In this document: positions 1-38,164 of the stretch, piece by piece
How the letters are laid out: each line of letters starts with the position of its first letter
How positions within the stretch are numbered: the stretch's first letter is position 1
NCBI GenBank assembly: GCA_022566715.1
Contig: JADFIH010000009.1
Location: 1 to 38,164, forward strand
From: Pseudomonadota bacterium
GTDB taxonomy: Bacteria; Pseudomonadota; Alphaproteobacteria; SHVP01
Direction: 5' to 3'
DNA length: 38,164 bases
The notes under the pieces: model-generated
Told to the model about the DNA's origin: nothing
Database searches by the model: none
Seen by the model: the letters and a program-made list of their open reading frames with translations, nothing else
Position numbers and translations under genes: made by a program

Positions 1-168
1 GGCGACGGCGACCACCGATATGGTGTCCACCGCCAAGGGCAAATGAAGGCCGTGTTGTTCGGTCGCCCCCACCGGAAGGATGACCATGTCCATGCCGCCA
101 TCGCGCAGGGCGGCGATCTCTTGCCAGGAGAGCTCCTCCCAGCGTACGGGTTTCGCCGGCGCCGCCAT
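1..168 (-). CDS. Creatininase-family amidohydrolase, N-terminal part (cut by window edge)
   Basis: The first 56 codons are visible, beginning MAAPAKPVRW and running off the left edge. Residues 32-48 carry the family metal-site signature PVGATEQHGLHLPLAVD. In creatininases the Glu and His of EQH (residues 37 and 39 here) and the Asp of the following LxxD (48) bind the two metals. The family hydrolyses cyclic or linear amides such as creatinine or formamides; the substrate here cannot be told. The ATG overlaps the TGA of a short upstream reading frame (168-227), and the RidA gene lies upstream on the same strand, so the two probably belong to one leftward transcript. A second family member lies at 8465-9241. 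Confidence 0.85.
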   Translation of the reverse strand, partial: MAAPAKPVRWEELSWQEIAALRDGGMDMVILPVGATEQHGLHLPLAVDTISVVAVA

Positions 169-326
169 CACGCCCGTCCAACCGGCCGCGCCGTCAGCCC
201 GTGGCGATACGCTCTCACTTCGCGCACGAAATAATCCTCCCGTTGCTCAACCGTCTTCTCCGCGCTTCTGAACACGATGCCCGCCACTTTCAAATCCGAA
301 GGGATCCAAGCACCATAACAAAATCC

Positions 327-716
327 CTAGCCTTCAAGATAGGCCACGGCGTCGACCTCGACCGCGATGTCGGGGTGGAAGAAGCCGGCAACGGCGACCC
401 AGCCCGTGGCCGGCCGAATCCCGGAAAACACCTCCGCATGGGCGCGGCCCGCCTCGTCCCAACGGGTTATGTCGGTCAGGTACATGCGCGTCCGCGCGAC
501 ATCCTCGAAGGTCGCGCCGAGCTCCGCCAAGGCTTCGCCGATGATCGCCAGGGCGCATTTCGTCTGCCGATAGACGTCGCCGACGTAAAGGATTTTTCCC
601 TCGGGCCCCGAGGGCGAGGTCATGCTGACCTCCACCACGTTTCCCAGCCGCGTGGCCCGGCTGAAGCCCGCCTGGGCTTCCCAGGGGCGGCCGGTGAGTA
701 CGGATTTTCGTTGCAA
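327..716 (-). CDS. RidA/YjgF/UK114-family protein
   Basis: A 129-residue protein, the usual family length, with a TTG start at 716 chosen because GAGGAG stands six bases upstream. The C-terminal segment (RPATGWVAVAGFFHPDIAVE) aligns with the family signature around RPARxxVxV...VEIE. Archetypal RidA deaminates reactive enamines and imines and uses an Arg just after that RPA; here the position is Thr, so imine deaminase activity is doubtful and a divergent Rid subgroup is more likely. These subgroups often sit in catabolic operons for nitrogen compounds. It is transcribed away from the amino-acid-type ABC genes and toward the truncated creatininase-family gene. Confidence 0.85.
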   Translation of the reverse strand: MQRKSVLTGRPWEAQAGFSRATRLGNVVEVSMTSPSGPEGKILYVGDVYRQTKCALAIIGEALAELGATFEDVARTRMYLTDITRWDEAGRAHAEVFSGIRPATGWVAVAGFFHPDIAVEVDAVAYLEG

Positions 717-783
717 GGCGATCTCCTCTTCGTTAGCGGCTTCGCCGAGATTGGGTTGGCGGCGCCGCCAAGACTGGGCATAC

Positions 784-799
784 TTTCCTGGCTAGGAAA
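784..799. promoter_or_regulatory. Palindrome in divergent spacer, possible operator
   Basis: TTTCCT-ggct-AGGAAA is a perfect 6-bp-arm palindrome between the divergent RidA and ABC permease genes, ending 9 bp before a promoter-like -35. This is the position expected of a regulator site, but no regulator gene is visible in the window and the call rests on symmetry alone. Confidence 0.3.
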
Positions 800-808
800 A
801 GCCTCGTG

Positions 809-837
809 TTGTAGCTTGCGTCAACCTCGCCTAAAAT
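809..837 (+). promoter_or_regulatory. Candidate sigma-70-type promoter for the amino-acid-type ABC operon
   Basis: TTGTAG (809-814), a 17-bp spacer and TAAAAT (832-837, 5/6 to consensus) lie about 100 bp upstream of the first permease ATG at 935. A GGCCGC/GCGGCC inverted repeat (868-889) follows in the leader. Sequence match only. Confidence 0.4.
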
Positions 838-934
838 TGCGGCGCGGCCAATGAGTCCGGTTGGGATGGCCGCGTAGTCTGATGCGGCCTCGGACCGGTG
901 TCCGGGGCCTCACGGTTTGGGAGCGGGGGAGACA

Positions 935-1774
935 ATGACGGTCGCCGAGGTTGGACGTCCACGCGCGTCCCGCGCGCCGCTAAAGCTGCGCAAGCGGTCC
1001 CCCATCATTGATGTCCTGCAAGTCGCGGTGCTTGCGGCCGTTCTTATCTGGTTCACCCTCAAGGGCGCGGGCGCCATCAACTACAACTGGCAGTGGTACC
1101 GCGTCCCGGTCATGTTTTATCGGGTGGTCGACGGCGAGTTCATCCTGGGGCCCTTGATCGAAGGCCTTTTCATGACCCTCAAGATCTCCGGCGCGGCGTT
1201 GATACTCGCGCTCTTTATCGGCCTGGCGACAGCCTTGCTGCGGCGCTCCAATTCTTATTCGGGCCGGGCGCTGGCCTACGGATACCTGGAACTCATCCGC
1301 AACACGCCCCTCATCGTACAGATCTATTTGTTCTATTTCGTGCTGGCGCCGATCGTGGGGACGACGCCGTTTTGGACCGGGGTGATCGCGCTAGCGGTCT
1401 TCGAGGGCTCCTTTACGGCGGAGATATTCCGGGCGGGCATCGAATCGGTCAAAAAGGGCCAATGGGAAGCGAGCGACAGCCTGGGCCTTCCGCGCCACGA
1501 AACCTTTAGGCGCGTCGTGCTGCCACAGGCCCTACCGCTGATGCTGCCTCCGCTGACCGGGCAGATGGTTTCGCTCATCAAGCACTCGGCGATCCTGAGC
1601 GCCGTGGCCGTGTTTGATCTGACCACCGTGGGGCTCGACCTCATCGCCGACACGTTCATGGCCTTCGAGGTCTGGCTCAGCGTCGCCGGCGTGTATCTGG
1701 CCCTTACGATTACGCTTTCGGTCTCGGTAAGCCTATTCGAGAACCGCATACGCAAGCGGGCGCAACACTGGTGA
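935..1774 (+). CDS. Amino-acid-type ABC transporter permease 1 (HisM/GlnP family)
   Basis: A 279-residue inner-membrane permease for a polar-amino-acid-type importer. The ATG at 935 is preferred over the in-frame TTG at 917 because a purine-rich GGGGGAGA sits just before it. The protein has an N-terminal membrane segment (about residues 25-45), then the family core with several hydrophobic helices. The EAA loop EASDSLGLPRHETFRRVVLP, which docks on the ATPase, lies near residue 183. The protein is longer at the N-terminus than the shortest HisM homologues, like other two-permease systems. Its stop overlaps the next gene's GTG (GTGA), so translation is coupled and a heterodimer with permease 2 is likely. 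Confidence 0.93.
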   Translation: MTVAEVGRPRASRAPLKLRKRSPIIDVLQVAVLAAVLIWFTLKGAGAINYNWQWYRVPVMFYRVVDGEFILGPLIEGLFMTLKISGAALILALFIGLATALLRRSNSYSGRALAYGYLELIRNTPLIVQIYLFYFVLAPIVGTTPFWTGVIALAVFEGSFTAEIFRAGIESVKKGQWEASDSLGLPRHETFRRVVLPQALPLMLPPLTGQMVSLIKHSAILSAVAVFDLTTVGLDLIADTFMAFEVWLSVAGVYLALTITLSVSVSLFENRIRKRAQHW

Positions 1775-2685
1775 GCGATCGATCCGCGCCACCGCCGCCC
1801 CGGCCCCGCACGCTCAAGTTCGGCATCGTCGACGTCATCGTCATCGCCGCGGTGTTGGGCCTGTTCGCGTTCATCATCTATCGGGTCAACACGGTCCTCG
1901 TTTACAACTGGGACTTCGGCCGCATCATCCCGAACTACCTGTTCCGCTGGGATTCCGAGCGCGAACGCTGGGTGACCAATCTTCTCATCCAAGGGCTGAT
2001 CACGACAGTGCGGATTTCTATCTGGGGGATGCTGCTCGCGTCCATCATTGGGCTGATCATGGGTGTGTTCCGGGTGAGCAACGTCCTGTTCCTTCGGGTT
2101 CTTAGCCGCGGTTACGTCGAACTGATCCGCAACATCCCGCCCGTCGTCTTTCTCTTCGTCTTCTTTTTCTTCATCAGCAGCCAAATCCTGGGGCCCCTTG
2201 AACTGGCCGATCAGGCGCGCAACGCGCCCGCCGGCGTCCAAACGGTGATCCGATTCTTGTTCGGCGAGCTGCGGGTCTTGCCGAACTTCTTCGCCGCGCT
2301 GATCGCGCTGGCCCTATTCGAAGCGGCCTATATCACCGAACTCGTGCGCGCCGGCATCCAGTCCATCGAAAAGGGCCAATGGGAAGCGGCGCGCAGCGTC
2401 GGCCTCTCGCCATTTCACGTGATGCGGTACGTCATACTGCCGCAGGCCATCCAACGCATCACGCCGCCGCTCGCCAACCAATTCATCACGCTGATCAAGG
2501 ATTCGGCGTTGATCTCGCTGATTTCGGTCCAGGACCTGACCTTCATGGGCGTCGAGATATCGAACTCGACCCAGCGCCTGTTCGAGACCTGGATCACCGT
2601 CGCCGTCATGTATTTCGTGATCAGCTATAGCCTCGCACTGGCCTTCGGGCGGCTGGAAAAGCGCCTTAAGGCCGGATACCGATGA
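1771..2685 (+). CDS. Amino-acid-type ABC transporter permease 2
   Basis: A 304-residue permease with GTG start overlapping the previous stop. Hydrophobic segments begin around residues 18-38. The EAA loop EAARSVGLSPFHVMRYVILP is followed by the family TPPLANQFITLIKDSAL stretch. An acidic segment with the repeated word GQWEA just before the EAA loop is shared with permease 1, showing that the two are paralogues. A longer periplasmic loop (about 45 residues between the third and fourth hydrophobic segments) is peculiar to this subunit. With permease 1 it would form the heterodimeric channel, with the binding protein and ATPase supplied by the next two genes. Confidence 0.93.
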   Translation: MSDRSAPPPPRPRTLKFGIVDVIVIAAVLGLFAFIIYRVNTVLVYNWDFGRIIPNYLFRWDSERERWVTNLLIQGLITTVRISIWGMLLASIIGLIMGVFRVSNVLFLRVLSRGYVELIRNIPPVVFLFVFFFFISSQILGPLELADQARNAPAGVQTVIRFLFGELRVLPNFFAALIALALFEAAYITELVRAGIQSIEKGQWEAARSVGLSPFHVMRYVILPQAIQRITPPLANQFITLIKDSALISLISVQDLTFMGVEISNSTQRLFETWITVAVMYFVISYSLALAFGRLEKRLKAGYR

Positions 2686-2750
2686 AAACCGAACCAGGTT
2701 CCGCTGTGCAGGCGGCGAACCATTTATTCATGATGTGAATCACGGGGCCA

Positions 2751-2759
2751 TGATATAAG
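2751..2759 (+). promoter_or_regulatory. Possible extended -10 element before the binding-protein gene
   Basis: TGA-TATAAG in the 166-bp gap between permease 2 and the binding protein reads as an extended -10 (TGn plus hexamer). No good -35 is found at 16-18 bp. A separate promoter here would allow higher expression of the binding protein than of the permeases. Confidence 0.3.
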
Positions 2760-2851
2760 CACCATACGAAGAGCCATCAGCGTCATCGAGGCTCGCCGAT
2801 CTGGGCGGGCGCCGGCGGTGAAGATGGTCGTCGGAGCACAGGGAGGTACTA

Positions 2852-3709
2852 ATGGTAAAATTTGTTAAGTTTATTACGCGTCTGTTCCTGGTCGCCTTTG
2901 TTCTGGGCGCCTTTTCGGCGACGTCCTTTACGGTGACGGCCTACGCGCAAAACGTCTCCAAGCAACTCACGTCCGAAAGTGTTATCGAAAAGATTAAGAG
3001 GCGCGGAGTCGTGCGCGCCGGTGTCGCGACCTTCGTGCCGTGGGTGATGCGCTCGAAAGAGGGCGAGCTCATCGGATTCGAGATCGACGTCGCCAAGAAA
3101 GTCGCCGCCGACATGGGCGTGAAGATCGAGTTCATACCGACATCGTTCAGCGGCATTATTCCCGCGCTCATTGCCGGCGAGTTCGACATCATCATGACCG
3201 GCATCGCCATGAACTCGAAGCGCAACCTCACCATCAACTTCTCCAATCCCTACAACTGGGGCGGCATGGCCATGGTGGCCAGCAGGAAGTTGACCGAGGG
3301 CTGGGCGCCGGAGGATTTCAACAAGTCCAACGTCGTGTTCGTTAATCGCCGCGGTTCGTCGGACTCAGCAGAGACCGTGCAGAAGAATTGGCCGAAGGCG
3401 AAGTTGCGTCAGTTCGACGACGACGCCCAGGCCCTTCAGGACCTTCTGAACGGCAATGCCCATGCGTTCGTTACGGCGATGCCCAAGCCCTCGAACTTCG
3501 CGGTCCAGAATCCGGACGCACTGTGGCTGCCGATGGGCAAACAAATGCTGCTGCGCTGGCCTTCGTCCTTCGCGGTCCGCAAGGGCGATCCGGATATCTT
3601 GAATTTCCTCAACAACTGGATCACCCTTAATAAGGAACGTGGCTTCCTCGAGGCGCGGGCCGACTTCTGGTTCCGCAGCTTGGAGTGGGAAGCGCTCGTC
3701 GCCAAATAG
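2852..3709 (+). CDS. Periplasmic amino-acid-type substrate-binding protein
   Basis: A 285-residue secreted binding protein of the SBP_bac_3 family. GGAGGT stands six bases before the ATG. A Sec signal peptide ends in TAYA-QN with predicted cleavage after residue 32. The mature N-terminus has the family layout: RGVVRAGVATFVPWV, then GFEIDVAKKVAADMGVKIEF, then the ALIAGEFDIIMTGI segment that forms the ligand cleft. Ligands in this family are amino acids, opines and similar small amines; the specificity here is not evident. It follows the two permeases, and a hairpin separates it from the ATPase gene, which would favour excess binding protein over the other subunits. Confidence 0.93.
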   Translation: MVKFVKFITRLFLVAFVLGAFSATSFTVTAYAQNVSKQLTSESVIEKIKRRGVVRAGVATFVPWVMRSKEGELIGFEIDVAKKVAADMGVKIEFIPTSFSGIIPALIAGEFDIIMTGIAMNSKRNLTINFSNPYNWGGMAMVASRKLTEGWAPEDFNKSNVVFVNRRGSSDSAETVQKNWPKAKLRQFDDDAQALQDLLNGNAHAFVTAMPKPSNFAVQNPDALWLPMGKQMLLRWPSSFAVRKGDPDILNFLNNWITLNKERGFLEARADFWFRSLEWEALVAK

Positions 3710-3723
3710 GAGTCTCAACACCC

Positions 3724-3782
3724 TGACCGGCCGCGGAAGCTTCCGTGGCCGGTCAGCCTGAGTCCCGCCACTCTCATTTTTT
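3724..3782 (+). terminator. Intercistronic hairpin with T tract (partial terminator or mRNA stabiliser)
   Basis: A near-perfect 32-base inverted repeat centred on GGAAGCTTCC (3724-3755, one internal mismatch) starts 14 bases after the binding-protein stop. A six-T run (3777-3782) follows about 20 bases later. The T tract is too far from the stem for a classic intrinsic terminator, so read-through with 3'-end protection of the upstream message is more likely. Confidence 0.6.
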
Positions 3783-3816
3783 CGGCCCGCCGGGGCCTCA
3801 AGCAACCCGAAGCACC

Positions 3817-4572
3817 ATGCCGGACAGTTCCGAAAAACCGCTGATGATCGAGTTGCGCGGCGTCAACAAGTGGTTCGGCGACTTTCAAGCCCTGCGGTCC
3901 ATCGATCTCGAAGTCCGGCTCGGCGAGCGCGTCGTCGTGTGCGGCCCGTCCGGTTCGGGCAAGTCGACGATGATCCGGTGCATGAACCGGCTCGAACGGC
4001 ACGAGGAGGGAACGATCATCATCGACGGCATCGAGCTCACCGACGACATGAAGAACGTCACCGCCGTGCGCCGCGAAGTCGGAATGGTCTTCCAGCAGTT
4101 CAATCTTTTTCCCCACCTGACGGTTCTGGATAATCTCATGCTGGCGCCCCTGCGCTCGCGCAAGTTGCCGAAGAATGAAGCGCGGGAAATCGCCATGCAC
4201 TATTTGGAGCGCGTGCGTATTCCCGAGCAGGCGGAGAAATATCCGGGTCAGTTGTCCGGCGGCCAGCAGCAGCGCGTGGCCATCGCGCGAAGCCTGTGCA
4301 TGAAGCCGCGAATCATGTTGTTCGACGAGCCCACCTCGGCGCTCGACCCTGAGATGATCAAGGAAGTTCTCGACACGATGGTCGAACTGGCCGAGGACGG
4401 CATGACCATGGTGGTGGTAACCCACGAAATGGGCTTCGCCAAGACGGTGGCCGACTCCATGGTCTTCATGGACGAGGGCGAAATCGTCGAAGCCGCGACC
4501 CCGGCCGATTTTTTCAGCGCGCCGAAGAGCGAACGCACCAAGACCTTCCTCAGCCAGATTCTGATCCACTAG
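3817..4572 (+). CDS. Amino-acid-type ABC transporter ATP-binding protein
   Basis: A 251-residue ATPase of the GlnQ/HisP family. An in-frame GTG at 3745 lies inside the hairpin and would add unlike sequence, so the ATG at 3817 is preferred, though its Shine-Dalgarno is weak. Key motifs: Walker [11 protein letters not shown]-loop [17 protein letters not shown], signature [15 protein letters not shown], Walker [16 protein letters not shown] and the switch His in VVTHEM. The C-terminal [19 protein letters not shown] tail is typical of polar amino acid importers. It completes the transporter started at 935. Confidence 0.95.
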
Positions 4573-4582
4573 GAGCCCCGGC

Positions 4583-5965
4583 TTGAGTCCGGCCGACGGC
4601 ATGAAACCGCGGTTTGTCGCCGACCGGATCGGAGCATGGGTCGCCGACTTCCAACTATCCCAGGCATCGCCCCAGGTTATCGCGGCGGCGAAGCATTGCC
4701 TCATCGACGTTATCGGCGTCACCCTTGCCGGCAGCCGGCACCCGACCGCACAAATCGCGCGTTCCTACGCCGAGGCGCAGTACCGCGGCGGTCCCTGCTC
4801 CGTTCTCGGCGGCCAGCGGACTCTGGCCGCGCCGGGAGCCGCTTTTGCAAACGGCGTCGCCGCCCATGCCCTTGATTTCGACGACGTCTCGCACGAGGCA
4901 ATGGTCCACGGCTCGGCCGCGGTTTGGCCCGCCGTCGCCGCCGCAACCGAGGCGTCTGGCGCATCCGGGGAAGTCCTACTCACGGCCTTCATCGCCGGCG
5001 TCGAGGCCGAATACGCACTCGGCCGGGCCTTGACCCACGATCTTTTTTGGCGCGGTTGGTGGACCACCGGACTCCTCGGATCGATCGGCGCCGCCGCGGG
5101 CGCGGCGAAGGCCATGACGCTCGATCGCGCGGCCACGGCGAACGCCGTCGGTCTTGCCGCCTGCCAGGCAACCGGACCTTGGGTTGTGGTCGGAACACCG
5201 GCCAAGCCCCATGCTTGCGGGCGCGCAGCCGAGGGGGGACTTGAGGCGGCCCTGCTCGCCGCTTCCGGTCTGACGGCCCCGCCCGACGCGTTCGAAAACG
5301 AGAAGGGTTTCATAAAGATGTTCAGCAATGGCATCTTCGAGCCCGCCGAGCTCGATCGCCTCGGAGACCGCTACGTCCTCGAGACCTCGGGCGTGGCTTT
5401 CAAGCTTTTCCCCGTTTGCTCGGGCGCGCAGGCGGCAACGGAGGCTACGCTCGACATCCTGTCGGAGGAGTCGCTCTCGGGCGGCGACGTCAAGTCCGTC
5501 CATTGCGAGGTCACGCGCGACAGTTGGGAGTACCTCAAGTTTCCAGATCCGAAGACCGTTACTCAAGCGCAGTTCAGCATGCCCTTCGCCGTGGGATGTG
5601 CGCTCGCCTTCGGTAAACTCGGAGTGGCCCAGATCAGCGAAAAAACGTTGCACGATCCCCGGCTTCGCATCGCGATGAAGAAAGTGGCGATGGCACGGTC
5701 CGAGACATTGAACGCCTCGTCGGCTCAATATCCGGAGGCCGCGGCCGTCACGATCCAAACCAAGGACGGCCGTGAATTCCGAAAATTGAATGTGGTCTCA
5801 ACCGGGGGGCCCGGCAAACCCATGACCCAGGAGCAAGTGGACCGAAAATTCCATGCCTGCGCGGATGGAGTCCTAGCGCGCGCCGATGCCGAACGGGTTC
5901 TCGAGGGCATCAAACGGCTCGAAAGCCTAAAGCGTGCTGCCGCCCTGTTTGGGCCGCCAAATTAG
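4583..5965 (+). CDS. MmgE/PrpD-family protein
   Basis: A 460-residue protein of the family that includes 2-methylcitrate dehydratase PrpD, Bacillus MmgE, cis-aconitate decarboxylase and iminodisuccinate epimerase. Recognisable stretches are DVIGVTLAGSRHP, the conserved FANGVAAHALDFDDVS motif near residue 100, and KPHACGRAAEGGLEAALLA in the middle. The family is helical and cofactor-free, acting on tricarboxylates or amino-dicarboxylates. A TTG start at 4583 is preferred because AGGAG lies seven bases upstream; an ATG at 4601 is the alternative. It is 10 bp downstream of the ATPase gene, so it is probably cotranscribed with the importer and acts on the imported compound or a product of it. Confidence 0.9.
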   Translation: MSPADGMKPRFVADRIGAWVADFQLSQASPQVIAAAKHCLIDVIGVTLAGSRHPTAQIARSYAEAQYRGGPCSVLGGQRTLAAPGAAFANGVAAHALDFDDVSHEAMVHGSAAVWPAVAAATEASGASGEVLLTAFIAGVEAEYALGRALTHDLFWRGWWTTGLLGSIGAAAGAAKAMTLDRAATANAVGLAACQATGPWVVVGTPAKPHACGRAAEGGLEAALLAASGLTAPPDAFENEKGFIKMFSNGIFEPAELDRLGDRYVLETSGVAFKLFPVCSGAQAATEATLDILSEESLSGGDVKSVHCEVTRDSWEYLKFPDPKTVTQAQFSMPFAVGCALAFGKLGVAQISEKTLHDPRLRIAMKKVAMARSETLNASSAQYPEAAAVTIQTKDGREFRKLNVVSTGGPGKPMTQEQVDRKFHACADGVLARADAERVLEGIKRLESLKRAAALFGPPN

Positions 5966-5990
5966 GGGACGCGGCGGGGCGTCCAGCGAT

Positions 5991-7343
5991 CTAGCCCGGG
6001 ATATTCTCCATCAGGTCGGCCAGCCGTTCCGCGAAGTAGGCCTCGCGTTTCTCGATGGGGAGCTCCGACGAATCGAACGTGATCTTCGATATCCTTTCGC
6101 CCAGGCTGCGCATGAGCGCGCGGTCGTCGCCGCCATTCTCGGGAACGGTCACGACCGTGTCCACCGTATAGGTCGGAACGGTGCCCGCCGCGTTGCGGGG
6201 GTATGACGAATAGGGCTCGCCGTTGCCGACGGCGCGGATGTTCGTGCGAATCAGTTTGCGCATCATGGCGACGCCCCGGTCGCCCCGGTTGAAGTTCTCG
6301 AGGGCGTGGACCGCGATGGGACGTTGACTGACGATTGCTTCGTAGTCACCGGGAACCTGTTGGCGCTCGTGATAGGGCCGCTCGTCTTCCGTCTGACCGA
6401 TGAAATCGATCTTACCCAGGCCCACGTCCTCCTTGACCCCCTTGTGATCGGGATCGACCCGGTCGTTGAAATAACGCCAGCCGATCATCTGTGTGTGGGT
6501 GTCATCGATCGGCCGCATCCACCGGGTGAGCGCGGTTTGGATGAACGTCACGTCATCCTCCGCGGTCAGCCACATCGCGCCCGCCTGGTTGACGTTCGGC
6601 AGCATCATCTCGGTCGTGCGAACCCAGATACGGTCCTTCCAGCGGCGCACGTTGATGTTGACCATTCCGTACGGCGTCGGAACGTAGTCGAGCTCCGGAA
6701 GCTCGCCCCACGATTCGGCGAATTGAGTGCCGCTCACCCGCGTGTGCAGAAAACAACTATGGGTCGGGTCCTGTGTGTTATCGAGAACCTGAAGCCAGTT
6801 GCAGGCGAAATAGAGCGAGAAGGGAACAAAATCGGTGTCCGGCTGATCGTAGGAATCGAGGATGGCGAACGCCGGCACGTCGTCGGGCGGGCCCATGTAG
6901 GCAAAAATAATGCCCTTGTATTCGTGAGTCGGGTAGGCGCCGTGGCACAGCTTGTCCTTGATCTGGCTGTCGGGATCGTTCGGCGTCTCGAGGATCGTGC
7001 CGTCCACGGCATAGTGCCAGCCGTGATAGCAGCATTGTATGCCCTCATCGGTGGGCAGACCGTACTCGAGCGAGGCGCCCCGGTGACTGCAATGACGCGC
7101 GAGCAATCCGGGCTGACCTTTGCGCGTGCGGAACAGGACGAGATCCTCGCCCAACATGCGAATGGCCAGGGGAAGACCGTTGAGTTCCGAGGAGAGCGCG
7201 ACCGGTTGCCAGATGCGGCGCATGAACTCACCGCACGGCGTGGCCGGCCCGACGTGGGTCAGTTCGGCGTCTTCCGCCACGTTGTGGGAGCGTTCGTAAC
7301 CGGCGAAAGGGCGCCGGACCACCTTGACTTTTTCCTTGGACAT
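5991..7343 (-). CDS. Rieske non-heme iron oxygenase, alpha-subunit type
   Basis: A 450-residue oxygenase. The ATG at 7343 is chosen because GGAGGT precedes it by five bases; an in-frame GTG at 7361 lacks this. The Rieske [2Fe-2S] ligands are C85, H87, C104 and H107 (CSH...CCYHGW). The mononuclear iron site is in DNTQDPTHSCFLH, with D192, H195 and H200 visible and the last acidic ligand further on. The layout resembles the phthalate/vanillate oxygenase group, which work as homotrimers needing a separate reductase; none is encoded nearby. It is the last gene of the leftward run and has a 117-bp leader of its own. Substrate unknown: hydroxylation or N/O-demethylation are both possible. Confidence 0.93.
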   Translation of the reverse strand: MSKEKVKVVRRPFAGYERSHNVAEDAELTHVGPATPCGEFMRRIWQPVALSSELNGLPLAIRMLGEDLVLFRTRKGQPGLLARHCSHRGASLEYGLPTDEGIQCCYHGWHYAVDGTILETPNDPDSQIKDKLCHGAYPTHEYKGIIFAYMGPPDDVPAFAILDSYDQPDTDFVPFSLYFACNWLQVLDNTQDPTHSCFLHTRVSGTQFAESWGELPELDYVPTPYGMVNINVRRWKDRIWVRTTEMMLPNVNQAGAMWLTAEDDVTFIQTALTRWMRPIDDTHTQMIGWRYFNDRVDPDHKGVKEDVGLGKIDFIGQTEDERPYHERQQVPGDYEAIVSQRPIAVHALENFNRGDRGVAMMRKLIRTNIRAVGNGEPYSSYPRNAAGTVPTYTVDTVVTVPENGGDDRALMRSLGERISKITFDSSELPIEKREAYFAERLADLMENIPG

Positions 7344-7460
7344 CCTGACCTCCGCCACCACCGAACCACCCGAGGCGGCATCCTACCACAGGAGAAAAGT
7401 CAGGATAATCAATAAATTACGGGTTGGACTGCCCCGATTTAGGCACGAGCCCCTGGCGCC

Positions 7461-8447
7461 TCAATCAAGCAATATCTCTTTGCCGGCCTGCTTGGAGGAG
7501 GTGATCACGGCCTCCAGTATGGCGATGCCGTGGACCGCGTCCTCCAGGGACAGGGGGTAGGGCGCCTGCCCCGCGGCGGCGGCGGCGAACGCCTCGAGCT
7601 CGGCGCGCTCGATGTCGACGACCGGGAAGGTCTCGGTCTTCGGCGCCGCATCCGCCATGCTGACGTCGAGGATATGGTGATCCCGCATGTGGGCCCAGCC
7701 CTTGGTTCCGAAAACCTGGAGCCGCCATTGCCGTGACGTGGCGACCATGGTGCTGAGGTATGCCGAGGGTCCGCCCGCGAGCCGCATGAACACCGAAACC
7801 GTATCGTCCATGTCGATCTCGAGCGCGAGGCGTTGGCTGAAACAACGCACCGAGCGTGCTTTCCCGAGAAGGTGGATGAAACTATCGACGGTATGAATAC
7901 CGAGCGCCGTCATCGCGCCGGTCACGCCTTTTTCCTCAGTGCGCCAGTTGCCGGGTGGGTAGTGAAGCCCGAAGGAGCCCGAAAAGCTTCCCTCGATATG
8001 ATGAATTTGCCCCAACGCGCCGGTATCGATCATCGACTTCAGGGCCTTCATCGCCGGCAGAAAGCGCCGGTTGTGACCAAGCGCCACGACGAGTCCGGCC
8101 TGGACCGCGGCGTCCGCGGCCTCCTGCGCGCTCGCCTGTGTCATCGTGAACGGTTTCTCCACGAAAACGTGTTTGCCCGCGGCGATCGCGGCGCCGATCT
8201 GTTGCGCGTGCTGATCGTTGGGTGTCGCGAGTACGACCGCGTCGATGGCGGGATCGTCGAGGACCGACGCAAAGTCCGGGCTGAGCCTCAGACCCTGCGT
8301 CCGGGCATAGGGCGCCGCCTTATCGGGGCTGCGGGTCACACCGGCGACGAACCGAATGGCGTCACCCTTCGGCGTTCCCCCGGCTTGCACGGAATCGACC
8401 AGCCGTCTTCCCCAACGGCCCATTCCGACGAGCGCCGTGTTCAGCAT
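7461..8447 (-). CDS. Gfo/Idh/MocA-family NAD(P)-dependent dehydrogenase
   Basis: A 328-residue protein with an N-terminal Rossmann nucleotide site (LVGMGRWGRRL), the family TPNDQHAQQ segment and the VEKPFTMT motif whose Lys is catalytic. The C-terminal alpha/beta domain contains GIHTVDSFIHLLGKA, matching the H-x-x-D region used in substrate binding. Family members oxidise sugars, inositols or other secondary alcohols. The gene starts 17 bp after the creatininase-family gene, within the leftward catabolic run, so it probably oxidises an alcohol made by one of the oxygenases. That role is inferred from position only. Confidence 0.92.
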   Translation of the reverse strand: MLNTALVGMGRWGRRLVDSVQAGGTPKGDAIRFVAGVTRSPDKAAPYARTQGLRLSPDFASVLDDPAIDAVVLATPNDQHAQQIGAAIAAGKHVFVEKPFTMTQASAQEAADAAVQAGLVVALGHNRRFLPAMKALKSMIDTGALGQIHHIEGSFSGSFGLHYPPGNWRTEEKGVTGAMTALGIHTVDSFIHLLGKARSVRCFSQRLALEIDMDDTVSVFMRLAGGPSAYLSTMVATSRQWRLQVFGTKGWAHMRDHHILDVSMADAAPKTETFPVVDIERAELEAFAAAAAGQAPYPLSLEDAVHGIAILEAVITSSKQAGKEILLD

Positions 8448-8464
8448 GGTCCGCCCTTCGCTCC

Positions 8465-9241
8465 TCAGTCCTCGCCGAGAAAGGCTTGATAATCGGCGAA
8501 CGCATCCCCCACCGCGGCGCCGATCAATTTCCTGCCGGCTTCGGGCGTGGCCAGCGAGGGATCGGAGGCGATTCGGCCGTCGGGAAATTTTCGCCGGTGG
8601 TCGGCCGCGTCGAAGTGATTATCGCCGCCAAAGTCCCGGTAGAAGGTACCGGCGACGTGCCGTGGCTTTTCCATCGCCACATTTTTGATCGCGTCCGGAT
8701 ACACATGCTGTGTCATCGCGACCTCGCTCGGCGTCGCGTGGAACCCTTCCCACTCGCCGTAAAGATCGTGGCGAAGCTTGTTCGCGGTCTCGTACTCCCA
8801 CCAGCTTCGCAGGCGGCAGCGCACGCCGCCACGGTTTCCCAACCCGGCGGTCATGCCGCGGTCGGCATAGATATCCTGGAAGGCCGCCCGGATCGGGTTG
8901 ATGTTGCCGCCGTGCCCATTGAGAAAATAGAAGCGCTCAAACCCCTGGCCCGCCAGCGAGCGGACGTAGTCCTCGACCAGCGCCATGAGGGTCTTGGCCC
9001 GCATCGTCACCGTGCCGGGAAAGCCGAGATTGAATTGCGCCACGCCGAGTTCGATGGTCGGACCGACGAGAACACCGTGTTCCTCGCCCACACCGCGCGC
9101 AACGGCCTCGGCGCAGATCGCGTCCGTCCCGATCAATCCGTTCGGGCCGTGCTGCTCCGTCGAACCCGTCGGGATGATGATGCCCGTGGAGCGCTCGAGG
9201 TACGCTTCGATTTCCTTCCACGTGCTGAGCTGAAGCAACAT
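8465..9241 (-). CDS. Creatininase-family amidohydrolase
   Basis: A 258-residue protein. The start at 9241 gives the family's usual N-terminus (MLLQLSTWKEIEAYLERS); upstream in-frame starts at 9289 or 9385 would run into the preceding gene. The metal-site residues are E29 and H31 in TGSTEQHGPNG, D40 in LIGTDA, and H110 in FLNGHGGN. Creatininase itself has HYE where this has HGG, as in the formamidase and mycofactocin-peptidase branches, so creatinine is not a safe substrate guess. It is the second family member in the window (the other is at 1-168), and both flank the same putative catabolic locus. Confidence 0.92.
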   Translation of the reverse strand: MLLQLSTWKEIEAYLERSTGIIIPTGSTEQHGPNGLIGTDAICAEAVARGVGEEHGVLVGPTIELGVAQFNLGFPGTVTMRAKTLMALVEDYVRSLAGQGFERFYFLNGHGGNINPIRAAFQDIYADRGMTAGLGNRGGVRCRLRSWWEYETANKLRHDLYGEWEGFHATPSEVAMTQHVYPDAIKNVAMEKPRHVAGTFYRDFGGDNHFDAADHRRKFPDGRIASDPSLATPEAGRKLIGAAVGDAFADYQAFLGED

Positions 9242-9260
9242 TGTGCGAAACCCTAGGCCG

Positions 9261-10226
9261 TCATTGCCGGTAGGAAAAGGATTCGTCATAACGCGACAAG
9301 ATGTACTCGCCGCAGGTCGTCGGCTCGTATTTCGGCTCGCCGCCATCAACGGCCGGAATAATCGGCGTATCGAAGTTTGGATCAACGAACATGGCCATCG
9401 AATAACGCACCGCGCCGGAGCTATTCACGACGCGGTGCGGGTTGGAACGAAAACGGTCGTTGGACCAGCGCGCCAACAGATCGCCGACGTTCACCACCAG
9501 CGTTCCCTCGATGGGAAGCGCCATGACCCACTCGCCCTTGCCGGTCCGAACCTGGAGACCCCCCGTGGCGTCCTGGTGCAAAAGGGTCAGGCAGCCGTAG
9601 TCGGTGTGGGGCGCAACGCCGAACTGCCGCTCCCCCATGGCGGCGTCCTGCGGCGGATAATAGATGATGCTCGCGCGCGAAACGGTTTTGTCATAGCGCG
9701 CATCGAAGGTGTCCTCGGGCAGCCCTAATCCCGCGGCGCAGGCCCGTAAAATGTGCCGCCCGCAGTCCAAGCTTTCCGCGTAGAAGGCGTTGAGGACGGG
9801 CCGCAAGGCCGGCATGAAGTCCGGCCAATTGTTCGGGCCGATCATCGGGCTTCCGGCGAGGTAATCCGGGTCGTCCTCGCCAACGTCGAGGCCCCAAACG
9901 AAGCTCTCCTTGAGGTCGGCCTTTGCGGTCTCGTACATCTTGGCCTCCCCCACGCGGAGAAATCCGCGGTGCCGTTCGTTGATGCGCACCGTCATTTTCT
10001 CTTCGTGAGGATGGGCGAAGAACTCCTTCGAGGCCGCCATGGCGTCGGCGATGACTTGCGGCGGAAGGCCGTGATTGCGGACATAGAAGAAACCAACGCC
10101 CTGCGCCGCCGCCAAAATATCCTCGGCCACCTTGCCGCGGCCGCCGGACTCCCCTTCGACGAGGGGCGCAATGTCGATCACCGGGATCTCGGAGAGCGAG
10201 ATCTGTTTTGCCGTTGCGTAGGACAC
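9261..10226 (-). CDS. 2-oxoglutarate/Fe(II)-dependent oxygenase, isopenicillin-N-synthase-like
   Basis: A 321-residue protein with GTG start and GGGAGG upstream. The N-terminal half matches the DIOX_N domain (IPVIDIAPLVEG, then GFFYVRNHGLP). The C-terminal double-stranded beta helix carries the iron ligands H207, D209 (APHTDYG) and H264 (SNPHRVV), and the 2-oxoglutarate-binding R274 and S276 (RYSM). The substrate class is not predictable, as the family covers hydroxylation, desaturation and ring closure. It sits between the AhpD-like gene and the creatininase-family gene with short spacers (37 and 19 bp), clearly in one operon. Its pairing with the HD-domain oxygenase-like protein two genes upstream is discussed in the findings. 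Confidence 0.93.
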   Translation of the reverse strand: MSYATAKQISLSEIPVIDIAPLVEGESGGRGKVAEDILAAAQGVGFFYVRNHGLPPQVIADAMAASKEFFAHPHEEKMTVRINERHRGFLRVGEAKMYETAKADLKESFVWGLDVGEDDPDYLAGSPMIGPNNWPDFMPALRPVLNAFYAESLDCGRHILRACAAGLGLPEDTFDARYDKTVSRASIIYYPPQDAAMGERQFGVAPHTDYGCLTLLHQDATGGLQVRTGKGEWVMALPIEGTLVVNVGDLLARWSNDRFRSNPHRVVNSSGAVRYSMAMFVDPNFDTPIIPAVDGGEPKYEPTTCGEYILSRYDESFSYRQ

Positions 10227-10263
10227 GCCCGGCCCTCCCTAAGTCAGCCCGCCGGCCGGCGGA

Positions 10264-10836
10264 TCACGAATAGTACCCGATAACGTCGCCTTCGGTCGTG
10301 ACTCCAAGACCGTTCAGCAGGCGATTCGAATAATTAAAATAGGCGCAGACTTGGTTAACCTCCAGAATCTCACCATCGTCGCAACCGGCCTCGCGCAGAA
10401 CGGCGACGTCGCTTTCCTCCATGCCGCCAACGTTCAGCGTCAGTTTGTGCGCATAGCGCAGCAGCGCGAGTTCCCTGCCCTCGAACACGTCCTCCGGCCG
10501 GCCCGATTTCAGCGCTGCCTGGATGGCGTCGGCCCGGGCCTCGTCCTCGAGCAAGCGCCGGGCGTTGGTGAAGTGGTGGCTTAGACTGTAATCGCACTTG
10601 TTGGCAATACTCGTGTAGGAGGCGACCACCTCGAGAAACCAGACGGGCAGCGTATTCTCCGGGTGATGCAGAACGCTCCGGTAAAGGGCGAGGTGCCCCT
10701 CCATGGTGTGGGGCCGCAGGCTGTGCGCGCGCATGACGGCGTCCACGGTCCCGTTCGGCGCCCGCACCTTGTCGTACATTTCCTTGAGGGCGCCCGTCGC
10801 CCCCTCGTCCTCGATCATTTTTATCCAGGCGGACAT
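10264..10836 (-). CDS. Carboxymuconolactone decarboxylase/AhpD-like protein with CxxS motif
   Basis: A 190-residue all-helical AhpD-like protein of the peroxidase-related subgroup. AAGGAAG lies five bases before the ATG. The conserved helix contains E69, then C81-D-Y-S84 and H87/H88, where AhpD and its peroxidase-like relatives have CxxC followed by His. The second (resolving) cysteine is therefore replaced by serine, so a thiol-disulfide peroxidase cycle on this motif is unlikely unless another Cys substitutes (C134 and C147 are possible). It is second in the leftward operon, directly upstream of the 2-oxoglutarate oxygenase. A non-redox lyase or decarboxylase role is possible. Confidence 0.85.
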   Translation of the reverse strand: MSAWIKMIEDEGATGALKEMYDKVRAPNGTVDAVMRAHSLRPHTMEGHLALYRSVLHHPENTLPVWFLEVVASYTSIANKCDYSLSHHFTNARRLLEDEARADAIQAALKSGRPEDVFEGRELALLRYAHKLTLNVGGMEESDVAVLREAGCDDGEILEVNQVCAYFNYSNRLLNGLGVTTEGDVIGYYS

Positions 10837-10900
10837 GTCACGCTTCCTTTATTCCTTGCTTTCGAGCCCCATCGCCTCGGCGTCACCGCCAGGGAACGTG

Positions 10901-11539
10901 CTACTCCGGGTGACCAACGCCGCGCGGCGGGCGGGCGAATATTCTCTGAACCAACGGGACGAACTCTTCGATTTTCGCGTTCTCGTAGTCGGCTTGAATG
11001 GAGTTCTGGTCGTAGCGCTCGACGAACCGGGCGGTCCATTCGAAGTGCGCATGCCCGCGCCAACGCTCGCGTTCATCGTGGTCCAGGCCCGGCCAGCCCC
11101 GGCAATGGTGAACCTGAAAGATCGCATGGCGGCGCAGCATCCAATGGTTCCGCTCCGAGATATAGGCGCCCAAGAGGGCCGCCGCGAACTCGCCATGCAG
11201 GGTGGGACAGGCGACGAAGCCCACGTCGTGCAGTAACGCCACAACGACCGTCTCCTCGTCGAGGCCATCGCGCAACGCCATGGTCGCGGCTTGCAGGCAA
11301 TGCTCGTAGTTGTTGATCTGGTAGCCGAATGTCGCATCGTCCCGCGACGCCGTCAGCATCCGCAAGGCCTGCGCGGCCTGCTGCCCGGCGAAATAGGGCG
11401 TACGCTGCCGGTTCAGGGTCTCCCAGTCCTGGGCGCTGAAGTCGTCGAGACCGGGCGCTTCGATGTACTGCCAATCAGTCCCGCCCAGGGCGCTCCTGGT
11501 TCCCTTGGGCCGGTGAGAAATAGCGTCTAACTCGTTCAT
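10901..11539 (-). CDS. HD-domain protein with PhnZ-like residues (putative di-iron oxygenase)
   Basis: A 212-residue protein. The frame stays open to 11731, but similarity and composition favour the ATG at 11539. The HD-superfamily metal ligands are all present: H80, H104-D105, H115, H138 and D177. The segment GYQINNYEHCLQAA around H80 resembles the corresponding stretch of PhnZ, the mixed-valence di-iron oxygenase that cleaves a hydroxylated phosphonate, more than it does phosphodiesterase HD proteins (my recollection of that family). The Tyr and Glu that PhnZ places before this segment are not conserved, so the substrate would differ. As the first gene of the leftward operon it probably sets the pathway together with the 2-oxoglutarate oxygenase. 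Confidence 0.75.
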   Translation of the reverse strand: MNELDAISHRPKGTRSALGGTDWQYIEAPGLDDFSAQDWETLNRQRTPYFAGQQAAQALRMLTASRDDATFGYQINNYEHCLQAATMALRDGLDEETVVVALLHDVGFVACPTLHGEFAAALLGAYISERNHWMLRRHAIFQVHHCRGWPGLDHDERERWRGHAHFEWTARFVERYDQNSIQADYENAKIEEFVPLVQRIFARPPRGVGHPE

Positions 11540-11903
11540 GCGGTGCCTGTCGATCTTGCTGCGGGCGGAGGGTATCACCGGGGAGGCCGACGGGTCGACC
11601 ATCCCCGCGGGGCGGCGCCGCCAGGCTGGAACACCGCCTCCGGAAATGCCCGCGCCGGGACGCGGCCGTTGTGTTGTCCGGCCCTCCCACAACGGCAGCG
11701 GGCGGAGATGCCCCGAAATAGCTATATCCACGCCGTGACGGCCGATTTTACTGGAAATTTAAGGCTAGGCGGTTATCCGATGCCCTGAGACGGCAATACC
11801 CCTACGAGGCGCTGGATTGATATTCCGCGCCACCTGCGGTGAACTAAGCCACGCGATGCGGCGATCAAGGGCCGCGCCAAAGCCCGGCTGAAAAAGGACC
11901 CAA
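11540..11903. other. Divergent 364-bp spacer between the HD-protein and Grx-Nfu genes
   Basis: No convincing gene. Minus-strand coding frames here lack family similarity and are probably fortuitous. AT-richer stretches at about 11715-11775 could hold promoters for either side. The best plus-strand match is TTGATA (11817-11822), a 17-bp spacer and TGAACT (11840-11845), 58 bp before the Grx-Nfu start; the -10 is poor. Confidence 0.35.
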
Positions 11904-13046
11904 ATGATGAGCGGCGATCAGGACTTCGAACGCATCCGGCGGGAGATCGCGGATCACCCCGTCGTTCTCTTCATGAAGGGAACGCCGGTCTCTCCCCAAT
12001 GCGGCTTCTCCGCCACGGTCGTGGATATCCTTAGCGACCTGGGTGTGAAGTTCAAAGCCGTCGACGTCCTTCGAGACCCGGAGATGCGCCAAGGCATCAA
12101 GGAATTCAGTAACTGGCCAACCATCCCCCAACTTTATGTCGCGGGTGAGTTGGTTGGCGGATGCGACATCCTGCAGGAAATGCACAAGGCCGGTGAGCTC
12201 GCCCAGCTGCTCGGCGATAAGGATGTGGAGTTGAACGCCGGCGAGCCGCAAAAGCCACCCGGGCGCCTCGAACGGCTGGCCGGCCGGGTGCGGAGCTGGC
12301 GCGGGTCCAACGGGCGCGGCCAAACGCACGGACTCAGCGCCGGCGAGCCGGACGCCGCCGATGAAACCGTGGAAGCAGCGGTTGAGGAGAAACCGATGGG
12401 ACAGCATGACGCCATTGACGAACCCGGGAAAGAGACGGCGGCGGAAGACCCGATCGAAACGGAAGAGGACCTCATCGAAGATGAGGATGCCGATCCTGAA
12501 CTTGCAGCCAAGATCAAGGACCTGATCGACACACGCATAAAGCCGGTCGCCAGCCAAAGCGGTGGCGACGTCAATTATCGTGGTTTCAAGAACGGCATCG
12601 TATTCCTAGACATCACCGGAGCCGCGTCCGAACTCATGGCGGGCATCGAAAACATGTTGCGGCATTACATCCCCGAGGTGAAAGGCGTTGCCGACTATCG
12701 GGACGCCATCCCCAAGCCGGGCCTCGAAACCGCGGACGGCAAGGCCATCCGTCAACTCCTGGACGAGCGCATCAACCCACAGGTGGCGGCGCATGGCGGG
12801 CATATCGCCCTGGTCGACGTGCAGGACGATACGGTCTACATACGCCTGGAAGGGGGGTGCCAGGGTTGCGGCATGGCCGACGTCACCCTCAAGCAAGGCG
12901 TGGCGAAGGAAATCCAAGCGCTGGTTCCGGCGATCACCAAGGTGCTCGATGTTACGGATCACGCCGGCGGCAGCAATCCCTACTACCAACCCGGCAAAGG
13001 CGGCGCGGACGGCATGGACGGCATGGACGGCATGAGTGCACTCTAA
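11904..13046 (+). CDS. Fusion of monothiol glutaredoxin and two NifU-C-terminal (Nfu) domains
   Basis: A 380-residue fusion. Residues 1-108 are a Grx4-type monothiol glutaredoxin with the CGFS active site at 33-36 and the [16 protein letters not shown] glutathione-binding segment. These proteins carry [2Fe-2S] clusters. Residues 113-198 form a low-complexity linker that turns strongly acidic after about 145. Residues 199-262 are a degenerate Nfu domain in which the CxxC-containing loop is missing ([14 protein letters not shown]). Residues 275-352 are an intact Nfu domain with C319 and C322 ([16 protein letters not shown]). The tail has a GMD repeat from a 9-bp unit (13011-13037). The protein is likely an Fe-S scaffold or carrier; it is transcribed alone. 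Confidence 0.9.
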
Positions 13047-13137
13047 CCGTCACTCATGCAGCGTCCTTGGCGGCGTTCCTGGCCGCGTTCCGGCGAATTT
13101 TTCCGAGGCGCAATATCCGTAGACTCCGGGATGCCGT

Positions 13138-14388
13138 GTGACGGAAGACGAAGGCGCCGGCGGGCGCGTTTTGCTCTTGGTTCCCACCACCTCATATCGG
13201 ATCGGCGATTTCCTTTCGGCGGCTGAGCGGCTCGGCGTGGCGGTGACCGTCGGCTCCGACCACCAGCAGGTGCTGGAACAATATTCCGAGGGCGGCACGG
13301 TGACCTTGGAGTTCATGGACCCAAGCCGCGGCGTTTCTCGGATCGTCGGCTTTGACCGCGACTACCCGCTCGCCGCCATCGTCGGCGTCGACGAAGAAAC
13401 GACCCTCCTCGCGGCCATGGCGTCGCAAGCGCTCGGCCTCCGCAACAACTCTCCGGAGTCGGTGAAGGCGGCCGGCAACAAACACGGATTCCGCACCCGC
13501 CTCGCCAACTCGGGCCTGCTGGCGCCACGCTTCACCCTACTCCCGGCCGGCGACGACCCGCTCGAGGCGGCCCGGAACAGTTTTTACCCGGCGGTGCTCA
13601 AGCCGTTGGGGCTCGCGGCCAGTCGCGGCGTCATCCGCGCAAACGACCCGGCGCAGTTTGCCGCCGCGGTCCGCCGCATCCGCGCAATCCTCGACCACGT
13701 CGAAGGCCCTGGCGAAGCGCGGCGTCATATTCTGGTCGAGGAATATATCCCCGGTGGCGAGGTCGCCCTGGAGGGGTTGCTCGACCAGGGCCAACTCACG
13801 GTACTCGCGCTGTTCGACAAGCCGGATCCCCTGGAGGGCCCCTATTTCGAAGAGACTCTCTACGTCACCCCCTCGCGTTTGCCGGCCGATGTGCAAGACG
13901 CCATCGCCGAGACGGTGACCCGCGCCATCGCCACCCTGGGCTTACGCGAAGGCCCCATCCACGCGGAGCTGCGCGTCAACGAAAAGGGCGTTTGGCTGAT
14001 CGAGGTGGCGGCGCGGTCGATCGGCGGGTTCTGCTCGCGCGCCTTACGTTTTGGCCCACATGGGCGCCTCGAGGATCTGATCCTGCGTCATGCCTTGGGA
14101 CGGCCCGTTCCGGCCGTCGAGCTGGAGCGTCCGGCATCGGGTGTCATGATGATCCCGATCCCGGCGGCGGGGGTGCTGCGCCAAGTCTCCGGCCTTGACG
14201 CCGCGCGGGCGCTGGCGGACATCGACGATGTGACGATCAGCGTCCCGCTCGGCGATACACTCGTCCCGCTGCCGGAAGGGAACAGGTATCTGGGCTTCAT
14301 CTTCGCCAGTGGCGATACGGCCGAGGACGTGGAGGCCGCATTGCGGGAGGCGCACCGCGAGCTCGAATTCACGGTCGAGCCCGCTTAG
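13138..14388 (+). CDS. ATP-grasp ligase-like protein
   Basis: A 416-residue protein with GTG start. The layout is that of ATP-grasp carboxylate-amine ligases: an N-terminal alpha/beta domain (to about residue 95), then GNKHGFRTRLANSGL, the ATP-binding Lys region YPAVLKPLGLAASRGV and the hinge ILVEEYIPGGEVALEG. The metal-binding stretch HAELRVNEKGVWLIEVAAR follows. The closest general resemblance is to amino-acid and dipeptide ligases of the carnosine-synthase or BacD type rather than to biotin carboxylase, with a C-terminal domain of about 100 residues. It is followed by a methyltransferase (38-bp gap) and an M42 peptidase, suggesting a small pathway that makes, modifies or recycles an amide-linked compound. 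Substrate unknown. Confidence 0.88.
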   Translation: MTEDEGAGGRVLLLVPTTSYRIGDFLSAAERLGVAVTVGSDHQQVLEQYSEGGTVTLEFMDPSRGVSRIVGFDRDYPLAAIVGVDEETTLLAAMASQALGLRNNSPESVKAAGNKHGFRTRLANSGLLAPRFTLLPAGDDPLEAARNSFYPAVLKPLGLAASRGVIRANDPAQFAAAVRRIRAILDHVEGPGEARRHILVEEYIPGGEVALEGLLDQGQLTVLALFDKPDPLEGPYFEETLYVTPSRLPADVQDAIAETVTRAIATLGLREGPIHAELRVNEKGVWLIEVAARSIGGFCSRALRFGPHGRLEDLILRHALGRPVPAVELERPASGVMMIPIPAAGVLRQVSGLDAARALADIDDVTISVPLGDTLVPLPEGNRYLGFIFASGDTAEDVEAALREAHRELEFTVEPA

Positions 14389-14426
14389 GCCGCCAATATT
14401 CGACATGCCGCTGGGAGGCGGTGGCC

Positions 14427-15089
14427 ATGGGCAGTGCAAAATCCGAGTCCGATGCGGGAAACCTACGACTCGATGTGAAGCAACTGCGCCAGATCTCGGA
14501 AATGACGATCGGTCATTACGATCGGACCGCCGAGGCCTATTGGACGGGAACCCGGGATCACGACGTCAGCCAAAACCGTGCCGCCCTTCTGGATGCGATC
14601 GAGGGCGATCCGCCCTTTTCCATTCTTGATCTAGGGTGTGGACCCGGCCGGGACCTCCGCCATTTCCGTTCGTTGGGGCACGACGTATCGGGATTGGACG
14701 GCTCGAAGGAATTCGTGACCATGGCGCGCCGCTATTCCGGCTGTGAGGTTTTCCACCAGGATTTTCTGGCCATGTCGTTGCCGAGGCGCCGCTACGACGG
14801 CGTGTTCGCAAATGCATCGCTTTTCCACGTGCCGCGCCAGGAGCTGCCCCGGGTGCTGCTGGAACTGTTCGAAACATTGAGGCCCCGCGGCGTCCTGTTC
14901 TGTTCCAACCCGAGGGGAAACAACGAAGAGGGCGTCGAAGGTGAGCGCTATGGCTGTTTCTTAGATGTAGACACCTGGCGCGACTACGTCTCCGCCGCCG
15001 GGTTCACCGAAGTACGCCATTACTACCGCCCGCCGGGACTTCCGCGCCACGAGCAATGGTGGCTCGCGACCGTATGGCGTAAGGATTGA
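14427..15089 (+). CDS. Class I SAM-dependent methyltransferase
   Basis: A 220-residue protein; GGGAGG precedes the ATG at 14427 by eight bases. The SAM-binding motif I is ILDLGCGPGRDLRHF, followed by GLDGSKEFVTMA (acidic motif II) and the FHQDF and DGVFANASLFHVP segments of the Rossmann methyltransferase fold (Methyltransf_11/25 group). No domain beyond the core is visible, so the methyl acceptor cannot be named. It follows the ATP-grasp gene by 38 bp and precedes the M42-type peptidase by 160 bp. That 160-bp gap shows no gene and no clear promoter. Confidence 0.9.
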   Translation: MGSAKSESDAGNLRLDVKQLRQISEMTIGHYDRTAEAYWTGTRDHDVSQNRAALLDAIEGDPPFSILDLGCGPGRDLRHFRSLGHDVSGLDGSKEFVTMARRYSGCEVFHQDFLAMSLPRRRYDGVFANASLFHVPRQELPRVLLELFETLRPRGVLFCSNPRGNNEEGVEGERYGCFLDVDTWRDYVSAAGFTEVRHYYRPPGLPRHEQWWLATVWRKD

Positions 15090-15249
15090 GTTCATGGCGC
15101 TTCCGGGAAGGACGGGACCGTGATTCCGCCGGAGCGGACTCCGGACGGCGGCGGCCGGACGCTCATTTTGCCGATGGAAGTTTGCTTTTGCCCGCGCATC
15201 GGCTGGCTTGTAGATTGGACGGCATTCGCGGGGAGGCGCACGGAGGAAG

Positions 15250-16356
15250 ATGAGTATGAAGAACCGGCTGCGCCAAACCCTGTCGGAGCTAATGATGATC
15301 CCCGGATTGAGCGGCCACGAAGATCGGGTGCGGCGCCATATCCGAACGCGGCTCGGCGATCTCGGCATCGCATCGCGCACGGACCGGCTCGGCAACCTGA
15401 TCGCCACGTTGGAGGGCGACCCCGACGCGCCCAGCGTCATGCTGTTCGCGCATATGGACCAGCTCGGCTTCGTGGTCCGCAAGGTTGAAGCCGACGGGCT
15501 GGTGCGGATCGAACGGCTGGGCGGCGTGCCCGAGCGGGCGCTGCCGTCGCAGGCCGTCCTGTTTTGCGTGGCCGAGGACCGGGACTTGCCGGGCGTGCTG
15601 GCCAACAAGAGCCACCACGCGACCTCGGCGGAGGAAAAGTACCGCGTTGTGCCCTACCCCGAGCTCTACATCGACACCGGTCTTGCGTCGGGGGACGCCG
15701 TCGAGGCCGCCGGGGTCCGGGTCGGAACGCCGGTGGTCTATCTGCCCCGCGCCATGGCTTTGGCGGAGGACCGGTGGGCGGGCACCTCGGTGGACGACAG
15801 GGCCGGTTGCGCCGTGATTCTCGAGCTCGCCAGCATGCTCAAGGAGACACGGGGCCTGCCGACGCTGCATCTCGTCTTTTCCGTGCAGGAGGAATTCAAC
15901 CTGCGCGGCGCCGCGCCGGCGGCGCAGGCCCTGCTGCCCGACATCGCGATCCAACTCGATCTCGTGTTGGCGACGGACACGCCGGATATGGGCGGGCGCG
16001 GCGACGTGACCTTGGGCGGCGGTCCGGCGATCAGCCTCTATTCCTTCCATGGGCGCGGCACGTTGAACGGCGTCATTCCCCATCCGGCGATGCCGCGTCT
16101 CTTCGAGGAAGCTGCGAGCGCGAGTTCAATTCCACTGCAGCGAAGCGCCCATTTGGGCGCCCTCACCGATCTTTCGTACGTGCAACTCACCGGCGAGGGC
16201 GTGGCCTCGATCGACGTGGGCTTCCCGCTGCGCTATTCGCACTCCAGCCTGGAGGTCTGCGACCTGAACGATCTGGAGGCGCTGGTCCGCTTGCTCGCCG
16301 CGGCGCTGGCGCGAATCGACCGGAATTTCAGCCTCGATCGGGACGACTACACTTGA
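15250..16356 (+). CDS. M42-family aminopeptidase-like metallopeptidase
   Basis: A 368-residue protein with GGAGGA before the ATG. The M42 (tetrahedral aminopeptidase/endoglucanase-M) layout is clear: PGLSGHEDRVRRHI at the N-terminus, metal ligands H68 and D70 (FAHMDQLGF), the bridging D182 (GTSVDDRAG) and the catalytic base pair E214-E215 (VQEEFNLRG). ATDTPD follows, and the last His is in YSHSSLEVCDL. An inserted PDZ-like beta domain lies between residues 75 and 165, as in the family. M42 enzymes form dodecamers that trim peptides, but members encoded near sugar kinases may have other amide substrates. The stop overlaps the start of the following kinase gene. Confidence 0.92.
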   Translation: MSMKNRLRQTLSELMMIPGLSGHEDRVRRHIRTRLGDLGIASRTDRLGNLIATLEGDPDAPSVMLFAHMDQLGFVVRKVEADGLVRIERLGGVPERALPSQAVLFCVAEDRDLPGVLANKSHHATSAEEKYRVVPYPELYIDTGLASGDAVEAAGVRVGTPVVYLPRAMALAEDRWAGTSVDDRAGCAVILELASMLKETRGLPTLHLVFSVQEEFNLRGAAPAAQALLPDIAIQLDLVLATDTPDMGGRGDVTLGGGPAISLYSFHGRGTLNGVIPHPAMPRLFEEAASASSIPLQRSAHLGALTDLSYVQLTGEGVASIDVGFPLRYSHSSLEVCDLNDLEALVRLLAAALARIDRNFSLDRDDYT

Positions 16357-17852
16357 CGGGCTATACCCTCGGGATCGATATCGGGACCTTCGAGTCCAAA
16401 GGCGCTCTCGTCGACCCGAACGGGGTGATCGTCGGCAGCGCGGCCAAGCCGCACAAGATGATCGTTCCAAAGCCCGGTTGGGCGGAACACCGGGCCCGCG
16501 AGGACTGGTGGGACGATCTCAAGTTCCTCACGCACGCGATTCTCGATCAAACCGGCATCGCGCCGAAAGACATCCAAGCCCTCGCCTGCAGCGCCATCGG
16601 ACCTTGCATGTTGCCGGTCGACGCCGCCGGCGAGCCCCTGATGAACGCCGTGCTCTACGGAGTCGACGGGCGGGCCGAACGCGAGGTCGCCGAACTCACG
16701 GCCCGGATCGGCGAAGACGTGCTACTGGACCGGTGCGGCAACGCGCTGACCTCGCAATCGGTGGGGCCGAAAATACTTTGGTTGAAGCGTCACCGGCCGG
16801 AAATCTTCGAACGAACCGCGAAAATCCTGACCTCGGCGTCCTACCTGGTGTTCCGGCTCACCGGGGAGTACGTCATCGACCACTACACCGCGGCGAATTT
16901 CAGCCCGCTCTATGTCGTCGACAAGCTCGACTGGAGCCTGGAGCTGGCGGACGACATCATCGAGCTTGAGAAACTCCCGCGCCTCGCCTGGTCGGCCGAG
17001 ATCGCCGGCGCGGTCACGCCCGATGCGGCCCGGGAGACGGGGCTGGCCGAGGGCACGCCGGTCACCACCGGCACGATCGACGCCGCGGCCGAAGCGCTGA
17101 GCGTGGGCGTGACCCGGCCCGGCGATATGATGCTGATGTACGGCTCGACCATCTTCATCATCGAACTCACGGATGCGCGCGTGCGCGACCCGCGGCTGTG
17201 GTATGCGCCATGGCTGTTCGAGGGGCAGCACGCCTCGATGGCGGGGCTGGCCACCAGTGGGACCCTGACCCATTGGTTCCGCGATCAACTGGCGCGGGAC
17301 CTGGACCCGGCGGACGCGTTCGCCCTCCTTGCGAAGGAATCTGAAACCTCAACACCCGGCGCTAACGGTTTGATTTTTCTCCCCTATTTTTCGGGGGAAC
17401 GGACGCCCATCCACGACCCTTTCGCCAAGGGCTGCCTCTTCGGGCTGAACCTCACCCATACGCGGGGCGACATTTACCGCGCCATTCTGGAAGGGATCGC
17501 CCACGGCACGAGGCACGTGATCGAAACCTACCGCGACGTTGGCCAAGAACCCGTTCGCCTGCTGGCCGTGGGCGGCGGCACCAAGAACCGAGTTTGGCGC
17601 CAGGCGACATCCGATATCACCGGCATCGACCAGATCCTCTGCGAGAACACGGTCGGCGCGTCCTACGGCGATGCTTTCATGGCCGCCGTCGCGATTGGCG
17701 AAGCCAAGGCCGATGATATCGCGGTTTGGAATCCGGTTGCCGCGACGATCAGAGCCGAGGTCTCCGAGGTGCACGAGACACGGTATGGGCTTTTCCGCAG
17801 GCTTTATGAGCAGACGAAGGACATCGCGAGGGAACTGAGCCGGCCGGAATAA
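16353..17852 (+). CDS. FGGY-family carbohydrate kinase (xylulokinase-like)
   Basis: A 499-residue kinase. The only suitable start is a TTG at 16353, whose last two bases and the next A form the peptidase stop (TTGA), so translation is coupled. The N-terminal phosphate-1 motif is LGIDIGTFESKGALVD, and the C-terminal FGGY domain has LLAVGGGTKNRVWRQATSDI followed by SYGDAFMAAVAIG. The N-terminal half, with AACS-like SAIGPCMLPVDAAG and the GKILWLKRHRPE-type stretch (GPKILWLKRHRPEIF), is nearest to xylulokinases, but sugar specificity is not fixed by sequence. It ends the plus-strand run; a cluster of small hairpins separates it from the convergent sugar ABC operon. Confidence 0.92.
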   Translation: MTGYTLGIDIGTFESKGALVDPNGVIVGSAAKPHKMIVPKPGWAEHRAREDWWDDLKFLTHAILDQTGIAPKDIQALACSAIGPCMLPVDAAGEPLMNAVLYGVDGRAEREVAELTARIGEDVLLDRCGNALTSQSVGPKILWLKRHRPEIFERTAKILTSASYLVFRLTGEYVIDHYTAANFSPLYVVDKLDWSLELADDIIELEKLPRLAWSAEIAGAVTPDAARETGLAEGTPVTTGTIDAAAEALSVGVTRPGDMMLMYGSTIFIIELTDARVRDPRLWYAPWLFEGQHASMAGLATSGTLTHWFRDQLARDLDPADAFALLAKESETSTPGANGLIFLPYFSGERTPIHDPFAKGCLFGLNLTHTRGDIYRAILEGIAHGTRHVIETYRDVGQEPVRLLAVGGGTKNRVWRQATSDITGIDQILCENTVGASYGDAFMAAVAIGEAKADDIAVWNPVAATIRAEVSEVHETRYGLFRRLYEQTKDIARELSRPE

Positions 17853-17910
17853 GCGTCGATTTCGCGGCTCCCTTGGTCGGAACCACTCTAGCTTTTTGCC
17901 GCTCACGGCA

Positions 17911-18003
17911 GCGGACCGAATGGTCCGCGCCTGCGCGGGCGCGCCGGATGACCGGCGGGCCGCCTTGCGGCCTTGAGCGATTCCAGACGAACTGGAATCG
18001 CTC
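17911..18003. repeat. Cluster of short palindromes between convergent genes (REP-like)
   Basis: Four hairpins lie in tandem: GCGGACC/GGTCCGC (17911-17928), GCCGG/CCGGC (about 17943-17956), GGCCGC/GCGGCC (17958-17972), and a perfect 12-bp stem GAGCGATTCCAG/CTGGAATCGCTC with a five-base loop (17975-18003). The last stands just after the leftward permease stop and could protect or end that transcript, but has no T run. Its GATTCC/GGAATC core resembles palindromes I recall as dispersed in alphaproteobacterial genomes. Confidence 0.5.
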
Positions 18004-18009
18004 TAACAC

Positions 18010-18936
18010 TCACTTCCCGGCGCCCGCCGCCATGCCCTTGATGATGTAGCGCTCGAGCACGATTCCAATGACGACGAGCGGCGCGATGGCGGCCCCCGAA
18101 AGCGCCGCCATGGACCACCAATTGATGCCCTGGCTGCCGGTTTGGCTCGCCACCATGACCGGTAAGGTTTTTGCGTCGGTGCTGGTCAAAAGCGCCGCGA
18201 AAAAATACTCGTTCCAGGTCAGCACCAGCGACAGGATAAAAGCGGCAACCAAACCGGGAAGGGCGATCGGCAGCACAATCTGGACGAACGAGCCCCATAC
18301 CGAGAGGCCGTCGACCATCGCCGCTTCCTCCAGCTCGACCGGTATGGCCTTGAACTGGTCGCGCATGATCCAGATGACGAGGGGAAGAACCATCAGGGTG
18401 TAAAGAAGGATGATCCCGATCCGGCTGTCGAGCAGATCGAGTTCCTTGTACAGAACCAGGAACGGCAGGGCGAGCGCCACCGGCGGCAGGATCAACTGGC
18501 TGAGAAAGAAGAACGAGATGTCGCTGTTCTTCATGAAGCCGAAACGGTACGAGAACCGGCTCAAGCCATAGGCCGCCAGCGAACCGAGCACCGCGGCGAG
18601 CAGGGAGGCGCTGAGAGAAATAATGACGCTGTTCATGAAGCGTTTGAGAAACTCTTCGCGCACGGTCGAGGTTTCGAAAATGGAGTCGGGTGACAGACCC
18701 AGCGTGCGCCAGCCGAGCCATCGCGGTTGGAAATCCACCCACGGGATCAGGTTGCCCTGCATGACATCGGCCGCGACCTTGAAGGATGTCGTAACCGTCC
18801 AGTAAATCGGGAAAAGGCTGATGACCGCCCAAAATATCAGCGCGCCATAAATCAAGGCGCGGCCGGTATACCACTTCGCCCGGAACGCGAGGTCCCTGTC
18901 GGTATCCAAGAAGATTTGGGCCGTCGCGTCGCTCAT
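18010..18936 (-). CDS. Sugar ABC transporter permease (MalG type, CUT1)
   Basis: A 308-residue inner-membrane permease. Start ATG at 18936 overlaps the stop of the upstream MalF-type gene (ATGA). It has an N-terminal transmembrane segment (about residues 27-48), a periplasmic loop of about 60 residues, and then the conserved core. The EAA loop EEAAMVDGLSVWGSFVQIVL precedes LPIALPGLVAAFILSLVLTWNEYFFA, the signature stretch of carbohydrate uptake transporter-1 permeases. It forms the channel with the MalF-type subunit; the ATPase is probably the one encoded divergently at 22185. The cargo is a sugar or polyol, not defined by this subunit. Confidence 0.94.
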   Translation of the reverse strand: MSDATAQIFLDTDRDLAFRAKWYTGRALIYGALIFWAVISLFPIYWTVTTSFKVAADVMQGNLIPWVDFQPRWLGWRTLGLSPDSIFETSTVREEFLKRFMNSVIISLSASLLAAVLGSLAAYGLSRFSYRFGFMKNSDISFFFLSQLILPPVALALPFLVLYKELDLLDSRIGIILLYTLMVLPLVIWIMRDQFKAIPVELEEAAMVDGLSVWGSFVQIVLPIALPGLVAAFILSLVLTWNEYFFAALLTSTDAKTLPVMVASQTGSQGINWWSMAALSGAAIAPLVVIGIVLERYIIKGMAAGAGK

Positions 18937-20066
18937 CCGGTGCGCCCCTCGTTGACGCCCCGCATCCAGCGGTTCACCACGCTCAGGAGCGTCGTGACGA
19001 ATATGACGATCACGACAAGGTAGACCATGGCGAGAAGCGTGCCGTAGCCGACGTTGGAGCGGTCCCTGTACTCGCGGAAAATGAAGCTGGTGACGGAGTC
19101 GGTCGCGCCCCCCGGACCGCCGGAGGTGACGTTGATGATGATGTCGGCCAGCTTGAGCTTGAAGATAATGCGGATGATGACGGCCGTAATGCTGACGGGC
19201 AGCATCAGCGGAAAGATGACTTGCCAAAAGCTTTGCCAGGCTTTGGCCCCGTCGATCTTCGCGGCTTCAAGAACGTCCTTCGGCAATGCCTGGAGGCCAG
19301 CAAGAAGCATGATCATCATAAATGGAATGAAGGTCCACGCATCCATGACCATGATGGTCAGACGCGCGATCTCGGGCGTGCCGAAAAAGGAGGGGCTGTC
19401 CCAGCCTAAAAACCGCGCGAGGCTCGCCACCGGACCGAAACGGATCTCCAGCATGGACTTGCCCACCATCCAGCTCACCGCCACCGGCGACAGCATGAGG
19501 GGCAGCAGAAAGGCCACGCGGAAGAATTTGCGGGCCCGGATCTCTGCGTTCAACAGGAGCGCGAGGCCGAACGCGATGGCGTATTCGACACTGATCGCGA
19601 GCACGTAATAGACCATGTTCTTGAGCGCATTCCAGTAAAACGGATCGCCCAACATCTGCCGAACATTGTCGAGGCCATTGAACTTCGGTCCCGTGGGTGA
19701 CGCGAGGTTCCAGTCGGTGAACGAGATGTAGAGGCCGAAGAGCAGCGGGAAGATCACCATCGAACCCACGAAGAGCGCCGCGGGCAGCACGAACAGCGCG
19801 CGCTTCCCTTGCTCGCCCCGGATCAAAACCTGCGAGACGCCCATGGCGACGGCCCAGAAGAGGTAGGCGTAGAGCACCGGACGCCAGTTCTCGAAGCCCA
19901 GCGAGATGCGCCCCGACTGGTGGAGCGCCTGGACGATCGCCATCGCAAAGAGCACGAGTGTGGCAAACCGTATGAGCAACCGCCCGGTCAGGATGCGGCG
20001 CGGCGACATATGGTCGGAAACAACGGTGTGTAGTTGATCGCCCTCGGACTGCCCGGTTGCGGCCAT
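18933..20066 (-). CDS. Sugar ABC transporter permease (MalF type, CUT1)
   Basis: A 377-residue permease. The N-terminal 95 residues hold two extra membrane segments (around 28-47 and 64-80) ahead of the usual six, as in the larger MalF-like subunits. The EAA loop EAAKIDGAKAWQSFWQVIFP is followed by LPVSITAVIIRIIFKLKLAD. A GGPGGATDSVTSFIFREYRD segment near the C-terminus is typical of CUT1 permeases. GGAG precedes the ATG by eight bases and lies just downstream of a hairpin and T run, so translation starts again after that element. Confidence 0.94.
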   Translation of the reverse strand: MAATGQSEGDQLHTVVSDHMSPRRILTGRLLIRFATLVLFAMAIVQALHQSGRISLGFENWRPVLYAYLFWAVAMGVSQVLIRGEQGKRALFVLPAALFVGSMVIFPLLFGLYISFTDWNLASPTGPKFNGLDNVRQMLGDPFYWNALKNMVYYVLAISVEYAIAFGLALLLNAEIRARKFFRVAFLLPLMLSPVAVSWMVGKSMLEIRFGPVASLARFLGWDSPSFFGTPEIARLTIMVMDAWTFIPFMMIMLLAGLQALPKDVLEAAKIDGAKAWQSFWQVIFPLMLPVSITAVIIRIIFKLKLADIIINVTSGGPGGATDSVTSFIFREYRDRSNVGYGTLLAMVYLVVIVIFVTTLLSVVNRWMRGVNEGRTG

Positions 20067-20076
20067 AAACGAAACT

Positions 20077-20115
20077 CCGAAAAAATGAGGCCGGCGGCTG
20101 AAAAAACCGCCGGCC
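20077..20115 (-). terminator. Intercistronic hairpin with T tract downstream of the sugar-binding-protein gene
   Basis: On the minus strand a perfect 9-bp stem GGCCGGCGG/CCGCCGGCC with a nine-base loop (20115-20089) is followed at once by TCATTTTTT. The U tract after a GC-rich stem fits an intrinsic terminator or attenuator between the binding-protein gene and the permease genes, giving more binding protein than channel. The 13-mer CTCATTTTTTCGG here recurs downstream of the hairpin near 3724. Confidence 0.7.
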
Positions 20116-20132
20116 CAAAGACAGTCTGACGG

Positions 20133-21800
20133 TTAAGCGCCCTGTGACGCTTTGTACAGTTCGATCTGGCCTTTCCGCCCGATCTGGTCGGTGATCTTAT
20201 CCCACGCCGCCGCGATTCTGTCGGCGCCTTCCTGGGCGCTGCTGTACTTGCCAGCGTAGATCTTCGCCAATTCGTCCTCGGCGACCGAGTAGTACTGGAA
20301 TATACCCGGGATGCGCGGCTCGATGGCCGCGTTCGGGTGGTTGTACGAATCCAACTGGGACGCCAGGTAGTTCGAAATAAAGTCGCCGTCGTAACCAGCG
20401 CCCACCCACTCGGGGATGTCGAAGTGGGAGCTGCGGTAGGGCTGGAAGCCCGACGGGTACGCCGCGGTCCACAGGGAGATGTCCTTGCCGCCCACATGCG
20501 CGGCCGCGGACCAGGCCGCCTTCTTCTTCTTGGCATCGCTATCGACACGGGCCATGACGTAAATGCCCCAGCCGATGTAGGCCATGTTGGGCGCGTAGTT
20601 CGGACCCGAGGCGAGCGTGTCCCACTTGCCGGTCTTGGCGTTGTAGACGTCATCCGAACCCGGAAGAATCGAGAAGGCAACGTCGTCGCCGACCACCGAA
20701 CTGTCGGAGGTCTTCGCGTTCGACCCGATATCGCCCCACCAACTCAACATCGATCCGGTGCCGGCCAAGAACTGTTGGAAACCGGTGGTGCCGGGATCGG
20801 CGTTGATCTGGTCGGCCGGCTGGGCGTCGAGCACGTCGAGCACGTCCTGAATGGCGCGCACCCAGGCCGGGTTGTTGATGCGAGGCTTCATGGTGTCGGC
20901 GTCGAACAACCAATCCTTGTCGTCCGGATGCTTGGCGTAGGCCGTCGCCCGCGAACCGAGGAAGTAGAATCCGAATCCACCCCAGCCCTTCAATGGATCG
21001 AGATAGCCGTTGGCGTCGAACCGTCCGAATTTCTTGCCCTTGAGGAACTTCGTCACGGCCTGCACCTTTTGCCAGGTCTTGGGCACTTCCCACGGGCCCT
21101 CATTGCCTTCGGCCTTCCAGGCGGCCGCGAATTCCTCGTTCTCGAAGTAATCCGTCCGGTAGTTGAAATTGTGGCAATCGCCGTCGATCGACACCCGATA
21201 GGTCTTGCCGCCCCACGTGCCCACCGGCGCCTTCAGGTAGTCGACATAGTCGTCCATGTCGATCTGGTCTCTCGCCCAAGCGGGCATTTCGGAAGCGAGA
21301 CCCTTGCCCAAGACATCGCCCTCGAACGGGGCGCCCATCTCGATGATGTCGAAATCGACCGTGCTGGTCGCGATGGACTGCTGGAGGCGGGCGTTGTAGT
21401 CGGCTTGGGCGAGATCGATCCAGTTGATCTTCGCCCCGGTATACGCCTCCCACGGCTTCAGGAAGCCGCGGAAAAGGAAATTGTGCAAGTTCTGGTTGTT
21501 GAGCCCGAGGAAGGTGAGCTCCACCCCCGCAAACTCGCCGCTGGCCACGTTCTTCTTGGTCGCGTCGAGGGTAAGCGCGCCGACCTTCTGCCAGTCGCGG
21601 TCGGTTGGCGAACCGACTCCCACGCCCGGGATGCGGAGCATCTCGGGCCGGATATTGCCCTGAGCGGAGGCGGACCGCGTAATTCCGCCAAGCCCGGCGG
21701 CCGTTGCGGTGGCGATCGCGCCAGCGCCAGCCGCGCCTTTCAGCATTGTGCGTCTGTTCACCTGAGCGGCCATGAGCCGGTCAAACACTTCCGTTTTCAT
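20133..21800 (-). CDS. Extracellular sugar-binding protein, Tat-exported (SBP_bac_1)
   Basis: A 555-residue binding protein. A twin-arginine signal NRRTMLKG (residues 15-22) is followed by a weakly hydrophobic Ala/Gly stretch and SASA-QG, with cleavage predicted after residue 46. GGGAGGAC precedes the ATG. At over 500 residues it is long for the family (usually about 400-450). The mature part includes KPWEAYTGAKINWIDLAQADY and the AQVDxxxGG-like ligand region, with many Trp and Tyr suited to carbohydrate stacking. The Tat route implies folding before export, sometimes with a cofactor. It is the first gene of the leftward CUT1 operon, downstream of a good promoter match. Confidence 0.92.
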   Translation of the reverse strand: MKTEVFDRLMAAQVNRRTMLKGAAGAGAIATATAAGLGGITRSASAQGNIRPEMLRIPGVGVGSPTDRDWQKVGALTLDATKKNVASGEFAGVELTFLGLNNQNLHNFLFRGFLKPWEAYTGAKINWIDLAQADYNARLQQSIATSTVDFDIIEMGAPFEGDVLGKGLASEMPAWARDQIDMDDYVDYLKAPVGTWGGKTYRVSIDGDCHNFNYRTDYFENEEFAAAWKAEGNEGPWEVPKTWQKVQAVTKFLKGKKFGRFDANGYLDPLKGWGGFGFYFLGSRATAYAKHPDDKDWLFDADTMKPRINNPAWVRAIQDVLDVLDAQPADQINADPGTTGFQQFLAGTGSMLSWWGDIGSNAKTSDSSVVGDDVAFSILPGSDDVYNAKTGKWDTLASGPNYAPNMAYIGWGIYVMARVDSDAKKKKAAWSAAAHVGGKDISLWTAAYPSGFQPYRSSHFDIPEWVGAGYDGDFISNYLASQLDSYNHPNAAIEPRIPGIFQYYSVAEDELAKIYAGKYSSAQEGADRIAAAWDKITDQIGRKGQIELYKASQGA

Positions 21801-22184
21801 TGATTGTCCTCCCGATAAAGATGCCAGCGTCGATGGTTCGCGCCGTCGTGCTCCCGCACAATGCCCGAACGTCCTTCGCCTTTAAGCTAAACCACGCGCC
21901 ACCGCCGGATAAGACACGAGGCGCATTCGAATCCGCTTCTTCCAGATCAAAAAAAGTATGGAGAAACCCCACAATTTGTCAAGAAATCCGGGGCCGCGGG
22001 CGGAGGCGATTCGGACGCCACATCCTCCACCACACGCTGTGAGGCCGCCATATCCTTCCCCGCCGCGCGATCTTCGGCTACCATCGCGTCCAAACAGCCC
22101 TGGGACGTCCGAGAAACCTTGGCGAGAAACCTCGTCGGGAATTTCGGATGATAAAACGGCGGGCGACGGGGACAGCGGGAGTAT
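21801..22184. promoter_or_regulatory. Divergent 384-bp regulatory region between the sugar-binding-protein and ATPase genes
   Basis: No gene. On the minus strand a consensus -35 TTGACA (21982-21977), a 16-bp spacer and CATACT (21960-21955) make a good sigma-70-type promoter for the binding-protein operon, with a leader of about 150 bases. An eight-base A/T run flanks the -10. No equally clear promoter is seen for the plus-strand ATPase gene, and I found no convincing LacI-type operator. Confidence 0.55.
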
Positions 22185-23342
22185 ATGGCGCAGGTCACGG
22201 TTCGAAACCTCCACAAATCGTTTGGCTCCGTCGCCGTCATCCACGGCGTGGACATCGACATTGGGGAAGGCGAGTTCGTGGTGCTCGTTGGGCCGTCCGG
22301 GTGTGGAAAGTCCACGCTTCTGCGCATGATCGCCGGGCTCGAAAGCGTAACCGCGGGCACGATCAATATCGGCGACCGCGTCGTGAACAACGTGCCCCCG
22401 GCCGACCGCGACATCGCCATGGTGTTTCAAAACTACGCGCTCTATCCCCACAAGACCGTCGCGGCCAACATGGCGTTCGCGCTGAAGCTGCGAAAAGTCG
22501 ACTCCTCGGTTGTGACCAAGCGCGTTCAGGAGGCGGCGGAGATCCTTGGCCTCACACCCTATCTGCACCGCTATCCGCGTCAGTTGTCGGGCGGCCAGCG
22601 TCAACGGGTCGCGATGGGCCGGGCTATCGTCCGCGACCCCAAAGTTTTCCTGTTTGACGAGCCCCTGTCGAATCTCGATGCGAAGCTCCGGATCCAGATG
22701 CGCACCGAGATCAAGGAGCTGCACCAGCGTCTGAAGACGACCACGATTTTCGTGACCCACGACCAGGTCGAGGCGATGACGATGGCCGACAAGATCGTGG
22801 TCATGCACGACGGCAGGATCGAGCAGGTGGGCACGCCGATGGAGCTCTACAACCGGCCGAAAAACGTGTTCGTCGCAAGCTTCATCGGTTCGCCCGCCAT
22901 GAATTTGATCCAAGGAACGCTCCGGCGCGGCGATAGTGTCTGTGTCGAGGCAAACGGTTTCCGCCTACCGGTCGGAGGCGGCGAGGCCAAATCCGGGCTC
23001 GAAGCCAAATCCGGGCTCGAAGCCAAATCCGGGCTCGAAGCCAAATCCGGGCTCGAAGCCAAATCCGGGCTCGAAGCCAAACCCGGGCTCGAAGATGGCC
23101 AATCCGTGCTCTACGGCATCCGGCCCGAGCATCTCGACCTTGCCGACGACGGTTTCCCCGCGCGGGTCGCGGTCGTGGAGCCGACGGGCTCGGAAACGCT
23201 TGTGGTCCTGCGTTCTGGAGAAGATGAAATCGTGGCCGTCTTCCCCGACTGGCACGACTTCAAACCCGGAGAGACGGTGCATCTGCTGCCGCGCGCAAAT
23301 CGGGCGCACCTGTTCGACAGTGTGACGGGCGCGCGCCTCTGA
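22185..23342 (+). CDS. Sugar ABC transporter ATPase (MalK/UgpC type) with internal repeat
   Basis: A 385-residue ATPase, with GGGAG just before the ATG. Nucleotide-binding domain motifs: A-loop in [11 protein letters not shown], Walker [11 protein letters not shown]-loop [18 protein letters not shown], signature [15 protein letters not shown], Walker [16 protein letters not shown] and switch His in [11 protein letters not shown]. The C-terminal TOBE/regulatory domain follows from about residue 235, ending GIRPEHLDL and a second beta region. Residues 268-303 are six tandem AKSGLE units (last one AKPGLE) inserted in a loop of that domain. The gene is divergent from the permease operon and leads the operon with the mutarotase and ribokinase; it probably powers the CUT1 permeases. 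Confidence 0.93.
22986..23093 (+). repeat. 18-bp in-frame tandem repeat, six copies
   Basis: The unit GCCAAATCCGGGCTCGAA occurs five times exactly (22986-23075) and once with a single T-to-C change (23076-23093). The unit length is a multiple of three, so copy-number change adds or removes AKSGLE hexapeptides without breaking the ATPase reading frame. The near-identity of the copies points to recent expansion. Confidence 0.97.
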
Positions 23343-23399
23343 TCGCCCCACCCCCGGGACGCCCACCATCCTCGGATTCGCGAACCGCTAGGGACAATC

Positions 23400-23855
23400 A
23401 TGCTCAAGGGAATAAATCCGCTGCTCAATGCGGAGGTGCTCGGCGCGCTTCGCGCCATGGGCCACGGGGACGACCTGATCATCGCCGACAGCAATTTTCC
23501 GTCCGATTCCGTGGCCCGGCAAACCACTCTCGGCAAGCTGTTGAGGATCGATCGCGCGACGGCCGCGGAGGTGGTCGAGGCAGTGCTCTCGGTCATGCCG
23601 CTCGACACCTTCGAGGACGATTCCGCCGCGCGCATGGAGATCGTCGGGTCGCCCGGCGAAGTGCCGCCGGTACAACTGGAGGTCCAGGACGTCATCGACG
23701 CGGCCGAGGGCAAACCCTGGCCCATGACGCCGGTTGAGCGCTTCGCCTTTTACGCCCGTGCAAAGCAGGCTTATTGCGTGATCCAGACCGGCGAGCGCCG
23801 GTTCTATGGCTGTTTCGCCTTCCGCAAGGGCGTGATCCCGCCCGGCGCGGACTGA
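23400..23855 (+). CDS. RbsD/FucU-family sugar mutarotase
   Basis: A 151-residue protein of the family that interconverts sugar anomers (ribose pyranose/furanose for RbsD, L-fucose alpha/beta for FucU). The conserved catalytic region AMGHGDDLIIADSNFP lies at residues 19-34, with H22 and D30. The C-terminal RAKQAYCVIQTGERRFYGCFAFRKGV matches the family's closing Tyr-x-Phe-Lys-Gly stretch. The length and C-terminus are closer to FucU than to RbsD. It lies 57 bp after the ATPase gene and 24 bp before ribokinase, consistent with preparing an imported sugar for the next enzyme. Confidence 0.88.
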   Translation: MLKGINPLLNAEVLGALRAMGHGDDLIIADSNFPSDSVARQTTLGKLLRIDRATAAEVVEAVLSVMPLDTFEDDSAARMEIVGSPGEVPPVQLEVQDVIDAAEGKPWPMTPVERFAFYARAKQAYCVIQTGERRFYGCFAFRKGVIPPGAD

Positions 23856-23879
23856 GCGGAGACGGAGCGGAGACGGCCC

Positions 23880-24806
23880 ATGGCCGGCAAGATCGTGATC
23901 CTCGGGGTGTTCGTCGCCGATACGGCCTACCGCGCCGACCGGCCGCCACGCATGGGCGAGACCATTCTGGGCAACAGCTTCGCCCTCGGTCCGGGCGGCA
24001 AGGGATCGAACCAGTCGGTCGCCGCCGCCAGGCTCGGCGCCGACGTGAGTTTCCTGTCCAAGCTCGGGCGCGATCCATTCGCCGATATGGCGTTCAAGAC
24101 CTGGGCCGATGCCGGAGTAAAACCCGTGGTGACCCGGAGCGATGAGGGTTACACCGGGGCCGCGTATATCTTCGTCGAGGAGGCGACGGGCGATAACGCC
24201 ATCATCGTCTGTCCCGGCGTCGCGGCGACGATCGCGGCCTCCGATATGGAGGCCGAAGCCGACTTGATCCGATCTGCGTCGGTCTTCATGACGCAACTGG
24301 AACAACCTTTGGATGCGGCGGTTCGCGCCCTTGAAATCGCGCGCGCGGCGGGTGTCCGCACCATTCTGAACCCGGCCCCGGCGGCCGGCCTTCCCGACGG
24401 AATGCTTGCGCTCTGCGACTACCTCACGCCCAACGAATCCGAGACTGAGGGCTTGACCGGGGTGGAGGTCGGTTCGGTGGAGGACGCCCGCCGGGCGGCC
24501 GACGTGTTTCTGTCCAAGGGCGTGGGCGCGGCGGTGATAACGCTTGGCGCAAGGGGAGCGCTCTTTCACTCGGCGCGGCGGTCCGAACTCGTCCCGTCCG
24601 TTAACGCCGGTCCCGTGGTCGAGACCACCGGCGCCGGCGATGCTTTCAATGGCGGCTTCGCCACGGCGCTGGCAAGGGGCGACGACCCCGTCGACGCCGT
24701 CCGCTTCGGTTGCGCGGCCGCCGGGATCTCGGTCACACGGCGCGGAACCACTCCCGCCATGCCCACGTTAGCGGAGGTCGAGGACCTGATGGCCCGGAGC
24801 GCCTGA
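23880..24806 (+). CDS. Ribokinase-like PfkB-family sugar kinase
   Basis: A 308-residue kinase. The N-terminal signature GPGGKGSNQSVAAARLGA (residues 38-55) and the C-terminal ETTGAGDAFNGGF with the catalytic Asp match PfkB signatures 1 and 2. GGKGSNQ is the ribokinase form of the first signature. LTPNESE, near residue 185, matches the ribokinase NxxE metal motif. With the neighbouring mutarotase it could phosphorylate ribose or a related sugar, but other genes of the region suggest a deoxyhexose, so the true substrate is open. It is the last gene of the plus-strand run that begins with the ATPase. Confidence 0.92.
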   Translation: MAGKIVILGVFVADTAYRADRPPRMGETILGNSFALGPGGKGSNQSVAAARLGADVSFLSKLGRDPFADMAFKTWADAGVKPVVTRSDEGYTGAAYIFVEEATGDNAIIVCPGVAATIAASDMEAEADLIRSASVFMTQLEQPLDAAVRALEIARAAGVRTILNPAPAAGLPDGMLALCDYLTPNESETEGLTGVEVGSVEDARRAADVFLSKGVGAAVITLGARGALFHSARRSELVPSVNAGPVVETTGAGDAFNGGFATALARGDDPVDAVRFGCAAAGISVTRRGTTPAMPTLAEVEDLMARSA

Positions 24807-24830
24807 CCGGCCACAATCAGGCGCCCCTAG

Positions 24831-26501
24831 CTAGGCACCCATGTAATGGCGGCGGGCGATCTGATCCGCGAGGCTCGACCAGCGCCGGGCGATCTCTCCC
24901 CCGCCAGCTCCGCCATATTCTCTTGCCGCCGAGGCCAACTCGGAAAGACGCGTCCTCGGCAGCCTCCGGTGGGCGTCCAATTCCTCGGCAATGGCGACGA
25001 ATTGCTCCGCCGCCTCCCGGCCGCCGAGCAGGGGCGCCGCGTCCTCCTCCAGGAACTCCTCCCAGGTCAGGGTGGGCGCGTAGGAAAAGCGGGCAAAGGC
25101 CAGATAACTCAACTCCACCGTCGCATGATAGGGCGATGGCTCGCCCCAGACGGTGAGCCCCCGCATGCCGGCCGAAGACCCTTTGCGCGCCATGTCGGCA
25201 AAGCTTCGTGCATTTAGGGCATAGCGTTCCGTGCGCTCGTCGCCGTTCCACTGACAGGCGAATTGACAGCGCAAGACATTGGGTTGTGTCGGCAGCGACT
25301 CCACATAGTCGCGTTCGAGTTCGGTGCGAAGCCGCCGCCAAAAACTCTTGTTGGCCGTGTATTGGTAGACGCCGCCTTCGGGCAATTTCGTTTGTGCCGC
25401 TTGCGCGACCGGATCGAGCAGGTTGTCCCACTGCATTTCGCAATAGATCCAGAGGTCTTCGCGTTTTGCGGCGGCGGCGGCGAACAGACGCGGAAAGTTC
25501 TCGGCCATGTCGGTATGGGACCAGGAATCCCCGTGATCGGATACGCGGCGGGACGCCTCGGCCGCGTTGCCGCGGCGCGCCACGCAAAGTTTGCACCCGC
25601 ACACTCCGTAGTCGCCACTTTCGATATTGATGCCTCCGATCTCGAAAGTCTCGGCGAGCCACGAAACGGCGTCCGTCATCCAGTCCATGGTCTCGGGCGC
25701 CGACGGGCAGGCGCTCACGGTGTAATCGGATTTCGGGAAGCTAAGCGGGAACGAGAGGTCTTGAAGCTGAAAGCCGACTCCTTTTTCCATGGTGGCGGCG
25801 AATTGCGGGTGCGCCTTGAGCCAGGCCGCGAGATTGAATTGGTGTTCGCCCTCCCAATAGACCCCGCCATAGGCGCCGATCGCGATGCCGGGGATGATGC
25901 GTACCCCGCGCTCGTTGGCGTAAACGCAGAGTTCCTGAGCGGTCTCGATGCCGCCGTGACTGTCGCGCAGGAAACCATAGATGACGATCGCGGCGATACG
26001 ATTGCGGCTGCAATAGTCGACCACTCTTTTGTAGTCGGCCAGGAACCCGTCCGGCGGTTTACCGTAGGGATTGAAGACGCCGATCTCCTGCTGACCGATT
26101 TGAGACAACTCCCAGTTGGTCGAATGGTCCCAGGTCCAGAACGTCCTGTAGGTAAGACCCGGCGCCATTTCGATGGGTTCCAGACCAACCTGAAATTTGC
26201 CTAAGTTCGTACCACCGCGTTTGATCAATTCCTCGACGCCGTAGATCACGCCGGACACCTTCCCGCCCGCCACGGTAACGGTCGGGACCGCGCCGCCGGG
26301 ATGTTCGGTCCCGATCCGAAAGGCCCCTTCCGGCAGATTGGGGTCGGCCTCCAACCGCATCACCGGGTGGCCATCCGCCTCGGCGCTCAGCCATTCGATG
26401 CCGGCGAATTCCTCGCGCAGGCGGCGTAGAGCATGGATGAAAGTCTCGCCGCCCTCAACCCCGATCGTGCCGCTCAGTACGAGTGGTTTGGTGTTCCCCA
26501 T
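24831..26501 (-). CDS. Glycosidase-like protein, possibly alpha-glucuronidase/DUF4838-related
   Basis: A 556-residue cytoplasmic protein with no signal peptide. An N-terminal alpha/beta domain of about 110 residues (GVIYGVEELIKRGG) precedes what looks like a TIM barrel. Barrel-like segments are GLTYRTFWTWDHSTNWE, RNRIAAIVIYGF, GVRIIPGIAIGAYGGVYW and GGINIESGDYGVCGCKLC. The order resembles GH20/GH67-type enzymes with a carbohydrate-active N-terminal domain, and the GVCGCKLC cysteine motif recalls DUF4838 proteins. E291 and D294 of that segment or E372 (WIYCEMQWD) could be catalytic. Lacking export, it would act on an imported glycoside. Leftward with the Gfo/Idh/MocA gene, 40 bp apart. Assignment is tentative. 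Confidence 0.55.
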   Translation of the reverse strand: MGNTKPLVLSGTIGVEGGETFIHALRRLREEFAGIEWLSAEADGHPVMRLEADPNLPEGAFRIGTEHPGGAVPTVTVAGGKVSGVIYGVEELIKRGGTNLGKFQVGLEPIEMAPGLTYRTFWTWDHSTNWELSQIGQQEIGVFNPYGKPPDGFLADYKRVVDYCSRNRIAAIVIYGFLRDSHGGIETAQELCVYANERGVRIIPGIAIGAYGGVYWEGEHQFNLAAWLKAHPQFAATMEKGVGFQLQDLSFPLSFPKSDYTVSACPSAPETMDWMTDAVSWLAETFEIGGINIESGDYGVCGCKLCVARRGNAAEASRRVSDHGDSWSHTDMAENFPRLFAAAAAKREDLWIYCEMQWDNLLDPVAQAAQTKLPEGGVYQYTANKSFWRRLRTELERDYVESLPTQPNVLRCQFACQWNGDERTERYALNARSFADMARKGSSAGMRGLTVWGEPSPYHATVELSYLAFARFSYAPTLTWEEFLEEDAAPLLGGREAAEQFVAIAEELDAHRRLPRTRLSELASAAREYGGAGGGEIARRWSSLADQIARRHYMGA

Positions 26502-26541
26502 TTACGCCCCTCCTTCGCGCGGCGTTTGTTACGTGTAAATA

Positions 26542-27615
26542 TCAGGTCTCTTGGACCGAAATGGCCTCCCCGGATGCGTTGGAGCGCAAGCAAGCATCCA
26601 CGAGCCTCATGGTTTCGAGCGAGTCCGCCACCGAGGTGTGCAGGGTTTCGTCCTCGCCGGCAACGAAGCGTTGCAGGTTGGCCATCACGGCGGCAAAGGA
26701 ATCCGGCGTTCGCGCACCGGCAAGCGCGACCTCCCGCCAAATCCCGCCGGTTTCGATCATTTCGAGCGACTCCGGCACCTCCTCCGGGTAGTTGACCAGG
26801 TAGCCAAGTCCCACGATGGCCGCCGCCTTGGTCCCCTCGATTCTCAGCGACGCCTCTTCGCGGTCCGGTCCCCATTTATGGGTGTGGTTGAGACTCAAGC
26901 AGCAACGCACCCTATCGCCGTAGTCGAGCACGATGGAACTTCGCGCATCGGCAAGCTCCGGATGGTCGGGATGCCGCAGCGATTTGGCATACACCTTTTG
27001 CGGTTGGCCCAGCACGGATCGAATCCAGTCCAGATAATGGATGGAATGAACGGAGATTTCGACGGCGTCGAGTTCGCGCAGGAAGGGCCACTCTTCCCAC
27101 GGCGTGCGGCAGGCCACCCGGACCTCGAATTCAACGATCGGACCGAACATGTCCTTCGCGATAGCGTCGGTGATCGCCAGCATCGAGGGCGTGAACCTAA
27201 GCTGGAAATTGACCGCCGCGATAACCTTACGGGCCGCCATCGCCGCAACGAGCGTTTTGGCATCCGCGAAATCGACGCCGAGCGGTTTCTGTATCAGCGC
27301 CGTGCAGTTCTCCGGCAGGCGCGGCAGGACCTCCGCCAAAGCTTGCGGCGGCAGGGCGATGTCGAGGACACCCGGCGATCCGGCGCTCAGGGCGTCGTCC
27401 AAACTGGTGTGCACGGCGGGAATACCGAATTCCTCGGCAACCGCCTTCGCACGCGGACTATCGCGGTCGAAAATTCCAGCTACGGGCAATCCCCATTTGC
27501 GATAGGCGGGCAGGTGCGCGCCACGAACGATGCCCCCTGCCCCGATGATGGTGATCGGACGCGGCGCGGACGGCATCGGCCAAAGCTGGCGGAGTTGGTC
27601 AAAGGAAATAGTCAT
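26542..27615 (-). CDS. Gfo/Idh/MocA-family dehydrogenase
   Basis: A 357-residue NAD(P)-dependent oxidoreductase. The frame extends to 27885, but the ATG at 27615 has GGAGG close upstream and yields the family N-terminus. The Rossmann site is PITIIGAGGIVRGAHLPAY; the usual EKP is QKP (LIQKPLGVDF), keeping the Lys. The C-terminal domain has the substrate-contact stretch ISVHSIHYLDWIRSVLG. It is only distantly like the other family member at 7461-8447. The gene is first in a leftward pair with the glycosidase-like protein, which suggests oxidation of a sugar released by that protein or cofactor-recycling hydrolysis. This role is inferred. Confidence 0.9.
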   Translation of the reverse strand: MTISFDQLRQLWPMPSAPRPITIIGAGGIVRGAHLPAYRKWGLPVAGIFDRDSPRAKAVAEEFGIPAVHTSLDDALSAGSPGVLDIALPPQALAEVLPRLPENCTALIQKPLGVDFADAKTLVAAMAARKVIAAVNFQLRFTPSMLAITDAIAKDMFGPIVEFEVRVACRTPWEEWPFLRELDAVEISVHSIHYLDWIRSVLGQPQKVYAKSLRHPDHPELADARSSIVLDYGDRVRCCLSLNHTHKWGPDREEASLRIEGTKAAAIVGLGYLVNYPEEVPESLEMIETGGIWREVALAGARTPDSFAAVMANLQRFVAGEDETLHTSVADSLETMRLVDACLRSNASGEAISVQET

Positions 27616-27798
27616 GGCCTCCACCTTCGCACGGGCCGCGCCTGGAACTCCCGGTTCATCGAACGCCTGAAACCAGGGTATCCTATTGGAACAATATTTT
27701 TCATCCGTGGAAATTTGCCTGAAGTGTGCTTGTCTGCCGGTGCTGGCGGAGCGGCCCGGTCGAAAAGTACCAGCGCGCCGTTTTTTGGGGAAGGAATC

Positions 27799-28803
27799 AT
27801 GACCCGCACAATTGGCTACTCCGAAATCGACTTCGAGAAACAGGGAAAGCAGATCGGCTTTATGCATCTGCCACATTCGAGCCACGACGACGCCTGGGGC
27901 GGATTGCGTGTTCCCCTGACGGTGATCAACAATGGCGCGGGGCCCACGGTCTTTCTACAGGGCGGCAATCACGGCGACGAATATGAGGGCCCCATCGTCC
28001 TGGGGGAGATCATCCGCGGCCTCGACCCGGCGCGCCTTACGGGGCGTCTTATCATCATGCCGGCCATCAATCTGCCCGCCGTGGAGGCCGGCTCGCGCGT
28101 TTCCCCAATCGACGGGCTGAACTTCAACCGCACCTTTCCCGGCGATCCTCTGGGCTCCATCACCCAGCAACTGTCGGCCTATGTATCCGAAATCCTGTTT
28201 CCCCTGGCCGACGCGTTCATCGACCTGCATTCGGGCGGATCGTCCCTGTCCATTATTCCCAGCGCGATCGTGGAGCCGTCGCGGGACGCCGAACTCAGCC
28301 GCAAAAACCGCGACGCGGTGTTTGCCTTCAACGCGCCCATGAACGTGGTGATCGGTAATTTCGGTGATCCCCGGACCTCGACCGCCGCCGCGGTCCATGC
28401 CGGACTTATCACCGTGGGAGCGGAAATGGCCGGCACCGGAACCGTGACCCCCAAGGCCGTCGTCCTCTGCCGCGATGGGGTGCATAACGTGCTGCATCAC
28501 CTCGGCGTCCTCGAGCGCACCGGCAAGCCGCCAACCGCGCCGGACCGGCCGGTGCTCCATGACATCAGCGGACCGCACGCCCATGTCATGGCGACCCAGA
28601 CCGGCGTGTTCGAACCGCATCACGCGCTTGGCGACTCGGTGCGCGCCGGGCAACCGGCGGGGCGCATCCATTTCCTGAGCGATCCCGCGCGGCCGCCCGA
28701 GGAACTGGTCTACGGCGCCGACGGCGTCCTTTACGGGCTGCGGCAGCCAGGCCGCGTCCGGCCCGGCAATTGCTGCGCTGTCGTTGCGTCCATTTGCACC
28801 TAG
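27799..28803 (+). CDS. Succinylglutamate desuccinylase/aspartoacylase-family deacylase
   Basis: A 334-residue zinc-dependent hydrolase; AAGGA precedes the ATG. The family metal site is GGNHGDEYEGPIV, giving the His and Glu ligands, with a second His in FIDLHSGGSS. The RTFPGDP segment (FNRTFPGDPLGS) and the C-terminal beta domain (about residues 255-330, GVFEPHHALGDSVRAGQPAG) are typical. Members remove acyl groups from amino acids, such as N-acetyl-diaminobutyrate in the DoeB branch, which has a similar length. No other ectoine-degradation gene is nearby, so that substrate is not claimed. It is divergent from the dehydrogenase gene (183-bp spacer) and 24 bp upstream of the lactonase-like gene. 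Confidence 0.88.
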   Translation: MTRTIGYSEIDFEKQGKQIGFMHLPHSSHDDAWGGLRVPLTVINNGAGPTVFLQGGNHGDEYEGPIVLGEIIRGLDPARLTGRLIIMPAINLPAVEAGSRVSPIDGLNFNRTFPGDPLGSITQQLSAYVSEILFPLADAFIDLHSGGSSLSIIPSAIVEPSRDAELSRKNRDAVFAFNAPMNVVIGNFGDPRTSTAAAVHAGLITVGAEMAGTGTVTPKAVVLCRDGVHNVLHHLGVLERTGKPPTAPDRPVLHDISGPHAHVMATQTGVFEPHHALGDSVRAGQPAGRIHFLSDPARPPEELVYGADGVLYGLRQPGRVRPGNCCAVVASICT

Positions 28804-28827
28804 CCGGAATCGGTAGATCGAACGGAA

Positions 28828-29739
28828 ATGCCGGAAAAGCCGTATACTGGGCCGATCGTCGACGCCCATCACCACTTTTGGGATTTGGGCCTGGGCAAAC
28901 ATCCCTGGCTTGATCCAAGCACGGGGCAAGATGAGCTGGCGCCCATCCGGCGAAACCATCTGCCCGCCGATTACCTGCCATTGGCGCGCGATGCGAACAT
29001 CGCCGCGAGCGTTCATGTGGAGGCGAATTGGGACCCCAAGGACCCGATAGGGGAAACCCGCTGGCTCGACACCCTGGAACGGCCGGCGGGGATCGCCGCG
29101 CGCTATATCGCCTACGCGCCCCTGCTGGACCCGCAAGCCGCCGCGATCCTTGAACAACACGCGGCCCACGAGCGCGTCGTCGGCATCCGCGAAATCTTGA
29201 GTTGGCATCCCGATCCTCAAAAGTGCCGTATTCCCGACAAGGAGCGCATGACCAATCCGATTTGGCGGCGCAATCTCGCTCTATGCCGCGGCCACGACTT
29301 CATCTTCGAACTCCTCCTGTCGCCGTGGCAACTCGAAGACGCACGCCGGCTCGCCGACGACTTCCCGGACATCGCCTTCATCCTCAACCACTGCGGCAGC
29401 CCCATGGACCGCGACGCCGAAGGCATGCGGCGCTGGAGCGACGGGCTTGCCCTGCTCGCCGGGGCGCCCAACGTCTCGATCAAGGTCTCGGATCCGGTGG
29501 CCTACGATCCGGATTGGAACTTCGAAAGTCTCTCGCAAGTCATTCTGACCTGCATCGACGCCTTCGGCCCCCACCGCAGCCTATTCGCCAGTGACGATCC
29601 GGTGGCCGGGCTGTATATCGGCTTTTCCGAATGGCTCTCCGTCTTCGCGAAGGCTACGCGTCACTTCTCAGCCGACGAGAAGGCGGCCATGTTCCATGAA
29701 AATGCCCGCCGCCTGTACCGGATGCCGGCGGAGTCCTGA
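28828..29739 (+). CDS. Amidohydrolase-2-family lactonase-like protein
   Basis: A 303-residue TIM-barrel metallohydrolase. The N-terminal PIVDAHHHFWDLGLGKHPWL is the signature of the L-fuconolactonase, L-rhamnono-lactonase and 2-pyrone-4,6-dicarboxylate lactonase group. Further family landmarks are ASVHVEANW, FILNHCGSP (His ligand) and LFASDDPVAG (active-site Asp). Residue identities favour sugar lactonase or PDC-lactonase types over dihydroorotase. It is next to an aldo-keto reductase of the aldose-dehydrogenase type on the facing strand, which would make the lactone substrate. This context supports a sugar-acid lactonase, but the assignment stays indirect. Confidence 0.88.
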   Translation: MPEKPYTGPIVDAHHHFWDLGLGKHPWLDPSTGQDELAPIRRNHLPADYLPLARDANIAASVHVEANWDPKDPIGETRWLDTLERPAGIAARYIAYAPLLDPQAAAILEQHAAHERVVGIREILSWHPDPQKCRIPDKERMTNPIWRRNLALCRGHDFIFELLLSPWQLEDARRLADDFPDIAFILNHCGSPMDRDAEGMRRWSDGLALLAGAPNVSIKVSDPVAYDPDWNFESLSQVILTCIDAFGPHRSLFASDDPVAGLYIGFSEWLSVFAKATRHFSADEKAAMFHENARRLYRMPAES

Positions 29740-29792
29740 AACGGCATCCGTGCCATGCGACGTCCGGCCGATTGCTCGCGGGCGCCGCCGCG

Positions 29793-30812
29793 TCATGGCG
29801 TCGGCGCGTCCGGCCGCAACAGGCCCTCGGCCTTCAATTCGGCCCAAAAGTCGGCGGGAATGCCGCGCCCGAAGGTCTCCACGTTGCGGGCCACTTCCGC
29901 GGGCGTCCGCGCACCCGGGATGACCGCGGCCACCGCCGGATGGCCCAGGGGAAATTGCAGTGCCGCACTCGCCAGGCCGACGCCGTGGCGCGCGCACACG
30001 GCCTCGATGCCGCGGACCCGTTCCATGATCTTTGGCGGCGCCGGCGCATAATCGTAGGTCGCCCCCTCCACGGCCCCGGCGGCCAATATGCCGGAGTTGT
30101 ACGGGCCGCCGACGATGATCCCGATCCCGCGGTCCTCGCACAGGGGCAGGAAAGTTTCGAGCGCCTCCTGTTCCAACAGGGTGTATCGCCCGGCCAGCAA
30201 AAAGCAGTCGAAATCGCCCTGCCGCGCCAGGAACTCACACGACTGCCAATCGTTGAGCCCGGCGCCGATGGCCGTCACGGCCCCCTGATCCCGCAGTTCC
30301 ACGAGCGCCCTGTAGCCGCCCTCCATGAATTCCCGGACGCGCACGTCGCGCGCCGCCTCGTCGCCGTGGGTCCAGGCATCGAGATCGTGGGCGAAAAGAA
30401 TATCGATACGCGGCGTCGCGATGCGTTGCAGGCTTTCCTCGAAGGATCGCATGACGCCGTCATAGGAATAATCGAACACCGGCCGAAAGGGCAGCGTCTT
30501 AACGAACTGTCCACCGTCCACCTCATCGGGCGCGCAGGGCTCGAGCAACCGGCCGACCTTGCTCGACAGAACGAAATCGTCCCTGCCGTACTCGGCCAAG
30601 GCCTCTCCCATCCGGCGTTCGCTGTCGCCATGACCATAGAACGGGGCGGTGTCGAAAAGTCGGATGCCCTCCCGCCAGGCCCGCCTGACCGTGTCGTGAG
30701 CCTCGGTATCCGTGAGTTCGGCGAAAAGATTGCCCAACGGCGCCCCACCCAGCCCCATCGATGTGATCGACAGCGAGGTCCGTCCCAAGCGCCGCTCCTG
30801 TGTGTGCTTCAT
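29793..30812 (-). CDS. Aldo-keto reductase, aldose 1-dehydrogenase-like
   Basis: A 339-residue AKR. Catalytic tetrad residues are visible in order: Asp in IRLFDTAPFYGHG, Tyr in the same motif, Lys in VLSSKVGRLL and His in ILFAHDLDAW. The N-terminal RRLGRTSLSITSMGLGGAPLGNLF and the ALQFPLGHPAVAAVIPG region match the D-threo-aldose/L-fucose dehydrogenase group (AKR family related to PdxI). These enzymes oxidise L-fucose, L-galactose or D-arabinose to the lactone. It follows the FAH-family gene by 11 bp on the same strand and faces the lactonase-like gene. The enzyme order fits an oxidative sugar route. Confidence 0.9.
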   Translation of the reverse strand: MKHTQERRLGRTSLSITSMGLGGAPLGNLFAELTDTEAHDTVRRAWREGIRLFDTAPFYGHGDSERRMGEALAEYGRDDFVLSSKVGRLLEPCAPDEVDGGQFVKTLPFRPVFDYSYDGVMRSFEESLQRIATPRIDILFAHDLDAWTHGDEAARDVRVREFMEGGYRALVELRDQGAVTAIGAGLNDWQSCEFLARQGDFDCFLLAGRYTLLEQEALETFLPLCEDRGIGIIVGGPYNSGILAAGAVEGATYDYAPAPPKIMERVRGIEAVCARHGVGLASAALQFPLGHPAVAAVIPGARTPAEVARNVETFGRGIPADFWAELKAEGLLRPDAPTP

Positions 30813-30823
30813 TCCACCGCTCT

Positions 30824-31993
30824 TTACCCGAGCAGCCCGCGCGCAGCCAGATTGCGCATGAGCGCGCCCGCCCCGAAGGTCCAGGGCGGTATCCGGTCGC
30901 TGTGATCGACGCGGTTCACGAGACGGCCGAACCGGGGGCTCGCGATCGTCACGATGTCACCGCGCTTGTGGGTGAAGCCCTCGCCCGGCTTACCGCGGTC
31001 CTCCACCGGAGCGAACATGGTGCCGAGAAAGAGCCCCGCGCCGTCGGGATATTGATGATGAGCGCCCATCATCTGAGCCACGATGTCGAGCGGATCACGG
31101 CTCATCTCGGACATCGAGCTCGCGCCCGCAAGCCGGAAACCGTCATCGCCCTCGACCACAAGGCCGATCTCGGCGCCGCGCACGTCGTCAATCGTGAACG
31201 CCTCGTCGAAAACCCGGATGAACGGTCCGATCGCGCAGGACCCGTTGTTGTCCTTGGCCTTGCCAAGCAACAGCGCACTGCGCCCCTCGATGTCACGCAG
31301 GTTCACGTCGTTGCCGAGCGCCGCGCCGACCGCCTCCCCGCGGGAGTTGACGAAAAGCACGACTTCCGGCTCGGGATTGTTCCATACGGACGACGGGTGC
31401 AGCCCGACCTCTGCACCGACGCCGACGGCCGACATCGGTTGCGACTTGGTGAAAATCTCGGCGTCGGGGCCGATGCCGACCTCAAGATACTGCGACCAAG
31501 CCCCCTGCTCGACGAGCGTTTCCTTGAGCCTGACGGCGGCCGGACTGCCGGGCACTATATCGCGCAGGCTGCCGCCGACGCTCTCCATCAGCGTCTTGCG
31601 AATGGCGGAGGCGGCCTCCGGCCGGCCGCGCGCCTGTTCCTCGATGACCCGCTCGAGGAGGCTCGCCGCGAAAGTGACGCCGCTCGCCTTGACCGCCTGA
31701 AGGTCGCAGGGCGCGAGGAAAAACGGTTCGCCGTCGCGGCGGGCATCGTACCGGCTATTGGCGAGCGCCTGGGCCGTACCGCCAAGCGGCGCGGGCGGGG
31801 CGTCGCGGACCAGGGCGGCGGGCCGCGCGCTTTCAAAGAGGTCGGCGACGGTGGCGACGGGCAGCGCGTCGAGAGTCTCCCTGCCGACGCGCACGACCCG
31901 GGGCCCGGCCGGATCGCCCGGCTGCCAGACGCGGCCGACCAGGAGCGCTTCCTCCGCGTCTTCGGGTAGCACCGAATCCACGCTCAAATCCAT
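30824..31993 (-). CDS. Fumarylacetoacetate-hydrolase-family protein
   Basis: A 389-residue protein; the ATG at 31993 has ACGGAG six to nine bases upstream and starts before MDLSVDSVLPEDAEE. The first 170 residues are a family-specific extension, and the C-terminal half is the FAH fold: NNPEPEVVLFVNSRGEAVGAALGNDV and then DIEGRSALLLGKAKDNNGSCAIGP. The acidic metal ligands fall in EPE and in GNDVNLRDIE. Members of this length include 2,4-diketo-3-deoxy-L-fuconate/rhamnonate hydrolases as well as general dioate hydratases and hydrolases. With the adjacent aldose dehydrogenase and the lactonase it could perform the final cleavage of a non-phosphorylating deoxyhexose pathway. Confidence 0.88.
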   Translation of the reverse strand: MDLSVDSVLPEDAEEALLVGRVWQPGDPAGPRVVRVGRETLDALPVATVADLFESARPAALVRDAPPAPLGGTAQALANSRYDARRDGEPFFLAPCDLQAVKASGVTFAASLLERVIEEQARGRPEAASAIRKTLMESVGGSLRDIVPGSPAAVRLKETLVEQGAWSQYLEVGIGPDAEIFTKSQPMSAVGVGAEVGLHPSSVWNNPEPEVVLFVNSRGEAVGAALGNDVNLRDIEGRSALLLGKAKDNNGSCAIGPFIRVFDEAFTIDDVRGAEIGLVVEGDDGFRLAGASSMSEMSRDPLDIVAQMMGAHHQYPDGAGLFLGTMFAPVEDRGKPGEGFTHKRGDIVTIASPRFGRLVNRVDHSDRIPPWTFGAGALMRNLAARGLLG

Positions 31994-31994
31994 G

Positions 31995-32045
31995 GCGTTG
32001 CTCCGTCCAGTGCGTTGCTCCGTCCGGTGCGCCGCTCCGCCTGGG
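31995..32045 (-). repeat. 17-bp tandem repeat covering the FAH gene ribosome-binding site
   Basis: The units GCGTTGCTCCGTCCAGT (31995-32011) and GCGTTGCTCCGTCCGGT (32012-32028) differ at one base; a third, degenerate unit (32029-32045) matches at about 12 of 17. On the coding strand each unit carries GGACGGAGC, so the Shine-Dalgarno segment is duplicated. Only the copy nearest the ATG is properly spaced. Confidence 0.8.
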
Positions 32046-32194
32046 CGATCGCGGGCCGTCAACGCGCCACGCGCCGCGCTTGGCTTCGCCCAACGACCGG
32101 AAATCCTCGCGCTGAAGTCCGATCGTTGGGGTGGAGCCGGCCTATTTACCGGCCGGCCGTTAGGGGCTGCCCTCGAAAGAGGACCGCCAGCCGA

Positions 32195-32557
32195 TCAGAT
32201 CGAACTCTTCAATGTCCGGCCCGCCTTTAGGCGCACTGACTTGGATGCCTTGATCTTGATGGCTTCTCCGGTCCGAGGGTTCACTCCCATGCGGGCCGAC
32301 CGCTTCGAGACGTTGAAGGTGCCGAAGCCCGCCAATTGAAACCGCTGGTTCTTCTTCAGCGAAGCCGTGATGGTGCCAAGAATCGCGGTCAACGTTTCTC
32401 GGGCGGCGACTCCCGTGCAATCTGTTCCGGACTGGATAACGTCAATCAGGTGCTGACGGTCGTTCACGCCCTTGGGCGTGGCCTTGTAATGGACTGCGGA
32501 TTTCTTGACCGATCGGGACTTCTTTGGTGTGGATTTCCTTGTGGGCTTCCTGGCCAT
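32195..32557 (-). CDS. HU/IHF-like DNA-binding protein with basic N-terminal extension
   Basis: A 120-residue protein. Residues 1-30 (KPTRKSTPKKSRSVKKSAVH and beyond) are a Lys/Arg/Ser-rich tail absent from ordinary HU (about 90 residues). The rest is the bacterial DNA-binding fold: NDRQHLIDVIQ, then QRFQLAGFGTFNVSKRSARMGVNPRTGEAIKI, containing the GFGTF turn and the minor-groove arm with NPRTGE. Such tails, reminiscent of histone H1, are known in some HU-like proteins and strengthen DNA binding. AGGAG lies 12 bases before the ATG. A GCCGG/CCGGC hairpin (32136-32153) lies downstream. It stands alone between two sugar loci. Confidence 0.92.
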   Translation of the reverse strand: MARKPTRKSTPKKSRSVKKSAVHYKATPKGVNDRQHLIDVIQSGTDCTGVAARETLTAILGTITASLKKNQRFQLAGFGTFNVSKRSARMGVNPRTGEAIKIKASKSVRLKAGRTLKSSI

Positions 32558-32982
32558 CGCAGATGGGTGCTCCTATGTGGTGAAGATCAAACCAATTAAC
32601 ACGATGTGCTTACTGCACAGATCAAGGGGCGTCCACCAAGAAACGCATGCCGGCCTCGATTCTGGTGAACCCCGACAAATCCTTCCGGGGGTGGTTGGTT
32701 TGGGCTCGCGGAGATTCTTGTCCAAGCCGCCGCATTGCCCGGCCAAGTTCCAGCCAGCCCAAGGGAGAATTATCAGGCGCATTTTGGAGCGATTACGTTC
32801 GAATGCGGCGGGGCTCTCTTGCTCGATCGCCGCCAGGAGCCGCATTTCGAGCCTCCTCACGCTGTCGAACCGCGTCCATTTGATCGCCGTCTTGCGCTAC
32901 TTGAGGTTTCGCGGCTATCATCGAGGCCGGCCTCGGCGAATTGGGGGAATTCGGCTGAGGGTCAAAATTGGGGAGGTTAGAA
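32558..32982. promoter_or_regulatory. Divergent 425-bp region upstream of HU-like and sugar-binding-protein genes
   Basis: No convincing gene; frames in 32640-32860 have no recognisable product. TGTGC-ttact-GCACA (32605-32619) is a perfect 15-bp palindrome about 50 bp before the HU start, with TTGATC beside it on the minus strand as a possible -35. The right end contains copy A of the duplicated 61-bp promoter element (32862-32922). Confidence 0.45.
32862..32922 (+). promoter_or_regulatory. Promoter element copy A (61 bp, duplicated at 37695)
   Basis: Ungapped match to 37695-37755 at 56 of 61 positions. Within it TTGCGC (32892-32897), an 18-bp spacer and TATCAT (32916-32921) form a sigma-70-like promoter, ending 61 bp before the binding-protein ATG. 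Conservation extends about 30 bp upstream of the -35, as a regulator site would. Confidence 0.65.
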
Positions 32983-33963
32983 ATGCTCAAGAAATCTCTG
33001 TTCGCGATGTTGTTTGCGGCACTAGTCCTAGCCGCCGCTCCACTCACCGCTCGCGCCCAAGACCGGATCACCGTCGGTTTTCTGCCGGGTGTCGTCGATC
33101 CCTTCTATCAGGTGATGCAGCTCGGTGTTGAGGCTGCGGCAAGAGATCTAGGTGTTAAAATCATCACTCAGATTCCAGCGACCTGGGGTGTCGCAGTCCA
33201 AACGCCGATTCTGGATGCAATGATCGCGCGTGGCGACCTCGACTACCTTGTGACCGCACCAACCGATAAGGACCAGATGATCGGGCCGCTGGAAGCTGCG
33301 CTGGACGCCGGCATTAAAATCATCACGGTTGATACCTTCCTTGGTGACGGAGATTACATTAACGGCCCCGTCACCTTCCCGATCAGCTACATCGGATCGG
33401 ACAATATCGAGGGTGGGCGCATTTCGGCGCGCGGGCTGGCGAAAGCAATCGGTGGCTCGGGCAAGGTGTATATCAACTCCACTAATCCCAACGTGAGCTC
33501 GGTTGAAGGCCGCGCCATTGGCTTCTACGAAGTCATGGACAATGAGTTCCCGAACATTGAAATCGTTGGACTGGATTTTAATCTCGACGATATGAACACG
33601 GCTGTACAACAGACCGCGGCCACACTCCAACGTGTGCCCGATCTGGCGGGTGTGTTCGGGACCAACGTGTTCAGTGCCCAGGGTGCTGGAACCGCGGTCG
33701 TCAATGCCGGACTGGGTGGTGAAGTGCAGGTCGTTGCCTACGACGCGACCCAGTTCGCCATCGAACAGTTGCGTGAAGGTATTGTCAGTCTCGTCCTGGC
33801 GCAGAAGCCCTTCGACATGGGCTATATGGCGATACAGTTTGCCGTAGCGGATGCGGCGGGCGTCACCAGTTTGCCACGGCGTGTGGAGACGGGCTTTGCC
33901 ATCATCACCAGTGACAACGTCGACGATCCGGCCGTTGCACGCTTCATCTACCAAGTTCCCTAG
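32983..33963 (+). CDS. Sugar-binding periplasmic protein (ribose/fructose type)
   Basis: A 326-residue binding protein of the Peripla_BP_4 (RbsB/FrcB) family. GGGAGG precedes the ATG at 32983; an in-frame TTG at 32968 is rejected because it would start before that site. The Sec signal ends TARA-QD, cleaved after residue 25. The mature start ITVGFLPGVVDPFYQVMQLGVEAAARDLGV is the family's first beta-alpha unit with the aromatic ligand-stacking region. DYLVTAPTDKDQM, KIITVDTFL and VVAYDATQFAIEQLREGIV are later landmarks. Base composition is less GC-rich than in the preceding loci. It is followed by a hairpin and then the permease gene. Confidence 0.93.
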   Translation: MLKKSLFAMLFAALVLAAAPLTARAQDRITVGFLPGVVDPFYQVMQLGVEAAARDLGVKIITQIPATWGVAVQTPILDAMIARGDLDYLVTAPTDKDQMIGPLEAALDAGIKIITVDTFLGDGDYINGPVTFPISYIGSDNIEGGRISARGLAKAIGGSGKVYINSTNPNVSSVEGRAIGFYEVMDNEFPNIEIVGLDFNLDDMNTAVQQTAATLQRVPDLAGVFGTNVFSAQGAGTAVVNAGLGGEVQVVAYDATQFAIEQLREGIVSLVLAQKPFDMGYMAIQFAVADAAGVTSLPRRVETGFAIITSDNVDDPAVARFIYQVP

Positions 33964-33978
33964 GTAAGACCGACATGA

Positions 33979-34008
33979 ACCGGGAGTGTTTTTCACAGCA
34001 CTCCCGGT
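33979..34008 (+). terminator. Intercistronic hairpin downstream of the sugar-binding-protein gene
   Basis: A perfect 10-bp stem ACCGGGAGTG/CACTCCCGGT with a ten-base loop begins 15 bases after the stop. There is no T run on its 3' side, so it is more likely to shield the binding-protein message from 3' decay than to terminate. An ATG lies directly against its 3' arm. Confidence 0.6.
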
Positions 34009-34050
34009 ATGTCGCGGACATGGGTAACGGTTAGAGTCCCGAACGGCGCG

Positions 34051-35172
34051 ATGGAAATGGGAACCCCCTCGCCCAAGGACGGGACGCGAGCACAACGATT
34101 TGTTCTCATGCTTAGCCAGGTCTGGGCGTGGGCGTTTTTGGGTTCGCTGGTCGTTTTTTTCGTCATTGCCATTCAGATCGTCAGCGATGGAACGGTTAAT
34201 TTCCTAACGATCCGCAACTCACAAAATATTTTGGTGGCGATTACACCCATCCTCTTGCTGGGGCTGGGACAAACGTTCGTCATCATCGGGGCTGGCATCG
34301 ACCTGTCCGTCGGATGGGTGATGAGTCTGGCGTCAGTGCTCTCCGCGCTGGCCATCCGGGCGGCATTCAATGCCGGGCTCCCCTTGCCCGCCGCCGTGGT
34401 TGCGGGCCTCGCCGCCGCCGTCGCGGGGGGCGCTTTGGTCGGACTTTTCAATGGCGTCATCATTGCCAAACTGAAGGTCCCGGCGTTCATCGTGACGCTC
34501 GGCACCTCTTTTATCGTACGGGGAATCGCGCTGCTGCTGTCCCAGAACACGACGGTGATCGGCCTGCCCCGGGGTGTACGCAGCTATGGCAACGACGCGC
34601 TGATCTACCTGATCCGGGGAGAAGGCGGGGGGATATATTTTTTCGAACGCCCGGAGGTGACCGGCGCTCTGCTGCGGCGAATGGACCGCATTCTCCCTTA
34701 TCCCGTCCTCATGACGGCACTCGTTGTCGCAATCGCGATTTTCGTGTTGCGGAAAACACAGTTTGGGCGGCATACCTATGCCATCGGCGGCAGCCAGGAA
34801 GCAGCGCTGCGCACGGGTATCCGCGTCGATCGTCACATTATTTTACTGTATGTGATGTCGGCTTCGACCGCGGGTATCGCGGGGTTCCTGTCGACCCTGC
34901 GCTTTACCGCTGGCTCGGCGGTCATCGGTGATCCCCTGTTGCTGTCTTCGATCGCCGCGGTCATCATCGGCGGCGTGAGCCTGTACGGCGGCGCCGGGAC
35001 CGTGATTGGTACGGTCATTGGCGCTTTGATTATTGCGGTACTGGTAACCGGGCTGGTGATGTTGAACGTGCAAGCCTTTTGGCAATTTATCGTTGTTGGC
35101 ACGGTCGTTATTCTTGCCGTATTGATCGATCAATCCCGTGATTTGATTGTTGGTCGAGCGAAAAGACGATAG
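34051..35172 (+). CDS. Sugar ABC transporter permease (RbsC/FrcC type, CUT2)
   Basis: A permease of about 373 residues. Candidate starts are ATG at 34009 (touching the hairpin, 387 residues), 34051 and 34057; none has a good Shine-Dalgarno, and 34051 is chosen because it clears the hairpin. About ten hydrophobic segments follow. The conserved GAGIDLSVGWVMSLASVLSA and GLFNGVIIAKLKVPAFIVTLGT stretches are hallmarks of the BPD_transp_2 (RbsC) family, as is YAIGGSQEAALRTGIRV. The protein is some 50 residues longer than RbsC, due to an insertion of a hydrophilic loop (IRGEGGGIYFFERPEVTG) around residues 190-210. It works with the flanking binding protein and ATPase. Confidence 0.9.
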   Translation: MEMGTPSPKDGTRAQRFVLMLSQVWAWAFLGSLVVFFVIAIQIVSDGTVNFLTIRNSQNILVAITPILLLGLGQTFVIIGAGIDLSVGWVMSLASVLSALAIRAAFNAGLPLPAAVVAGLAAAVAGGALVGLFNGVIIAKLKVPAFIVTLGTSFIVRGIALLLSQNTTVIGLPRGVRSYGNDALIYLIRGEGGGIYFFERPEVTGALLRRMDRILPYPVLMTALVVAIAIFVLRKTQFGRHTYAIGGSQEAALRTGIRVDRHIILLYVMSASTAGIAGFLSTLRFTAGSAVIGDPLLLSSIAAVIIGGVSLYGGAGTVIGTVIGALIIAVLVTGLVMLNVQAFWQFIVVGTVVILAVLIDQSRDLIVGRAKRR

Positions 35173-35207
35173 GTGGCGATATCGAACCGGTCCTATCAGT
35201 CCGAAAT

Positions 35208-35942
35208 ATGGTCAAGCGCTTTGGCGGGCTAGTGGCGGTCGACGAAGTGAGTCTCGACGTTTACCCGGGCGAAGTCGTTGCACTGCTTGGCGACAATGGT
35301 GCGGGCAAATCGACGCTCATTAAGTGTATTTCGGGGGTCCATCACGCCGACAAGGGCGAAATCTACTTCGAAGGGCGGCGCATACGATTTTCCCGGCCGA
35401 TCGATGCGCGCCGAGAAGGGATCGAAACGATCTATCAGGACTTGGCGCTGGCAAACAATCTCGATGTCGGCGCCAATATCTTTCTCGGACGCGAAGTAAA
35501 GAAACGCTATCTCGGCGGCCTGATTCAAGTCCTCGACGACGCACATATGCGCCGCGAGTCGGAAAAGGCTCTGAACTTGCTGGAAATTCATTTTCCGAAT
35601 CTTACCCAACCCATCGAGAGTCTCTCCGGCGGTCAGCGTCAGGCGGTCGCCATAGCCCGCGCCGTCTACTGGGACGCCAAACTGTTGATCATGGATGAGC
35701 CGACAAACAGCCTTGGCGTTCCGGAACAGCGCAAGGTATTGGAACTCATTCGCAAATTACGCGACCAAGGCGTGCCCATCATCCTGATCAGTCACACGCT
35801 GCCTGATGTTTTTGCCGTCGCCGATCGTCTCGTCGTGTTGCACCGGGGGCGTAAGGTTACCGAGAAGCAGGCGGCGGACACGGATACTCATGAAATCGTG
35901 CAGTACATGGTCGGCGCGCTTGACGATACGAGGGTACAGTAG
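35208..35942 (+). CDS. Sugar ABC transporter ATPase (single-domain, FrcA type), start uncertain
   Basis: A 244-residue ATPase: Walker A LGDNGAGKST, signature LSGGQRQAVAIARAV, Walker B LLIMDEPTNSLGVPE and switch His in LISHTL. Only one nucleotide-binding domain is present, unlike RbsA (two); the LGVPE D-loop variant fits FrcA-like proteins. The first standard start codon, ATG 35208, removes the first beta strand. Just upstream, in the same frame, the codons spell IEPVLSVRN, which looks like the missing N-terminus, but no ATG, GTG or TTG precedes it before a stop. An AGGTGG at 35171-35176 stands four bases before an in-frame ATC (35181). Either a rare start codon is used or a one-base change is present. 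Confidence 0.9.
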   Translation: MVKRFGGLVAVDEVSLDVYPGEVVALLGDNGAGKSTLIKCISGVHHADKGEIYFEGRRIRFSRPIDARREGIETIYQDLALANNLDVGANIFLGREVKKRYLGGLIQVLDDAHMRRESEKALNLLEIHFPNLTQPIESLSGGQRQAVAIARAVYWDAKLLIMDEPTNSLGVPEQRKVLELIRKLRDQGVPIILISHTLPDVFAVADRLVVLHRGRKVTEKQAADTDTHEIVQYMVGALDDTRVQ

Positions 35943-36023
35943 GGCCGCCCGCCATCAACCGAATGAACCATTCTTTTTCTTGGAGCGAAATCAGGAGTCA
36001 GGCACCAAGGGGATTTGTTGCGC

Positions 36024-36974
36024 ATGAAACAAGTCGAAGGTCTGTTCGTTGGGTTGTCAACGATCGACATCGAATATTTGGTGGAGAAACTTCCACCGGC
36101 AAACACGAAATCGTTTTCGACCGATTTCGCGATTCACGCCGGAGGCCCTGCCTACAATGCGGCGATCGCGTTCTCTTTCCTCGGGGGCAAAGCCGTGGTC
36201 TTGTCCGCGGTGGGACATGGGAAACTTTCCCCTGTCGTGCGGGACGACGCCGACGCGTACCAAGTTCGGATAATCGACGCGGCGCCGCGAGCCATGGAGT
36301 TGCCGGTCTCATCCGTATTCGTCGAGGCGAAATCCGGTGACAGAACGCTCGTAAGCAACAGCTCCGCCGCCGGCAAGCCGGAGGCGCTCCCCGATAACGT
36401 TCTGGACGATATTTCGCCATCAATCCTGTTGTGGGATACCTTCTACCCCGAGTTGGCGGTGGAGGTCTTCAAGCGTTTTCAGGGGTGCGGCGTGCCGGTG
36501 GTTCTCGATGGAGAAATCTGGACTCCGGGCATCGAGGCGCTGTTGCCAAACGTGGACGTGGCCATCTGCGCGGAGCGCTTTTTGCCCCCGGGCGCCTCCA
36601 AGGGTTCGGAGGTCTTCGAGGCTCTGAGACAGGTCGGCGTGAGGCGAATCGCCATCACGCGGGGCGAGCGGCCCATACTTTACTTTGACGGAGAGTCCTC
36701 CGGACAGATCGACGTGGCCAAGATTCAGGCGGTCGACACGCTCGCCGCAGGTGACATTTTCCACGGCGCCTTCAGCTATTTCTACGCGCGTGGCAGTGGT
36801 TTCGTGACGGCTTTGGAGAAAGCAGGTGAAGCGGCCACACTATCCTGCAAACATTTTGGCCCACGATCGTGGATGCGAAGCGGCGAAGGATCGACAGTGC
36901 GTGAGCAAATCAGCGAAAGCGCGCGGCACGACGGCAAGGTTGCGGAAACCGTTCGCTCGCCTGCCCGCCCATGA
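36024..36974 (+). CDS. PfkB-family sugar kinase
   Basis: A 316-residue kinase; AAGGGGA lies 10 bases before the ATG at 36024, and TTGs at 36015 and 36018 are too close to that site. Signature 1 is GGPAYNAAIAFSFLGG (residues 40-55) and signature 2 is DTLAAGDIFHGAFSYF, in which the usual GAGD anion-hole start is AAGD; the catalytic Asp is kept. The sugar is not predictable from sequence. It is in an operon with an RbsC-type importer and a D-lyxose-isomerase-like cupin, so it may phosphorylate the ketose formed by that isomerase. The 81-bp gap before it holds no promoter I can support. Confidence 0.9.
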   Translation: MKQVEGLFVGLSTIDIEYLVEKLPPANTKSFSTDFAIHAGGPAYNAAIAFSFLGGKAVVLSAVGHGKLSPVVRDDADAYQVRIIDAAPRAMELPVSSVFVEAKSGDRTLVSNSSAAGKPEALPDNVLDDISPSILLWDTFYPELAVEVFKRFQGCGVPVVLDGEIWTPGIEALLPNVDVAICAERFLPPGASKGSEVFEALRQVGVRRIAITRGERPILYFDGESSGQIDVAKIQAVDTLAAGDIFHGAFSYFYARGSGFVTALEKAGEAATLSCKHFGPRSWMRSGEGSTVREQISESARHDGKVAETVRSPARP

Positions 36975-36998
36975 GCCACGAATGGCAGGGGACCGGAA

Positions 36999-37691
36999 AT
37001 GAAACGCTCGGTGATCAATGATATTCTGGTGCAGGCGGATGCCTTCATTCGTTCATTTGGATTTGTCTTGCCGCCCTTCGCCTATTGGTCGCCGAAGGAA
37101 ATGGTCGACCGCAAGACCGAGATCGCCGGCATCCTGAATGGCCGCCTCGGCTGGGACGTCACGGACTTTGGGCAGGGTAGGTTCGATGATCTCGGGCTTT
37201 TTCTATTCACGGTGCGCAACGGCAGGCTCGCCGACCTCGCCCGTGGCGGCGGCATGTGCTACGCGGAAAAAATCATGATCTCGCGGCAAGACCAGAACGC
37301 GCCCATGCACCGCCACCCTGTCAAAGCAGAGGACATCATCAACCGGGGCGGCGCGACCCTGGCCCTCAAACTCTTCAATTCGAAGGCCGACGGCACGATC
37401 GATCCAAGCGCGGACGTCACCGTGGCAACCGATGGACTGTTGCGCACCCAGGGCCCGGGCGAAATCCTGCGGCTCGAGCCGGGCGAGAGCGTCACCCTGA
37501 TGCCCGGACTCTGGCATGCCTTTTGGGGCGACGGTGGCGACGTGCTGATCGGCGAGGTTTCGACCGTCAACGACGACTGGGACGACAATGTCTTCGACGA
37601 ACCGATCGGCCGGTTCGCCGAAATTGAGGAAGATGCGGAACCGACCCATCTCCTCGTTTCAGATTACGACAAGTGGATCGGGCCGGCGTAG
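36999..37691 (+). CDS. D-lyxose/D-mannose isomerase-family cupin protein
   Basis: A 230-residue protein, the length of D-lyxose isomerases (YdaE, YfiR-type cupins). The metal-binding motif is MHRHPVKAEDIINRGG, with two His and a Glu, and the later His is in MPGLWHAFWGD. The N-terminal AYWSPKEM and the GRFDDLGLFLFTVRNG stretch are family landmarks. The reaction is aldose-ketose isomerisation (lyxose to xylulose, mannose to fructose). It is 24 bp after the PfkB kinase, suggesting an import-isomerise-phosphorylate route. AGGGGACCGG lies just upstream of the ATG. Confidence 0.9.
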   Translation: MKRSVINDILVQADAFIRSFGFVLPPFAYWSPKEMVDRKTEIAGILNGRLGWDVTDFGQGRFDDLGLFLFTVRNGRLADLARGGGMCYAEKIMISRQDQNAPMHRHPVKAEDIINRGGATLALKLFNSKADGTIDPSADVTVATDGLLRTQGPGEILRLEPGESVTLMPGLWHAFWGDGGDVLIGEVSTVNDDWDDNVFDEPIGRFAEIEEDAEPTHLLVSDYDKWIGPA

Positions 37692-37694
37692 ACA

Positions 37695-37755
37695 CTGTCG
37701 AACCACGTCCATTTGATCACCGTCTTGCCCTACTTGAGGTTCCGCAGCTATCATC
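37695..37755 (+). promoter_or_regulatory. Promoter element copy B (61 bp, duplicate of 32862-32922)
   Basis: TTGCCC (37725-37730), an 18-bp spacer and TATCAT (37749-37754), with the same flanks as copy A (56/61 identical). It ends 60 bp before the E1 alpha ATG and begins four bases after the isomerase stop, so E1 alpha probably has its own, co-regulated promoter. Confidence 0.65.
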
Positions 37756-37814
37756 CGCAATCCCTCAGGCGGGATATGGGACGGTCGCGGATCAACATAG
37801 AGGAGTGGCACCGA

Positions 37815-38164
37815 TGCTTCAGCTTAGCCGCCAGGATTTAACCCGGGCGTACACCCTCATGCGGACGATTCGGGAGTTCGAGGAGCGCGTTCACGAGGAG
37901 TTCACGGCGGGAAAGATTCCCGGCTTCGTGCATCTTTACGCCGGCGAGGAGGCGTCGGCCGTCGGCGTCTGTCTGCATCTGACGGACAAGGACTCGGTGG
38001 CCAGCACCCACCGCGGCCACGGCCACTGCATCGCCAAAGGTTGCGACATCGGGGGCATGATGAAGGAGATATTCGGCCGGCACGACGGTTTATGCGGCGG
38101 CAAGGGCGGCTCGATGCATATCGCCGACCTGTCCAAGGGCATGATCGGGGCGAACGGAATCGTC
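37815..38164 (+). CDS. Thiamine-diphosphate-dependent dehydrogenase E1 alpha subunit, 5' part (cut by window edge)
   Basis: The first 116 codons of an E1 alpha subunit of the pyruvate/acetoin dehydrogenase type; GAGGAG stands eight bases before the ATG. Residues 9-50 (LTRAYTLMRTIREFEERV, then GFVHLYAGEEASAVGVC) are the usual N-terminus, followed by THRGHGHCIAKG and GLCGGKGGSMHIAD, the entrance to the thiamine-diphosphate site. The acetoin branch is closest to my eye, because of the RTIREFEERVHEEF form. The E1 beta and E2 genes would be expected just to the right. It has a promoter like that of the sugar operon upstream, hinting at shared control. Confidence 0.9.

Follow-up and report, generated by a model that had tools for sequence, protein, structure and literature searches.

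An operon combining a 2-oxoglutarate oxygenase with a predicted HD-domain oxygenase, possibly for catabolism of N-methylated heteroaromatic carboxylates

A six-gene operon in the window, the 38,164-nucleotide stretch of alphaproteobacterial DNA analysed here, encodes an HD protein that is, as judged from its sequence, a member of a family separate from PhnZ and TmpB, and that is predicted to be an oxygenase. Across related loci of the module to which the operon belongs, this protein and the accompanying 2-oxoglutarate (2OG) oxygenase are swapped separately for unrelated proteins, which is the pattern expected of two fixed steps. We give roughly even chances to the view that the operon catabolises an imported N-methylated or N-blocked heteroaromatic carboxylate. 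The carboxylate would be taken up by an ABC importer and hydroxylated by the IPNS-type 2OG enzyme, and the HD protein, as a di-iron oxygenase, would then act oxidatively at the hydroxylated carbon, breaking a C-C or C-N bond. Products of imine, acid or amide type would pass to a RidA-family protein, an AhpD-like protein and a creatininase-family amidohydrolase. Where a dedicated sarcosine-oxidase-like enzyme is present, it would remove the N-methyl group, and the remainder would enter the histidine utilisation (hut) pathway or yield glutamate. Elsewhere, a Rieske oxygenase may carry out the hydroxylation and the orphan family u362 the cleavage. We infer the order of steps, the type of bond, the substrate class and the oxygenase activity of the HD protein from these comparisons, and the whole resembles a new pathway that relies on chemistry already known from other systems. 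More tentatively, it may be an undescribed aerobic route for N-methylated heteroaromatic carboxylates, in which HD di-iron cleavage of C-C or C-N bonds extends beyond phosphonates and inositol and both steps have been solved twice by unrelated, freely recombined enzymes (2OG or Rieske; HD or u362).

The initial annotation had described six oxygenase-operon genes reading leftward between positions 5991 and 11539, and all six were found there on the minus strand with tight gaps. They encode the HD protein (10901..11539, 212 aa, PhnZ/TmpB-fold, a predicted di-iron C-X-cleaving oxygenase by profiles, structural model and ligands), an AhpD/CMD-like "peroxidase-related" protein (10264..10836, 190 aa; TIGR01926 above cut-off), an Fe(II)/2OG oxygenase of the IPNS/EFE type that is the predicted hydroxylase of the first enzymatic step (9261..10226, 321 aa), a creatininase-family metal amidohydrolase (8465..about 9241, 258 aa; PF02633, 2e-62), a Gfo/Idh/MocA-family dehydrogenase (7461..8447, 328 aa; PF01408/PF22725) and a Rieske oxygenase similar to phthalate-4,5-dioxygenase and VanA (5991..7361, 456 aa; PF00355, 5e-16). 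The start of the creatininase-family gene was placed at the first ATG fitting the family (about 9241); the mechanical open reading frame begins at 9385. Intergenic gaps from the HD gene to the Rieske gene are, in order, 64, 37, about 19, 17 and 99 bp; third-position GC stays at 0.79-0.81 across the run. Gaps of 17-99 bp together with this uniform composition indicate a single transcription unit by layout.

The adjacent amino-acid-type importer was also located, at 917-4572 on the plus strand. It consists of two permeases with homologues in module loci (917..1774 and 1771..2685), a family-3 solute-binding protein (2852..3709; PF00497, 5e-29) and an ATPase 62-81% identical to its module-locus homologues (3745..4572). 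A plus-strand MmgE/PrpD-family gene (4583..5965; PF03972, 2e-60; PF19305, 7e-32) separates the importer from the operon, and a homologue with 30% identity is also found in locus L054. On the far side of the importer lies a minus-strand gene for a RidA-family, enamine/imine deaminase-like protein (327..716; PF01042, 1e-19), with homologues 54-56% identical in other module loci.

In profile, PDB and Foldseek comparisons, the HD protein grouped with PhnZ, TmpB and MIOX and not with phosphohydrolases, and the PhnZ-like character ascribed to it by the initial annotation was upheld. Matches to the NCBIfam models TmpB (1.4e-8, 34.7 bits against a cut-off of 300) and Phn-HD (1.6e-7, 31 bits against 214.6) did not reach the equivalog cut-offs. 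The Pfam HD model gave no match at E 0.001, and a PF01966 search of the window's own genome did not list the position of the gene. Profile comparison with the PDB returned PhnZ (3e-12) and TmpB (7.5e-12), with MIOX remote (E 0.5). When an AF2 model (pLDDT 84) was searched with Foldseek, ranks 1-10 were all PhnZ or TmpB (E 6e-5 to 5e-4), followed by HD-GYP (0.06) and MIOX (0.4). The proposed ligands H80, H104-D105, H115, H138 and D177 stand where they had been placed, and all six are invariant among 24 homologues. The PhnZ-like GxxINxxEHxLQxA segment was likewise confirmed, as GYQINNYEHCLQAA aligns with GEAINQLEHSLQCA of PhnZ. The gating residues differ, as had been noted from the sequence: the YxxE loop is absent, with FGYQ in its place in the window protein, and the position of PhnZ K108, where we take lysine to be a phosphonate contact, holds an invariant glutamine (Q142) in this family. 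In a phylogenetic tree, 56 module and family-B HD sequences were split from 30 TmpB/PhnZ-like sequences with support of 100/100 and a very long stem.

The 2OG enzyme was correctly described as being of the IPNS rather than the PhyH type. It matches DIOX_N (4e-29) and 2OG-FeII_Oxy (1e-24), its HxD...H triad is H207/D209/H264, and its best PDB relative is 9ovh (6e-63). The AhpD/CMD-like protein is the best-conserved gene product of the module. The second cysteine of its CxxC motif is serine in 20/20 module homologues (NKCDYS, compared with NRCVYC in AhpD), which rules out an AhpD-type peroxidase. The creatininase-family protein carries the TEQHG and NGHGGN motifs and has 3no4 as its closest solved structure (266 bits); at 99 bits against 235 it missed the equivalog cut-off for creatininase (EC 3.5.2.10), and its assignment is to the family only. 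The Rieske protein has both the CxH...CxxH motif for a [2Fe-2S] cluster and the DxxHxxxxH motif for mononuclear iron.

Homologues of the HD, AhpD/CMD-like (CMD) and 2OG genes lie together in many genomes, more often than expected by chance. Conserved co-occurrence of all six genes, which the initial annotation had named as a point to check, stood for these three; homologues of the window-type Rieske were found in only three related loci (G165, G233 and G130, all with HD and 2OG), and the Gfo/Idh/MocA gene in none of the other related loci compared, so the six genes are not the conserved unit. Thirty CMD-bearing loci, partly found through the HD protein itself, were compared. Among them, HD occurred in 13, u362 in 10 and both in none (p = 0.001), while 2OG occurred in 18, a second Rieske type (Rieske2) in 8 and both in none (p = 8e-5); when five Roseobacter-group plasmids were counted as one, these p values weakened to 0.046 and 0.071. 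The u362 family had no Pfam, NCBIfam or PDB relative. All four combinations were observed (HD with 2OG at 11 loci, HD with Rieske2 at 2, u362 with 2OG at 3 and u362 with Rieske2 at 6) around a constant core of importer, AhpD-like protein and, usually, an amidohydrolase, which supports a scheme of hydroxylation followed by cleavage with exchangeable enzymes. Paracoccus seriniphilus DSM 14827 (L195) carries the version with u362 and Rieske2. For the amidohydrolases, alternation was not supported: a test of the creatininase-family gene and a DoeB/AspA-like gene as mutually exclusive gave p = 0.6, and one locus has both. Whole genomes gave the same picture for HD and u362. Of 385, 19 carried CMD, and these included 8 with module HD, 8 with u362 and none with both (two-sided p = 0.003); CMD was present in 8/8 genomes with module-clade HD (p = 7e-12) and 8/9 with u362 (p = 6e-11).

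The expected co-occurrence of HD and an IPNS-type 2OG enzyme was borne out at 11/13 loci with HD and CMD. Neither of the two outcomes that the initial annotation had listed as refuting its view, HD grouping with phosphohydrolases or a lack of conserved co-occurrence, was therefore observed. A strict partnership was rejected because the pair is modular: 2OG occurs without HD, in G298 and G375 without u362 as well, and HD occurs with Rieske2 in place of 2OG. HD is also found without the module (L097/L098). The two-step logic put forward is favoured by the swap pattern, and a nitrogenous substrate by the neighbouring genes; the pairing is not fixed. One rival reading holds that the 2OG and HD enzymes do not work in sequence but have different substrates or serve separate branches of one regulon. 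Loci that carry one without the other are consistent with this, as is a 2OG paralogue (40-49% identity) that is common without HD; the independent replacement of each enzyme around a constant core argues against it, as does a second, divergent HD gene adjacent to an IPNS-type 2OG gene at L073 and L081, both from relatives of the window genome. We regard non-sequential action as unlikely. Another rival makes the HD protein a hydrolase, such as a phosphohydrolase, with a housekeeping or regulatory role and an incidental position beside an oxygenase; we consider this decidedly unlikely. Dinuclear HD sites with six ligands are known in hydrolases too, such as YqeK (PMC8177086), some records label such genes "phosphohydrolase", and related family-B HD proteins are widespread in many genomes next to unrelated genes. 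Set against this are the absence of a Pfam HD match, nearest structures that are PhnZ and TmpB, well ahead of any HD-GYP or nucleotidase fold, and the ties of the module clade to CMD genomes and its alternation with u362. Sequential action of the two oxygenases, with the HD protein cleaving, is retained as the main reading.

Several observations bear on the substrate. A dedicated SoxA-like (sarcosine-oxidase-like) clade holds 10/11 module copies (support 100/100) in alpha- and gammaproteobacteria and on Roseobacter-group plasmids; module SoxA forms one distinct clade, although the reference Sox and Mgd clades were not separable with certainty, and the only full-length SoxA of the window genome falls outside the dedicated clade. 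At 5/30 loci the module lies next to a complete or nearly complete hut cluster, where chance alone would give about 0.2 (P about 3e-6), and the neighbouring HutU and HutH exceed their cut-offs as ordinary hut enzymes. Hut enzymes are absent from the window, and hutU of this genome lies on another contig. The closest solved structure to the window binding protein is 9e2b (279 bits), and alignments of both binding-protein families showed loss of the alpha-ammonium aspartate and retention of the carboxylate arginine. The SoxA-like clade, the hut clusters and the aspartate loss suggest a heteroaromatic carboxylate that is N-methylated and betaine-like, along the lines of hercynine or homarine. A literature search on hercynine or methylhistidine catabolism returned nothing usable. 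The module occurs in marine alphaproteobacteria, in SAR324 and SAR86 and on Roseobacter-group plasmids, and plasmids of marine Ruegeria, Leisingera and Paracoccus carry it; this range makes a common dissolved nitrogen compound the likely substrate. Among candidates, we would rank a hercynine-type N-methylated histidine above a homarine-type N-methylated pyridine carboxylate, and both above others.

The same enzymology could instead serve a pyridine betaine such as homarine (N-methylpicolinate), with hydroxylation, ring opening and amide hydrolysis giving N-methylglutamate, then glutamate through an Mgd-type enzyme, and the hut link secondary. The sarcosine-oxidase-like Mgd is reported to act in homarine catabolism (cited in PMC13390433). 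The missing aspartate, the marine plasmids, and an amidohydrolase, a GST (weak maiA match) and an orphan protein that suit ring-opening logic are all compatible with homarine, but it leaves the five hut clusters unexplained, and the module SoxA clade is distinct from the other SoxA clades found in its host genomes. We consider homarine possible, though doubtful. A variant phosphonate pathway, with C-P cleavage as in PhnZ and TmpB, would suit the fold and ligand set of the HD protein. No phosphonate gene was recognised at annotated module loci, the gating loop and lysine are missing, and the neighbours (amino-acid importer, Sox and hut) favour a nitrogenous substrate other than a phosphonate, as initially proposed; phosphonate catabolism was ruled out as the main reading and is very improbable.

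A 2020 review described three HD-domain oxygenases, MIOX, PhnZ and TmpB, and which other HD proteins are oxygenases cannot be told from sequence. Because the conserved family described here comes with a genetic context, a defined hydroxylase partner and naturally occurring substitutes, the question can be put to a direct test. Nature has also exchanged both oxygenases in every combination, a useful experiment in non-orthologous replacement that provides a clue to the function of u362.

The module resembles PhnY-PhnZ and TmpA-TmpB in coupling an Fe/2OG hydroxylase to an HD di-iron oxygenase, here predicted, with the HD fold and six ligands (PMC8177086). In contrast to those systems, its 2OG partner is of the IPNS rather than the PhyH type, both enzymes are exchangeable, and the neighbours concern N-methyl amino acids and histidine; its HD protein lacks the YxxE loop and phosphonate lysine and belongs to a separate, long-stemmed clade. 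MIOX, like the predicted module enzyme, is an HD di-iron oxygenase outside phosphonate metabolism that cleaves C-C bonds, but it is remote from module HD in both profile (E 0.5) and fold (E 0.4). Homarine catabolism with N-methylglutamate dehydrogenase (cited in PMC13390433) shares a sarcosine-oxidase-like N-demethylase, a betaine-type carboxylate and marine Roseobacter-group hosts, whereas module SoxA forms its own clade. The hut pathway adjoins the module in five genomes but is without its oxygenases, AhpD-like protein and amidohydrolase. Finally, the most conserved protein of the module belongs to the AhpD/carboxymuconolactone decarboxylase fold family, with CxxS where AhpD has CxxC.

The six genes are located in a single minus-strand run on contig C7 of a draft alphaproteobacterial genome (3.0 Mb, 90% complete) and encode, in order, the HD protein (11539-10901), an AhpD/CMD-like protein (CMD; 10836-10264), an IPNS-type 2-oxoglutarate oxygenase (2OG; 10226-9261), a creatininase-family amidohydrolase (about 9241-8465; ORF start 9385, with the family match beginning at an ATG near 9241), a Gfo/Idh/MocA dehydrogenase (8447-7461) and a Rieske oxygenase (7361-5991). 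The intergenic gaps are 64, 37, about 19, 17 and 99 bp, and catalytic motifs are intact in the 2OG, creatininase-family and Rieske enzymes. On the plus strand, the upstream region encodes an ABC importer of the amino-acid type (917-4572) and an MmgE/PrpD-family protein (4583-5965), and a RidA gene occupies the minus strand (716-327). Gene calls and motifs confirmed the minus-strand operon beside an amino-acid-type importer described in the initial annotation.

The HD protein was not matched by the Pfam HD model at E 0.001, and its NCBIfam matches, TmpB (1.4e-8) and Phn-HD (1.6e-7), were both far under the model cut-offs. A PDB search with a 24-sequence HD profile recovered PhnZ (3e-12) and TmpB (7.5e-12), after which matches dropped to E ~0.1-0.5, MIOX among the next. 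The ten best PDB matches of an AlphaFold2 model (mean pLDDT 84) were PhnZ and TmpB (TM-score by target 0.58-0.67), ahead of any hydrolase. Profile and predicted fold therefore pointed to PhnZ/TmpB, and a grouping with nucleotide phosphohydrolases, named beforehand as refuting the two-step oxygenase proposal, was not found. The six HD ligands showed no variation; because this ligand set by itself does not tell HD oxygenases from hydrolases (PMC8177086), it is fold and context that suggest an oxygenase.

The HD search took in a class sample of 385 genomes together with a genome collection. Module-type HD genes were present in alphaproteobacteria, SAR324, SAR86, and gamma- and betaproteobacteria, with a CMD-like protein, the 2OG enzyme, an ABC importer, the creatininase family and RidA as recurring neighbours. 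In the reverse search, seven of the ten best 2OG matches (the window's own excluded) adjoined a module HD gene. The 19 CMD genomes of the class sample included every one of the 11 with a 2OG homologue of at least 50% identity (p=1e-16) and every one of the 8 with module HD (p=7e-12). A lack of conserved HD/2OG co-occurrence, also set beforehand as refuting, was thus not observed, both genes being co-located in other genomes. No other locus yielded a homologue of the window's Gfo/Idh/MocA gene, and homologues of the window's Rieske gene turned up at only three. A DoeB/AspA-like (N-acyl-diaminobutanoate deacetylase) stretch 16 kb from the operon (27802-28770, plus strand) is 38% identical to a gene in module loci L092, L179 and L195. 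A second, separate pairing occurs in the window's own family (L073:7788-10204 and L081), where an IPNS-type 2OG gene, 34% identical to that of the window, and a gene for an HpcH/HpaI aldolase come directly before a divergent HD gene.

The second active Cys of the AhpD CxxC motif is lost in every module homologue of the CMD-like protein ('peroxidase-related' subfamily, TIGR01926 relatives). Because this residue is Ser, a peroxidase role was ruled out; public records still label these homologues peroxidase-related enzyme.

Loci reached via the 2OG and CMD genes, among them Roseobacter-group plasmids whose deposited records are annotated, include module versions that lack HD or 2OG. In their place stand u362, an orphan family of about 362 aa, and Rieske2, a Rieske oxygenase that differs from the window's (copies 54-63% identical to that of L092). 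u362 (L172:11108-12226, plus strand; also L163, L165, L176, L179, L193-L196 and L244) has no relative in Pfam, NCBIfam or PDB and carries invariant His/Cys/Glu motifs (HSWHAGIHPGC, HFHTCG, PGE). Across 30 CMD-bearing loci, HD occurred in 13, u362 in 10 and both in none (p=0.001); 2OG occurred in 18, Rieske2 in 8 and both in none (p=8e-5). Each of the four possible combinations was seen: HD+2OG (11), HD+Rieske2 (2), u362+2OG (3) and u362+Rieske2 (6). Exclusion for HD/u362 and 2OG/Rieske2 gave p=0.008 and 0.001 in the sample reached via CMD alone, and p=0.046 and 0.071 with the five Roseobacter-group plasmids collapsed to one. By whole-genome search, u362 was present in 9 of 385 class genomes, eight of them CMD genomes; the 19 CMD genomes included 8 with module HD, 8 with u362 (one weak, 33%) and none with both (p=0.003; leaving out the weak match, p=0.013). 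On two Ruegeria plasmids, one from coral (L244:8814-9617, L196:2781-3569), a phytanoyl-CoA-type 2OG gene adjoins Rieske2 and sarcosine-oxidase-like genes, with a corrinoid-type trimethylamine methyltransferase-like gene also near.

This swap pattern is most simply read as two fixed steps, either of which can be carried out by two alternative enzymes. The first would be hydroxylation, since 2OG and Rieske2 are both hydroxylase families; the second, by HD or u362, would by analogy with PhnZ, TmpB and MIOX be oxidative cleavage. Following import, the 2OG enzyme would hydroxylate the substrate and HD would cleave the bond adjacent to the new hydroxyl. RidA and the creatininase-family enzyme might then remove imine, formyl or amide pieces, the AhpD-like protein could perform a further, non-peroxidase step, and N-demethylation would precede entry of the products into central metabolism. 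The two-step oxygenase proposal was supported in part and extended: the analysis establishes gene content, conservation, fold class, residue changes and the swap pattern, and we infer the order of the steps, the bond and the substrate. The operon is of interest because this logic is directly testable.

Many loci have sarcosine-oxidase-like (SoxA) genes next to the module. A tree of 47 SoxA-like proteins placed 10 of the 11 module copies in one clade (support 100/100), which includes alpha- and gammaproteobacteria as well as Roseobacter-group plasmids and is distinct from the same genomes' other copies; the copy of locus G293 fell outside it, and no member occurs in the window genome. Because module copies form their own clade, an N-methyl amino acid is probably a pathway intermediate. 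HD relatives outside the module, family B included, directly adjoin sarcosine-oxidase-like genes at L059, L061, L062 and L065, with the rest of the module absent. Klebsiella pneumoniae plasmids from urine (CP110578.1, NZ_LR890211.1) also carry sarcosine-oxidase-type genes, with alpha and gamma subunits annotated. Histidine utilisation (hut) clusters lie beside the module at five loci from different families (G165, a gammaproteobacterium, G293, G220 and Leisingera sp. M658, the last with a ugp operon in between), where about 0.2 would be expected at random (P about 3e-6, relatedness ignored). In this family of binding proteins, an Arg binds the carboxylate and an Asp the alpha-ammonium group; both module families have kept the Arg and lost the Asp of ordinary members. 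Taken together, the SoxA clade, hut clusters and binding-protein residues indicate that the substrate is probably an N-methylated, likely betaine-like, carboxylate. The hut clusters rank a histidine derivative such as hercynine as the first candidate; homarine-type pyridine betaines rank second, since N-methylglutamate dehydrogenase (Mgd) is reported to take part in homarine catabolism (PMC13390433).

The two-step logic of an Fe/2OG enzyme and an HD oxygenase is already known; the HD-2OG pairing is new and modular. PhnZ and TmpB are nearest to the HD protein, yet their YxxE loop is absent from it, with FGYQ in its place, and an invariant Gln142 replaces the lysine that they carry at PhnZ K108. 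The gating residues differ as initially noted, and the HD protein and 55 relatives stand across a 100/100 tree split from TmpB and PhnZ-like proteins.
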